DNA from: Pyropia yezoensis
Lineage: Eukaryota; Rhodophyta; Bangiophyceae; Bangiales; Bangiaceae
Assembly: GCA_009829735.1 (NCBI GenBank)
Contig: CM020620.1
Span: 25,580,020 to 25,644,019 of the forward strand
Reading direction: 5' to 3'
Length of the DNA: 64,000 nucleotides
Under the pieces are notes generated by a model, which saw only the letters and a program-made list of their open reading frames with translations, was not told the DNA's origin and made no database searches. The translations under genes were made by a program, and so were the position numbers. Below are positions 1-64,000 of the stretch, piece after piece; the first letter of the stretch is position 1, and each line of letters opens with the position of its first letter.

Positions 1-33
1 GTGACGGAAACCCGTCCCCTGCTGCTCCACCAA
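1..33 (-). other. primer-binding site of the LTR at 34-396 (minus sense)
   Basis: Read on the minus strand, the base after the LTR end is one T and then TGGTGGAGCAGCAGG, which begins with the TGG expected to pair with a tRNA 3' CCA. The same 33 bases recur at 10751-10783 next to the other minus-sense LTR. I cannot name the primer tRNA. The site shows that the LTR at 34-396 acts as a 5' LTR for sequence leaving the window to the left. Confidence 0.75.
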
Positions 34-396
34 TGTAGCACAATAGGGATCCGTCGCACGTCCACTCTCAGGGAGCACTCACCAAGGGGGATCGGCACCA
101 ACGTCACCGGGAGGCCAAGGTTGCTGTCCTTGGAGCGCATGCCACGGGACCAAGATGGGAGCCCAAATGGGAGGGGTTTGTTGTTCTACCTTGGCCGGCG
201 GTGGATTCGCCACCGGCTCCCACGTTATAAACCCTCGGAGACACTACTAACTACCCTCCACCCCAAGATGCAAGTCCCTCTGGTCATACGTAACTTATAG
301 ATACCGTGACCAGTACGAACTATCAAATTGAAAGGTAAGGGTTAGAAGTAGCCCCCCTAATATTAGGGTTACAATACGGCCAACCATATTGCTACA
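34..396 (-). repeat. LTR copy 1, minus orientation (5' LTR type)
   Basis: 363 bp, bounded by the perfect 7-bp inverted repeat TGTAGCA/TGCTACA. It is oriented on the minus strand, since the PBS lies directly beyond position 34. It differs from the copy at 10784 by about four substitutions. On its other side, position 397, it abuts CACGT and the gag zinc knuckle in opposite orientation, which is not a normal element layout. A TTATAA element occurs inside all three copies. Confidence 0.95.
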
Positions 397-640
397 CACG
401 TCCGGATGTATGTTGTGTGGGGATCCCCAGCACTGGGTGTTTTCCTGCCCACTCATCCCCGAGGAGTCTCGGCGGGCAGCGGCGCAACGCAAGGCATCCA
501 CCGGGGGGTATCCCGCCAGAGCACCCGGACCCGCACCGGGTAGGCAGCCAGCTCCAGGGGGAGTACTGGCCGTCGAGGAGGCACCTCCTCAGCCGGATGT
601 CCCGGCGGACAGCACCCTACCAAGGGCGGGAAACGAGTAA
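397..640 (+). CDS. gag: C-terminal part of Gag with CCHC zinc knuckle, separated from its N-terminal part
   Basis: The reading frame enters from the LTR and ends at TAA 638-640. A CCHC zinc knuckle (C-x2-C-x4-H-x4-C) is encoded at 407-448; in LTR retroelements this nucleocapsid motif binds the genomic RNA. About 60 proline/alanine-rich residues follow. No proper ATG-led gene starts here. The frame is the direct continuation of the minus-strand gag at 8614-10558, with the shared CACGT (397-401 and 8614-8618) as the hinge, so this is the severed tail of Gag. Pol begins 8 nt after the stop in another frame. Confidence 0.85.
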
Positions 641-648
641 GAGGAAGG

Positions 649-3600
649 ATGACCGGGGGGCGCTGGGGTAACCCAAGCAAGCCACCCCGGAGTACCGCGG
701 GGAAAGCCCCACGGAGAGCGCGGTTGAGCCGACGCCGCATCAACCCCCGGGTACACCTTCCGGCCCCGACGACACGGCGTCAGGGGATTGATGACCAACC
801 ACCAAGGTTGGGAGGAGAGGACGGGAAGCCCCGTCACATGGAACCAGACAAGGGTCCTGTTCAGGATGCCCGAGCTACACCGGATATCGGTGTAGGCCAC
901 GTGCTGTTTACCTTGGAGAACTTCAAGGTATCAGCCACACTGGGGGTTGACCCCCAGTCGACACGATCGTACTACCCTGTCCTGGATACAAGGGCTGGAC
1001 CCAACCTTATCCGGAAGGATACCCTCCCGGACAAGTGGCTTCCGCGAGTCAGAGTGACTCGGGGACCCACCATCAAGGACGCGAATGGTCGCCTCATTCG
1101 TACGACCGCAGCGATGTCGCTGCGGGTGACCATCGGGGAACTCACCACGGAAGTCGACTTTCTGGTGTGTGGGACCCTATCGGTGCCCTGCATACTGGGG
1201 TGCACCTTCATCAACGTTCACGTTGATGCAATCCGGCCAGGCCGGAGGACCGTCGAGCTTCAAGAAGCCGACGGGACGAAGCGAGGACACACGGCTATCG
1301 TCAGGGACCTGACGCTACAAGGGAGCCACGTTAACGTGGCTGAGGTGTACGCAAGTGTCGAGCCGAAGACACTTCGGTTGGCCAAGCAAACTCGCTTTGA
1401 GCCGTTGTCGGAGACAGTCCTCCCGGTTAACTGTGACCTCGCAGGCATCTGCAGAGTAAAGTCCAACTTGCGGACGTACAAGCGCCATGGGTTGACCATG
1501 GCCAACGGTCTCATAGACCTCCCATCAGGAGGGTCGTCCCTCCTAGTGATGGCGAACTATCGCCGTAAGGCAGTCACCCTCCCGAAGGGAACTATCCTCG
1601 GGATTGCCGAGCTCTACGAAGGAGATATCCTTACCCCTGACAAGGAAGGTCAAGTGGACCCACTTGAGGTGCTGGCGGTCGCCGAGACCACCGAGCAACA
1701 GCAACCCGATGACGGGAAGCCTAGTCGACCATCATTACCGGCGGATATTCCGCCGAAGGACCAAGAAGCATTGAAGGCACTGGCCGAGGCTGACCTCGAC
1801 CACCTTCCCCCTTCGGTAGCCGAAGGGGTACGACGGATGTTAAGAAAGCATGACGTCATGTGGACAGGCGGAGCCCTGGGTACCATTGGGGCAACCCAAC
1901 ATCGTATAGACCTGGTACCAGGCGCACGCCCCGCCCGGTCACAACCGCACCGAGCGGGACCTATGCAACGAGAGATCGTTGATGGAGAAGTGAAGAGGAT
2001 GAGCGAAGCGAATGTGATACGACCTTCGATGTCGGAGTGGGGTGCCCCAGTCGTTATCGTACCGAAGAAGGATCAAACCCCTCGGTTTTGCATCGATTAT
2101 CGACGCCTCAACTTGGTTACCAAGAAGGACTCCTACCCTTTACCAAGGATGGATGAATGCATCGACTCCCTGGGGGAAGCTACGGTGTTTACCACCATCG
2201 ACTGAAATGCCGGATACTGGCAGATCCCGGTGGCGGACGAGGATATCCCCAAGACGGCATTCGTCTGTCACAGTGGAGTGTACGAGTTCCTAAGGATGCC
2301 CTTCGGATTGTCCAACGCCCCCGCTACATTCCAGCGGGCTATCGACATTATACTGTCGGGGATGAAGTGGCGTAACTGCCTAGTGTACCTCGATGACGTC
2401 ATCGTCTTCGCACGTAACATGGATGACCATGTGCAACACGTTGACGAGGTACTCACCCTCTTGAGGAACGCCGGGGTAACCCTGCGTCTGAAGAAGTGCG
2501 CCTTCTTCCAACAGACGGTCGAGTACCTGGGCCACCAGATAACCCCTGGTAAACTAGGGGTACTCGAAGCCAATACCCGGGCACTCCGGGATGCCCGGTT
2601 CCCGAACACCCAGACGCAGCTCAAGAGCTTCCTGGGAATGTGCAATGTATACCGACGGTTCGTCAAGGACTTCGCTCGGATAGCTAAACCGTTAACGGTT
2701 CTTACGAGCAGTACCCTGCCCAAGGTACTCCAACCCCCTTCGCCTAGCGAAGAGGAGGCATTCGAGTCGCTGAAGCGAGCCCTACTATCCCCACCCGTCC
2801 TTGCGTTACCGCACCGACGGGGTACCTTCGTCATCGATGTCGATGCGTGCGACACCCAAGTGGGATGCACCCTGCTACAGGGGGAGACGTTGATCGGTAC
2901 CGATAACGTTATCCCGGACCTACGTCCGGTAGGATACTTCAGCCGGACACTCAACCCGGCTGAGCGTAACTATAGTGCCACCGAGCGTGAATGCCTCGGA
3001 GTTATATGGGCAGTGCAACTGCTCCGTCCATACCTGGAGGGCTCCAGGTTCATCGTGAGGTCCGACCACGAACCCCTACGATGGCTCCTCAACCTTGGTG
3101 ACAAGGATTCCGATAGCCATGGGAGGCTAGCCCGATGGAGGCTAAAAATGGCCGAGCACGACTACCGTACCGTGTATAAGGCTGGGTCAACCCACCATCT
3201 CGGAGACGCATTGTCTCGACTCGACACCCCGAGCGGGGATACCCGCCCGGTGGACGAGGACATCCCGGTGGTACCGGTCTGCATGGTGGGTAACGCTACC
3301 CAAGGTATGGTTGACCATACCATGGCACACCGAGCATGCCCACTAACCCTCGCAGACTTCCGCGAGGCACAAGCCAATGACGACGACTGTAGACGTCATC
3401 GCGCTAACCTCCTGGCCGGTACGGCCGGCATCTTCTCCGAGAACGAAGACGGACTCATATACCGGCGGGCACCCGCCGATGGACGACATCAAGTCGTGGT
3501 TCCCGTGTCCTTACGGCAAGCCGTCATGGAACGAGAACACGACAACCCTACAGCCGGACACCCGGGGGGTTCACGTATGTTCGCAGCAATGCGAAGGTTC

Positions 3601-4814
3601 TTCTACTGGCCAGCAATGGCCGTCGACGTGGTCGACCATGTAAGGGGGTGCCACCCCTGTGCGCGTAACCGCATGAGTCTACATAGGCAGGCGTCTGCCA
3701 TGAAGCTATTCCCACCCGATGGGCCCAACGAGCAAGTCGCTATCGACATACTCGGGCCACTTCCGGGAACGGAAGAAGGGAACAGGTACATCCTGGTCAT
3801 GTCTGACCGATTCACCAAGCTGTCACGAGCGGCAGCCATCCCGAATGATACGGCATACACCATCATGAACGCAGTGGTTGACCACTGGATCAGTGCATAC
3901 GGAGTCATGAAGCAACTCCTCTCCGACAACGGAGCAAACCTTACGTCAGCATTCTGCACAAGGTCCTGGGCATGTTCGGTATCGAACCACGTCGGGCATC
4001 CGACTACCACCCGCAAACCAACGGGCAGGTGGAGCGGTTCAACCGCACCATCGTCAAGATGCTACAGTGTTACGTGGCAGAGCACACGAACACTTGGGAC
4101 AGGCTTCTGTCCGTACTCACCCTGGCATACAATGCCAGGCCGCATCGGAGCACGAAGATCGCTCCGCTGGAGTGGGTGGTGCCACTAGGCGTCGGTTACC
4201 TGACGCTGCCACCAGGCAGGTGCACTCGGTATGATACACCGAAGGGCGGACCGGCCGAACGTATCCACCTAGCTTGGTTGGCCAAGCTATCGTGGATGAT
4301 TCCTAAGCTCAAGGGTGCCCTTGACAGAACACAACTTCGATATAAGAAGAACTTCGACGCCCGGTTACGGGTGCGCAACGCAACCCTGGTAACAGGTGAC
4401 TGGGTCTACATCAGACACCAGAAGTTCCGGGGGAACAAGCTCATGCAACCGGTCAAGGGACCGTACCAGATTCTCCACAGAGATGACCACTCTGTTATCT
4501 TACACTCCGATACGGAGATCCAACGCATCAGTGTGAATGATGTCACACCTGCTCTGAAGCCGGAACAGCCTCAGCCGGTACCGGCTGGGTTGCTACATGA
4601 AGCTCTTACAACCCACCGGTCAGATGACCCTGTGGGACCGGATGGGATTCCATACCAAGTAGAGAGCGTGGTCGGACACACCGACCCGAACCTACCAGGA
4701 CCCTGGTACGTGAAGGTTATGTGGGTCGGATACGGCTCACCCACCTGGGAACAGGCGGCGAATATACCCCGCCAACTCCTCATGCCTTACATGAGGCGAC
4801 GACGCCTACTGTAA
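649..4814 (+). pseudogene. pol: Pol polyprotein (PR-RT-RNase H-IN-chromodomain), broken by one stop and one frameshift
   Basis: The ATG at 649 lies 8 nt after the gag stop. Domains in order: aspartic protease with LDTRAG (Asp codon 985; the usual form is DTGA or DSGA); reverse transcriptase with the YLDD box at 2386-2397; RNase H around 2800-3230; integrase with the HHCC zinc motif around 3535-3665 and catalytic Asp 3745, Asp 3925 and Glu 4032; and a chromodomain around 4657-4790. The frame is broken twice: an in-frame TGA at 2203-2205, where the family has a residue just before the GYWQIP motif, and a one-base frame change near 3958-3962 between the second Asp and the Glu of integrase. Polymerization and integration would both fail from this copy. 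The chromodomain places it among chromoviruses, which target chromatin marks. Confidence 0.92.
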
Positions 4815-5293
4815 CAACCCAACCGACACCGACTTCGGCTGTTGGGGGGTGAGGCTTATACCTACTAAGTAGGGTGTGACATGGTTACGGCAGACTTAGG
4901 TTTCTAAGTCAAATCAGACTTAGGTTTCTAATTCGGACCAAGCTTAGGCAACTAAGTAGAGTCAAGCTTAGGTAACTAAGTAAAACCTGAACCTTAATAA
5001 GTTAACTTAAAGGTAAAGGCTAACCTCGATAATATCGAAGTAACTAGAGGGCTTACACGGGAGGATGACCTCCCAAAGCCAAGACACAAAGTGAGGGAGG
5101 ATAACCTCCCCAAGCATGAACCAACCGGAAGAAGTTGGACGGGAGGCAAGGCACCACTGAGCCAGAAGGGGTACTCCCCAGGGCAGCAAACAGAGGCAAG
5201 CAATGCCCCCAGCGGGGGATGAGTTTACACTCACTACTACCCGGCCACCAGAAGGGCCACCGGGTCCCTCTCCCGCACAAACAATAACACTCC
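4815..5293 (+). other. non-coding stretch after pol in the retroelement
   Basis: Starts right after the pol stop. It holds the four stem-loop repeats described separately (4893-4981) and otherwise AT-richer sequence than the neighbouring coding parts. No open frame of note is visible here before the antisense ORF stop at 5294. Confidence 0.6.
4893..4981. repeat. four 18-bp stem-loop repeats, about 24-bp period
   Basis: Copies begin at 4893, 4917, 4940 and 4964. The first reads GACTTAGGTTTCTAAGTC, a 7-bp stem with a 4-base loop. The second is near-identical with one arm mismatched. The third and fourth share the CTTAGG...CTAAGT core and can also fold. They sit immediately 3' of pol. A role in RNA stability, 3' processing or dimerization is possible but is inference. 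Confidence 0.8.
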
Positions 5294-7663
5294 TCAGTGG
5301 GTAGACCCACTGCCCGAGGGAGGCCACTCACGCGTAAGCGCGTATACCTCCGTGCTCCACCGGTCGGCAATGTCACGACGGTCGATCACCCGAGTTGCCT
5401 CGGTGCATAGCTGGACGAGGGTGCTGCGGCCAGCCTCCACGTCCTCCAGAGCTTTCTGGAGGCGGTCAAGCACGCCACCGAAGCAACGCGCTGACCCAAC
5501 CAGCGCAGCACCTGGGGGGATATCCCCCCAGCTAACAGAGAGACCCTCCCGCTTTGCGCGGGTAACTAGGGCGTCAACGCCTTCATACCAGAGACGGGGA
5601 CCCCCGTCATTCATGACAGGGGCGGGAGGTGACACTGGCGCAGCCAGAGGAGCCACAGGAGCCGACACGGCTACCACCGGAGCCGGTGGCACCTGATACG
5701 AGGCTCGGTAGGACCCTACCGAAGGGGCTCCACCGTAACCCCGGCGGGGCTCCGCCCGACGACGGGACACCTCACGCTCCCCACCCGCAGAGCCCCACTC
5801 TCGGGGACGACGGCCAACCGCCGCCGGTATCGGGTTACCGAACCACGGGGCAAGGAACTGAAGAGGGTCATGGATAACCATGGGAATACCCAGGTCAGGA
5901 ACGGCCTCGGTGGACGCCCACCCATGGCAACTAGGCTCACCCGGCTGAGTACGCCGGATACGCAACGAGTGACGAGGCAAGGGGGTAGCCCCAGCCTGCG
6001 GGTCCCGGTACGGGGGAAGGGCCAACACCCCAGCCCAGTTCACGGCATCGTGAACAGCCAGCAGGGCTTCGAACTCCCGGGCCAACCCGGTTCGGGCAGC
6101 GATCAGGTCCACGCCCAACTGCGCGATGTGCCGACGGACACCTGTCGGAAGATGGAACAGGCGCCCCTGCCGACGGACGGACAGCAGGAAGGAGGAAGTC
6201 TGCCCGAGGGTAACCTCAAGGGTAAAGGTACCTTGCAACGGGTGGACCGGCCGGGAGGCCAACACACTCCCGAAGTATCGGAGACAAGGGCCGGTGTCAA
6301 ACCGGAAAGCAGGGGCGGGTTCCCACCCCTCCTGCCACAGAGGCGGGCGCACGGGAGTGTATACAGGGGCACGACCGTTGCCGGTCTGCAACGCACACGT
6401 TATATCGGTGCGGAACGCATCCGCCATGACACCATGGTTACGTCGCCAGCTCGACGCCGACTTCAAACCCGCCATAGGCGGGTAGGGAGCAGCCAACGAC
6501 AGATACGGGGGTACCCCCGGGTAGTAGTCAAAGTCGGGATACCGACCGGTATCGCCCACCGTCTCCCCGAACGCAATCGGCGCCGCCGCCGCCGCAGTCC
6601 CCCGAGCACTAGCCGGGTAGTCAACCTCCCGCGGCAACGCGGGAGCAATCAGGTCGCATACCCCGAAGTTGGGGTCGAGGTAGACCTCACCCCGTCCCAC
6701 CCGGGTGCGCCAGAGCTGCGCATGCCGGTCATCCGGCTGACTCAGGATCCAATGGTGTTCCACTCGCACCGCGTTCGGCTGGTTGACCAGCCGCACCAAC
6801 TCCCGCTCCCAACTCGGGTCCACCTTGACGCGCCGGGAGGACTCTCCACGGGGATGGGGCAGGTGGAAGTCCACCCGCATCCGCCCATCGGACTCCATTG
6901 ACTCTTGCACAGTCAGGCCTCGAACCCGAGCCACCAAGTCGAACATCGACATGGCGGGTTGACCCGCCGCCACGGCGACGCCGCCACCCAACGGGGCAAC
7001 CCGGGCAGGACCAGGAAGAATAGGGGGCGCCGGGGGATGCCCCACCGGAAGAGGGGCCGGCGCCGGAGTCGCACGCGGCCGAGGAGGAAGAAGAAGGGCG
7101 GGCGCCCGCCCGGAGTAACTACCGGAGTCCACTGCCATCGGTGTAGACCCACCTTGACCGCCAGACGCCCGCGGCACCGCGGGCAGAGCAACGCCGCCAC
7201 CCGAGCCCGACGGGGGCACCTCGGGGGCAGCAGGGGTGGACCCGCCACCCGCAGCCGCGGATGAACCACCCGGGCGGGCACCCGCGCCGTCTTGACCCGC
7301 CGTCCCGGTCGGGGTGCCACCATAACCGCCCGGCACGCCGACGACGCCGTCTTGAGGTTGAGCCGCGCCGGCACCGGCGACAGAAGCCATCGGGGCCGCC
7401 GGAGGAGTAGGGGTAGACGCAGCAGCTACCCGCGGTTGCCCGCCACCCGACGAAGCCGTCGTGCCGCTGCACACGGACGACAAACCGCCCGGAGCACCGT
7501 CCGGGGCCACACGAACGGTCACCCGGTCGTCCTCGTCCTCCGACGAGCTCGCTAGGAAGCACTCGGCGGCGGAGGCGGAGACGGGAACGTCGTCCACCAT
7601 CACCTCTTCCCCCTCTTCAGGCAGGAGGTCGTCCTCGCCCCCGGGTACCTGGGGGTCCGACAT
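5294..7663 (-). CDS. long antisense accessory ORF of the retroelement, unknown function
   Basis: An uninterrupted frame of about 789 codons runs opposite to pol, between pol and the polypurine tract. I chose the ATG at 7663 because the sequence above it is low quality as protein; the frame stays open to 7765. The N-terminal third is acidic and then rich in Pro, Ala and Gly (residues about 1-250). The middle and C-terminal parts are more globular, with many aromatic residues and Pro-rich linkers. I see no transmembrane segment that would make it an envelope protein and do not recognise a family. Extra sense or antisense ORFs at this place are known from some plant LTR elements. While pol in the same copy carries two breaks, this frame is intact. 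Confidence 0.6.
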   Translation of the reverse strand: MSDPQVPGGEDDLLPEEGEEVMVDDVPVSASAAECFLASSSEDEDDRVTVRVAPDGAPGGLSSVCSGTTASSGGGQPRVAAASTPTPPAAPMASVAGAGAAQPQDGVVGVPGGYGGTPTGTAGQDGAGARPGGSSAAAGGGSTPAAPEVPPSGSGGGVALPAVPRASGGQGGSTPMAVDSGSYSGRAPALLLPPRPRATPAPAPLPVGHPPAPPILPGPARVAPLGGGVAVAAGQPAMSMFDLVARVRGLTVQESMESDGRMRVDFHLPHPRGESSRRVKVDPSWERELVRLVNQPNAVRVEHHWILSQPDDRHAQLWRTRVGRGEVYLDPNFGVCDLIAPALPREVDYPASARGTAAAAAPIAFGETVGDTGRYPDFDYYPGVPPYLSLAAPYPPMAGLKSASSWRRNHGVMADAFRTDITCALQTGNGRAPVYTPVRPPLWQEGWEPAPAFRFDTGPCLRYFGSVLASRPVHPLQGTFTLEVTLGQTSSFLLSVRRQGRLFHLPTGVRRHIAQLGVDLIAARTGLAREFEALLAVHDAVNWAGVLALPPYRDPQAGATPLPRHSLRIRRTQPGEPSCHGWASTEAVPDLGIPMVIHDPLQFLAPWFGNPIPAAVGRRPREWGSAGGEREVSRRRAEPRRGYGGAPSVGSYRASYQVPPAPVVAVSAPVAPLAAPVSPPAPVMNDGGPRLWYEGVDALVTRAKREGLSVSWGDIPPGAALVGSARCFGGVLDRLQKALEDVEAGRSTLVQLCTEATRVIDRRDIADRWSTEVYALTREWPPSGSGSTH

Positions 7664-8238
7664 GGTGCAACCGGGGTGGCAGGGGCGCCCCTTGCAGAAA
7701 AGCCGAGGCCGGCTCGACCCGGTACAGAGAACGCTCGCACGGACGAGCCAGGGAAGCGCGGGCACCCGCGCTTATAACCACACAGCTCAGCACGAGCGAT
7801 ACGGCAGCGCGGGACGACCCGCGCCAGCCGAGCTACGGGGGCGCTCCACCCAGGCACCTGGACCGGAGCCACGCCCCCCCCACACGGGGTAAGCAAGGGG
7901 GGTCACCCCCAACCGCCCCCGCGCAACGCGGGCAGTTCCCGCCCCCACTCAATCGTCCACACGAGAGGGGCCCCCCTACCACAAGGCACCTGGTGGCGGA
8001 TCCGCTTGCACCACCCCTCGGAAAGGGGGGTCGTGAGCAGAACCCGCATCGGGAATTTAACGGTCCGGAAAACGGATCGTGTGTGTACCACACAAAGGGG
8101 GGCACCCCCCTCAGACAACCTCGAAAAGGGGTGTCTGTCGCGACGGGGCGCAAAGCCCCACCCGACTGGTAAACGGTCACGCGACCCACTTACATTCGGT
8201 AACCCGAATGCAACTCGACCCGAGGACGGGCCGAATCT
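7664..8238. other. leader of the antisense ORF
   Basis: Between the antisense ATG (7663) and the polypurine tract. It holds a TTATAA-like element near 7780 that, on the minus strand, could serve the antisense ORF. No other feature seen. Confidence 0.4.
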
Positions 8239-8250
8239 AAGGGGGGGATA
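8239..8250 (+). other. polypurine tract preceding the 3' LTR
   Basis: AAGGGGGGGATA lies directly before TGTAGCA at 8251. A purine run at this spot is the plus-strand primer in LTR elements and identifies 8251-8613 as a 3' LTR for the plus-strand pol. Confidence 0.85.
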
Positions 8251-8613
8251 TGTAGCAATATGGTTGGCCGTATTGTAACCCTAATATTAGGGGGGCTACT
8301 TCTAACCCTTAACTTTCAATTTGATAGTTCGTACTGGTCACGGTATCTATAAGTTACGTATGACCAGAGGGACTTGCATCTTGGGGTGGAGGGTAGTTAG
8401 TAGTGTCTCCGAGGGTTTATAACGTGGGAGCCGGTGGCGAATCCACCGCCGGCCAAGGTAGAACAACAAACCCCTCCCATTTGGGCTCCCATCTTGGTCC
8501 CGTGGCTTGCGCTCCAAGGACAGCAACCTTGGCCTCCCGGTGACGTTGGTGCCGATCCCCCTTGGTGAGTGTTCCCTGAGAGTGGACGTGCGACGGATCC
8601 CTATTGTGCTACA
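8251..8613 (+). repeat. LTR copy 2, plus orientation (3' LTR type)
   Basis: 363 bp, TGTAGCA to TGCTACA, opposite in orientation to copies 1 and 3. It differs from copy 3 by about one base and from copy 1 by about three. A 14-bp perfect palindrome CCCTAATATTAGGG lies at 8279-8292. Its right end directly abuts the inverted gag, and the gag reading frame runs into the LTR and stops there (TAG 8609-8611). Confidence 0.95.
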
Positions 8614-10558
8614 ACGTGCCGGTCCCTCCTTGAGTTCGCATCGGGGTAGCCCCGTAGCTGCGGTTGCCTCCCTCGGGCGCCCGAGTGCCTGCTCCCTGGT
8701 AGGCCTTGGGTCCTTGGGTCAACCGGAACATGGACTCCCCCAACCGGTTGGGTCGGCCCGCAATCTGCGGAGGTGCCTCCGTACGTACTGCCCATGTAGG
8801 CAGGGGCTGGTGGGGGTTACCCGTAACCGGGGCATACCCCGTCGTCCGCACATACGGGACGCGCCGTCCCTCTCCCTCGTTGACCTGGAACTGGGTCCCA
8901 GCCGGGGCGATGTACGCTACCGTACCGTGCTCATCAATCACCGGCGTCGCCGGTAGCAACAGGTGGCCCTGTTGGTCAACTAGAGGTTCATCCTCGCCCG
9001 TAGGGGTATGTTCGGTCGCCACCAGTACTGGTGCGGCCTTACGTTCCACCTTCTCTTGCCTCGGTACCGGGGTAAGATTGAGCTTGGTCCCCTCACCCTT
9101 GGGCTTTGAGGCCAGAGCACACTCCGGGTGTAGAACCCGGTAGGCGTCCCCTAGGGACTTGCACATATGCATCAGTCGACTGAAGTTCGTCCGTGCCGTG
9201 TTGGCTCCCCGTGCGGATATCCGCACGTAGTTGGGTACTCCTGCGAACAGGATGGCCCGTAGTTCCCCTTCTCCGAGGAGCTTCCCCAGCTCGTAGTCGA
9301 GCTCTTGAATCCGTCGTCCGAACATCTCCTCATCCTCCCAGCTCTGGGCGGTGGCAGTGCGCAGGGCCCGGTAGTGGTCCTCGCACTTGTCCTCACTGAG
9401 GTAACTGCTCAGCAGCTCCTTGAGGATCCCACGGTAATCCATGGGGGTGGCCTCGACCCTCATTCCCGGCATCGGGGATGCCTGGCAAAGAATGCCTCGC
9501 ACCCGTTCATCAACAAAGAAAGGGAGGATCTCCAGGGCCAGCCCCTCGTTAACGAGGGCCTTGTCCGCGGCTGCCTTGAAGCTAGTCAAGAAGCCGATGA
9601 CTGCCAACGGGCGTCCGTTCGGCCCTCCGAACATAGGGACTCCCTTCATAAGGGTCTGCATAGAGCGAATCGCTCGGTGCGACGTATTACGCATCGATTC
9701 CGATACGGTGGTAGATCGGTCTTCCAAACGATAACGTTCGGGAGTCAGTACCGACCTGAAGACTTCGTTGACGATCTCCGTGTCAGCGTCCTGGATATCC
9801 AGTCGCTTAGCCAGTTGATGAGCAAACTCATCGGACTCCATCCGCTTCAGTAGGCTCGCAGTTACCTGCGCGGTCATAGCTTCCACCACTGAAGATGGTA
9901 CTTCAGGCGTCGGCACTTCGGGAACCCGAGTTGCCTGGCCTCCTTCGTCGTGGGGATACTGTGAGAGGGTACCCCCTCCGCCAATAACCGACTCTCCACC
10001 GGCGTAAGTATCCGCCGGGTCGTGTCCGCGGAGTCCGCTTCGGGTGCTCCGAGCGTATCGCTCCGTGTGACTCCGTTCCAACTCTGCCGACGAGTCGGAT
10101 CCATACCCCATTGTGTCCGGGGGTTGTCCAGGAGTAGCAACACCGGGGTTGACCCTGGTGGACTCCGAAAGTAGTCCGGCCGGTTCGAACCGTACTGGTG
10201 TGGGAGGAACACGACGGGGTCCCGTCGTGTGGCGTGTTGACATCAACACTGCCATTGCGTCCTCCGTCCGATCTTGACGGGCGTCGAGTCCGGAAAACCG
10301 GGCCTCGATGAGGGCCAATGATGCCATCAGGGAATCCCCTGGTGAAGGAGGCGGCGGAGTGAGGTCGGTCGACGACAGTTGAGGCGGGCCCCCGCCTCCT
10401 GCCGTCCGAGCCGTGCCAAACGTCGATCCGGCACCTGAGAGCATTGGCGTCTCAATGTTGTCGATCGGGTTCCCGATCTCGGTTCCCGTAGTCACCTCCG
10501 GGGTCGGCGTCGACGCCGATCCGTCATCTTGAACGTTCCCCGTCTCTTGGGTAGACAT
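8609..10558 (-). CDS. gag: Gag, N-terminal and capsid part, truncated by an LTR
   Basis: The ATG at 10558 (reading MSTQETG) is used; the frame opens six bases earlier only with GTG. The 649 residues begin with a Ser/Thr/Pro-rich part, then a short coiled coil (around residues 75-105), another variable part, and a capsid-like helical region (around residues 300-490) rich in charged residues. The protein lacks its own end: the last element codons lie at 8614-8618 (CACGT on the minus strand), and the stop is supplied by LTR copy 2. The matching zinc-knuckle tail is at 397-640 on the plus strand. Gag would form the particle core; without the knuckle it should package RNA poorly. Confidence 0.88.
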   Translation of the reverse strand: MSTQETGNVQDDGSASTPTPEVTTGTEIGNPIDNIETPMLSGAGSTFGTARTAGGGGPPQLSSTDLTPPPPSPGDSLMASLALIEARFSGLDARQDRTEDAMAVLMSTRHTTGPRRVPPTPVRFEPAGLLSESTRVNPGVATPGQPPDTMGYGSDSSAELERSHTERYARSTRSGLRGHDPADTYAGGESVIGGGGTLSQYPHDEGGQATRVPEVPTPEVPSSVVEAMTAQVTASLLKRMESDEFAHQLAKRLDIQDADTEIVNEVFRSVLTPERYRLEDRSTTVSESMRNTSHRAIRSMQTLMKGVPMFGGPNGRPLAVIGFLTSFKAAADKALVNEGLALEILPFFVDERVRGILCQASPMPGMRVEATPMDYRGILKELLSSYLSEDKCEDHYRALRTATAQSWEDEEMFGRRIQELDYELGKLLGEGELRAILFAGVPNYVRISARGANTARTNFSRLMHMCKSLGDAYRVLHPECALASKPKGEGTKLNLTPVPRQEKVERKAAPVLVATEHTPTGEDEPLVDQQGHLLLPATPVIDEHGTVAYIAPAGTQFQVNEGEGRRVPYVRTTGYAPVTGNPHQPLPTWAVRTEAPPQIAGRPNRLGESMFRLTQGPKAYQGAGTRAPEGGNRSYGATPMRTQGGTGTL

Positions 10559-10750
10559 AGTCACAATCAGTCAACCGACGTAACAATCACCACGAATAAG
10601 AGAGCGAGGGGGTAGATTGGGGAGAGCAACAGTAGATCACAGTCAAAGGTAAAAACTCAACACAATCGATCAGGTCGCAACACCACGAGTACAAGAAAAG
10701 GACCGGATCCCTATCCGTGTGCCAGGGCCGAAGACGGCGTCACCACAAGG
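10559..10750 (-). other. 5' leader of the retroelement (minus sense)
   Basis: Non-coding sequence between the primer-binding site and the gag ATG, read on the minus strand. It is probably the packaging region by analogy with other LTR elements; no motif is recognised. Confidence 0.6.
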
Positions 10751-10783
10751 GTGACGGAAACCCGTCCCCTGCTGCTCCACCAA
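10751..10783 (-). other. primer-binding site next to LTR copy 3
   Basis: Identical to positions 1-33. On the minus strand TGGTGGAGCAGCAGG starts one base after the LTR end, as expected for a tRNA primer site. Confidence 0.85.
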
Positions 10784-11146
10784 TGTAGCACAATAGGGAT
10801 CCGTCGCACGTCCACTCTCAGGGAACACTCACCAAGGGGGATCGGCACCAACGTCACCGGGAGGCCAAGGTTGCTGTCCTTGGAGCGCAAGCCACGGGAC
10901 CAAGATGGGAGCCCAAATGGGAGGGGTTTGTTGTTCTACCTTGGCCGGCGGTGGATTCGCCACCGGCTCCCACGTTATAAACCCTCGGAGACACTACTAA
11001 CTACCCTCCACCCCAAGATGCAAGTCCCTCTGGTCATACGTAACTTATAGATACCGTGACCAGTACGAACTATCAAATTGAAAGTTAAGGGTTAGAAGTA
11101 GCCCCCCTAATATTAGGGTTACAATACGGCCAACTATATTGCTACA
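10784..11146 (-). repeat. LTR copy 3, minus orientation (5' LTR), outer right end of the array
   Basis: 363 bp with the same TGTAGCA/TGCTACA ends. On the minus strand it is followed by PBS, leader and gag, the normal order for a 5' LTR. The flank at 11147 is not element sequence, so this is the host junction. The target duplication cannot be checked because the other edge is outside the window; the five flanking bases here are ATGGC. Confidence 0.95.
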
Positions 11147-12435
11147 ATGGCACTCCCCGACTGCGCACCTGAGACTCTCAGCCCCACCTACCCCCTCCCC
11201 CACTTCTTCCCCGCCAGGAAGGCCTATGCAAGTGCCTCATAAGGAATCGGAGTAGCGGACCTGGCCGTCTTTGTGTGAGCAGTCGAGGGGGCTGCCCAGG
11301 CGGCCAGCGGAGGACTGTCAGCGGAAGGGACAGTGATGGAAACATAAGGGGCAGAGACGTGGCCCATTTTTCGTTATTTTCCGGTGTGTGCTGACGGTTG
11401 CGGCGTCAGCGTCGTCGGCGGCGGCGTTGGCCACGCCACCTGGGCTGACGTCGCCGCCCTCCGCTTCGCGGCCGCCGCGGCCGCTGGGGAGATCACCGAG
11501 GCTGGCAGTTGCGGTGCCCACTCGTGGGCGCTCTCGGCGCAGGCCAAACGAACCTGCGCGATGCTCGTTACGGGGACGAGCTCCCTCTACAAAGGGGCGT
11601 CCTGGGACTGTAATGCACATCAACCCATTGCGCTTGTAAACCCCATCTGCGGTCAGGTATTTGCTGTACTGTTAGACTATTCAACTTACGGTCGAATCAG
11701 GCCCCCAATCACGCCCGCTGCGGCCGGGGCGAGACGCGTGATCACGTGCTATATCACACATGAGATTACGCAAAATACGTGATCTTACGTCATGTGCGGG
11801 GCGTATTACCCAAACCTAGTTAGGAGCAATCCTTTGACAATATGTTTCATCGAGACTCTCAATATTCCTCTGTGTGGACACCGCTGGCCAGTGATAGTAA
11901 ATGTCTGCCGCACAGAAGTTTCATGAACTTCTGTGGTGTGTACGAAGAAACAAAATGGAGCAAAACCAATGTCTTAATGAACTCTGTCACGTCCACCTGT
12001 CGACGTCACGAAGTGAAGGGACGGTGGCCCAATTTCAGGGAGGTCGCCGACCAGATCGATACGTATGCCTCGTTGAGTCCAGTGTGTTTTGACGGCCGCC
12101 AAGGCATTCAAGTACGTTCTTACTGCACGTTCTCTTTGAACACGAGAACACAGTTCTCACCACCTCTTGGATTACCTGTACTCTATCGGAGCTTCGCGAT
12201 GTCACAGGACTTCTTTGGCACAGAGTCAACGCAATGTGTGAAGATGAATCGTGGGCTGCATTCTTTCCGCCTGCAGCAGACCTAGGCGACACGTGGCACA
12301 CGAAGCTTTCCACGCTTCGGACGCTGTTCATCACGCCCTCCGATTCTTGACTGGTCTCTGCAGTCGCGACTCGCCCGCACACACCGTCGCTATGCACTGT
12401 TGTCTCCCGCGGCTACCACCCTCCTCTCGTAGATA

Positions 12436-12495
12436 CTCTTTTGAGAACCGCCTTCAGCACGCACGGCCCGGAAGACACCAAAGAACACTTCCACA
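12436..12495 (+). repeat. dispersed direct repeat, copy A
   Basis: About 60 bp that match 13919-13979 with only a few differences, sharing the core GCACGCACGGCCCGGAAGAC. Similarity fades out after a shared CGTGCAA some 30 bp downstream. Origin unknown; it may be a remnant of a short mobile element. Confidence 0.7.
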
Positions 12496-13019
12496 ACGCT
12501 ACATACTCGTCGCTTCGTGCAATGACATTAAAGGTGGATTCCATATGGCTAGGCGGCTGAGCATGACCCCTTTTTGACCGGCCGTAGCTTCGCTGTTACG
12601 CAAGCGTTCTGCAATCTGCCTTCTCGCGTGGCTAGGGCAGCTCAGGTCGTCTCATTCTGAGTGCTTTCTGTATCCCATATTGCCGCGACGCTCGTACAGC
12701 AATACTATCCGCACGATCAGGCTCGCAAAATCGGACACTTTTGCACACATATGAGGGGGCCATGAGCTCATTGACTGTGGGACCGAAGTGGCGTCTTTAC
12801 AAAACGTGTATAGACACCCATAGACACCTTTTGGTGCCTTTGCAAGGGTCTCGCATGGCTTGTACGATGCAGGAGGTGAAGCGCAAGAAGCGCATATCTG
12901 CGTGCCAGCCTACAGATGTCATGAGGTGAAAATATTTGAAAACTCCATTTGATGGGGTCTACTTGTGAATTGTGCATTGCCCACTGGCCCTGATTCCACC
13001 GTGTCCAGTATGGATCGTG

Positions 13020-13690
13020 TGGCGTGGTATACTGTACGCGGGGAGGAGGTGGGGAGGAGAGACCAGCGAGCGTAGCGCTGCGAGAGCAGACAAAGCGACC
13101 CAGCGTTTGGTGACCTGGGCCAGGCAACGTGGGGTGGGGGGGAGCGGCAAGCATAGGGAGAGAGGGAAGCGGGAGCAAACGAGGAAGCACAGCGTCCAGG
13201 AGGGTGGAATGTCGGGGGAGGCGGAAAAAGGCGGAGCGCCAAGCGAGGGGATAGCTGAGGCAACGGTGGGGATCGCGGAAAGAGGCAAGGCAACAGACGA
13301 GGTGGCAAAACGTCCTGGAGAACGGAAAGTTGGGGGTGGAGGGAGGGGCCGCGGGGAAGGCGAGCAGCCAGAGGGAGGCGGGTGCTACGAAGCTGAGCAG
13401 TACCCGGCGGGGCGAAAGGTATGAGGAGGTGGGGGGGCTGGGTTGGGAGCAGAGTGACAGCGTGGTGCGGCAAATGAAAAGGCGAATATGTTTCCTGGAG
13501 GGCAGGGAGTAGAGGAGGGGCGGGAGGGAGGGTGTGAAAGGGCAGCGGGACGCTGGTGCAGACGAGGCGCTGGCCCACATAGCGGTGTTGCGCGCAAGGG
13601 AACTCCGGATGGGGGGGGCGTCAACTAATGGGGCAGCGGGACGCGAGAGCATACGAGGCCGTACCGCGTCGTGTGGGACGAGGAGAAGGA
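13020..13690 (+). repeat. purine-rich block with degenerate internal repeats
   Basis: The plus strand is almost all G and A. Similar units recur, such as GGCAGCGGGACGC at 13541 and again about 91 bp later at 13632, and variants of GCAAACGAGG, GCAGACGAGG and GCATACGAGG. Long open frames over this block on both strands have no domain and are treated as a by-product of the repeats. Confidence 0.5.
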
Positions 13691-13918
13691 ACCGTCGTTG
13701 TAGCGCACCAGCGCTGTCGCATCGACCATACTGCCCTTCGCTCCTGGGGTGCGCGCCAGTCTCAAAAGCTGAGCTTTTACACACAACTTCTGGTGTCAAC
13801 AAAGTAGCCCCCATAATTAAATTTCGAGGCCATGCAGGAGAGAGAGAGAATGTCCGCCGTCCGAAGCGCACATGAGAGGACGTAAATCGCAATACGTCAC
13901 CCGTACGGCTGCTACATG

Positions 13919-13979
13919 CACTTTTGAGAAACCGCCTTCCGCACGCACGGCCCGGAAGACACCAAGGAACACTTCCACA
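13919..13979 (+). repeat. dispersed direct repeat, copy B
   Basis: Second copy of the 12436-12495 repeat in the same orientation, about 1.48 kb downstream. The sequence 14029-14046 (CCGCCTAGCTATATGG) resembles, in inverted form, CCATATGGCTAGGCGG near copy A at about 12541. Confidence 0.7.
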
Positions 13980-15660
13980 CAGTTACAGGTCGCCGCGTGC
14001 AACAGGCGCTTCACCAGGTCGATTTTTGCATCCGCCTAGCTATATGGAATATACCTTTAGTCCAAGTCTCAGGCGTCTTCGCGTCCAGTAGTACAGACGT
14101 TCTCTGGTTGTATGAGGCAGAGGGACAAGGAGTAAGAGTCATTGAAAACGACAGATAGAAGGCAGCATTCAGATATAGAGAGCGACGCGTGGGAGACGCA
14201 GGTTTTGGCGAGGTTCATGCTATTCACGGGCGTCCATGGGCTGCTATGTACATACCCTTGTTGATAGCCACGCACACGAGTACACCGGGGACAGGGACGC
14301 TACATTTAGTTCGTGTGTATGATTACCAGGCAAGCAACTATCCCGTTCCCGTGAGGCCATTCTCTCATGATCGGTCCTTGCCTGCAACAGAACCGGTGAC
14401 AAGTGTTGACTTGACGTTGTCCAAAGGGCCGAGAAGGAGTGCACACTGTGAGAATACATAACGTGCGCCCAACCATTGAGCAAGGCTGGCGATGCTCATG
14501 CTTGAATACCTTCCTCCGTGTGGCATATGTACAGGGACATAACTCACACACGTTGCTGACGTCATGCCCAGGTACCCATCATCGATCTCCACGCCTGACA
14601 CACCCGCACCCCTTTGGGGGGACTTGGTCCTGCAACAGTGGTCGCGGCACGTTCGGCGACAGCATGGCAGGGTCACATGGCAAGGCGAAAAGCCCGCCCT
14701 TGCGCCACAGGAGTTCCTGTGCCCAGAAAAAATCAGCGCAGCGTCGACGTGAACAACTCCTCCAATACGTACACTCTTGGAGGACCGTGAAGTCTGCAAA
14801 AAAAAGCCACACAGCGCGCCGGAAATGACGTCGACGTCGTCGTGGCATGTGGAGGAGCGTTTCCATAACGTCGCTCTATAAGATGGAGCGACACAAGCAA
14901 TGCCACCACGACCTGATTGCCAGTTTTCTCAGATCCCATTGGACGCTCAACATTTGGCTGGCGTACTGCAGCCTGTCCTGTGGGACACGCACGGCTGCTC
15001 TTCAGAAAAGATGGCGTCGCGGTACTGGCGGAAGCAATTCGAAAAGCCCCACGTAGGTGTACAGCTCCGTCGCCCGCCCCTGAGACTCCCCCCTCAAGAG
15101 ATGCCGCGCCGCAGGAGATGCCGTCACATACGTCCAGGGGTTGGGCGCCGGCGCCATCGAGGAAGATGGGCGCAGGGCGAGGTGGCCGGTGGACAGGGAG
15201 GGGGCCTACCATAGAATTGTGGAACAGGAAGGAGTGACTGGGGTGCAGAATGGGGGCGGGGAGCGGGCAGAGGCGGGAGCATCCTACAAGCATGGACCAA
15301 GGGCCAAAGAGGCCTGCGTGCCGCCGCCTCTCACCAAATCTGTCGTGGCAGGAAAAAGAAGTCCGATTGCAAAGACGTTGACACGCGATTAAAAAAAATG
15401 GTCGTTGAGAAAGTGGTCTCCAGCTGGCGTGCCATTGGACCGCCCTGTGCTCTAGTCGACCCAATGGGATGCTGCTACAGCGCGCGCCAAGTTCGGGCAC
15501 CAGGAGCGCTGTCGACGTCGACCGCGTCTCTTCACCCACACCCCCGCCAGCACCTGTTTCTTCTCGTTGCTGCGGCGACACCCGCCTATATCCCACCCCA
15601 CCACCCCCCCCCCCGCGCCGCCCTCCGACCCCCTCCCTCCCAGCTTGGCGCACGGTCGCC

Positions 15661-16862
15661 ATGGCGCCGGCCAAGGCGCCGGCCCGCGGCGGCGGTGGCG
15701 GCAAGATGATCCAGTACATCAACTGCCGTATGCGGCTGACGCTGGACGACGGGCGGACGCTCATTGGTAAGCTGTTGGCCTTTGACAAGCACATGAACGT
15801 GGTGCTGGCCGACACGGAGGAGTTTCGGCGGACGCGGAAAAAGAAGGCGGCTGCCGCCGCCGCTGCCGCTGCCGCCGCTGCGGGTGCCGCGGGGGGCGCC
15901 AATGGGGCCGCCGCCGCCGCCGCCTCCCCCGTCGCGGGCGCCGGGGTGGAGAAGCGCACGCTCGGCATGGTCATCCTGCGTGGGGAGTGTGTGGTGGCGC
16001 TGACCGTCGAGTCCCCGCCGGCGGTGGCGCGGAAGAAGGCGCCCAAGCTGCCGGCGTCCGTGTCCAAGGCCGCCCCCGCCGGACGGGGCGTCGCCGCCGC
16101 CGCACCGCCGCAGCTGTACGGGCCCGCCGGGGGGGCAGGGGGCGGGGGGGGCAAGCCCGCGGGGCCCACCGGCGTCGGCGGGGGGGGGGGCGGGGGGGGT
16201 GGCCCACCGCCGGGGGGGGGGGGCGGGGGGATGCTGCCGGCTGGCCGCGGCTACGCCCCCGGCCCGGCCATGCGCGGCGTCGTTGGCGGCGGCGGCCCGC
16301 CGCCGCCGCCGTCCCTGGGCGGCGGCGGCCCGGGGCCGATGGGCGGCGGCGGCAGTGGCGGCGGCGGTGGTGGCGGAGGTGGTGGCGGCGGTGGCGGCGG
16401 TGGTGGCGGCGGCGGGCCGCCGCCCCACATGGGCCCGCCCGGTGTCGGGGGCGCCTACGCGCAGGGGGGCATGCCCGGCGGGGTCCCCCCGGGGGGTATG
16501 CCGCCCTATGGGGCTGGCGGCGTGCTGCCGCCGCACCTGCCGCCGCCCGGCTATGGGGGCAACCCGGCGGCGGCGGCGGCGGCCGCCGCTGCGGCGGCGC
16601 AGATGGCGGCGGCGGTGGCGTATGGGGGGGGCATGCACCCGCCGCCGGGGCCCGGTGGGATGCCCCCGCCGCCGGGGGGGATGCCCCCTCCGCCGGGGGG
16701 GATGCCGCCGCCGCCAGGCGGGATGCCCCCGCCGCCGGGCGCCATGGGCCGCGGCTACCCGCCCATGGGGGGGGGGGGATGCCCCCGCCGCCGGGGGGGC
16801 GGGGGGGGGGGCGTGGCCGGGGCTACCCGCCGGGGCCACCGCCGGGTGGGCGCAAGTGGTAG
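15661..16862 (+). CDS. SmB: spliceosomal Sm protein B (SmB)-like, frame break in a poly-G run
   Basis: SmB is a subunit of the heptameric Sm ring on U1, U2, U4 and U5 snRNAs and acts in nuclear pre-mRNA splicing. The start ATG 15661 places the Sm fold directly at the N terminus. Sm1 lies at about residues 16-55 and includes FDKHMN. Sm2 with the LRGE motif follows at about residue 110, after an alanine-rich insert of some 40 residues that animal SmB lacks. The tail is Gly/Pro-rich with repeated GGMPPPP units, like the PGM-rich tails of SmB. In the frame of the Sm fold the tail runs past a G run at about 16768-16779 into poor sequence. Moving one frame there gives continued MPPPPGG, then GRGYPPGPPPGGRKW and a stop at 16860-16862, so I end the gene there. 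Either the run is miscounted or the copy is shifted. Confidence 0.85.
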
Positions 16863-17746
16863 GGAGGTTGGGAGCGGGGGGGGGGGGGGGGGGGCTGGCT
16901 TTTGTACGGCGTTTACGTTCCAGAAGTGGGGGGGGGGGGGGGAGCGCAGGCATAGAGTCCAGCGGCGGGGGCAGCGAGGCTGGCTGGGTGCCTTTTTTTT
17001 TTCTTCTTTCTTTGCTCGTGCGCTTCCCGGTTGGTTTCTTGTAAGGAGTGTGGGGCGCCGTGGCGGGTGGCGCATCTGCCCTCCCTCTCTTGACCTCTCA
17101 CCGTCGTCTCACACGCCCGCCCATGCCTCGCGTCATCCGCACTCTTTCTTTGTTTCCTTCCGCCGGTGCACGCCTTCCCGCCAAGCCTCCTCTGCGTCGA
17201 CCACCGCGCTGCCCATAGGGACGTACAGCACATGCAGTACGGTATAGAACATGCATGCACGCGGGTGGCCCTCTTTGGTGCGCACGCCCCCCCCTCCCCG
17301 CCCTCGGCAGCCGGGACGCGCGGCGTCGCCGCCTCTGTGGCCTGCAGCGCCACACCCGTCCGTCCCCCCGGCCTTCAGGAGTTTTTCCCGCAAGAGGAAA
17401 TTTTGGCCGCTCCCGCGAATTCCACAGTAGGCAACAACGCCCCCTCCCCCCACCGGTGGGGTCGGCCCCTGGAAAAAGAAAAAAACACGCCAAGCCACAC
17501 ACCCACCCCACCCACCCACCCACCCACCCCCCCCCCCTCCCCCATCGTCCCCTCCTCTTCTTCCAATCCCCTCCTCTCTCTTGTTCTTGACTGTCCCCCT
17601 CGACGGGCCCCGCCTCCCCCTTACCCCTACCCCCCACCCTCTTGGGTTGCCCCTCTTTGTTGTTGTCGTTGTGACGTGACGAGGAGGGGGGGAGGGGCGC
17701 GCCCGCCTCCCCCGCCGCCGCCGCCGCCGCCAACGACGCCGCGGTC
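16863..17746. other. intergenic: SmB 3' region and SANT-gene 5' region
   Basis: Strongly CT-rich on the plus strand after 17040, with a (CCCA)n microsatellite around 17500-17530. No convincing gene. Confidence 0.5.
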
Positions 17747-19862
17747 ATGGCCACGACGCGGCCGCCGCGCGGCTGGGCGGCCGCCCCCGCCCCCGCCGCC
17801 CCTGCACACGCCCCGGTGGCCTCCCCCCCCTCCCCGTCGGGTGGTGGCCGTTCCGCCCCTGTTGTCGACGGTGGCGTCACGCCGCTCCCCGCCCGGCCCG
17901 CCGGGGGCGCCCCTCGCCCCCCCCCCGCGCCCCCCGCGTCGTCGCCGGTCGGCACGTCTTCCTCTATGCGCCCGGGCTCTTCCCCCCGGCGTGTGCCCGC
18001 GGCTGCCAAGCACCCCCTCGCCCGCGGCAAGGCCGCGCGCCGCACCCTCCCCCCCCGGGTGGGGTCCCCCCTCGTCGGTGGCGGTGCGTCGTCCGCGTCG
18101 TCGGCGGTGGCGGTGGCGGCGGCGGGCGTTCAAGGAGGTCCGGGCGTCCCCGACGGGGACGCCCGCCCCGCCGGTCTCCCCGCCCCCCCTCTGACGCTCA
18201 TCTTTCGTGATCATCCCCCGTCGCGGGCGTCGCGGCCGGCGGAGGAGGGGGTAGGGGCGGAGGACCCGCCCGGCGGTTCGGTCGCCGCCGCGTCGGACGT
18301 TGCGGGTGCCCCTGCCCCCCCCTTGACATTTATCTTTCGTGATCACCCCTCCGCACCGGCGTCGGTGCCGCGGAGGGAGGGCGGAGAGGGGGGGGTCGCC
18401 GCCGCGTCGGACGCGGCCGCCGCTGCCACGGTTGCTCTGCCCCCGTCGGGTGGCCCGCCATCGTCGTCGAGGGGTGATGGGCCTTTGGCGACGAAGCGCA
18501 CCGCGTCCACGTTGGCTCCCTCATCGGCGGTCTTGGCGGGCGCCGCGGGCGCCACGGCGGCGACACTGGCGGCGACGCGGGGGGGAGGCGGCCACCATGA
18601 CGACCCCGGCGGCACCGTCACACAGCCGCAACGGCGTCCACGAGCGTTGGTTGGGTTCGGCTGCAGGGCCGTCCGTCTTGAACTTCGTGGCGCCCGTGCA
18701 GGTTATCCTCCTTATGAGGACCCTCTCGACGATCATGGCAGTGAGGACAGTGACGGTGGCGGCGGGGAGGATGGTGGCGGCGGGGAGGATGGTGGCGGCG
18801 GCAGCAGCAGTGGCGGTGGAGACGGTGGTGTCAGTGGTGGAGACGACGGTGGTGGCGGTGGTGGCACTCTGCCCGCTTCTATCGTTGTTCCCGCCGCCGG
18901 CGCCGCCCGTGCGGGGAAGGCGCGGCTGCCCTCGAACGGGCCCGTGGTTGTTGAAGCGCCCGTTCTCCGTAAGCGGCCGCGCCGTGTCCCGCTCCGGTTT
19001 CGTCGCCCTGACGACACTCCTGGTGATGGCGGTGCGGCTGGCCGTGGCGGCGCTGGTGGCGCTGCGCCCGCCGCCGCTGTCGCATCCACCACCGATGCGT
19101 CCGCTGCGGAGACGGCGCGGCTACCCTCCAACGACGCCATGCTTGTTCAAGTCCCCACCGCCCACAAGCGGCCGCGGCGCGAGTCTTCTCGGCATCGTCC
19201 CCCTGGCGGCCTTTGCAGTGGGGATGGCGCCTGCGGCGAGGGTGGCACCGCGCTGGCTTCCGCGGTGGCCCCCGCCGCCGCCGTCGCGCCTGTAAGGACG
19301 GCGCGGCTCCCCTCCAACGGCGCTGTTGGCGCGGGAGCCCCCGTCTCACAGACACGGCCGCGCCGTACGGCACGCCGACAGCGATCCTCTGGTGTTACCC
19401 GCGGCGTCAACGGTGGTGACAGCGGTGTCGGTGGTGCCGTGGGTGGTAGTGCTGGTGGATGTGGTGGTGGCACTGCGCCGCCCGCTGCCGCTGCCGCTCC
19501 CACCGTCGCTGCCGCCGCTGCGGTGACGGCCGGTGGCCCCGCGGCGGGCACGCGCAAGCGCACCACGTCACCTACGTCTGTGATCGACGTGGTCGTTAGT
19601 GCGGCCACGTCGGTGACGCGGCCGGCCAAGCGGCGGGCCTCCGCCCCCACCCCCGCCGCGACCGCCCCTGTCGCAGCCGCAGCGGGTGCGGCGGCGGGCG
19701 GCGCTGCCGCCCGTTTCCTCGCCACCGCCCCTCGGCTGCCAGCGATACGGGCGCCCGCGGTGCGGCGCGGGGGGGTGGCGGCGGCCGTGGCGGCAGCGGC
19801 TGCCGTCGCGGCGACCGCAACGGCGACTGCCACGGCGGCGGCCCCGCAAGGTGCATCATCTC

Positions 19863-19895
<33 letters not shown>

Positions 19896-22800
19896 TGCCG
19901 CCGCCGCCGCCGTTGCCACGCGGCCGCCGTGCGTCGGCTGGGGGTGGGTCACCCTCAGACACGGCCGCGCGGGCGGCGCTGGAGCGCAGCGTCCGCGCGT
20001 GGCTCGATAGCTCCCCGTGTGTGAAGGGTGCCGATGGCGGCGGTGCGGGCGGCAGTGGCGGTGACCGGGGCGGTGGTGGGGGCGGCGGGGGCGGCAGCCA
20101 CCGCGGCAACCCGGCGGCGACAGGGCTCGCAGCCGCCGCGGCGGTGGCCGCGGCGGTGGCCGCGGAAGCCGCCCCCGCGTTTGCCGCCGCCCGTGCGGCG
20201 ACGACGGCGCCCGCCGCCCCGCGGGGGGCGGCGGGCAAGCGCAAGCGCGGCCGCAAGGCCGCGCCCGCCCGCCGACAGCGCGTCGGCGCCAAAACCCATC
20301 CGGGCGAGGATGTGAAAGCCGAATCGCCGGCGGCGGCAGCGTCGGCCGCCGGCACCGGCGCTGCCGGGCTACCACTACGCCGTACCCTCCCACGGTGGCT
20401 GTCGCGGCCGTTTTTGGACCCCCCCGTTCCGGCAATAACGGCGGCCGCCACCTCTGTGGGCGTTACACACACTCCCTTATTGGGCAGTCACCGTCTGCTG
20501 CCGCCGCCGCCGCTGCCAACGACGTCTGTCCCCCCTCACGTGGCGGCCGCGGCGGCTGCCGCGGCCGTGCTCCGTGACATGGCCCCCCCGCACGGGTGCT
20601 TGCCGCCGCTGCCGCCGCCGCCCCTTTCCGAAGGCGCCACGCCGCCGCCCCCACTGGCGGGGGTGCCCCCGCCAGTGCGCGCCGCATCCGCGCCGCCCGT
20701 GTCGTTGTGGCAGTCGTCGCCGCCCCGTCCGGCGGCAGGGGTAGAGGGGGAGGTGGCGCAGGCGTGTCTGGATATGCCGTCGCGGCCACCCTCCCCGCCG
20801 CCGCCGTCGCCGCGGCGGTCGCCACGTGCGGCGCCGTCGTGCTCGCCGTCGGCGGCGCGGTCGTCGCACGGGGAGCTCCCCCCCCCGCTGTCGCCGTCGC
20901 CATTGGCGTTGGCGGCCCCGCCGGTCATAGCCGTCGTGGCGTCGCAGTCGGCGGCATCACCTGCGGCGACGGCGTCGGCGGCTATTCCCGTGGCAGCCGA
21001 CGCGGCGACCGTCGAGCAGGTAACGGCGCCAATGTCGCCGGGGCCGGTGTCGCCGCCGTCGCCACCGCCGGAGTCTTCGCCACCACTGTCGTCCCCGCCG
21101 CGGCTGCCGCCGCCGCCGTGTTCCCCACCGCCGCCGTCGCCCCCGCCCCCGCCATCACCGCCGCCGTCTCTGCCGCCATCCCCACCAGCAACGACCGCCG
21201 TCGCGTCGGGGGTGCAGGACGTGCCCCCGGCGGCCGGCGCCGCTGCCACAGACGCCGCCACTGGTGCCCCGTCGCCGGCGTGCCCGCCGTCGGTGGCGGC
21301 CTCCACTCCCTCCGCGGCACCCGCTACGCCGCCGCCTCTGCCGGGGTGCGATGGGGGCTCCTCCCGCCGCGGCGACGCAGCCAATGACGCGGAGAACGCT
21401 GCCAACGGCGCGGCCGACGACGCGGCCCGCGACGCGGCCTACGTCGCGGCTTACGATGCGGCCAACCGTGCTGCAAACAACGCAGTTGCTTTTGCGGTGG
21501 GCGCGGCGGCCCGCCATGCCGCCTGGACCGCCAACGGCGTTCTGTCGTCCCCGTCGGTGGCCGCCTCCTCCTCCGCCGCGGCACCCGCTACGCCGCCTCT
21601 TCAGCAGGGGTGCGGTGGGGGCTCCTCCCGCCGCGGCGACGCGGCCGGTGACGCGGAGGACACGGCCAACGACGTGGCCGACGCAGCCAACGATGCGGCC
21701 AACAACGCGGTCGACGATGCGGCCAACAGCGCGGCCGACGACGCCGCCAGCGGTGCTGCCAACGACGCAGATGCTGCTGCGGCCGCCGCGGCAGCTGCGG
21801 CGGCCCGTCATGCCGCCTGGGCCGCCCGGGTGGCGATCGACCTCGGCCTAGTGTCACCCCACTCGGTGTCATCGCGCCCGGCGCCACCCGCGCCACCGCC
21901 AATGCCGCCGCTGGGCGCGTCTGCGGCGGCCACACCCGTGGCCGCGTCGGTGGTGGCAGGGGGGGCGTGCCGCAGCGGTGGTGACTTTTGGGGTCGGGGC
22001 CGGGGGGGCGGCGCGCCGCAGCGGCCGCCGTCGCCGCCGCTGGCGCCGTCGCCGCCGCCGGCGCCGTCGCCGCCGTCGTCAGCCCCGCCGCCGGCGCCGG
22101 CGCCGCCTGCCAGGCGGTGGCTCAGCGGCAGCGGCCGCGGCATTGGCAGCGGCGGCAGCTGCCGCGTTGCAGGCACCGACGTGGCGGCGAACAGCGACGG
22201 CAGTGGTGACAGCGACGGTAGCCGCGGGACGTGGGATACGGCGCGGATGGCGGCAGCGCTGGCGCGCAACTTTGGCGCCCCCGCCGCCGCGTCGCGGCGG
22301 CGGCCGTTGGGGCGCTCCGCCATGGGCACCGTCGGCGGCGGCGGCAGCAGCAGCAGCAGCACCGGCAGCACCGGCAGCACCGGCAGCAGCAGCGACGGCG
22401 GCCACAGCGGCAGCTATGACAGCGACCGCACCGGCGGCGGCCGCTGCCGTGTCGACGGCGGCGGCGGTGGTGGGCGGTCCTCCACCTGGTCTGCGTCGGG
22501 CTCCCCCCCGCCGCCGCCCCTGGCGCGCGCCGACCGGTACATCCGCAACGCGGCGGCCATCCCGCCGCTGCGCCCGCCGTTCCGGTCCCCCCCCCCCCTG
22601 GGCGCCACGCGCATTGCCGACGCGGCCGTCGCGCTCGGCGCCCACCGGCGCCTAAACCCATGGGCCCAGTCCGAGCGCCTGGCCTTCCTCCACGCCTACT
22701 GGGCACACCCAAAGGACTGGCGCCGCATCGCCGCCGCCGTCGGGCCGGCGAAGACCCCGGCCGACTGCGTGCGGCACTACTACGCGGTCAAGCTGCGGGT

Positions 22801-23128
22801 GGGGCTGAAGGGGCTCCCGGCGTTGGGCGGCCGCAGCAGGGGGGCCCGCCGGGCGGCGTTTGGGCGGCTGGCGGCGGTGGGGCACAACCGTCGGCGCGGG
22901 GGGGGCGGCGGGGGGGGGGGGGGGGGGAGGACGGTGGCGGCCGTGGCGGCGGCGGCGGCGGCGGCGGCAGCGACGGCAGCCGCGGCGGCGGCGGCGTCGG
23001 CGGCGACGGCGTCGGCTGCGTCAGCCGGAGGAGGTGGGTGCAAGGCTGCCGGCGCGGCGGGGGCAGTGGCGGGGGGGATGTGCGGGGGAAGGTCAGCGGG
23101 CGGCTTCGGTGGTGGCGGCGCGGGTTGA
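17747..23128 (+). CDS. giant low-complexity nuclear protein with C-terminal SANT domain
   Basis: 1793 codons from the ATG at 17747. The only recognised domain is a SANT/Myb-like fold at about residues 1634-1685, with the pattern W..SERLAFL, PKDWRRIA, KTPADCVRHYY. This matches SANT domains of NCoR/SMRT-type corepressors and plant POWERDRESS, which bind histone tails or recruit histone deacetylases. The rest is disordered and rich in Ala, Pro, Gly and Ser, with stretches of basic residues that could act as nuclear signals. There are clear internal repeats: two copies of APPLT-x-IFRDHP (about residues 146 and 189), three ARLPSN...RPRR units (about 391, 456, 518), and two Ala/Asp/Asn-rich modules (about 1205-1265 and 1290-1360) that each end in ARHAAW. 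Function as a chromatin corepressor is inferred. A single exon is assumed. The distal poly-G tract near 22910 is a risk for the frame of the last ~70 residues. Confidence 0.75.
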
Positions 23129-24187
23129 AGGGGAGCTGGGAGAGAGGGGGGGTAAGCGTCGTGACGCCCGGCTGTGGCCGTGGGGGGCTCGGCACGCCCG
23201 CGTCACACGGCGGGGTGCCCCCCCCGATGGTGTGCGCCCCCCGCCCCCCCCCCCCTCCCGCGCCCCTGTGCGCGCCGGCGCGCCCGCCGTGTGTGTTTTT
23301 TTTCTTTTTCGACGTCCACGCAGTGGCGGCCGCGCCGTGCCGTGTGACGCTACTGATGGCGGCGGCGGCGCCAAAGGCGGTGACGGCGGGTGGTGGCAGC
23401 GGCTGTGCGGCATGCAGCGGCGGCGGCGGCTGCAGCCAGCACCGCCGCTGGTGCTGGGCCACGCCGGCGGGCGACGCGGCAGGCGCGGCCGACGCGTCGG
23501 CGGCCGCGGCAGGGGTGCCGCCGGTGGTGCCGCGGCGGCCGACGGCCCGTCGCGGCACCGCCAGCGCCGCGCGCGCTGGCGGCCCGGAGCTGCAAGCGGC
23601 GGAGCCCCGTCGACCGCGGCGGCGGCGGCCTCTCCCCCCGCCGCCCGTGTCACTGTACAGTACACGACGACTCTTTCCAGACACGGTACGGTGGGCGTAC
23701 GCACGCCGGTGGGCGGCGGGCGGTCGGGCGGGCGGGCGTCGACGCCCGCGTCGTGCCGCCCGGCAAGCCAAGAAGAGGGGGAGGGGCGGAGACTGTGGCC
23801 TCTCGTCCCTGCCCCCCCCTGACCTCACTCTGCCGCGTCCGTCTATTTCTTCTCTTTTTTTTTTAATCCACTGTCTATCTTCTGTTTTTCTTCTCCTTGT
23901 CTACTCCGGCCCCCACGTGGGAGCCCCCGGGTGCCCGTCCGCGCCTCCCGCGCGTGTCGCGAGCGGGGGCTGTGGCGCTGGTGTTTTGCTCCTCCAAGTG
24001 GCGGGGGTGCAAAGCGGGGGAGGTGGGGTAGGTATAGCCCGCAGCGAGGTCGGGCACCTGTGCGGGTGTCTGTGTCATGATTGGCGCGTGGCGTCGTTTC
24101 GCACCCCCGTGAGGCGTCGCGGCTGTTGGTTTTTTGTCGGGCAGCAGGGACGGAGGCGGCCGGGCGGGTGTCGTGGCGGCGGGGTGT

Positions 24188-24228
<41 letters not shown>

Positions 24229-24438
24229 GCGCGCCGCCCGCTCCCTGCGACCCCCCCCTGCCCCCCGTCACGCCCCGGTGCGCCGCTCCCTGCCGGCGGT
24301 ACCCTCCCCCCCCCCCCCCGCAGCGCCCGCGGCGGCCGCCGCGGGAGGGGACCGCGGTCACGGCGCCCAGGCGCAGGCCCTCCCCCCTCCCGCTTCCGCG
24401 AGCCCCTCACCCTCCCTCCAGGGCGGCACCCGCTACCG
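23129..24438. other. intergenic between two convergent genes, with an extreme poly-G run
   Basis: Holds GTACAGTA at 23655-23662 and a pure run of 38 G at 24190-24227. Open frames across it have no domain. Confidence 0.5.
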
Positions 24439-25870
24439 CTACAGCACCGCCGCGGGCACGCTGCCGGGGGCGCCCGCCCAGGCGGGGGCGGCGTGGAAGC
24501 CGTGCCACACCTCTGCGCTGTCCAGCCGGGCCAGCCGCCGCCGGCGGCCGCCGGGCTCCTCCCCCCTGTCGCCCCCACCCGTGGCACCCCCCCGACTGGC
24601 GTCCGTGGCTGCTGCTGCCGCTGCTGCCGTCGCTATCTGCCCTGCGGGACGGGGGGGGGGCAGGGTCGCCGCCATGGCGGCGGCGACCGTCGCGGCCGCC
24701 TCGGGGGGCACCGCCACCCCCGCCCGCACGGCGGCGGCGAGCCGCGCGAGCGCCCGGTCCAGCCGGGCCTCCGAGTCCCCCTCGGCGCCGTCGGCCGCCC
24801 ACTGGGAGGCCCAAAAGTCCGACCCCCCGCCGCCGCCGCTGGACGGAGGGGGGGGGGGGGGGGGGGGCGGTCGTGTGGGGGAGGGTGGCGGGCGCCCCGC
24901 CGCCGCCGGCGGTAGGGGGGTGGCACACGGGCGGGGGGGGGGGGATGGCATCCGCGGGGGAGGTGCAAGGGCGGGGGGGGTGACGGCGGCGGCGGCGCGT
25001 GCGGTGGCGTCTGGGCTTGGCGGACGGCGGCGGTGGCGCCGCCGATGGGGCCGCCGCACCGCCGACGCTGCGTCGGCCGTGGCCGCCGCCGCCGCCGTCG
25101 GCGTCCTTGCCGTCACCCCGCGCTGCAGGCGTGGACGGGTTGACAGCCGCGGGGTTGACTGCGTCGCCACCAGTGCCAGTGACGCCGCCGCCGCCGCCGC
25201 CGCTTCTCCCACCGTGGCCGTCGCCGCCGTTACTGATCCCGCGACGCCGCCCACCACGTGGCGTGTGCGGCGGCAGGCGCGGCGCATTACCGGGCGCAGC
25301 AGCCGCTGCCGGCGGTGGCGCAACGGCGGCGGCGGCGGCGGCGGCGGCGACGGCGGCGGCGGCGGCGGCGGTGACGGCGGTGCCACTGTCCCGCGTGGCC
25401 TGCAGCGGTGGGGCGTGCCAGTCGCCGCCCCCCTCCACCCCCCCCACCCCCCACGGGGGCGGCGGCGGCCGCTTGGTGTGGCCCAGCGCGGGCGGCGGCC
25501 CCGCCGCGGCGGCGGTGGCGGCGGCGGCCGCCGCCCGCCGCCGCCGGTACCGCCGCCGCCACGCGACGGCCGCCGCGATGGTGGCGGCGGCAACGGCCGC
25601 CGCCGCGGCGGCGAGCGCGCCGCCAAGGACCGCCGCCGACGGGCCGCCGCTGCCGCCAATGGTGGCGCGGAGGGAGGCGGCGGCGGCCCCGCCGCTGCCG
25701 CCGCCGCCGCTGCTGCCGCTGCTGCCGCTGCCGCTGCCGCTGCCGCTGCCGCTGCCGCTGCCGCTGCCGCTGCCGCTGCCGCTGCTGCGAGGGGAGGGGG
25801 GGGGGGACTGCGTGGCGCGCCCCCCCCCCGCCGCTGCCACCGCCGCGTGCAAGGGGAGGGGTGGGGGCAT
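24439..25870 (-). CDS. tentative alanine-rich single-pass membrane protein, probable frame break
   Basis: No family recognised. On the minus strand an ATG at 25870 opens a frame with a (Ser-Gly) run, then a hydrophobic Ala/Val/Ile segment (about residues 77-102) followed by a cluster of arginines, the usual look of a membrane helix with a cytosolic stop-transfer sequence. After a Pro/Gly-rich linker the good sequence jumps to another minus frame that ends at 24439: it contains DFWASQWAADGAEGD, an amphipathic helix, and the end WHGFHAAPAWAGAPG. The jump coincides with the G run at about 24846-24866, so I infer one gene with a miscounted homopolymer or a small intron there. The opposite-strand frame 24134-25984 is less protein-like but cannot be ruled out. 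Confidence 0.4.
25703..25790 (+). repeat. (CTGCCG)n hexanucleotide microsatellite
   Basis: About a dozen head-to-tail CTGCCG units, reading as a Gly-Ser run in the tentative minus-strand gene. Confidence 0.85.
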
Positions 25871-28480
25871 GGTGCGGGCCCCCTCTCAACAAGGAAGAGT
25901 GGAGGGAGGGGGCGGGAGCGAGGGGGGGATGGGGTGTTTCTTGAACTCAAGCAGGGCCGACCTCTGACGACGGGCGTCCGATGACGGCCGAGCGTTGATG
26001 GGTGGAGGGGCGGAAGGGTCGGGAGGAGAAGGAGGGGGGAGGGTGGCCCGTGGCGCTACCCGTCTTGGCTGCTGAGCTAAATAGGGTGGCTGGCCGCCGC
26101 CGTGCCAAGACGGTGGAGGCGCACGGGCCCCCCTGTGGGAACGCCCCACGCCGTGGCAGCGTGCTGGAGGGTCATGGGGGCCCGCGCCGTGGCCGCTTGT
26201 TCCTGCCCCTCCCCCCCCCCCCCCCCCGTCGGTGCCACGACGCCGCCGCCCGCGCCAGCGGCGCCGCCCGCCCGCCCGCCCGCCCGCCCGCCCGCCGCCG
26301 CCCCGTCGGCCACCCCTCCCCCCGTGCGTGTGTACTGGACGCGGGAGACTGCGGTGCGTGTCCCGTGGCCAAGCCAAGCCACCTGCCAGGCGGGCTGCCA
26401 GCTCACCCAACCCCCACCGGCGCCGTGCCCCCGCAAGCGGAACTCGGAGGGCGCGGGGGGAGGGGGGGGGAGAATAGTCAGTGGGGAGACCCAGTCCGTG
26501 GGCGGCTGCCACCGCCTCCCGTCGGTGGGGACCGCCGCGACAGCGCGGCGCGCGGCCGTCGGGAGTGGCGCCGCGTGACGGGTGGCCGCCTGCCGCGGCG
26601 GGGCGCGCGACGGGCCACGCGGCCCCCCATGCGGCAGACGCCCCCCTCTCCCGGCCGGCGGCCGGCCTCGCCGACCGATGGGGCGGCGCCACCCCCCCCC
26701 CCCCCCCCCAAAAACGACCGGGGGGGAGGTGTGGTGGCGCCGCCGCCACTGCCGCGGCAAGGTGCCGCCGGCCGACGGGGGGGGACGAGGCGCGGCGAGT
26801 GACGGCGGCCGGGGCGGCGGGCGCCGCGCCGCCGCGCCGCCCGCCCCGCGCCGACGACGGACCCTCCCCCGCAGACGATGCGGCCGGCCGGCCCGTGGCG
26901 CGACTGGCGCCGTCGCTGGCCGCGGCCCCACGACTGTGGAGGGGGGGGGGGGGCCCGCCCGCGGGGGCCCGCGGGGGGCACGCATGGCCACGGGGGGGTG
27001 CACCCCCGGTGGGGGCGGGCGCCCCCCCCCCGCGCGGACGCGCCCACCACCCCCCCCCCCCTCCCAGCCGCGCGTGCTCTGCGCCGCCGCAGTGGCGGCG
27101 TGAAGAAAATCCAGTCGGCCTGCGGAGCAGACGGACCCCCCCCCCCCCCCCGCCAACGCGGCGGGCCCACCCGCCGACGACTGACCGCCACGGCCTCGGC
27201 GGCCACTCTGGCGCGGCCGCCACCGAGGAGTCGGGGGGCGGTGGAGAAGGCCACGCCTGCCGCGGCCACGGCGGGCACCGCAACCGCGGGTGGGTGTCCT
27301 GTGGTCCTGTGGTGCGCGGCCTATACATCCACGGATACTGTATGTGTATACCTTCCCCCTCCCCTGTCTGGTCGCCGCGCTGGCGGGTGGGGAGAGGACT
27401 GTGGGCGTCGGGAAGAGTGGAAGAAAAAAAAAAAAAAAAGGAGAAAAGCGAAAAACGGCAGAGCACGGTCACGGCAGGACGTTGGGGGACGAGCCGCCGC
27501 CGCCGACGCCTCGCGGACACCGCTCCCCCCGCGACAGACGCGTCCGTCGGGGGAGACGGGCCGACGCGCGCGGCGTCGTCCGTCCCCACCCCCTCAGTGG
27601 ACGCGCCCACGCCGGGGGCCCCGCCCGACGGAAGCGACACTGGGAGGCGGCCCCGCCGACCGCCGGGTCCGTTTCGCGGGGGGGGCCCCCCCCGTCCCCC
27701 CGGTGGGGCCTGCCCCCATCGGTGCGGGGGGGCTATTTGTGTACATACAGTACAGTACATACAAGGCACCGGCCAACGGCGCAGGGGGGGGGGGGGGGGG
27801 GAGGAGGACGGGGACGCAAGGGGATGGTCCCGCCGGCGGGTGTCAGACACAGCCGCTACCGCCTGGTTGGGAGGCCAAGGGGGCGCGACTGCCGACCAGG
27901 GGGGCCGGACAGGGGGGGGGGGGGGGGGCACAAGAGGGGATGACCGCGAGAGGTGGCGGTGGCGGACGGCCGCCACTGCCTGGTCGGGAGGGGAAGGGGA
28001 CGTGACGGCCAACAGGGGGGAACGGGGGGGTTGAGGGGGGGCACTGGCGGACGGGCCGGGCGCCATCGTGGCGATGATTGGAAAAAATACGGGACGGCGC
28101 CACAGACGACGGCGGGGGGGGGCGCCACGGGCGGCGGGCGGGTGGAAGCGGCCGCCTCAGTTGGTATGTAGCGGGCGGTCGCCTGGAGAAACTGCAGAGG
28201 TCTTGGCACGAGCGGGGGCACCCGCCCCGCGACGAGGCGGGCGACGCCGCGGCGGCGCTCTGCCCTGCGGGCCGACCCTCCCCCCCCCTACCCCCCCCCG
28301 GGGGCGCGCCCAGCCCCCAGTGGCGGCCGCGGACCCGCATCGCCACGGTCACCCCCCCACCCCCACCCGACGGTCCCCTCCCCCCCCCCTTCCTCCTCCG
28401 CCCCGCGCCTCCTCCGCCCGCCGCACCTCCCGCCGCCCGGCGGCGCTCATCCCCCTCGCTGCTGGTCCCGCCGACGGCAC
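25871..28480. other. 2.6-kb GC-rich intergenic stretch
   Basis: Many poly-G/poly-C runs and long open frames on both strands, none with a domain. A degenerate tandem duplication is visible: the pattern around CCGCCTGGTTGGGAGG (about 27860) recurs as CTGCCTGGTCGGGAGG about 115 bp later. Two islands of AT-rich sequence (about 27310-27350 and 27735-27770) contain TACTGTAT (27336) and GTACAGTA (27750-27757). Confidence 0.45.
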
Positions 28481-30835
28481 TCACGCCGCCGCAGCGAGGT
28501 CCACCCGCTCCACCCCGCCGTCGGGGCGGCGGCGCAGCAGGCGGCCGCCACCGGCAGCCACCAGCGGCAGCCACCCGTCTGGGGTGGCGCCAACCCCCGC
28601 TGCCGCTCCCGCCTCTCCCCCCGCCCCGGCTTCCGTCGTCGGGGGTGGCGGCGGGGGCGACGGCGGGGAGCGGTACACCAGGCGGCCGCCCACCCACGTG
28701 GCCGCCACCCGCCCCCGCAGCCGCCGGTCGTGGTGGTAGGGCGACGCCCGGTGGCGGTGGCGGCAGTCGGCAGGCGCCGCCGCCGCCGCCGCCGCCGCCG
28801 ACGGGTCCCACACGACCAGGTCCGCGTGGCCGCCGGGGGCGATGCGGCCCTTAGCGGGCGCCAGGCCAAACGCGTCGGCCGCCGCGCCCGACAGCCAGTG
28901 GGAGAGGGCGGGCAGCAGCGCCGCGTCAGCGTCGGCAGCGCTGGCGTTGGGAGGGGTGGCTGGGGGGGCGGCGGCGGCGTCGCCGCCAATGGCGGTCGCG
29001 GCGCCCCAGGTGGCGGCCAGCCGGTACTGGAGGCCGGCAATGCCCCCCCACGCGCCGCGAACGTCGCCCGTGTCCAGCCGCCGCGCCACGTCGGCGGCGG
29101 GGGAGTGGTCGCTGACGACCATCGACACGCCGCCGCCGCCGTCCCCGCCGCCGCCCTGCCGCCGCAGCAGCCGCCACAGCGCCGCCCGGTTGGCCGCGTC
29201 CCGGATGGGCGGCGCACACTTCCACAGCGGCCGCGCGCGGCGGCCGCCGTCGGCGACCGCCGCCGACGGCGCGGCGGCGGTGGCGGCCTCCACCTCAGAC
29301 GCCGCCCACAGCAGGTAGTGGGGGCACGTCTCGGCGGTCAGGCGCGGGCGCGGCTGGGCCGCGGGGGTCGCCGCCGCCGCGGCCGCAACCGCTGACGCCG
29401 CGTCGTTGGCAGAGGTCCAGGCGGCGGCGACGGCCGCCACCTCCCGCGCTGCCTCGGCCGACGCCACGTGCGCAATGTGGACGGCGGGGACGCCCGCGGC
29501 GGCGGCCGCCGTCACCACCGCCCGGACCGCGTCCACCTCCCACGAGGGCGGCCGCGACGCCGCCCAGTCCACCAGCGACGCGCCGTCGCCGGGGTAGTCG
29601 TTGGGCGGGGGGGCGGCGGCACCCAGGGACGGGGGCGGCGGCGGCAGTTCTGCGTGGAGGATGTACGGCACGCTGCGGTTGCCCAACCCCGCCAGACCGT
29701 CCATCACCACCCGCATCTCGGCGAGAGTGACGTACGGAAAGTTGGGCGACTGGGAGTCGACCATGAAAGACTTGATGGCCCACACCCCCGCGTCGATGAG
29801 GGCCACAATGTCGGCGGGCGTCTGACCGCCCGCGCCGCCGACGGCGCCGCCAATGAGGCCAACGTCGACGGCCGGCGGGTCGGCGGCGATGGCCGCCACC
29901 TTGGCGGCGTAGCTCCCGGCAGACACCGTCGCGGGCACGCTGTTGAGGGGCATGTCGAGGAGGGTGGTGGTGCCGCCCGCGGCGGCCGCGGCAGTGCCGC
30001 TGCCGACGCCCTCTGTGTCCGTGCCGGGCACGTTGAGGTGGACGTGCGGGTCGATGAGGCCAGGCATGATGACCAGGTTACCATACTGGGGGGTGGGGGC
30101 AGGGGACCAAAGGCGCGCCAAGACAGGCGCGAATACAGGCAGCAGCAATGAGCAGCACGGGGCCGATGGCCGACAGCGTCGACGGCCAGACCACCAGGCC
30201 AGCCCAGTCCAGCCATGGGCAGCGAAACCGCCTCACAAGGTCAGTGGTCTGCATCCAATTGCTCCCCGCCTCACCCACCCCGGCCGCCAGCCTCCCGCCA
30301 ACAATCCTGACCACATGACCAGGCTTGCTCGTACAAAAGAATCCGCCCCATCCACCCCCTCCAGGTACCCCTCAAAAAAAAGAAGCAAGCGTACGTCCAC
30401 CAGCGGGATGTCCGCCCAAGCAGCGGGCACGGCATCGCCCACAGCTACCCCCTCAAACACCCCCCCCGCCAGGCGTAGCGCGGCGGGTCCGACGGCACCG
30501 TCGACGAGGACGCGGCGGGAGGTGAGGACGAGCTCGGCGGGCGGCGGGAGGGGGGCGGCACCCCCGGCAAAAGACAGGCTCGTCCCCGCCGCCGCCGCCT
30601 CCCGCCGTTGCCGCCACCACCACAACCAGTCCGCCACAAGCCCCCCTCCCGCCCGCCTCCCGATGCCAGATGCGGTGCGGGCCAGAGGCAGCGGGGGCGG
30701 TGCAGCGACCAGCAGCGCCGCCGCGACCGCCGCGACGACGGCGGCGGCCAGCAGCCATCGTGAGAGAGAGGTGGCGGGCTGGCGCGGGGGGGAGGGAGGG
30801 GCGCTGCCCGCCAGAGGACGAGCCCGGGGCTCCAT
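28481..30835 (-). CDS. ALN: allantoinase, two exons, N-terminal membrane anchor
   Basis: Hydrolyses allantoin to allantoate in purine degradation, recovering nitrogen. Exon 1 is 30835-30395, exon 2 is 30085-28481; the joined frame gives 681 residues. The intron starts GTACGC and ends CAG, and the join yields the family motif DYGN-LVIMPGLID. The metal centre is visible: DPHVHL, the lysine in IKSFM (to be carbamylated), HAE, HIAHVAS and SDHSP; family signatures ETCPHYL, KCAPPIRDAANR and AWGGIAGLQ are also present. Residues about 24-45 form a hydrophobic segment that would act as signal anchor, in line with the ER location of plant allantoinases. The C terminus is longer than usual by some 50 low-complexity residues. 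It is divergent from the HEAT gene with 542 bp between the two ATGs, so a shared promoter is possible. Confidence 0.92.
30086..30394 (-). other. intron of the allantoinase gene (309 bp)
   Basis: Donor GTACGC and acceptor CCCCAG, read on the minus strand. Splicing is in phase 0 and joins two halves of a conserved motif. The frames on the two sides differ, so the intron is required. Confidence 0.88.
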
Positions 30836-31377
30836 GAAGACAGGGGAGGGGGAGGAGGCCCAGCCGCGGATGGCGCGAAGCAAGTCGTCGTAGTACGTGG
30901 GCGTAGTCACGAAGATCAGGGGCAAAGTTGACCTTTCAGCAGGAAACTGTGCTGAATGAAGGAAACGTGTCGCCATGAAGAGTCTCATCCAAAAGGACAT
31001 GATATTTTAGAGCTGGAGATCGCCCAGGATGATCCCCAAGTCACCGACCCGCCCGTCAACTGCTATTCTTCCGCAGGGGGCGGGCGCCCCTCGATGCGGC
31101 TGCTGGAGTCCCACCAGAAGCCGTTGCCGGCCGTGCCATCTCCGCACAGCGCTCCCTGATCCCCCCCGCCTCGCACGGGGATTCTTGTCTACCCACGGCC
31201 GTGGTCGCCGCCGCGCGCCCCGATAGCGCCCCGATAGCGCCCACGCAGCTTGTTTTTCTCGACCCCTTCCCACTTTGTGCCCCCTTCCCCCTCCTCTGTC
31301 CACCTGCCCACGCGTGCCACGGCTCGCCACCCCCTCCTTTTTGTTCCCTGCGAGCCCCCGGCCCCCCTCGATTCATC
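30836..31377. promoter_or_regulatory. bidirectional promoter region between allantoinase and HEAT gene
   Basis: 542 bp between divergent ATGs. No TATA box stands out. Nothing coding seen. Confidence 0.45.
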
Positions 31378-32142
31378 ATGGCCTTCCTCCCCACCCCTGC
31401 CGTCCTCGGCGGCACTCCCCACAGCCGCCCCGCCGTCACCCCCCGCGGTGGGCGTGCTGCGCGGGCGACAGCCCCTGCTTGGCGGGCGGCGACGCTGCGC
31501 GCCAGCGCGGAGGGTCCCAGCGGCGGTCAAGGCAGCGGCTCGGTCGCGGACATCCCCCCCGAGGAGGTGCGCTCCCTGCTGTCGTCGGCCGACTATGTGG
31601 ACCGCATCTCGGCGCTCAACCGGTCGCGCGCGTTCGGCGACGACCGGCTGGGCATCCTCCTGGACCTGGTGCGGTCGGACCCCAACGCGCAGGTGCGCTA
31701 CCTCGCCGTCGCGCAGCTGATTGACGCGGGCGCCGACGACAAGGCGGCGGTCCTGAACGTGGTGCGGGACGTCATGGCCAACGACGCGGAAACGTCTGTG
31801 CGGGCGGGCGCGGCGGACGTGGTGTGTGGGCTCCGGCTGGTCGAGGCGTACGACGACCTGCTGGCGTGCTACGAGGCCAACGCGGACTGGATGGTCAAGA
31901 TGAGTGTCGTGGCGGGGCTTGGCGAGCTGGGGGATCCCCGCGCGTACGAGTTCCTTGTGGGTGTCTTGGGGGGGGAGGACGTTAGCGGGATGGGCATGCT
32001 CCACACCGCCGCCGTTGGCGCGCTGGGCGAGCTGGGTGACGCCCGCGCCGTCGACGTCGTGCGGGGGTGGATGGACTCGGAGGATGGGATGATGCGCGAC
32101 CGCGCGACGGATGCGTACAAGCAGCTGACGGGAGAGGCGTGA
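31378..32142 (+). CDS. plastid-targeted HEAT-repeat protein, NblB / PBS-lyase-like
   Basis: 254 residues from ATG 31378; the frame is open further upstream but that part is low-complexity. Residues 1-45 are rich in Ala, Arg, Ser and Thr with no acidic residues, as in a chloroplast transit peptide. From about residue 58 the sequence DIPPEEVRSLLSSADYVDRI opens a HEAT-like array with repeated units such as VRYLAVAQL and the twin GELGD motifs near the end. This layout is that of the cyanobacterial NblB / CpcE-type bilin-lyase-like family, where members attach or remove bilins or act in tetrapyrrole metabolism. NblB homologues occur across oxygenic phototrophs, so this alone does not prove phycobilisomes. 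It is divergent from allantoinase. Confidence 0.85.
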   Translation: MAFLPTPAVLGGTPHSRPAVTPRGGRAARATAPAWRAATLRASAEGPSGGQGSGSVADIPPEEVRSLLSSADYVDRISALNRSRAFGDDRLGILLDLVRSDPNAQVRYLAVAQLIDAGADDKAAVLNVVRDVMANDAETSVRAGAADVVCGLRLVEAYDDLLACYEANADWMVKMSVVAGLGELGDPRAYEFLVGVLGGEDVSGMGMLHTAAVGALGELGDARAVDVVRGWMDSEDGMMRDRATDAYKQLTGEA

Positions 32143-33317
32143 GGTGGGTGAGGCCAGCAATGGGGGGGGGGAGCGACCGCGGGGTTGGGGTGGGGAATCG
32201 GTGGCAATAGGGTGCACACGGAGACGGGGAGGGGATGGCAGGAGGTGGGGGTGGTGGGGTTGTGGGGGAGGCTTGCCCGTCATGCTGTTAAAGAGACCAA
32301 CTTGGGGATGGGTCAAGGGCAAGGTCCGGGCGACGGCCCAGTGCCGCGCGGTCAGGTGCCAGTGGGTAGCGGCAGGCATTCTTTCATCTGGGAGCATTGT
32401 GGCAGGCCGGCAATGCGGCGCGTGAGTGTCGTGCCGCGGGTGCGGCACCGTGGGTTCCGCGAAGCCGTCCGCGTCGAGCAGAGACTGACTGGCAGTGGAC
32501 ACACGGGTGAGGCACATTCCTTCATCAAGGCTCATTCACCCGGAAGAGTTCGGTCGCCGCTGCGCAACGAAACCATTGCGCACCTCCACAAGGTACTACC
32601 ACCACCGCCGCTCTACCTCCATGACCGCTGCCCTGCTGTCCCCGTCTCTGCCGCGCCACGACAGCGCAGCCAGTGAGCGCTGCCGCGGCCACAGCCGACG
32701 GTCTACCTGATCAGCGTTAAGAAGAGCGGCGTCCAGATCGCTTCGGGGACTCGTACACCTCGGCTGTTGGGACAGCCCCACAGTTCCATGGCAGACTGAC
32801 GCAAGCTCGGGGTACTATACATGAGTAAACGGCTCACCAACGGGTCATCAACCCCCTCTGTAGGACACACGACTTCATCCTGAGACCGTGACCCACCAGA
32901 GCGTCAAGGACGGGGGCACCGGAGAGCAGCTCTGCACTGTCAATGGTCGAAACTGATTGTTGTAGTGGCACGTGGCGAGAAAAAAGTGGATGGTTTGTGC
33001 ACGTGGCAGACAAACCATGTGGACCTACAATTTCTGAGAGGGGACTTAGACCACACGTCGTGGATCCGCTACAAACTGGCGTGCTCCGACAGCGACGATC
33101 CTCGACACCGGCAGACGTTACGGTGCGCTCAGCTCTGTGGCCGACCCCTCACAGCTCAGCTCATCCTCGACACCGGCAGACGTGCGCTCTGCTCCGTGGC
33201 CGACCCCTCACAGCTCGGGGGTTGCATCTTCCTCCTAACCCCTGCTGTCCAGTTCGTGGTCGCTGCGTCCCGTTCCTACCTCTCCTTTCGCATCTATCCA
33301 ACCACTTCTCTGTCACC
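32143..33317. other. intergenic upstream of GET4, with a tandem duplication
   Basis: No gene recognised. A ~60-bp unit is duplicated at 33098 and 33163 (period 65 bp), just before the GET4 start, with the shared parts CCTCGACACCGGCAGACG and GTGGCCGACCCCTCACAGCT. Confidence 0.55.
33098..33220 (+). repeat. two-copy tandem repeat, period 65 bp
   Basis: Copies at 33098-33157 and 33163-33217 with small differences (a GTTACG insertion in the first). It lies 100-220 bp before the GET4 ATG, so inside its promoter or 5' UTR. Confidence 0.8.
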
Positions 33318-34379
33318 ATGACGTCTCTAGCGTCCGCCGAGAAGCGCGTCGCCCGCGCCTTCGACACCTCTGACTGGTACGCCGCGGAGCAGGCGGTACG
33401 GGCGCTTTATCACCGCCAGGCGACGGGAGCTCGCAAGGAGGCGCCGGCGCCACCAGCAGTGGCGGCAGCCACCCTACGCTCCGGCGCGGCGCGACTGCTG
33501 GCGGCGGGGCAGATCACTGCGGGCACCAGCATTGCGCTACTGCTCGTCGAGCACTGGGCGTCGGGGGGTCCTGTTGGCGGCGGCCGCGGGGCAGCCGCGG
33601 CTGGTGGGCCCGGGCGGGTACCGTACGGTTCTGGGGGCTCGGACGAGGCGCTGCTGGCGCTGGCCGACGCGTATGGTGATCCCGCTGACCTGGATGAGTC
33701 TGGCCGACGCGAGTACTTGCGCTTCCTCCGTGCTGCAATTGCCTTCTCCTCGTCGCCGCCGTCGGCAGGTGGGGGGGGCGCAGGCGCGGTGGGTCCGACG
33801 GAGCATGGTGACGCCCGTCTCCACGCACGGGCTGGTGCGGCGGCGGCGGCAGCGGGGGACTTCCCCGCCGCATCCCGTCACTATCTCTACTCGGACGACC
33901 CAAAGGGCCACGCGGCCGCGCTCCTGTCCTGGTCCGACACGGTTCTCGCCTCAGAGATACCCCTGCTGCTGACGCGGGCGGTGCTGTCCTACCTGGCCGC
34001 CGGCGACGGGGGGGGTAGCGGCCCCGCATACGGGGACGGCAACCTGGCCGACGCCAAGGTGGTGCGCGACGAGTTTGTCGCAGGCGTCAGCTGGCCGACG
34101 GCTGAATACGGGTCACCCGCAGCGCCCCCGCTGGCCAACTTTTGCACGCTGACACTGGCGGCGGCCGCCCGTGGCCGTGCGGCGGCGCCATTGTGGGCGA
34201 CGCTCCGCCAGACGTACGCGGCGAGCCTCGGGCGGGACCCGTCGCTGGAGCGTCTGCTGGTAGCGGTGGGGCAGGCATGGTTTGGGGTGGAGCCGCCGCG
34301 GCCGCCTGGGGGTGGGGGGGGGATGTTTGGGGGGCTGATGGGCGAAATGATGCGGGGCATGATGACTGGCGCGCGGTGA
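33318..34379 (+). CDS. GET4: GET4 / TRC35, tail-anchored protein targeting factor
   Basis: GET4 with GET5 forms a cytosolic scaffold that hands tail-anchored proteins to the GET3 ATPase for insertion into the ER. The ATG at 33318 starts the helical-repeat protein of 353 residues, close to the usual ~320-330. The N-terminal alpha-solenoid includes VARAFDTSDWYAAEQAVRAL. Conserved later parts are DPKGHAAALLSWS, the helix LLLTRAVLSYLA, the segment ANFCTLTLAAAARG, the RDPSLERLL helix and GQAWFGV, followed by a Gly/Met-rich tail as in other GET4 proteins. Two Gly/Ala-rich inserts (about residues 85-105 and 150-170) are lineage-specific. It is convergent with NDUFA6; stop codons are 237 bp apart. 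Confidence 0.88.
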   Translation: MTSLASAEKRVARAFDTSDWYAAEQAVRALYHRQATGARKEAPAPPAVAAATLRSGAARLLAAGQITAGTSIALLLVEHWASGGPVGGGRGAAAAGGPGRVPYGSGGSDEALLALADAYGDPADLDESGRREYLRFLRAAIAFSSSPPSAGGGGAGAVGPTEHGDARLHARAGAAAAAAGDFPAASRHYLYSDDPKGHAAALLSWSDTVLASEIPLLLTRAVLSYLAAGDGGGSGPAYGDGNLADAKVVRDEFVAGVSWPTAEYGSPAAPPLANFCTLTLAAAARGRAAAPLWATLRQTYAASLGRDPSLERLLVAVGQAWFGVEPPRPPGGGGGMFGGLMGEMMRGMMTGAR

Positions 34380-34616
34380 GAGGGTACTGAGGAAGGGAGA
34401 AAAAACATTCCGGACGAATGGGGAGGAAGGAGGGAGAGGCAACCGTTAAGAGGGGTGTGTGAACCAAGGGGGATGTGGGCGACAACATCTTGCACTGGAC
34501 ATACTTGTACCCGGCACGTTGGGCGGCAACAGCCAGACAAGGCCAACGCACAGGACGCGTAGTGAGCACAAAAGACGGGAAGCAGAACAAAAAAAGAGGG
34601 AAGAAAAACAAAGTCG

Positions 34617-35324
34617 CTACATGATCGAGCACCCGCTCGTCTTCTCCGCGTGTGCCTTGTTGGCGGCAAGCTCCGCTTCCGAAAACAGGCCCTTCTCGCC
34701 AACGGCCCAGGCCTCAAACTTTCCGTCCTGCTCTGCCTGCCACCGAAGGAACTGGGGCCATGTGGCCACCGACGGGGGCACCAGCTCCAGCTCTGCCCAC
34801 TCTCGCAGCGCCGCCTCCCGCGCCTCCCCCGTCGCGACTGCCGCCGCTGCCGCGCCGCCGTCCCCGCTTGCGGCACCTGCCGCCACAGCCGCCGCCGCCT
34901 CGGACGCTGCCGCCTCCCGCAGCAGCGCCGCCTCATGCGCGAGGAGCACCGCCGTCACCTGGTGGCGACCCTTCCACTGCGCGCGGATCTCGTCAATGTT
35001 TTGGCGCCCCTTGAACACCAACATGTCCAGCACCTTGGCATCCCGCACGCCCGCGTGCATCTCAAACTGAGCGCGAATGCAGTCGCGGATGAGGGCGGGG
35101 GTCTCGTTGAGGTTGTAGTTCTTGCGCATCTCGGGGATATCGCGGATAGACGTGCGGTACAGGTTGAGCACCCGCGACCGTGCCTCGGCAAACGAACCAG
35201 AGAGGGGGGTGGCCTCACGGCCGCTGCCACCCGTTTGGGTGTAGGCCGCCTTGGCTGCCGAGCCGCTGATGCGGGAGCGCGTCACCGCACCAGCGACTGT
35301 GGTGGCGGCCATAGGTGCGCTCAT
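34617..35324 (-). CDS. NDUFA6: mitochondrial complex I LYR subunit NDUFA6 (B14)-like
   Basis: NDUFA6 sits on the matrix arm of NADH:ubiquinone oxidoreductase and binds acyl carrier protein through its LYR motif. The protein has 235 residues; ATG 35324 is used, with a second ATG four codons later also plausible. The LYR motif appears as LNLYRTSIRDIPEM at about residue 52, followed by the helical region with IRDCIRAQFEMHAGV, DMLVFKGRQNIDEI and QWKGRHQV, all matching NDUFA6. An alanine-rich spacer (about residues 140-175) and a C-terminal part rich in Trp and Glu extend it well beyond the animal length of ~130 residues. The N-terminal ~45 residues are Ala/Thr/Ser/Arg-rich and may help import. 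Confidence 0.87.
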   Translation of the reverse strand: MSAPMAATTVAGAVTRSRISGSAAKAAYTQTGGSGREATPLSGSFAEARSRVLNLYRTSIRDIPEMRKNYNLNETPALIRDCIRAQFEMHAGVRDAKVLDMLVFKGRQNIDEIRAQWKGRHQVTAVLLAHEAALLREAAASEAAAAVAAGAASGDGGAAAAAVATGEAREAALREWAELELVPPSVATWPQFLRWQAEQDGKFEAWAVGEKGLFSEAELAANKAHAEKTSGCSIM

Positions 35325-35886
35325 CGTGGGAGACCGGGGATATGACAAAGGTGAAAAGAGGGAAGACGGAGGAGCTAGGGGGGGGGAGAGAAGGAGAGGC
35401 AGGATGAAGACGGGAGGTGAAAGAGCAGCAGGGGCTGGGTGGGGCCCCCCGAAACAGGGTGCCGATCCCTGCCGCCACACGGCGCCCGGCCTTCGTACAA
35501 ATCGGGAGCACGACCGCCAGCAAAAACAGGACCTGTCGTCAAAAAGAGGAGCCCGGGAGCAGTAGCAGGAGGTTGCGGTGGCCGTGCCCACCGCGAACGG
35601 GGTCAGGGAGGGGGGAACGGGGGGAGGTGTGGAGCGGCGCAGAGCCCTGTGGGTGGGTCGTCCGCATGATGAGGCCCGCTTCGACCAGAGCCCACGGTAC
35701 ACCACACGGTAATTGTCGTATAATTCAATGGATTACTTTGAGGCCAGCATGAAAGAAGCATGAAAGAAAAAAGACACGAGGTGACAGGTGGCATTTAACA
35801 CCGGAACAGACCACACACCGTCAAAGGAAAAAACAAAAACACACAAGAGACGTGTCCCTCCTCCCGCCCGCCACTCGGCGGACCCG
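35325..35886. other. intergenic between NDUFA6 promoter and the Tudor-like gene's 3' end
   Basis: AT-richer around 35700-35860. No gene seen. Confidence 0.5.
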
Positions 35887-38160
35887 TCACGCGTTGCCAG
35901 TCCCACCCTTCTTCACCACCCCATTGCCGTTGTTCTCCGGTGGAGCAGCGGTGCCCTTCACTGAAGCGCCCTTAGTGGAGGCGTCCTTTGCGGCGGCGCC
36001 CTTCCCAGCGGCGCCCTGGGCACCCCCCTCAGCCGCGCCCGCCTTGGCCACGCCGGGTACAGCACCGGCCCCGTCCGCCACAGGCGCGGACCCGTCTGCG
36101 GGCGCGTCGTTCGTCGCGCCTCCAGGCGCCACCGCGCTCGCATTCGGGAAGCGTACAGCGCCCGGCAGTCCCGCCCCGCCCCCGCCCGCGCCATCTACCT
36201 CCATCGCGTCGTTGGTGGTACCACCGGCCGCTGATCCAGTGGCCGCCGCCCCCGCCCCAGAGGACGCCTCGGACAACGTTCCCGGCACCGCTGCGGCGGC
36301 CGCCACCCCCGCCGCTGCACCCGCGGCGGCAGCCTCGGCCGGCTCCACCGTCGGCGCAGTCCCCGAGGGGGCGTCGGTACCCTCCCCCGCCAGGCTGGCC
36401 ACCGCCGGCAGCGCACCGATAGGGGAGTCCCGCAGTACCGCCAACAGTTCCTCCCGAAACGCCCCAAACTCGGCCCGGAGAGCCGCACGGTCGGTATTGG
36501 CGCTCTCGACCATGCCCCGCAGGTTCGCCACCTCGACTGCCAGGGCGCTGAGGGTCACGCGGCCGCTACCCTCAGCAGGGCCCTGACCCGCGCCGCCGCC
36601 GCCTTGACGAAGCTCCGCAGTGACTACCTCCACCGCGTGAAGGCGGCCCTGCAAGAGTGCCATGTGCCGCTCGTGTGCAAGCACGTCCCGCGCGTCCACC
36701 ACATCCCGGAGGGAGTCCACATCAGTACCAGCCAGGGGGCTCGCAGACGCAGTCGACTTTTGTGCGACGGCGGCGCGGGAGGGCGTTGTCGGACCCGCCG
36801 CGCCACCGCTAGTGGCCGCGGCGGGGGCGGGGGGGTCCCCGCCGGCCGGTGGGGTGGCGGGGGCGGCCGCCTGGGCGGCGGCCACACCCGCAGCCGCACC
36901 GGCAGCCGCCCCAATAGCCGTCGCCGCTGCGGTCGGTCGCGGCGCCAGCCGGCGGCCCGCGACAGCCGGCGACGCTGACGCCGGCGTTGTCGCCGACGGG
37001 GGCGACGGGGCGGCAGTAGCGCCCGTCCCGGTGGCACTGTCGCCACCGCCCGCGGCGCCGCGGTCCTTTGTGCGCCTCCCACGGGCGGCGGGCGTGTCGG
37101 CCTCCTTTTTCCGCCCATCGGCCGCGGCGGCCTCGTCGCCGTCAGCGGCTGACTTGGCCGCCGCAGGCGTCACCGCAGGAGCCTCGGCCGCCTTGGCAGC
37201 AGCCGCCGATGCACCAGCGCGGGCAGGTGTGGATCGGCCAGTGGGGGGCGGGGCGGCCCCCTTTTTGGCGCCGCCCTTTGGAGTACTAGCACCGCCGCTG
37301 GAGGGAGCGGCCGGCGCGTCCTTAGGTGTATCCGTTGCGGCTGCCGCCGCCGCCGCCGCCGCTGCTGCCACCCCCGCCACTCCCGACGCACCAGCCGCCG
37401 GGGTAGCCGCAGAGCCCTCCTTGGCCGCGCCCGCGCCGGCAGTGGCACCGGCTGCCGGCGGCGATGGCGCCGCTGGCGCCGCCGCCCCCCCTCGGGGCCC
37501 GCGCGCCGCGCGAGCCGCCGCTGCCGCCCCCTCCATCGGGTCCACTGGGGCCGCCACGCCGCCGCCACCGACGGCAGCACCACCGGCACCCCCTCGGGCT
37601 GCTGCTGGCAGGGAACCACGGGTGGCCTTGTGGGCCTTGCGGGAGGCCGCGGTGCCACCGTCGGCTGTCCCCGCCGCCACCTCCGAGTGGCGGCGCTTGC
37701 CGCCGCGGCCACGGGGCTCATCGTCGCCCCCGCCCCCAGCGGCAGCCGCCTTTTTGGCAGCGCTCCCTCCCCCACCCCCCTTGGACGCCCCGCCCTTCAC
37801 CGCTTTGGAGCTCTTGGTCTTGCCCTCGGGGGGGCTGTGCTCGAACACTACCGACATGTCCTTGGGGTGCAGCAGCCGCCACTTTTCCTCGGCCAGCGCC
37901 AGGTGCTCCACGTCCCCATCGTCATAGTCTACGCGGAAGAAGCCACCGGTGGGGTCGTCCCCCTTGAGCGCCCGCTTGGGCACCTTGCCCGGATCCGGCG
38001 GCGCGATAACCCCCCGGAAGTATTGATCCTCGTCGGGCCAGTACACCTCGATGCGGTGCGAGTAGAGGGAGGAGAAGGTCGCCACAAGGGGGGACGCCCC
38101 GTCGCCGCCACCGCCAGCACCTGCCGCGGGGCGGCCGCCGCCACTAGAGCGGCGGGACAT
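35887..38160 (-). CDS. Tudor-like domain chromatin protein, alanine-rich
   Basis: 757 residues from ATG 38160. Residues about 30-105 form a Tudor-like fold: HRIEVYWPDEDQYFRGVI, then GFFRVDYDDGDVEHLAL and EKWRLL. This is the pattern of plant Tudor-type modules found in PDS5-like and other chromatin proteins, which read methylated histone tails. The middle part (about 110-480) is disordered, Ala-rich and dotted with Lys/Arg clusters. A coiled coil follows at about 490-600 (LRDVVDARDVLAHERHMALL, and a later LRGMVESANTDRAALRAEF), pointing to self-assembly. The C terminus is again Ala-rich and ends in a Lys/Gly stretch. Nuclear chromatin role is inferred; the exact family is unknown. Confidence 0.75.
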   Translation of the reverse strand: MSRRSSGGGRPAAGAGGGGDGASPLVATFSSLYSHRIEVYWPDEDQYFRGVIAPPDPGKVPKRALKGDDPTGGFFRVDYDDGDVEHLALAEEKWRLLHPKDMSVVFEHSPPEGKTKSSKAVKGGASKGGGGGSAAKKAAAAGGGGDDEPRGRGGKRRHSEVAAGTADGGTAASRKAHKATRGSLPAAARGGAGGAAVGGGGVAAPVDPMEGAAAAARAARGPRGGAAAPAAPSPPAAGATAGAGAAKEGSAATPAAGASGVAGVAAAAAAAAAAATDTPKDAPAAPSSGGASTPKGGAKKGAAPPPTGRSTPARAGASAAAAKAAEAPAVTPAAAKSAADGDEAAAADGRKKEADTPAARGRRTKDRGAAGGGDSATGTGATAAPSPPSATTPASASPAVAGRRLAPRPTAAATAIGAAAGAAAGVAAAQAAAPATPPAGGDPPAPAAATSGGAAGPTTPSRAAVAQKSTASASPLAGTDVDSLRDVVDARDVLAHERHMALLQGRLHAVEVVTAELRQGGGGAGQGPAEGSGRVTLSALAVEVANLRGMVESANTDRAALRAEFGAFREELLAVLRDSPIGALPAVASLAGEGTDAPSGTAPTVEPAEAAAAGAAAGVAAAAAVPGTLSEASSGAGAAATGSAAGGTTNDAMEVDGAGGGGAGLPGAVRFPNASAVAPGGATNDAPADGSAPVADGAGAVPGVAKAGAAEGGAQGAAGKGAAAKDASTKGASVKGTAAPPENNGNGVVKKGGTGNA

Positions 38161-41100
38161 GGCGCCGCGCCCGCGGGGAGAAGGGGGGGGAAAGTGGAAG
38201 GACGGAAAAGAGGGGAGGGGAGGGGGGGGGGGAGGGGGGCACCGAAGACACCCCGCCGCGGGCGAAAACGCCCGCCAATGAAAGGGAGGACACGGGGGGC
38301 TAGAGGGAGGCGCCCCGACACGACGGCAGCGGCTACCACCCCGTCAGGGGGCGGGGGACAAGAGGAGGGTGTGCAGCGTCGCCACACTCGCCCGGTACGG
38401 GGCCGTGGGAGGAGACCCGATAGGCGCTCGTTGCCGCCGAGCGCGGGGGTAGACGGAGGATGGCGGGTCGCGCCGGGTCAGGCCGGGGCGGGTCCTAGGG
38501 TGGGGCCAAGCGACGGGAAGAAAAAAAAAAAAAATTAAGTCGGGATGGCGACAAACAGGGCAAGGGCGACAACGCGCGGCGGCTCGCGAGTGACCGGCAG
38601 GCAACGAAGGTCGGACGCGCACGGCGGGGGCTGGGGGGGGGAAGGCGCAACGGATGCGCTCGGCCACGGCAAAAGGGGGGGGCAGGCGATGAGAGGGGCG
38701 AGAGGGGGGAGCGTGGGGGAACCCGAAGGGGGCGTGGGGGGAAAGAGCCGTCCGATGCTCTGCGGTCGGGTCGGGTCGGGTCGGGTCGGCAGACGCACGC
38801 GCGCGACGCGGCTTGCCGGCCGGGCGGCACGCGGGCGAGCGGGCGCGCAGGCGGGCGGGCGGGCCGGCCGCCCCGTGGCCGAGCGGGCGGGCGGGCGAGC
38901 GGGCGGGTGAGCAGGCGGGGGCGGTAGCGGGCGGGGGCGAGGTAGCGCGGGCAGGCGGGCGGGCGGGCGGGCGCCGGGGTGGGTGCTCGCGGCGGCGGCG
39001 GCGGGAAACGGCGCCAAACGCGGGGCGAGGTGAAGAAGCGCGCGCGCGCGGCCGCGGCGCGCGGCGCGCGGAGGAGAGAGAGGGTGGGTGGGTGATGCAA
39101 ATGGGGGGTTACTGTTGGCGGTGGTGCCCTGTTTTTGGGGCCGTGGAGGGGGGTGGAGCGGCGCCCTCTCTCCGTTCGGTTGCTCTCTTCTTCTCTGTTC
39201 CTCCTCTGTGTTTGGGGTGGACCGGGCAGTCGGCGAGGCGGATGAGGGGGCCCTCCATCGAGCGTGCAGAGTGGGGGGAGGAGCGGTGGCGGCCGGCGGC
39301 GGCGGCGGCGGGTGGCAACGCGCGCGCGTCCCCAGCGCACCCACCGCAAGCGGCCGCCCCGCGGGGCGCGGCGGCCACCGCCGCCAGGGGCGGCGCGGGG
39401 AGGTGCACGGGGAGAGGGGGGGAGGGGGTAGTGTGCGTGGGGCGGCGGAGGGAGGGGGGCGGGGGGGGGGATGCGTGCGCGGGCGCCGTCCAAGCCGCCC
39501 GCCACCGCGCTGCCGCGACGGGAGCCACCAGGGGAGCCGCCGCCCCGCCTCTTCCCCCCCCCCCCCACCCACCCCGCCCCCGCTCCCCCGGCGTCCCCCA
39601 CCCCCGTCGTGATTCTCACCGCTCTTCTTTTGGTCCCTTGCTTGTCCTCTTTTTGCCAGTCCCCCACCGACCGCGTCACCGCCGCTGCTGCCGCCGCCCG
39701 GCGGCTGCTCGTGGGACCACAGACACGGGCACCCAGCGGCGCCCCCTGTCCCCCCCTCCGATCGCGCCATCCGTCCCGTCGCCCACCCGCCCGCCCGCCC
39801 GCGGCGCCTCGCGGGGTGAGGGCGACCGCGACGTGGAAGGGGGGACGGCGACGACGGGGAGGTGTTCCGCCCGCTGGCCCCCTCTCCCGTTTGCCTGGCA
39901 TCAGACGGGGGTGGCAAGAGGAAGGGGGCGCTCCAGCCCGGCGCACACATCCGGCCTGCCTCGTCGTCCTTCCCACCCCCCCCAACTCTTCTCGTGTTCT
40001 ATTTCCATTTTCACCCGTTGTCCTGCCGAAGCGGCTCGCCGTCGCATCGTCCTCCCCCGTTTTCCTTCTCCCCCGCCCGCCTCCTGTCTTTCTGCCTCCA
40101 ACATTTGAGCCAACGCCGTCCAGGCAGGGGGTGGCGGTGGCCTTCCCCTCCCCCCCTTGCTCAGCTCCTCAGCCACACCCCATCCCACCCCACGCCCACT
40201 ATGGGAGAGGCCTCTGCTCCAAACGCCCCCTACTCCTCTGCCCCTCCGCACAATGTCTGGCGGAAAGCCGGCAAGGCGCGCAGAAGCCCAATTGCGAGCA
40301 AAACGTCTCGCGTCGTAGCGGCGGCGACAACTCTCGCTTGACCCCTCCCCTCCTTTGGTGCCATGCGCGTCTTCTCCCGCGGCGCGGCAAAGGGGGGGTG
40401 TGGGGGGGGGGGGTGGCGGGGGTGAGGACCAAACCCCCCCCCCCTGCACAGAGAGGCGTTTGCAGTGGGTCGCGCCGCGCGGAGCTGTGGCCAGTCCGTC
40501 GGCGCCTCCCCCCTTCACAGCCGGTGGCTGTCGCTCGCGTGAGGGCAACCGGCGGAATAGGCGGGGCGACCGACAACAAGAGGCGAACGGGACAGAAGGA
40601 GGTGCTGCCAGACGCTACCGCCCACTCCCCCTCCCCCGAGGGAAGCGTCCTACAGAAAAAAAAAATGGAAATAGGTGTAACGAACGGCTGCCACCGTCGG
40701 TAGTGGCACAGACCCCGGGAGGGGAAATGGCTAATAAGGCCCCCTTGCTCTGACTCTTTCCTCCTCCCATGCCGCCGCGGCAGGCATCCAAAGCACTGGT
40801 GTGAGCAGCGGGCGGAGGAGGGCGGGACGACAGCACCTACCGGCGGCAGCCGCCCACACGGCCAGCAGGCCAACTAAAGGTTGTGCACGGAGTGGAGAGG
40901 GGGGGCGGGGAGTACGACTGCGAGAAACACGCTGGGCAGGTGGAGGGGCAGCGCTGCTGGTGCCGTGGAGGGACGGCCGACCCGTTCGCGCCAAGCACTT
41001 GCGCGCATGCAGACAGTGGGCGTCGATGCGGTCGAGCGTTGGACCCGTCCGCACCGTGGTGCCGCAAGACCGCCGGGTGCCGCCCTGCGGCCGAGCGCTG

Positions 41101-44100
41101 GGCCGCGTACGGCCAGAAGGTCCGTCGAGCGGTCCGTACACCCTTTGGAGACATGGTGACGGCTGGCCCCACCAACTGCCTCCCCCCCCCCCCCCCACTC
41201 CCGCCCGCAGGCCTGCCGCGACACCTCCCCACCTCGGGCACACAGGGGGGACTGGGTGCTGTTTGTGTGACCCCGCCGCTGGTCGTTTACGCATGGCCGG
41301 CGCCGTTGACGACAGGGGGCAGCGGCGGCGGCGGTCGCCGGCGGTGGCCAGCGGTGGCTGGCGGCGTCGGCGAGGCAGAGGCGGGGCGGTGTGGTCACGG
41401 CGAGGGGTGTGTGTCCCCGGCGGATGATGGGAATTCCCACGGCCGTGGCGGCGGTGGGTCGACAGCGGCGGCCGCCGCCAGCTTCCCCCCCTGTCGGCGT
41501 GTCCGTGGGCCGTCTCAGCACCGTGCGCTTTGGGGGGGCTGTCGATCCCCCTACTTTCTTCCCCAAGCGGCGGGGCCGTCGCCGGCCGTGTGGGCGACGG
41601 CTGCGACGGCGACGGCGGCGACGGCGGCGACGGCGGCGGCTGCGGCGGCTGCGGCGGCGGCGGCGGCGGCGGCTGCGGTGGCAGCGGCGGCGGTGGCGGC
41701 GGTGGTGGCGGTGGCGTGCCGCCGTGGCAGTCCATTTTGGGAAAGGGGGGCAGCGCCCGCGCTGGGGGCAGGGGTGACATGTTTACGAGAGACAGAACAA
41801 TCCATTCCATGGTCGCCGGCGCCCGCCGCTTGGTCAGTGGCCGCCTTCCTTCGCCAGGGTGGCGCGTTGGGTGCCGCAGGGGAGGGGCACGGACGTGGAG
41901 TGAAGGGGCGACGGGCGGCTCACCGCCGCGCGCGACGCGTCGGCCCTACCTGCCCCTCCCCACCCCTTCGACCTCACTTCACTCCGAATCCGTGTTTGCC
42001 ACCCCGCTTCCTGCTCTTTTCCCAAAGCGTCCGCGAGCGACGGTGCTTCTGTTGGTCAGGTTGCGCTGGGGCGCCCTGGCTCTCCTCTTGGCAGAGACCC
42101 AAAGAGCAAGGACGCGCCGCTTCGAGCCGCGCGTTATCGGCGCCCAGCTGCCCTCGCGGTGACCCTCACCCGCCGGCCCGCCGCCACGCGTCTTGCCCGC
42201 CGAGGGGCTAGGGTGGCGGATGGGGGACGCAACGGCTGCTCCATCCTCCTCCCGTCTCCGCATCGCTGCCGCTCCCTGCGTACAGTACCGGCCTGTAGAG
42301 GATCGGACACGAATTTGGCATGTGGTGGGTTACGGTGGGGGGGGGGGGGTGGGGAAGAAGGGGCGGCACTGCCCCCAGTCAAGGGCTACCCCACCAGCCA
42401 CGGACACGGCCGAGACCGGAGCGCCGCGACGCGCCGATCCTTCCGCCCTTTTTTAGGCACCATCCCACCGAAAGGGGTTGCTCACTGCCGTGGAAGCATC
42501 CGCTGGGGGGCCGCCGGCAGCCCATCCACTCCCATCCCGTGAGAGCCTCCCCCCCGCCCTTCTTGGGTGTACCAGCTCCCTGCCCCAGCCCCCATGCTCT
42601 TCACCGGCGTGTCCAGAATACAGGTGCAGTGAGAATTCTCTTTACCGAAAGAGAAGAAGCACCGCGTGCCACGCGGCGGCAGCAAACGACCCCCGCCGCG
42701 CTCGGCTGCGTGTCCCCATCATCTCCTCCATGTGCCTCCCCAGCATTCACCACTTACGCTTGACGAAGGGCTTGCGGCGGTAATCCGCCCCCACATCCGT
42801 TGCCCCCCCAACAAAACGCAGTGGCGTGCAGCGGCTTTCGCGGGCGGCGCCTGGGCGGCGCCCTTGACGGGGCGGTCCACGTCGTACGCCTTGACCATAC
42901 ATATGTATAAGTGATTGCGCTCCTGTGGCGAGCCCGCCTGGCTTGTCCCCGTCACTAAGTGGGTGCCATCTGGACAAGGGCCCCTCGCCAACGGGTTCCT
43001 CGACAGTGGGGGGGGGTGTCAACGTCGGGAAGTGTCCCTCGCGCCGCTCGCAAGTGGGCGGGCGTCGGGAGGGCTATGAGGCGGCGGTGCCTCGCGCACC
43101 CGTGGGGTGCCCGCCGCGAACGGTGTTGCCGTGAAAAGGATTGGGAAGGTACAGCTTCTCGCAGCTGCGGGTGGCGTTTTGGCCACAGCCGTGCGGGCAA
43201 TGGGCCTTGGGGCGCGGCACGAAGAGTAGGGGGCGTGCCCAACGGTACACTGTCAACGGCGGCCCCACCACCGCGACAAGAGACGGCCATAATGGCGGCC
43301 GTGGCCGGGGTGGCGGGGATCCTGGAGCGAACGACGCCAACCCGAAGGCGGCGGCACCGGTGTTAGCGGCAACAGCGGCAACGGCAACGACGATAGCAGC
43401 GACGGTGTCGGCGTCGGAAACAGCGTCGGTGGCGGCCGCGGCGGCGACACCCGTGGCGTCTCGCACCCAAAACACCTGGTAGAGCCGAGACTGCATCGGA
43501 AACCGCTCCGCCCTGCGTCGTGTCTATATCCCCTCTCGTCCTCCTCAAGTGCTCTATCCATCACCCCACCCCCCCCCGCCCCCACCGTAGCCATCCGTAT
43601 CCCCCCCGGCTCTGGCCTCGAACCGCCCCCTACCTCCGCCACGTGGCCGACCGCCAGAGCTCGGGATGCACTCAAATGAAAAAGGCCTCCCCGTCGCCGC
43701 GGGACGGTGCCGTCCGCCTGGGCGGCGGAACCGCCTGGCAGAGGGGAAAAACGAGCAAAGACGGCCACACCGCCGCGTGCGGCGGCGATGGTGGTGACGG
43801 CCGCGGCTATCGAAGTAGCCGCGGCGGCGGCGGCCCGCGTCGGCAGGAGGCACGCCCGCGGGGCAAGGCGCGGTCGACCCTCGCCTACCACCCAAGCCCC
43901 ATCTGGAGAGGTTCTACGCCGTATTGGGGAATAGGCTGCCAGACGCGAAAATATGTAGGACGGTGTAGTCGTGGTCCCCCGCACGCACGGCAGGCCTACT
44001 CCTTCCGATTATGCATAGCCCTATGGCGTGACGCAGCGGGCCAGGGGCACAACACCCGCGGGCCGGCTCTGCAGCCCCTTCCTATGGTGCTCTGTCAGTG

Positions 44101-46107
44101 ATTGAGGAGTGCTCAATGCAACGCAACCGGGGGCGGCGTGCAGCTGCAGCTGCACACGGGGCCGCCTGTGCCAATGCCGCTGGCCATCTGCACTGTCAGG
44201 GCCGTCGCGACACCGCGGTGTGGGTCAGATGTGGTCACCACGTTTTCTATTGCGGTTGATGCTAACATATTAGTGTAGTTCCATGCGTGCAAGTAAGTAC
44301 CGATTTCAATGTCTATCTAAAACGCCTGGAAATAAGACACAAAATAGGACAAAAAAACACACATCAGGTGCTGCATAACACACAGTGCGAAAACAAGAGG
44401 CGTCTCGCACTCTCTGGATTGCTTGAAGGGCCGACGGGGTCCGTACTGATGGTGCCGCTCATCAAATCCCTCGGATCATTGCTTGCTCTCACTCATACTA
44501 ACTGCGGTAAACTGTACGCACGTCGCTATGAGCTTTCCCAGTCACGCGCGCCCATCCTGACAATCTCTCTTCCGACTCTCCCACCCGCCGGGACTACATG
44601 CCACACTTTAGGAGCTTTGTCACCCATCAGATGAGTGCCCGACGGATGGTCTTTAGTCCGTTTACTGTCCAGCCTTGCAGCAAGCCACCGTGTATCTGCA
44701 TTTGGGACACATCAGGCTGCAGGGATAGGCGCGCCCGAAGTGCCGGTGCCTGCAATCGGCCGATGGGGATGCTTCATAACGGATACAGCCTTGGGAAGCA
44801 GCCTGAGCTGCCCAACGGACCGTCCCTTCCTGCCCATGAGCCCTTCTGCATCAGCTGTGGGACGTATTTGCCGTGTGGGACCGCCGCTCCTCGGGCGGCA
44901 GCGTGCAGACCCCTTTTCCCCGAAAATGTGGACTTCGCTCTTTTTCGTTTTTTTTTCCTGGACGCGTCCCTTGCTGAATGACGAGACAGCTGGCCGGAAT
45001 GACCATCCGTCCGCATCTTTAGGGAAAGAGGAAGTACCACATGCCCAGCCAAATCCCGCTCGGCAAACCGCCATTTCATTCCCAACGGGGCGGCTGTCTG
45101 TGCCGCGCGCGCACGGCGCGCCGCCAGGCCCCTCGGGCGAGGCACCGCGGGTGGGCCGACGCGCCTCTGCACGAGTGCGAGCACCACGACCCCCCCCCCC
45201 ACGTTGGCCCCCCGCGCGGCCGCGGGTGGCGGCTGGCCGCCCCCTCCCATCCGCTCCCAAGCCCCTGCCGCCTCTTGTTGGAGCCCTACCCACCCGCAGT
45301 GTGCTGTGGTCCAGCCCCCACCCCCCCACGACGCTCCTGCGCAGAGTGCGCTGGCGCACCTCCCACCATCCGCCCCCCCACCCCACCCCCCCCCGCGGCT
45401 GCAGCGCTCCGGCCTGAAGCTCGCTCGGCTCCCCTTCCCCCCCCCGCCCATCCCGCTTCCCTGCCTTGGCCGGCCTGCTGCCGCTGGCAGCCAGCAGCAG
45501 CAGCGCATCCCCCCCCCCCCCCCGGCTGCCCTGGCCGTCGACGCTGTAGCCGCCGGCCTTCCCCCCCCCCCCCCCCCCCCCCCCCCGACCCCCACCTTTC
45601 CCCCCTCCGTTGGCGCTGCCGGCAGGGCGGGGGGCGTGGCCGGCACCCCGGGTCGGGCGCCCGCACCCGCCTCCCCCCTCTACCCCCCGCCACCCCACCG
45701 CCCTGCCCGCGGGCTGTGCTGTGCTGCGCCCCCCTCTGCCGGGCGGGGCCCTCGTGGTCGGCTGCCAGCTGCTTGGGTCGGCGCCACGCCTCGCCACGGG
45801 TCCCTCCCCGCCCCCGCCCCCTCCTCCACCGCCTCGGCCCTAGGAAGGACGCCCCCCCTCCCCGCCGTACCTGCGCCTCGCCCCGCATCATCGACCGTAC
45901 GGGAGGCCTGCCGTGCTGCGGCGTGTCGGCGAGTGCTGTTCCTCCCGCGCTACCCCCTCTCTTGGCCATTTGCTCGCCACCGTTCCGACCCCTCCCCCCC
46001 CCGCCCCGCCCCCTTTCTCCTTCCTGCTCCCCCCCCCTCTCCCCGAAACCCCCCCCCCCCCGACACTCCGCCACTCTTCTGGACCTGAGCGGGGGACCGG
46101 CCACGCC
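38161..46107. other. 8-kb stretch without a convincing gene
   Basis: Many long GC-rich open frames on both strands, none with a recognisable domain. It contains a (TCGGG)n run at 38765-38789, a (GCGG)n-like belt at about 38830-38985, a poly-A of 15 at about 38521, a trinucleotide (CGG/CGA) belt at 41590-41715, GTACAGTA at 42280-42287, the 18-bp palindrome GTGCAGCTGCAGCTGCAC near 44138, an AT-richer part at 44100-45020 and a run of 26 C at 45561-45586. Two weak minus-strand candidates are a 140-codon frame at 43074-43496 with one hydrophobic helix and a small frame ending in YRRKPFVKRKW at about 42750; I do not call them as genes. Confidence 0.45.
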
Positions 46108-49100
46108 ATGGACGCCGTAGCTGGCGGCGTCATACGCCGCCGCCGCCGCCGCCGGCGTGGACCTCCCCCTGCTGCCGCCATCGTCGCCGCCGCCGCCACC
46201 GGTGTGGGTGGGCCCAGCACCGTCAGCCGGCGGGGCTCCCTCCCGTCGGCCACGGTGGGCCCCCCACTGGGCGCGACCGCCACGGGCGCTGCCGCCGCCG
46301 CGGGCACCTCCGCCCCCGCCGCCGCCGACTCGGCGGGGTTGGCGGCGGCACCTCGGGGCGTCTCCTCGTGGGCTCCCTCGTGGCTCCTGCCTGGGACGGC
46401 CACCCCCGCGGCGGTGACGGCGGCACCCCGCGCGGCAGCGGCGGCGGCCGTCCCGCCGCACCGTGGCCGCCGCAGCTCCGCGCCGCCCGTTCATCGCGGG
46501 CGCACATGGACGGGTGGTGGTGGCGACGGCGGCGGTGGCGTCGGCGGTAGCCGACGTGGCGACACCGGCGGTGGTAGCGATGGCGGCGGCAGCGGCGGGA
46601 GCGGCGGTGCGGGGGGGGAGGGGGCGACGACGGCGGCACCCCCTGCGTCACTCATCCAGCTGCGCGGCCGGGCGGTGCCCGCCGTGGCGGCCGCCCTGTC
46701 TTCGGCACGGCGGGAGCTCCGTGCTGCCGGGGCGGGCGCCGCCGCGCGCGGCGGCGGCGACGGCGGCGGCGTGTCGCCCCCGCCACCGTCGCGGTGCGCA
46801 GAGCGTCGAGCGGTGGCCGCCGCCGCCGCCGCGGAGGCGGCAGCAGCGTTGCCGGGGTCGGTGTCGGCGGGGGGGGTTCCGGACCTTGCCCGCCCCGTTA
46901 GTGGCACCCACCGCCGCGGGGGGCTGCCCGACTCGCGGCGCGCGTCGGTCGCGTCGGTCGCGTCGGTCGCGTCGTTGGCGTCGGTCGCGTCCGCGCCTGC
47001 TGGAGGGGGGGGTGCGCCCGCCTCCCGGCCGACGCGGGCGCCGGCCAACCGACCGGCGGGGCACTTCCTCGCCACCCTCCGCTCTGCGGTCTCGCGGGTG
47101 CGGCGGCCGGCGGCCGTGCCGGCGGCGGGGGCGCCCGGCCCGGCTGTGGGGGAGGCGGGGGGGGGCGTCGAGGAGCGCCGTCAACTGCCCAGCCGCCGCC
47201 GCCCAGACACATCCCTCCAGCCGCCACCGCCCCGGCGACGGCGACGGGGCTCCCGGTCGGCGGCGCCGCGGCCGCCGGCCGAGTTGTCACCGCCGTCGCC
47301 GTCGGCGCCGGCAGCCTTGACCGGCACCGCTGCGTGGACGTCCCGCCGGGGAGTGGCACGGTCGACCCTGCCGGCTTTGCGGTGGGTGCGTGTCGGCGGG
47401 CGGTGGGTGGAGGAGCAGCCGTCTGGGGCTGGGCCATCGGCGGCGACGGTGACGGCAGCCTCCTCAACAGCATCGCCGGGCGCGCAGGCGAGGGGTGTTA
47501 CTGGCGCCGGCGTGACGGCAGCCTCTGGCCGTGTCGACAGAGGCGGGCGCAGAGGCCGTGCGGCCGTGTTGGTCCCAGTCGTGCACAACCTCTTGACCGA
47601 CAGCGACACTGGCACTGACACTGACAGCGAGGACAGCAGTGGCGACGATGACAGAGGCGACGTCGATGAGGTTGACCCGCCGGTGCGCCTCCGTTGGGCG
47701 CGCGCCGGGGACCCCTTGGTCGGGCGGCGGTCGTCGGCCGCCTCCTGGGACCGCTGGCGTTCGGTGCGAGACGCGGCGGAACCAGATCCACCCGTGCACC
47801 TGCGGTGGGTGCGCGGTTCCGGGGACCCGTGGGTGGAGCGAGCGGTGTATGACGGAGGTGCGGTGGCAGAGGAGGGCGGCGCGATTGCCGATGCAGAAGC
47901 GGTCGCCGCCGGGGGTGCAGACGAGGCACTGCGGATAGTCTCGCGTGGGAGCACGTCGACACCTCCGCCGGCTGCGCCGCCACCGGCGGTACGGTCAAGC
48001 AGCAGCCACTTCCTATCCACCCTCCGCTCGGCCGCCTCAGCGCTGTCTCGGGTGCGACGGCACTCGAGCGCGTCTGCGTCTGCCGCAGCGGCGGGGGCGG
48101 CGGGCCGTCGGCACTCGACTAGTGGCCCGGCTGATGCACGCGCGGTTCCACAGGCGGCACCGCGTGCTCTGCGGCGACGGCACCCACAGGCTCCGGGGGC
48201 TGCGGTGGCAGCCGGAGGCCGGGCCGGGCCGGCTGCTCTTTGGAGGCTGCCAGCCGGCTTGGGTGCGCCCGCGGCGGCCTTATCCAGTTCTTTCTCGGAG
48301 CCGCTGGTCGACCCGGCTGTCGACATTGACGATGGCAGGCGGCGTACCAGCAGAGGGGCGCCGCTCGCGAGCGACGCTGTGGCGACTGCTGCCTCAGCAC
48401 TTTTGTCCCTGTCGCACAGCTCTAGCTCGGCGGAGGCGAGCAGCGACGATGGCAGCAGCACCTTGATTGCCACGGAGACGACCAGCAGTGACGGCTTTTC
48501 GTCGTCTCTTGATTCGAGGGAGCATCTTAGCGGCGACGACGCCAGGGACAGCAGTATGGCCAGCGACAGCGCTAGCAGCGCTACTGACAGCAGCAGCAGC
48601 GACAGCAGCCACGACGGCGGCGTCGTCGGGGGATACCGTGCCTACTCAGACTCGGATGCTGCCTTTGACGACCTCGACGGCGGCGGCGGTGGCGGCGTCA
48701 ACGAGGGCCCTTTTAGCGACGGCGGGTTGACCCTGCTGGCTTCGCTGGTGGCCTATCCCCGCTGGGGCAGGGGGGGCGTCTCCTCTGATGGGGACGACGG
48801 CGACAGCAGCGGGTCGGAAGACGGCTGGGGAAGCTCTGCCGAGACGGGCCTCTCGCCGGCGCTGCTACGGCGGCTGCCCCAGTTTACCGTGGCGCCCGCC
48901 GTGCGTGCCGTGACGCTGTCGGAAGGAGGTGTAGGTGGCGGTGGGGCGGGTACGCCGCCGCCCGTGGCTCTGTCCGCGGCCGCCGCGTCGGCGGCCACGG
49001 TCGCACCTCCCCCTGGCGCAGCGTCTTGCCCAAAAGCGGCAGAGGCCGCAGGGACAGCAGAGGCTGCCGCGGCCGCTGCGCTCTATGCTGCCACTGCTGC

Positions 49101-49308
49101 TGCGGCTGTCACTGCTGCGGCGGCTACCGCGGCCTCTGCTCCCGTCTGCTGCATTTGTCAAGAGGACCTCCAGCCTGGCGACGTGGCGCGCCGCCTCCCT
49201 TGCATGCACGCGTTTCATCGGTCGTGTATTGACGTGTGGCTCAGCCGCCACCGTACGTGCCCCGTGGACGCGACGGATGTGGGGCAGCTCATTTTGAAGT
49301 GCTCGTGA
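46108..49308 (+). CDS. RING-H2 finger protein with long disordered N-terminal part
   Basis: Probable E3 ubiquitin ligase. I use ATG 46108 (MDAVAGGVIRRRRR) because the upstream extension is Pro-rich leader; the protein is about 1066 residues. The RING is at the very C terminus: CCICQEDLQPGD, LPCMHAFHRSC, IDVWLSRHRTCPVD. Ligands are C-x2-C, C-x-H-x2-H-x2-C, then C, but the last one is Asp instead of Cys, as in RBX1-type RINGs. The preceding ~1000 residues are disordered, with acidic Ser/Asp stretches and internal repeats: HFLATLRSAVSRVRR and HFLSTLRSAASALSRVRR (about residues 318 and 633), and three copies of a LRW-x-R-x-G unit. Substrates are unknown. Confidence 0.78.
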   Translation: MDAVAGGVIRRRRRRRRGPPPAAAIVAAAATGVGGPSTVSRRGSLPSATVGPPLGATATGAAAAAGTSAPAAADSAGLAAAPRGVSSWAPSWLLPGTATPAAVTAAPRAAAAAAVPPHRGRRSSAPPVHRGRTWTGGGGDGGGGVGGSRRGDTGGGSDGGGSGGSGGAGGEGATTAAPPASLIQLRGRAVPAVAAALSSARRELRAAGAGAAARGGGDGGGVSPPPPSRCAERRAVAAAAAAEAAAALPGSVSAGGVPDLARPVSGTHRRGGLPDSRRASVASVASVASLASVASAPAGGGGAPASRPTRAPANRPAGHFLATLRSAVSRVRRPAAVPAAGAPGPAVGEAGGGVEERRQLPSRRRPDTSLQPPPPRRRRRGSRSAAPRPPAELSPPSPSAPAALTGTAAWTSRRGVARSTLPALRWVRVGGRWVEEQPSGAGPSAATVTAASSTASPGAQARGVTGAGVTAASGRVDRGGRRGRAAVLVPVVHNLLTDSDTGTDTDSEDSSGDDDRGDVDEVDPPVRLRWARAGDPLVGRRSSAASWDRWRSVRDAAEPDPPVHLRWVRGSGDPWVERAVYDGGAVAEEGGAIADAEAVAAGGADEALRIVSRGSTSTPPPAAPPPAVRSSSSHFLSTLRSAASALSRVRRHSSASASAAAAGAAGRRHSTSGPADARAVPQAAPRALRRRHPQAPGAAVAAGGRAGPAALWRLPAGLGAPAAALSSSFSEPLVDPAVDIDDGRRRTSRGAPLASDAVATAASALLSLSHSSSSAEASSDDGSSTLIATETTSSDGFSSSLDSREHLSGDDARDSSMASDSASSATDSSSSDSSHDGGVVGGYRAYSDSDAAFDDLDGGGGGGVNEGPFSDGGLTLLASLVAYPRWGRGGVSSDGDDGDSSGSEDGWGSSAETGLSPALLRRLPQFTVAPAVRAVTLSEGGVGGGGAGTPPPVALSAAAASAATVAPPPGAASCPKAAEAAGTAEAAAAAALYAATAAAAVTAAAATAASAPVCCICQEDLQPGDVARRLPCMHAFHRSCIDVWLSRHRTCPVDATDVGQLILKCS

Positions 49309-50309
49309 GGTACTGGGTGGGCTCATGGGGGGTGGGGGGGGTGGGGAGCGCGGCGATGCACCCGTTGGGGCCGAGTACGGGAAATGCTCGACACGTCAGT
49401 CCCCTTCCCCTCCGGGGCGGAGCAAGCCTGTCTCCTCAGTGGGCCTCGCCGACGGCTGTCTTCGTCAACACGACCGGCTGCGGCTCGTGGAAGAGCGTCT
49501 AGCGTGCATGTGTGGTGTACATCCCACCCCCTCCCCCCCTCCCCCCGCCTCGCTCCGGCTGTATGTACTTTACGGCGTGGGCGATTGTGCCGCGGGTGCA
49601 TCCCCCCCCCCGCTGCGGGGATGTGGGCGCCTTGAGTGTCCCGCCTGGGGGCCCTCCCCGCGGGTGCGCTGTCGGGAGTGTTGCAGTGGTCGGGGTCGGG
49701 TCGGGTGGCCCAAGGCGGCGAGGGGGGGGGGGGCAGGTGCGGGGGCCCCCTCTCTCTGTAAGGGTGTGGGTGGTAGAGCCGGCCCCCATCCGTTGGCATG
49801 CACACCCGCCCTGGCGGGCCGTCGCGGGCGGGGCAGCCCGACCGCCCGTGGCGGGCAAGGTGGGCGCGCCTTGCCCTCTTGCGCGCGCGCGCAGGGAGAG
49901 GGCATCAGTGTTGCCACCAGGCCGACCAAGTAGGGGCGAGGCGGCCAGCCCAGCCGGGGGGCGGTCCGCCATCCGCCCCCTGCTGCTCTTTTCTTTTTTT
50001 ACCTGGCGCCGGCATCGGGGTGTGCGATGTCAACCCCGCAGCATAGTCTGGGCAGCGGGGGCCTCGGCCGTGGTCACAGCATTCACTATGCGGCTGGGCG
50101 AAGCAGGGTGGGGAGGACGCTCCCAAAACGGGCACCAAAAACTACATAGAGAGCTGGGACGCACCAATGCGCGGCCGCCGCCCCTTTTCTGTCTGTCCTC
50201 TCCTCGTTTGCGTCGTCGCCCCTGGGAAGCACGCGGGTGGAGGGCGTCCACGGCGCCTTCCCCCCCTCCCCCGCCCACCACCTCCTTCCATCGATGGGGC
50301 TGCGGATCC
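49309..50309. other. intergenic between RING gene and TIMP-like gene 3' ends
   Basis: No gene seen. CTGGCGCCGGCA occurs at 50003-50014. Confidence 0.5.
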
Positions 50310-51017
50310 TTACGCGCCCACCGTCTTGGCGTGGCCGACCGACTCGGCCTCCTCCGGCTCGTCCAGCGCCAGCGACGGCGCCGTGTTGCACGCCGCCGGC
50401 TCGCCGGCGGCGGTGAACCAGCGCGCCCAGCACCCGCCACACGTATCCGCCACGCACTTGACCGCCGACGCACACGGCGGCGCCGCGGCGCCGCCACACG
50501 GGTCGGCCAGGCACGGGGTGGGGGCCTCCCCCGGGCGGCAGCCGCGCCCACACACCCGCTGGGCGGTGAGGGCCTTGACCTGCGACGCCCGCAGGGCCGC
50601 CCACGGGGTGTGGGCGTCGCAGCGGGACAGCACCATGCCGTCGCGGAGGAAGAGGAGGGCCGGCACGTCGAGCGGCAGGGCGGGCACCCCACACCCGCCC
50701 GGCCCGCGGGCGGTGACGGCGGTGGGCATGGCCGAGATGGCGGGGCACCCCTTGAGGTGCGTCACCCCCGTCAGGGTGTAGTAGAGCGACCCGTCGTGGA
50801 CGTAGCTGTTGATGGGGGTGGCCCGGACGACCAGCGTGGCCGCCGCGTAGCTGCCGTCAATGGTCGCCGGCCCGCCCCCGTCGCACGCACAGGTGCGGCC
50901 GCCGTCGACGGGGGGGGTGGTGCCCGGCGAGCCGGGGGTGGTGGGCAGTGCGGCCGTGACGACGGCGGCGGCGGCGGCCACCGCCAGGGCGGCGGCCAGC
51001 TTGGCGGTGACGCCCAT
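50310..51017 (-). CDS. secreted cysteine-rich TIMP/NTR-like protein
   Basis: 235 residues from ATG 51017; earlier in-frame sequence is Pro-rich and lacks a signal peptide. Residues 1-25 form a clear signal peptide (MGVTAKLAAALAVAAAAAVV). A C-x-C pair (TCACDGG) opens an NTR-like domain with a beta-strand pattern LVVRATPINSYVHDGSLYYT, then CPAIS, a GGCGVPAL, LLFLRDG, CDAHTPWAAL and CGRGC, resembling tissue inhibitors of metalloproteinases. The C-terminal third has a second Cys-rich module with the spacing ADPCGG...PPCASAVKCVADTCGGCWARW. TIMPs block matrix proteases in animals; the role in an alga, perhaps in cell wall or defence, is unknown. It is divergent from Tim8. Confidence 0.75.
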   Translation of the reverse strand: MGVTAKLAAALAVAAAAAVVTAALPTTPGSPGTTPPVDGGRTCACDGGGPATIDGSYAAATLVVRATPINSYVHDGSLYYTLTGVTHLKGCPAISAMPTAVTARGPGGCGVPALPLDVPALLFLRDGMVLSRCDAHTPWAALRASQVKALTAQRVCGRGCRPGEAPTPCLADPCGGAAAPPCASAVKCVADTCGGCWARWFTAAGEPAACNTAPSLALDEPEEAESVGHAKTVGA

Positions 51018-52097
51018 GGTTGGCCGGCACCAAACGTGCGACGGCGGCTGGGGGTGATGGGGGGGGGGGGGGAAGGGCAGGACGGGCCCGGCTGTTCCCG
51101 TGTGTTGGTCGGCGCCTTGGCGTTGGGCGCGGTGGCTGCCGACGTCGGGTCTGGGCACGCCGGGCAACCGGGGGGAGGGGGGGGACGTGGGCGCGAGGGC
51201 TGGGGTGGCCGCGGTTGGTGGGCGACCAGACGGCACGGGACCGGGCCGGGGCGGCTGGTTATAGCGCCCGACCGCTGGCGTGGCCGCCGAGGCGGGGCGG
51301 AATGAGAGGGCGGCCGCCGCCGCAGACGGCTGGATGGCTGTCGCGCGCCGTCCTCCCCGCCCTGCCCCACACCACCCACCAAGACGGTGCCTTGTGGGGG
51401 ACGAGCCTGTGCGGGACGCGCCTGCACGCGCCGGCGGCAGGCCGGAACGAGGGCGGCCGTGCGGGTGGCTACAGCCACCTGGACGGGACAGGCCAAGCGT
51501 GGTGGCGACGCTGCTCATGCGAAAGGGGGGGGGGGGGGGGGCAGCTGCGTGCAGGAAGGCAGCGGGCGGCGGGGCGCGACAAGCCGGGAAGCGGGTGTGG
51601 GGTGCATCGCGCCGGGACGGCGCCACCAGAGGGTGACCATCCCATCATCGGTGTTCGAGCCGAAAGCGCTCGTGGGTATCTATTAATACTGGATACTGTA
51701 AATACCAGACACGAGCTCACGAGCATGACCCGCACGACCTTGATTGTGCATATTTGTGAAGTGGTCTCGAAAATTGACATTTGTGGATTTTTGGACGGCC
51801 TTTCCACGAGAAATACGGCAGAAGGAATAGAGTTGTCACCCGAATACCGGTCGCGCCGGCGGAGAAGCCGCGATCCGTTGCGCGCACGTGCGACGCAGCT
51901 TGACCAGTTCCCTGTTCCCATCCCACTGCTGGCCGCACCGCCGTGTCTTGTGTTCCCCGGCCTCAACCCCACCTCCCTCTTCAAGGTCCTCCTCCCTCGT
52001 TCCCCTGTCCATCCCCCCAACTGCCCCCATCACCAGCCCCCCTCCCCCCTTCCCCGCTGTCGCCTCCACCCCCTTTCCTCCCCCGGCGCCGGGCACC
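51018..52097. promoter_or_regulatory. divergent intergenic region between TIMP-like gene and Tim8
   Basis: 1.08 kb between ATGs. It has a less GC-rich centre (51650-51850) that includes ATACTGGATACTGTAAATACC. No gene seen. Confidence 0.45.
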
Positions 52098-52370
52098 ATG
52101 TCCTCCTTTGACGCCCCCGACATGCCCAGCGGTCAGGACGCTGCCGCCGCCGCCGAGGTTCAACAGTTCCTCGCCGAGGAGCAGCAGCGAGCGGCCATGC
52201 TGGGCGTCGTCTCCAAGCTCACTGTCACCTGCTGGGATACGTGCGTGTCCAAGCCGGGCTCCAAGCTGTCCTCCTGGGAGAGCGACTGCATCAGCAACTG
52301 CGCGCGGCGGTTCATCGACGCGAGCGTCTTCATCCTCAACCGGGCGGCCAAGCAGCAGGGGCGGCAGTAG
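52098..52370 (+). CDS. TIM8: Tim8, small TIM chaperone of the mitochondrial intermembrane space
   Basis: 90 residues from ATG 52098, the usual length. The twin CX3C motif is present: CWDTC and CISNC, separated by 16 residues, forming the two disulphides of the small TIM fold. Flanking sequence FLAEEQQRA, KPGSKLSSWE and ARRFIDAS is typical of Tim8 rather than Tim9, Tim10 or Tim13. Tim8 pairs with Tim13 as a hexamer that guides hydrophobic precursors such as Tim23 across the intermembrane space. No presequence is expected; import uses the MIA pathway. Confidence 0.92.
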   Translation: MSSFDAPDMPSGQDAAAAAEVQQFLAEEQQRAAMLGVVSKLTVTCWDTCVSKPGSKLSSWESDCISNCARRFIDASVFILNRAAKQQGRQ

Positions 52371-53655
52371 ACTGGGTTGGTGAGTGGGGGCGGGGGGCGG
52401 AGGGCGGGGGAGGAGGGGGGGGGGGTGGGTGGGGGCTGCACTGGCGGCGGCGCGGCGCGGTTGACGAAGGGGGAAACCGGGGAGGGTCCGAGGTGATGTG
52501 GCGTAGGCCTGGACACTCTTCGTCCTGTTGGTTCCCATGACGGCGTTGCAGCAGTCTTCTAGGGAGGGAGGGGCCGGGCGAGCGGCCCCAGTTGGACCCG
52601 CCTGGGCTGTGGACCGGGTGGGTGGGGCCGGCGGCGGGAACCGCTCTCCCTCCCGCGGAAGCTCCCCACCCGTTGATGCCGGTTGTGGGGTGAAGGCGGG
52701 GGTCGGCCGCCGGGTGGGGTGCTCGCGCTGCCCGTGCGCATGTGCGTGGCGGGGGAAGTGTGTGTGCTGTAGGGCGGGTGTGCTTGTCTAGAACAGAGCT
52801 GGGTGGGCAGGCGGTGCAGGCGGCGCCGACCGGCGGGGACTGCTGGGTGGGCATCCGACGGTGTCCCCGCGCCTTTGTGTCCCGCGGTACCCCTGTGTAT
52901 CTCTCTCTTGTTGCCCATTTTGTTTGTCGACCCTTTTGTCCACCTGCATGTCTGGCGGGGTTCTAGCAGGGGCTGCGGGCGGGGGGGCGGGGTGTCTCTG
53001 GGGGTGGTGGGGGGGGAAGGGGCGTCCCCCCGTGGCCACGTGTTGTCCCGTGTATGTATTTCTCTGACGCGGGCACTGGCTGCGCGGCGCACTGCGGCGG
53101 GAGCTCTCCCGCCGTCGCGGTGGTAGCGGCTTCCAGAGGTCGTGGACAACCCAGCCCTGGCGAAGGTTGCAGCGAACATCGGTCTCCCCCGCCTTCCCCC
53201 CCCCCCCTCCATACCCCCACGCCTACAATGCAGATGGTTAACGGCGGCCTCGCTCTCACCGTCGCCAGACACCACATCGGCGCCCTCAATCAGGGGGTTA
53301 TTCGCCCCCACCACCGATACTGGTCCGCCAGGGCCGCCGCCTGCCGTCCTTGCACCCCACGCAGCCCGCCCAGGTGCCTTCAGGTGCCACGGGAGCTATG
53401 GTGCTCGCGTCGGGGTGGCCACAGCGGCGGTTGAGCCTCGGCGACCACCGAGGCCCCTCGCGTCACGTGGGCAGCGACAGTATTGGTCGGCGACGTCTGG
53501 CGCAGGTTGTACAGTACCCCTCCCCCCCAACACCGGCTTAAGTCAGACGGAGGGCGCCGGCAACCCCGCCCGTTGGTCATCCCCTATAGTCTTCCCCTAT
53601 GCCATCAGTCCACATTCCTCTCACCCCTTCCCTCGCCTCGCGGGGTCCCTCCCCA
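52371..53655. other. intergenic between Tim8 and phosphatase 3' ends
   Basis: Convergent 3' regions. GTACAGTA at 53509-53516. No gene seen. Confidence 0.5.
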
Positions 53656-55014
53656 TCACCTCTTTCCTCCCAGCAGCCGCTGGTACGAGTACACCCGCTC
53701 AAAGTCCTCGTCGTAGGCCACCACCGCCAAGTACTCGCGGGTCACCTCGAAAACGAAGAAGCCGTGGGCCTCAGCGCCCCACGCGGCGCGGGGTGGGTCC
53801 GCCCCCCCCCCCGTGTCGCCCCCAAGCGCCAGCACCCCACAGCACTGGAACCACATGCCCGCCTTGGCCTGCGTCGGCGGAGTGAGGGCGTCGAGCTTGG
53901 AGCCGCCCCCACTGATAAAGTGGTCCATCCCACCTTCGCCAGTGGCGGCGCCACGCACGGGGGAGGTGCCTCGAGTGGTGGGGGAGGTCGCCGCGGCGCC
54001 GTCCTTCCCCCTGCCGTCAGCAGCGCCGACTTCACCGCTGCCCACTGCGGCGGCGCCCGCGCCGCCGCCCTTTCCGTATGGTTGCAGGTGCTGGAGGGAG
54101 TGCTCGTGGCCCGAGATGTACATGATGACCTTGTCGCGGGCGGTAAGGAGGACGGGCTCAATGTAGGCCCGAATCTCGGGTACGCCCAGCGACGCGGACG
54201 TGCTCATCGTGTACATGTTGTGGTGGCCCACCACCACGATCGCGTCGGCCGTCGAGTTGGCAAAGACGCCACGGAGCCACTCCAGCTGCTCGCCAGGCTT
54301 TTGGCCATTGAGCTTGCGAGCGGCCTTGCCGTACGCGTCCCGCACAAAGGGTGTGGTGTCGATAAAGACCATCTGGATCACCCACGGCGCGGGCGCTTCG
54401 GGGCCGCCCTCCCCGCCGCCCAGCGTAAAGGACTGAGTGTAGTAGGGTGCCGGCAGCGTCCACCGGCGGCTGTGACCCGAGTAGTCGACCTGGGCGGCCA
54501 CACTCCCCAGGTGGTCGTGGTTGCCTAGGATTGCAAACCAGGCGGCGTGCACCAGGCTCCGCTGCGCGTAGACGTCCTCAAACGAGGAGCGCCACTGGGT
54601 GTCGGCCGTGCTGTCCACTCCCCCGTCGTAAAAGTTGTCCCCCGAAGACACCACAAAGCGCAAGTCGTGGGCGTTCGCGGCACGCGCCAGCGACTCCGCC
54701 ACGGCTTTTTGCTTGTGGCTACCGTCGCGGCCCCAGTCGCCAATGACAGCAAATGTCAGGGCCGCCGAGCTGGGCGTACTCCCCAGCAGCGACGGCGCCG
54801 ACGCGGGGGGATGGGGCCCCGGCCGGCCAGACGCGCCATAGCCGCCCGTGTGCCGCCGCTGCAGCGCAGACGATGCAAGCAGGGTGACCGATACGAAGGC
54901 CAGCACCGAAAAAGCCGCCACAACGTACGACTCTGCACGAGGGGAGCGTGCCCGACGGGGGGGGGGGGCGCCTGGGGGGGGGGGAGGCAATAAGGGGGCG
55001 ACCTCAGCGTCCAT
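53656..55014 (-). CDS. purple acid phosphatase (TRAP-like), type II membrane-anchored
   Basis: 452 residues from ATG 55014; upstream in-frame codons encode only a Leu/Pro repeat. A hydrophobic segment at about residues 30-52 (YVVAAFSVLAFVSVTLLA) makes a signal anchor. The five metal-binding blocks of purple acid phosphatases are visible in order: GDWG, GDNFYDGG, GNHDH, GHHNMYT and GHEHSLQH. These hold the Fe-Fe or Fe-Zn centre that cleaves phosphate monoesters. Overall layout fits the small, mammal-like (TRAP/ACP5) type with a Gly/Ala insert of about 55 residues after the last block. Likely works in the secretory path or at the cell surface, perhaps in phosphate scavenging. Upstream DNA carries repeated CTGGCGCC motifs and a TATA-like element. 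Confidence 0.9.
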   Translation of the reverse strand: MDAEVAPLLPPPPPGAPPPRRARSPRAESYVVAAFSVLAFVSVTLLASSALQRRHTGGYGASGRPGPHPPASAPSLLGSTPSSAALTFAVIGDWGRDGSHKQKAVAESLARAANAHDLRFVVSSGDNFYDGGVDSTADTQWRSSFEDVYAQRSLVHAAWFAILGNHDHLGSVAAQVDYSGHSRRWTLPAPYYTQSFTLGGGEGGPEAPAPWVIQMVFIDTTPFVRDAYGKAARKLNGQKPGEQLEWLRGVFANSTADAIVVVGHHNMYTMSTSASLGVPEIRAYIEPVLLTARDKVIMYISGHEHSLQHLQPYGKGGGAGAAAVGSGEVGAADGRGKDGAAATSPTTRGTSPVRGAATGEGGMDHFISGGGSKLDALTPPTQAKAGMWFQCCGVLALGGDTGGGADPPRAAWGAEAHGFFVFEVTREYLAVVAYDEDFERVYSYQRLLGGKR

Positions 55015-56369
55015 GACCAGAGGCCTCTCCGCGCCGGTGACGAGCGGTGGCGACGGCGGCGGCGGCGACGGCGGCAACGGCGGCAACAGCAGCAGCAACG
55101 GCAACGGCAGCGGCGGCAGCAGCAGCCGGAGCGGCGGTAGCAGCAGCGGCAGCAGCAGAGGCAGTAGTAGCGACAGCGGCAGCAGCTAGGTGCCAGGCGT
55201 GCACTTCAACTGGCGCCGGCAAGCTACGACGGACCTCGCGTTGGCGTCCAAGCGAACGAGCGGTTGCGTGCCGAGGATGGCGGCCGATATAAATATGTAC
55301 ATGAAAGGCCCAGCAGACGGCCAGTGGGAGCTCGGTGACAACCGCGGCGGCGTGTCGCGGGAGGCGGGGCGGTGGAAGGAGGGGAGAGCGGTGAAGGCGG
55401 GCGAGCCCCAGAGAGGAACCCCGCCGCTGGGGATGCAGCGGGAGGGTGCAAAAAGTGTGCGTTGTCGGAGGAGACCAATGAATCTTTCGAGTGCCCTCAA
55501 GATTCGGTACAGGGCCGTGCAATCGGCGATTGGACTTGCAAAGCGGAGGCCACGTGGTCAATTCGAAACGTGACTGGCGCCAGCATGGAAGGTACTCGGT
55601 GGTCGGGCCGACGCCATCGCCGGTCCGCGCAGCGCACATGAGGGCTGCGACCCCGCCATTGACTGGCGCCGGCACCCCCCCCCCCCCCCCCCCCCCCCTC
55701 CCGCCATTGGCTGGCGCCGGCATCCCCCTCCCAGCACACCTCACAACAGAGGGGAAAAATGAGCCAGCCAGACCATGGTGACCCACGCCAGGTTGGACCT
55801 ATCTCCTGGCCTCAGCTCTGTCCCTACAGCGACGTCGCTGAGGGTACGTGGGCGTCGACGGCACTGTCGCGACAGTGCCGTCGACGCCCACGTACCCTCG
55901 TTGGTGGGAGAATTACGCATGTGCAGTCATGCCGGCATGTGCTTTGCAGTACCATCGTAGGCCAACAGAAGGGTGGGCCGCGTTGAAGCCCCTCAACAGG
56001 CTAGCCAGAGGCTAGCAACAGGCGGCTATGTGGGATGAGTCCGAGTGGACTACAAGAACGATGGATATATATATACACGTAACTCCAAAAAACGGCCCAC
56101 CGCACGGAAGCCGTGTATCCCTTCCCATACGCAATGCACCCCTCAGTTCGTGACGAGCCCAACAGACCCGTCCCACGTTCGACACAACAAAACCGCCGTC
56201 ACTGTGGCTCCCACAGTGGACAACCTCAAAAAAAAAGAAAAAAAGAAACAAAACCCCAGCCGACACTCCTCCCTCGGATACGGAACACAACACAACTCCA
56301 ACCGAGACCAGCGCATCGCCCCTCCACACCGCCCCCTGCTAAAAGTACACTGTGGTATCCCCATGACCA
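55015..56369. promoter_or_regulatory. region upstream of the phosphatase gene; holds motif cluster and 60-bp palindrome
   Basis: A TATA-like element (minus strand TATTTATATC) lies near 55285-55294. CTGGCGCCGGCA occurs at 55210, 55663 and 55710, with a variant at 55574. A 23-C run is at 55675-55697 and a perfect palindrome at 55840-55899. The last ~330 bp form the 3' flank of the thioredoxin gene. Confidence 0.55.
55840..55899. repeat. perfect 60-bp palindrome
   Basis: Two 30-bp arms, 55840-55869 and 55870-55899, are exact reverse complements with no spacer; the centre reads CACTGTCGCGACAGTG. The symmetry stops on both sides (T at 55839, G at 55900). Confidence 0.97.
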
Positions 56370-57011
56370 TTATCCCATCACCTCATCTAGCTGGTTCAGC
56401 TTGTTCACCAGCCGCCCGACGCTGCGGGGCCCGACGACGAAGTCCTCCACCTTGCCCCGCCCCCCATCGTAGAAGTGAAAGGCAGGCATGGCACGCACCC
56501 CAAGCCGGACGGCCAGCTCCCGCACGGCCACGCAGTCCACGCTGTAGAAGTCCAACCCCCGGCTGCCGCTGCCCGGCTGCGCCCCGTCGCCCGCCGACCC
56601 CGACCGGGCAGCTGCCTCCTTGGCCACCCGTGGCCGCACGGCGCCACAGGCACGGCAGTAAGGGGCGTAAAAAAACACGACCGCCACCCGTCCACCGGCC
56701 GCCGACGCGGCCATAGCCGACAAAAAGTCCGCCACAGACCCAATGGGCACCACTACCCCGCCGCCCCCGCCGCCGCTGCCATCGCTGGCATCCGAATCGG
56801 GGTGCGGGAGGGGGGTGGGCGGGCGCAGCGGCGGTGGAGGGGGCGGTGGGAGCGTCGTCAGGGACATGCACGGCGCTTGCACGCGGCGGGTACCGCTAGG
56901 CACAGGGCAATGAGGGATCGGCAAAGACCGCCGCGATAATGTGGCCACAGAGACACGGCCGACAGGGGGGGCAACAACTGGGACAAACGCCATTGCCGCG
57001 GGCGGAGCCAT
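56370..57011 (-). CDS. atypical thioredoxin, ACHT-like, with CRAC active site
   Basis: 213 residues from ATG 57011; another ATG six codons later would leave a similar product. Residues 1-55 are Ala/Val/Arg/Ser-rich, as in a plastid transit peptide. The thioredoxin fold starts around residue 88. The active site is APYCRACGAV in place of WCGPC, and the cis-proline motif MPAFHFYDGG is followed by a C-terminal helix like that of plant ACHT (atypical Cys-His rich) thioredoxins. Those relay oxidizing equivalents in the chloroplast. A Gly/Pro-rich stretch precedes the fold, and one Gly/Ser-rich insert lies after the active-site helix. It is divergent from the ferredoxin gene with 893 bp between the start codons. 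Confidence 0.82.
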   Translation of the reverse strand: MAPPAAMAFVPVVAPPVGRVSVATLSRRSLPIPHCPVPSGTRRVQAPCMSLTTLPPPPPPPLRPPTPLPHPDSDASDGSGGGGGGVVVPIGSVADFLSAMAASAAGGRVAVVFFYAPYCRACGAVRPRVAKEAAARSGSAGDGAQPGSGSRGLDFYSVDCVAVRELAVRLGVRAMPAFHFYDGGRGKVEDFVVGPRSVGRLVNKLNQLDEVMG

Positions 57012-57904
57012 GGTAACAAGCGCCCAACAAAACAACCGCCAAGGGGGGTTCGATGCCGTCACGGACGTGCAGGTGCTGTGACAAAAAACAGCCAGAAGCA
57101 GCCTGGTCCGTAGTCCAAAAGCTCGCGTTGTACACCCCAACAGAGGAGCACCAGGTCCGGTCCCTACACCATGCGCTACCAGGGAGTGGGGAGGCAATCA
57201 GAGCAAAAGTGGTGGGAAGGGGAGCGTACAGGGGGGTGGTCTGGGGTAAGGAGAGCACAGCACTCCAAGAAACGGCTCACATGGACCACCGGTGCGGGAA
57301 GAAAAGGAGGGCTCAGCAGGAGCCGGGATGGCAGTCCAGCAAGTGCTAGCAGCCGCCACCACCACCGGTGGTGGAAGATGGCAGGCGCCGGTAGGACGTG
57401 GCGAAAACACGCCAGCACCGACAGAGGCGCGGCAGCGAGGCAATGGGCCCCGGGTGGAACCTCGGGTGTGGCGGAGAGCACACCGTCCACGGCGGCACGG
57501 CGCGTGACCGTGGCAGTGCAGAAGGCATCTGGGGCTTGCCCCCCGCCGAGACGCCTCCCCCGAGACCGAGACCGAGGCCCCGTTTCGGCAACTCACAGAC
57601 AAGAAACACCTGCTGTAATGCAAGTGAGTGATGGCGGGTCTGGTCGAGCTCCGTCCAGTGCTTCTACCGAGATACTTGAGTACTGTACTTTCATGCCCGT
57701 TCTCTGTTGGTCATCCCCCACTGACACACCGGTACAACTACATAACAAGTCTTCACCTTCCGAATCCATTGCTATGTAGTTTGAGCTGCTTCGCCTTCCG
57801 GCTCCACGGTCGAGCAGACCTGAGCAGGCAAGACGTGACGACCACGTCGACGCGGGCGTCTACACCATCGCCTCGGGCCCCTTAACGCGCTGCTGCTGCA
57901 TACC
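57012..57904. promoter_or_regulatory. divergent region between thioredoxin and ferredoxin genes
   Basis: No gene seen. TACTGTAC at 57681-57688, some 220 bp before the ferredoxin ATG. Confidence 0.45.
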
Positions 57905-58605
57905 ATGGTCGGCTTTGCGCTGCTCCGAGGGGCATCCCGTCAACCATACGCCCGTTCCTTGCGGTCTCCCCTTTTTGGCCCTTGCGCGCCTCATGTCGCT
58001 GGCAGCTGGCGGCAAGCGGGCGGTGGGCCCGCCGCAGCGAGCGCCTCCGCCCAGGCCGCCCCCCTCCCCGGTCTGACAGGTCGCGGCGCTGGAGGAACGC
58101 GCGATGCCCAGGGCCTCATCTCCCCCCTGCGGCTGCGCTGTTGTGGCGGCGCCGCACGCCACCCGTCGGCGGTTGGGCAGTCGGCGTCGATGACCCCTCC
58201 CCTTGGCGGCGCCCGCGGCCACACGTCTGCCCCCCCCCCCCCGGCACGCCCACCGTCTCCCTCACGATTGTCGAGCGCGACGGAACCCGCCGGTGCTTGG
58301 ACGTCCCTGTCGGCACGTCAGTCCTGTCGGTCGCTCACAGCAACGACATTGATCTGGAGGGCGCGTGCGAGGGCAGCCTCGCGTGCTCCACCTGCCACGT
58401 GTACGTGGACGACGAGACTTTTTCTGGCCTCCCCGAGGCGTGCGATGACGAGCTGGACATGCTGGACCTGGCGTTTGGGCTGCGGGAGAACAGCCGCCTC
58501 GGTTGCCAGGTGCTTTGTGAGGAGGCGACGGATGGGATGGTCGTGACACTGCCTGCCGCAACTCGCAATATGGCGGTAGATGGGTATGTACCCAAGCCGC
58601 ACTGA
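57905..58605 (+). CDS. mitochondrial [2Fe-2S] ferredoxin, adrenodoxin type, frame break in a poly-C run
   Basis: Electron carrier for mitochondrial iron-sulphur cluster assembly or related hydroxylations. The fold covers the C-terminal ~120 residues: VSLTIVERDG, then CEGSLACSTCHVYVDD (C-x5-C-x2-C), DMLDLAFGLRENSRLGCQ with the fourth cysteine, and a PAATRNM end, all typical of adrenodoxin/Yah1. The best start is ATG 57905, whose first 35 residues (MVGFALLRGASRQPYARSLR) are an excellent mitochondrial presequence, but that frame leads into the ferredoxin only if the frame changes in the 13-C run at 58230-58242. The ferredoxin frame itself opens at 57982 with a poor N terminus. A miscounted homopolymer is the likely reason. 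Confidence 0.87.
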
Positions 58606-59216
58606 GCTGTCACTATTGAGCAGGAGGAGGGGGGAAGGCTGGCGACGGCAAGGGGGGGTCAGGGGTGGCGTGTACTGGGGGAGAGACCCGCCGGCTATAT
58701 TTGGGAGCTTGGCAGCTGAGGTTGTCCGCGGCGTACCAGGGTGTCCCGCCCTGCGCGGTGCTGCACTGGGACCGACGTAGCCTACTCTATGCGCTACACC
58801 CGAGTCGGGTGGCCTGCGGTTTATCCCGCTGCCGCTCCCTGCTGTGGGGAATGTCGCACGGGGTGCGCCATGCGACAAGGCCCAGCGCACTATTTTCCAT
58901 TGCACCTAGTGCGGCGACCATTGTGTCATGGCGCGCAGCCGCACGTCGCACGAGGAGTGGCGTCCCTATCCACTAGCGTGAAGGCTGCGACGAGCCGTAC
59001 GCCGCTTACCTCAACGTTGGTGACCTGCGTCCGTTGTGCATTCCTGCGTCTGCCCCATTGACTCTAGCTCGGAAACGGGAGAGAAAGGGCTACGAAAAAT
59101 ACATCTAGGGGACGTAACTCTGCACGGCGGAAAAAAGGAGTCCCGCGAGTGTCCCCCAGACCCGCACGGGCCACACCCCTTCGAGGCAACCACCCATGGT
59201 GTACTCTCGCGTAAGA
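58606..59216. other. intergenic between ferredoxin and SLC4 gene 3' ends
   Basis: Convergent 3' flanks. Nothing else seen. Confidence 0.5.
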
Positions 59217-61307
59217 TTACGCTGACGATGGCACGGGCGGTGGAGCCGGCGCATCGTCCTCGTCCACGCCCAGCTCCCCGTCGAGTACGTCGAGGGCACG
59301 CTCGGAGAACAGCCGCCGCGCCAACAGCGACCGGATGGCCAGTAGGGACGCAATCACCGACGGGAAGAAAAGGCTGGTTTTGGGGTTAACCTTGAGCGCC
59401 CACAGCGCCGCCAGGCATACCAGCTGCAGCGCCGTGAAGCCGTGCACCTCCCGCGGTGATACTTTCTTGATAGGGCTGCTCGGTGGCGCCATGTCGGGGT
59501 CGAGGAAGAGGAGCTTGACGCGCTGGAGGAATTGATTGCCCGTCATCATATTGCGGCCCAGAAAGAGAAAGAGCCCGCAGATCACTGCCAGAGGGATACG
59601 CCGGAGGAGGGGGAGGAAGAAGAGCGACGCGCCAATGAGGGCGTGGATTGCAAAGCCCGTCATGCGGGACTCGACGACCGACTTAATCTGGATGCGCTCA
59701 GGAGTCACTTCAGTGGGTGCCGGCGCCGGGGTCGGCGCGTCGGATGGTGTCGCTTCAGACGTAGCCGCCGCGGCCGCGAGGGTAGGTGCAGGGACGCTGC
59801 CGCCTACGACTTCGGTGGTAGCTAGTGCCCGTACGTGGTTGAGCGACTGCACCGTTGCGGCGCACATCCACGGAAGCCCAAGAAGAGACGTCACGAGCGT
59901 GCATGCCGCCAGCACGAGAAGGTCCAGGTGGTACCCAGGCCCCTTCTTCAGTTTGTGCGCTGGAGAGTTGGTACACCGCACGCTAATGTTTTGGTCGAGG
60001 AAGAAGAGCATGGTCAGCAGCAGCGCCGGCAGTACGGCACCCACCTTAACCGCCATAGGTACCCCCGCTAGGGGCACCAGCCAAGCCCGCCCGCCCGCAA
60101 GCGTCATCTTGGCCGGAATGTCCAGCGTCTCAAGGCATGCCGTGCGGATAGCAGGCACTACCGCCGCGAGCGCCGACATGACGAAAATGGAGAGACACGG
60201 CCCAAAGTCCGCCAACAGTGTCCGCACCCGCTTACGGAGGTACTTGCCCGACCGGAGGCCAGACAAGGTGCGAGCCATTGTGAAGGTGCCCAACGCGAGG
60301 GCGAGCGAGAAGAAGGGACGCGTCTTGTCCACCCCGGCCAAGGAGAAGTTCCCGGCCAGCGAACGGGAAGCCTCAAACACAAAGTTGCATGCAATGAGGC
60401 TGTTAAACACCTCGTCAGTGAAGCGCGTGCAATACTTGATCAGGTCCGACGCATTGATCAGTGCGAGAAAGGCCAAGATGGCGGCGGTCCACAGGCCCAC
60501 CCACGCGTAGGTGGCAAGGAAGGGGATGCCCGCCCGTACGCAAAAGCCATAGAGCGCCGAAGTGAAAGCCAGCGTGAGCCCCGTCGGGCCGATAATGACC
60601 AGCGGTTGCCCTGAAAGGGCCGCGTAGGCCACCCCGCAGCCCGAAGCCGACACAAGAAACTCAACGACGCCCATGGTGCCATGGGTGAGAACCGAAGTCA
60701 GCCCCCCAAACGCTACCACCGGCGCCAGACACGCAAAGTACAAGAACGCAGTTGCCGGCAAGGCCTTGAGCTGAAACCCGTCCACCCAGTCCGACGCATA
60801 CAGAGGTGCCCGCCGTCGCACGTCGCCGAGGAGGCCGCGCCCCCAGTAGCGAGGCGCAAAGCGGCTGCCCGTCGACGGGCCGAGGCCACCCTCGTCTTCG
60901 AGCAGCGGGTCACTCACCGTCGCCGCCGCCGTCCCACCCGCCCCTGGTGTTGGTGGGGAGGAGGGGGAGGCCGACATGGACGTCGGCACCGTGGCGCCCG
61001 CATCTCGCCCGTAGCGGCGGCGGGGGGCGGCCGCCAACGGCGCGAGCGCCCGCCGCGCTGCCTTCGGCAGCCTCGGGGGGGCGGAAACCCAGCGGCCCGG
61101 CCGGGTGGTGGCCAGCAGAGGGGGCGTCGCGGCCGCCCGTCGCGCCACCACGCCCGCATCGGGCGCCACCACCCACGCCATGGGGTGGGAGCACCCCGCC
61201 GCTGTCGCCGCTGCCGGCAATGTCGCAGCCGCCCCCGCCGCCGCCAACGCCGCCGCCCTTGGCACCGGCGCCCCGGCCTCGACGCGATCGCCACCCACAC
61301 GCGCCAT
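59217..61307 (-). CDS. SLC4-family anion (bicarbonate/borate) transporter
   Basis: 696 residues from ATG 61307. The core from about residue 160 has the family hallmarks: DWVDGFQLKALPATAFLYFA, then FGGL, the GPTGLTLAF loop, the FFLDQNISVRCTNSP loop with KLKKGPGYHLDLL, LGLPWMCAATVQSLNHV, and later TGFAIHALIGASLFF and IPLAVICGLFLFLGR. At least ten hydrophobic segments are seen. The first ~150 residues are Ala/Arg/Pro-rich without acidic residues, like a plastid or other transit leader. Family members move bicarbonate, borate or chloride; plant members are borate exporters and algal members are often linked to inorganic carbon uptake. Direction and location cannot be told from sequence. A Pro/Ala/Thr-rich insert (about residues 500-540) sits in a loop. 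Confidence 0.9.
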   Translation of the reverse strand: MARVGGDRVEAGAPVPRAAALAAAGAAATLPAAATAAGCSHPMAWVVAPDAGVVARRAAATPPLLATTRPGRWVSAPPRLPKAARRALAPLAAAPRRRYGRDAGATVPTSMSASPSSPPTPGAGGTAAATVSDPLLEDEGGLGPSTGSRFAPRYWGRGLLGDVRRRAPLYASDWVDGFQLKALPATAFLYFACLAPVVAFGGLTSVLTHGTMGVVEFLVSASGCGVAYAALSGQPLVIIGPTGLTLAFTSALYGFCVRAGIPFLATYAWVGLWTAAILAFLALINASDLIKYCTRFTDEVFNSLIACNFVFEASRSLAGNFSLAGVDKTRPFFSLALALGTFTMARTLSGLRSGKYLRKRVRTLLADFGPCLSIFVMSALAAVVPAIRTACLETLDIPAKMTLAGGRAWLVPLAGVPMAVKVGAVLPALLLTMLFFLDQNISVRCTNSPAHKLKKGPGYHLDLLVLAACTLVTSLLGLPWMCAATVQSLNHVRALATTEVVGGSVPAPTLAAAAATSEATPSDAPTPAPAPTEVTPERIQIKSVVESRMTGFAIHALIGASLFFLPLLRRIPLAVICGLFLFLGRNMMTGNQFLQRVKLLFLDPDMAPPSSPIKKVSPREVHGFTALQLVCLAALWALKVNPKTSLFFPSVIASLLAIRSLLARRLFSERALDVLDGELGVDEDDAPAPPPVPSSA

Positions 61308-62114
61308 GCCAGGCCCGCCGGTCAGGGGCACGCACGAGTGGAAGCAGGTCACACAGGGGACCGCAACGGGGGGGGAAGAAGCGGTGTCGGGAAGGGGGAG
61401 GTGAAGGGGGGGGCGTGTCGCAGGGGGTAGCAAAAAGCAAGGGCAGGGTGAACACAGGCGAGAGGGCCGAAAGCGGTGCGGGGGAGGGGGGGAGGGGGAG
61501 AGGGAACGGGAAGGCTCACACCGAGCCTTCTCGAGCGCCTTCGCGCGCCCGAGCGGTTGGCGGCGGTCGGCGGGTAGCCGCAAATGTGAGTGGCGGTGGC
61601 GGATTGGGTGTGGCGGCGTCCCGGCAGGGCGCGCCGATCACGAGAGCACCCGGCTACCTCGCGTACAGACGGATGGAGCACCACCCCGCAGTCGTGGGGG
61701 AAGCGGGATCTGGATGGGCGAAACACCACCGGACCGCAGAGGCCGAGGGAAAGAGGGAGGGGACAGGCGATAGCGGTGCCGCAGTCTGATGCAAACGAGG
61801 CACCGCCGCGGCGGTGCTTGTCACTTTTTGCCCACGTCTTCTCCCCGTCCTGGTTGGCGGCGATGGGTCTGCGGCTGCTCGGCCGTGGTGGCCAATGCGG
61901 CTGGCCGTGGAGGCTGACCTCAGTGCCCCGCGAATGCAACCGGCAGGTGTGGCGCGAGGCGGGTGGGAGCGGCTCTATTAGGTAGGCAAGTACCCTACTG
62001 ACAAACTCCTCTCAGCAAGTAGTCTAGAAGAATTACTTACCTTTTTTTTCTTTCCTCCAAACTTTCAAAACACATCGTATGCGGCCGCACCAGGCGCGCC
62101 GCCCCTCACGTCGC
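61308..62114. other. intergenic between SLC4 promoter and SDR 3' end
   Basis: No gene seen. Ends with an AT-rich patch at 61975-62080. Confidence 0.5.
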
Positions 62115-63296
62115 CTAGACGTAGTCCTCCCGCGGCACCGCATCCTTCCACGAGTCCATGTCCCCCTGGTCCGCATAGTCCAGCTGCCGGCGGTCGGCTA
62201 CAAACCCTCCATTCCCCTCCCCCGCCCCCAACGTGGTTGCCCACACCACCGTGTCGGCCCCCTGTGCCAGCGGCACAATACCCGGCAGGTCCTTGATCAT
62301 CTCCGTGTTGTCCCCAGTATCGGTGAGGCCAGGGCAGGCGGCATGGTAGGCAACTCCCGGGGGACGGGCGTCGCGGCCGAGGAGGCGAAGGAGCGTTGTC
62401 AGGCCCACTTTGCTTACCGCGTAAGGATCAGCCTTCCAGCCAGCGGCGGTAAGGCCGGCGGCGCCGTCTGCCTCGGCCGCCGACGCCGCATCCTCCATCA
62501 TCTGACTCAGCCTGTCAATTGAGAGGTCGGGGGAGGCGAGAGTGGTGCGCAAAACATCCCCGGGCTGGGCAACGAGGGAGCCCAGGCGAGAGGAGACGGC
62601 CACCACCCGGGAACCGGCGTGGAGGAGCGCCTCCACCGCCCGTACCGTCCGGAGGGCGCCAAAATAGTTCACATTCACCGACTGACGGGTGTCGGAGGGG
62701 CTCCGTCCCATGACGCCCGCATTAAGGACCAGCACGTCCAGCCGCCCGTGCTCTGCCGCAACTCGCCCAGCCCAGGCCGTGATGGACGACGGGTCGGCCA
62801 CGTCCAGGGGCATGTACTTAGCGCGGGGGTTGTCCAGGGAGCCAACGGCAGCCTTGCCTCGCTCCTACCGATGGCGAGTGCGCAGGGTGGAACAGCGGGC
62901 GAGTCAGGAAGAGGGCGGAGGAGAGGGTCAAAAGAGGGCGGTGGCCAGCAAGGAAGGAATGGGCAAACCGGGCGCCGCAGGGACGCAGGGACAGGAGGCA
63001 CCGGGGGAGGACAACAGGCGAGGCAAAGGAGAAGCGACGTGAGGACGCAAGGTGTGAGAAACGCGAGCAGGCGGCCCGGCTGGCACGGAGCCAAAAAAGG
63101 GAGAGAGACTACGGAATAGAGGCGCGCCACCCGGGGTGCGCCCAACCGCTCGCCTCTTTCGCCGTACCTCGTTGCGAGACGTGACCAGCACCGTCGCGTC
63201 GGGGTGGTCGGACAGGAGTCGGCGAGCAACCTCGTAGCCAATGCCCTTGTTGGCCCCCGTCACAGCCATGACGGGTTTCCCGGCGAGGGGGGCCAT
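62115..63296 (-). CDS. carbonyl reductase (CBR1)-like short-chain dehydrogenase, two exons
   Basis: NADPH-dependent SDR reducing carbonyl compounds. Exon 1 is 63296-63168, exon 2 is 62864-62115, joined frame 292 residues. The intron starts GTACGG and ends GTAG, and the join gives VTSRNE-ERGKAAV, the usual sequence after the Rossmann motif. The cofactor site TGANKGIG is at about residues 11-18, LNAGVMG follows, the catalytic Ser lies in VSSRLGS and Tyr/Lys in YAVSK. C-terminal ACPGLTDTGD matches the CBR family. The start ATG at 63296 puts the Rossmann fold right at the N terminus; an upstream extension to 63350 needs a GTG start. Cytosolic by default. The physiological substrate is unknown. 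Confidence 0.9.
62865..63167 (-). other. intron of the SDR gene (303 bp)
   Basis: Donor GTACGG after SRNE, acceptor GTAG before ERGKAA; phase 0. Size and donor are nearly the same as for the allantoinase intron. Confidence 0.87.
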
Positions 63297-64000
63297 GGCA
63301 CCAACTGTAGTCGCAGGGGACGAGCGGGGGGCGACAGCGACAGTTGCCACAGAGTACGGCGTGGAGGCGTGGGAGGTGGGGGGAAGAGGGGTAGGGAAGA
63401 GGCGTGGGGCCGGCTACGACTCAGGCCGGTCGAGTACAACAAGGAGTAACGCCGAGGGGGGCAGGGGTGGAGCTATGTATAGGGGAAGCGGCGGCCCCGT
63501 CCACTCGGGGCGACCCGCGCCCGCCGAGCCGCCCTCCCCGAGGTCATGTAGACGGTCACGGGGCAAACGTGCAAATGAGGGCAGGCGGCCTGGCGATGAT
63601 GGCCTTGCCTCCGGGGCCCCAGAGTCTGTGCTCCTTGCCGACAGGAGGCCGCAAGCAAACAACAGAGCTGGCATTCTATGCACGTCATCGTGGCCCTTCC
63701 ATTGATCCTGAATCTGACAGCTGGTACTTCTCTATTTCAGAATAGGCCCGACATCGAGACAGGTTCATGCAATATTCATCGCCTCTCAACCACTTTTTCA
63801 CCATCTTTTCTTATATTTCCTTCACATCCTCTGCAGATTTACACAGATGTCTGAGTGTCACAGGATCCGAAGCGGGGGGGGGCTCTGCTGCTTGCCGTTG
63901 ACGGCTCATTTCTTCTCGGCCCTCGTCTCCCTCTCGTCCGTGTTGGCAGCATGAGCCCCTCTTCCCCGCCCCTCCCGCCCTCTGCGGGTCTTCTCGTTCT
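63297..64000. other. upstream region of the SDR gene to window end
   Basis: No confirmed gene. An ATG at 63951 on the plus strand opens a short frame (MSPSSPPLPPSAG) that runs out of the window and could be the start of a neighbouring gene; not called. Confidence 0.4.

Follow-up and report, generated by a model that had tools for sequence, protein, structure and literature searches.

The window, by which we mean the whole stretch of 64,000 nucleotides that was analysed (G000:C3:25580020-25644019), holds at its left end a rearranged LTR retrotransposon whose parts are collected in Table 1. The Pfam profile match of its pol and the solved-structure relatives of that protein place the element in the Ty3/gypsy type. 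It has LTRs with TG...CA ends, a PBS, a polypurine tract, a gag with a CCHC knuckle and a pol in the order reverse transcriptase, RNase H and integrase. The best solved relative of the integrase end is Ty3 Gag-Pol (7q5b, E 7e-07), while the protease and integrase-core Pfam matches lie below the curated cut-offs. The search for a chromodomain, which would point to the chromovirus branch, gave nothing beyond weak matches to Chromodomain Y-like protein 2 (E 0.13-0.15), and none was found in Pfam at E up to 1. The LTR end of the element has 1151 matches in the genome with at most one mismatch (609 + 542). The antisense ORF shows a synonymous range of 41-52%, and those relatives of this ORF and of gag for which a species is named come from Pyropia vietnamensis. 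There is no tRNA match within the window, nor any Rfam match at the gathering score.

Table 1. Features of the rearranged element (positions are those of the window)
Feature	Position	Strand	Remarks
PBS region of copy L	16..33	-	Read directly; 5'-LTR flank as in other copies
LTR copy 1	34..396	-	Belongs to copy L as its 5'-type LTR; CACGT-gagB of copy R adjoins its U3 end
CACGT	397..401	+	First half of the 5-bp duplication at the gag target site
gagB	398..640	+	3' part of gag, CCHC zinc knuckle; apart from gagA
pol region	649..4814	+	Reverse transcriptase, RNase H and integrase, plus a weak protease match; open frame broken (ORFs 649-2205, 2230-4188, 3972-4814)
Antisense ORF	5294..7765	-	823 aa; between pol and 3' LTR; conserved in family
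Polypurine tract	8239..8250	+	Upstream flank shared with other 3' LTRs
LTR copy 2	8251..8613	+	3'-type; runs opposite to copies 1 and 3; gagA adjoins its U5 end
CACGT (minus sense)	8614..8618	-	Second half of the target duplication
gagA	8619..10558	-	5' part of gag, copy R
PBS region of copy R	10766..10783	-	Read directly
LTR copy 3	10784..11146	-	5'-type; outer end against non-element DNA
ATGGC	11147..11151	+	Presumed outer target duplication; its partner would be hidden by the N run on the left

The three LTRs are each 363 bp long and 99-100% alike, copies 1 and 2 differing at three sites, copies 2 and 3 at one, and copies 1 and 3 at four. On direct reading, LTR copy 1 adjoins CACGT and LTR copy 2 adjoins ACGTG, which is CACGT on the minus strand. 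The gag gene is split at these five bases with one frame running across them, and pol and the tail are inverted with respect to gagA. The translation of the plus-strand part encodes the CCHC knuckle, and the minus-strand gag ORF (10564-8609) runs past the CACGT join and ends in the LTR just beyond it. A 727-aa gag homologue from another source (P0001), 96% identical, is unbroken over the gag join (...MRTQAGTGTSACMLCGDPHHW...). A first-pass annotation of this DNA had described the LTR orientations, the two copies of CACGT and the in-frame split of gag, and direct reading together with the ORFs bears it out; the polarity that it drew from a PBS beside copies 1 and 3 and a polypurine tract beside copy 2 likewise reads as claimed.

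One simple explanation for such an arrangement would be that gag and pol normally lie on opposite strands in this family, and the first-pass annotation had named this as an observation that would overturn its interpretation. No support for it was found. In all ten of the other copies examined (E1-E9 and X2), gagA, CACGT, gagB and pol are contiguous on one strand, and the gag protein P0001 is uninterrupted, so that this explanation is refuted for the copies examined and has in our judgement practically no chance of being correct. Copies with gag intact across CACGT, for which the annotation had proposed a search, include these ten and also the neighbouring copy L described below.

The rearranged copy, which we call R, adds up to one whole element with one arm inverted (2533 + 8217 - 5 = 10745 bases, against 10749 for copy E1), and two LTR ends meet it at a single internal site, with a target duplication. 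Target duplications of five bases are usual in the family (GTCTC at L005/L026, AAGCT at L027/L028, GTCGG at L003/L049 and GGGTG at L004/L047), and CACGT has therefore the right length, as the ends of these other copies share five-base flanks. Among 40 scored candidates in each case, the 60-mer spanning the junction at 8614-8618 and the 64-mer spanning the junction at 397-401 have a full-length match at their own locus only. The next-best match of the 64-mer, on C2 (query bases 1-55, 88%), was considered as a second insertion at the same gag site and rejected, being an LTR end followed by non-element DNA with a chance extension. We are confident that an integrase-type insertion took place at CACGT in the gag of a copy of the same lineage, and the earlier description, in which both LTR ends meet one gag site with a 5-bp duplication and one arm is inverted, is supported, the target being of the same lineage.

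The assembled order is not that of a plain nested insertion, since between 401 and 8614 there lie only gagB, pol, the tail and LTR3. A whole inner element would stand between the two halves of CACGT only in the flip isomer of this locus. Nesting itself is ordinary in the family. We collected LTR flanks from 95 loci: 25 of these were chosen, 40 came from 100 listed LTR-end places, and the other 30 were the LTRs closest to copy 2. Regular pairs were omitted, and merging equal flanks left a non-random sample of 82 LTR rows. Outside this locus, nine of the 82 rows have internal sequence of the element as a flank in an unexpected place (L016, with 84% local identity, L062, L063, L065, L068, L070, L080, L087 and L088); short weak matches at L027 and L095 were left out of this count. 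One clear nest in opposite orientation, at C2:29420096-29440536, is marked by the duplication GTGCT, carries LTRs of two distinct types and is assembled in plain order. In this nest, the one other for which inner and outer LTRs were compared, the partners are not sisters.

LTR copy 1 opens a second copy on the same strand, L, which extends beyond the left end of the window, out of sight of the first-pass annotation, and whose gag is unbroken across CACGT (L032:3883-3887, where L032 denotes the 6.5 kb left of the window). On the minus strand, LTR copy 1 is followed by the PBS, gagA, the unbroken CACGT, gagB and pol as far as the equivalent of window position 4060. Copy L is 99.6% identical to window positions 8614-11146 (10 mismatches in 2533) and 99.3% identical to positions 397-4060 (13 mismatches and 11 gap openings in 3671). 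It breaks off within pol, 5.8 kb to the left of the window, at a stretch of 459 N that we read as an assembly gap; the 3' part of L (3' pol, tail, LTR3 and flank) is thus out of view, and its deletion is not implied. Nine single-base indels separate R and L in gagB/pol on the side of the N run (alignment positions 2147-3118), within roughly the final 1 kb of the comparison. They look like unpolished contig-end sequence, as if the assembler had struggled in the repeated arm, and were excluded from the substitution counts given below.

The DNA left of the N run shows no homology to the element as far as 25560000. The 1465 bases next to the N run recur at about 100% identity at C3:26213970-26215435, and this copy at C3:26.21 Mb continues into other GC-rich DNA that is neither element nor right flank. 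Because this near-identical stretch leads into different DNA, the left neighbourhood is uncertain, and we dropped the DNA left of the N run as a flank or an empty site. An ATGGC shortly before the N run was discounted as the partner of the outer duplication, since non-LTR DNA comes next. A sister tail for L was not found in the 11 contigs searched, where the best match to the tail of R outside the locus, among 40 scored, is copy Y at 99%. The accessible text of the assembly paper mentions 524 further small contigs (PMC7423979), so the missing tail of L could lie among these.

Since the family is present in high copy number, an N run lies close by and the DNA beyond it has a near-identical counterpart elsewhere, it has to be asked whether the joins are a pure artefact of assembly that were never in the genome. 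As far as the available portion of the assembly paper describes it, the assembly is built on PacBio RSII reads and HGAP, followed by mate-pair scaffolding, gap filling, optical maps and Hi-C (PMC7423979), and this counts in favour of an artefact. A random misjoin would not, however, hit both exact LTR ends and the same five bases, and the window itself contains no N. We therefore regard an artefact of this kind as very improbable.

Copies R and L are sisters. They differ by 14 substitutions in 5364 bases (6 of 2165 in gagA and 8 of 3199 in gagB/pol), against 71, 76 and 90 substitutions between R and its nearest aligned relatives Y, Z and X2. Y, the nearest of the 12 other copies, has 31 differences in gagA and 40 in gagB/pol over the stretches compared, and across the 14 aligned copies the remaining 90 pairs differ by 0.84-4.58%. 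Sixteen variants (5 + 11) occur in both R and L but in none of the 12 other aligned copies; when only 10 other copies are taken in, the private shared variants number 14 + 13. The LTRs point the same way. A 27-mer carrying 179A and 185T marks a rare haplotype and occurs at four places in the genome, as compared with 1151 LTR ends, three of the four being the LTRs of this locus; 179A is found in 4 of the 65 full-length LTRs sampled, three of them from the locus, while 185T is common (28/65). The gagA, gagB/pol and tail of R have the same nearest outside relative among the 40 scored, with gagB/pol tied with one other. Copy L is missing from the 40 scored rows of one search with a part of R, though pairwise BLAST finds it. 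Four of the 14 differences between R and L are polymorphic in the family, slightly above the expectation for private mutations alone, so R and L may derive from RNAs that were not identical.

The LTRs also bear on age. LTR copies 1, 2 and 3 carry 3, 0 and 1 private changes per 363 bases, those of copy 1 being 62C, 257A and 322C, each present in 1 of the 65 full-length LTRs. As R and L differ by 14 per 5364 bases, they are no older than the LTRs, and the two copies are of equal age. If all parts had separated at one time, finding at least 4 of the 18 changes in the LTRs would have P 0.08, the direction being toward younger. For comparison, eight ordinary copies, E5 not among them, have their nearest aligned internal relative at a distance of 45-97 changes, while their LTR pairs differ by 1-13. 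Self-targeting at the level of sisters is well supported.

The close similarity of R and L could in principle have arisen afterwards, if an unrelated member of the family had nested by chance in this gag and gene conversion between the inverted arms, followed by a flip, had then made the two copies alike. Inverted arms invite gene conversion, and the flank sample described above indicates that nesting is not rare. Such conversion must, however, have extended over the two parts of gag, 3 kb of pol and all three LTRs, including copy 3 to its outer edge, leaving no clear foreign stretches, and the other opposite-orientation nest retained its distinct LTR types. We consider this course of events improbable.

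Our results suggest instead that a sister copy inserted backwards into the gag of its sister and that a flip followed, and this reading as a whole is probably correct. An element of Pyropia yezoensis would have been integrated by its own integrase, in reverse orientation, into the gag of a sister from the same recent lineage, with duplication of CACGT, and the pair of copies would have come to sit in the chromosome beside ATGGC. The nest would then have read A-gagA, followed by the reversed LTR3B-tail-pol-gagB-gagA-LTR5B and then by gagB-pol-tail-LTR3 of A, so that the gagB-pol-tail-LTR3 stretches of A and B would form inverted arms of 8.2 kb around a 2.5-kb spacer, the gagA-PBS-LTR5 of B. This spacer may have been reversed by recombination between the arms, or by an assembler choosing between indistinguishable orders. 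Its flip would convert a gag that carries an insert into gagA-LTR3-inverted pol-LTR5 together with an intact gag, and would thus account for the assembled order, for both CACGT joins and for the intact gag beyond copy 1. The unbroken LTR-PBS-gagA-CACGT-gagB-pol of L supports this sister-into-sister insertion. The flip may even be the assembler's own, given a PacBio RSII-based assembly, as the accessible text describes it (PMC7423979), and the breaking off of L inside an arm. On the other side, the reading needs a flip that no datum displays directly, the 5' part of the inner copy is not between the CACGT halves in the assembled order, and the other opposite-orientation nest examined shows plain order. 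The polymorphic share of the differences between R and L, and the remainder of L being out of view, also count against it. The sister may have been struck as free cDNA or soon after its entry into the chromosome. A strike on free cDNA would be self-integration in a wide sense.

The headline of the first-pass annotation was narrower, namely that a single linear cDNA had integrated into itself. On this account one linear cDNA hit its own gag, the resulting inverted two-LTR circle was captured, and recombination through LTR5-gagA with a sister, either resident or itself free cDNA, carried it into the chromosome. The joins, the 5-bp duplication and the inversion are those of the inversion-circle product as described in the available portions of PMC4751563 and PMC2644782. 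The LTRs also differ in the way that the predicted pairing requires, at one site between copies 2 and 3 and at three between copies 1 and 2, but these differences are private to single LTRs, so they mark no pairs and are of no use for this purpose. The parts of R sum to one element, which the nested reading predicts as well. Two rare steps would be needed, and with hundreds of copies to pick from at random, a circle would seldom recombine with a sister. A plain autointegrant forms a closed circle, lacks free ends and requires no second copy, whereas this locus is chromosomal and adjoins L, with its gag intact across the site. A dimer of an autointegration circle is ruled out, because after copy 1 gag runs unbroken through CACGT into pol and the LTR3 join is not repeated. 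A captured circle and a flipped nest would give an identical sequence, with the duplicated bases flanking copies 1 and 2 in both, and PCR over single junctions would be positive under both and so would not discriminate. Of the self-integration claim, the integrase-type joining and the same-lineage target stand. An attack of one cDNA on itself is possible and unproven, as a sister with intact gag adjoins and insertion plus a flip gives the same order, and we think the intramolecular route unlikely. The finding is real and somewhat unusual, and the headline claim exceeds the evidence.

In the literature that we found, as far as its accessible text goes, autointegration was studied as extrachromosomal circles. 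The accessible parts of the papers searched (PMC4751563, PMC2644782, PMC9694575, PMC7423979, PMC11899658, PMC11963269 and PMC5379124) contain no chromosomal inverted autointegrant, which is no proof of absence in print. It is conceivable, if rather doubtful, that recombination with a sister here brought an autointegrated cDNA, normally a dead end, into the chromosome, where it has been passed on ever since. If such a rescue is true, the products of suicide can leave germline fossils that are searchable in other genomes. A heritable sister-into-sister locus whose LTRs place it within one short episode would make it possible to ask at what rate self-attack products survive, and also whether sisters are struck as free cDNA. 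The locus carries a warning too, in that what looks like an 'autointegration' junction in an assembly can come from the flip isomer of a nested insertion.

Several known systems resemble parts of this locus. Plant Retand elements, which are Ty3/gypsy, have antisense ORFs between pol and the 3' LTR (accessible parts of PMC11963269), and the long region between pol and the 3' LTR with its conserved antisense ORF is similar here. The present element, however, is from a red alga, and its antisense ORF matches no Pfam family at E up to 1. The inverted two-LTR autointegration circles of retroviruses and Ty1, as presented in the portions available of PMC4751563 and PMC2644782, where Garfinkel et al. 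2006 is cited, share with this locus the joining of both LTR ends to an internal site and the inversion of one arm. They are unlike it in that the present locus is chromosomal and is joined to a second copy of the same lineage with an intact gag, an origin from one molecule being only possible. An LTR retrotransposon nested in its own family, as at C2:29420096, likewise has ends flanked by a 5-bp duplication inside another copy, but the target here is a sister of the same age, and in the assembled order the inner 5' part lies outside the duplication halves. For tandem LTR retrotransposons that share LTRs, an origin in a single insertion has been suggested in the accessible text of PMC11899658. 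As in those tandems, several similar copies of one lineage are found at one locus and probably arrived together; the tandems share internal LTRs in direct succession, whereas here an arm is inverted through an integration-type join.

Elsewhere in the genome, two further loci hold sequence of the same family of Ty3/gypsy-type elements. The locus on C2, one of the three large contigs, is a nested insertion in which one family copy lies in opposite orientation inside another, the tail of the outer copy (the stretch between pol and the 3′ LTR) being split at the 5-bp target duplication GTGCT; judged from the coordinates, its inverted arms are about 9 kb long. On C1, part of the tail is repeated in tandem on one strand with a spacing equal to the LTR length, an arrangement that suggests a tandem array of LTR-tail units.

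Coordinates of the antisense ORF and of other features described in the text
Feature	Location	Strand	Position or relation
Antisense ORF, 823 aa	window 5294-7765	(-)	between pol and 3′ LTR
Right flank of element	window 11147-11820		
Direct repeat, 58 bases	window 12446-12503 and 13930-13987		1.5 kb apart
Repeat left of N run	C3:25572299-25573763		
Its inverted partner	C3:26213970-26215435		640 kb apart
Nested insertion	C2:29420096-29440536		opposite orientation
Tail repeats	C1:42476389-42484042		tandem, one strand

On the right, the element is flanked by a dispersed repeat whose best relatives are 77-84% identical, and 15 of the 46 other matches start at the first base past the LTR, which is also where the query starts; the element apparently sits inside another repeat. 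Further right, the two units of a short direct repeat are 91% alike. Left of the N run, the inverted C3 pair is ~100% identical and represents either a segmental duplication or an assembly duplication.

The antisense ORF is a predicted conserved gene. It is open in all nine other element copies (825-909 codons from stop to stop), changes between copies are in excess at third positions, and 41-52% of them are synonymous, compared with 29% expected; four of the nine contain a pair of indels whose lengths are not divisible by three. Its product found no match in a Pfam search and has a relative in Pyropia vietnamensis that is 47% identical. The antisense genes of plant Retand elements, as described in PMC11963269, resemble it.
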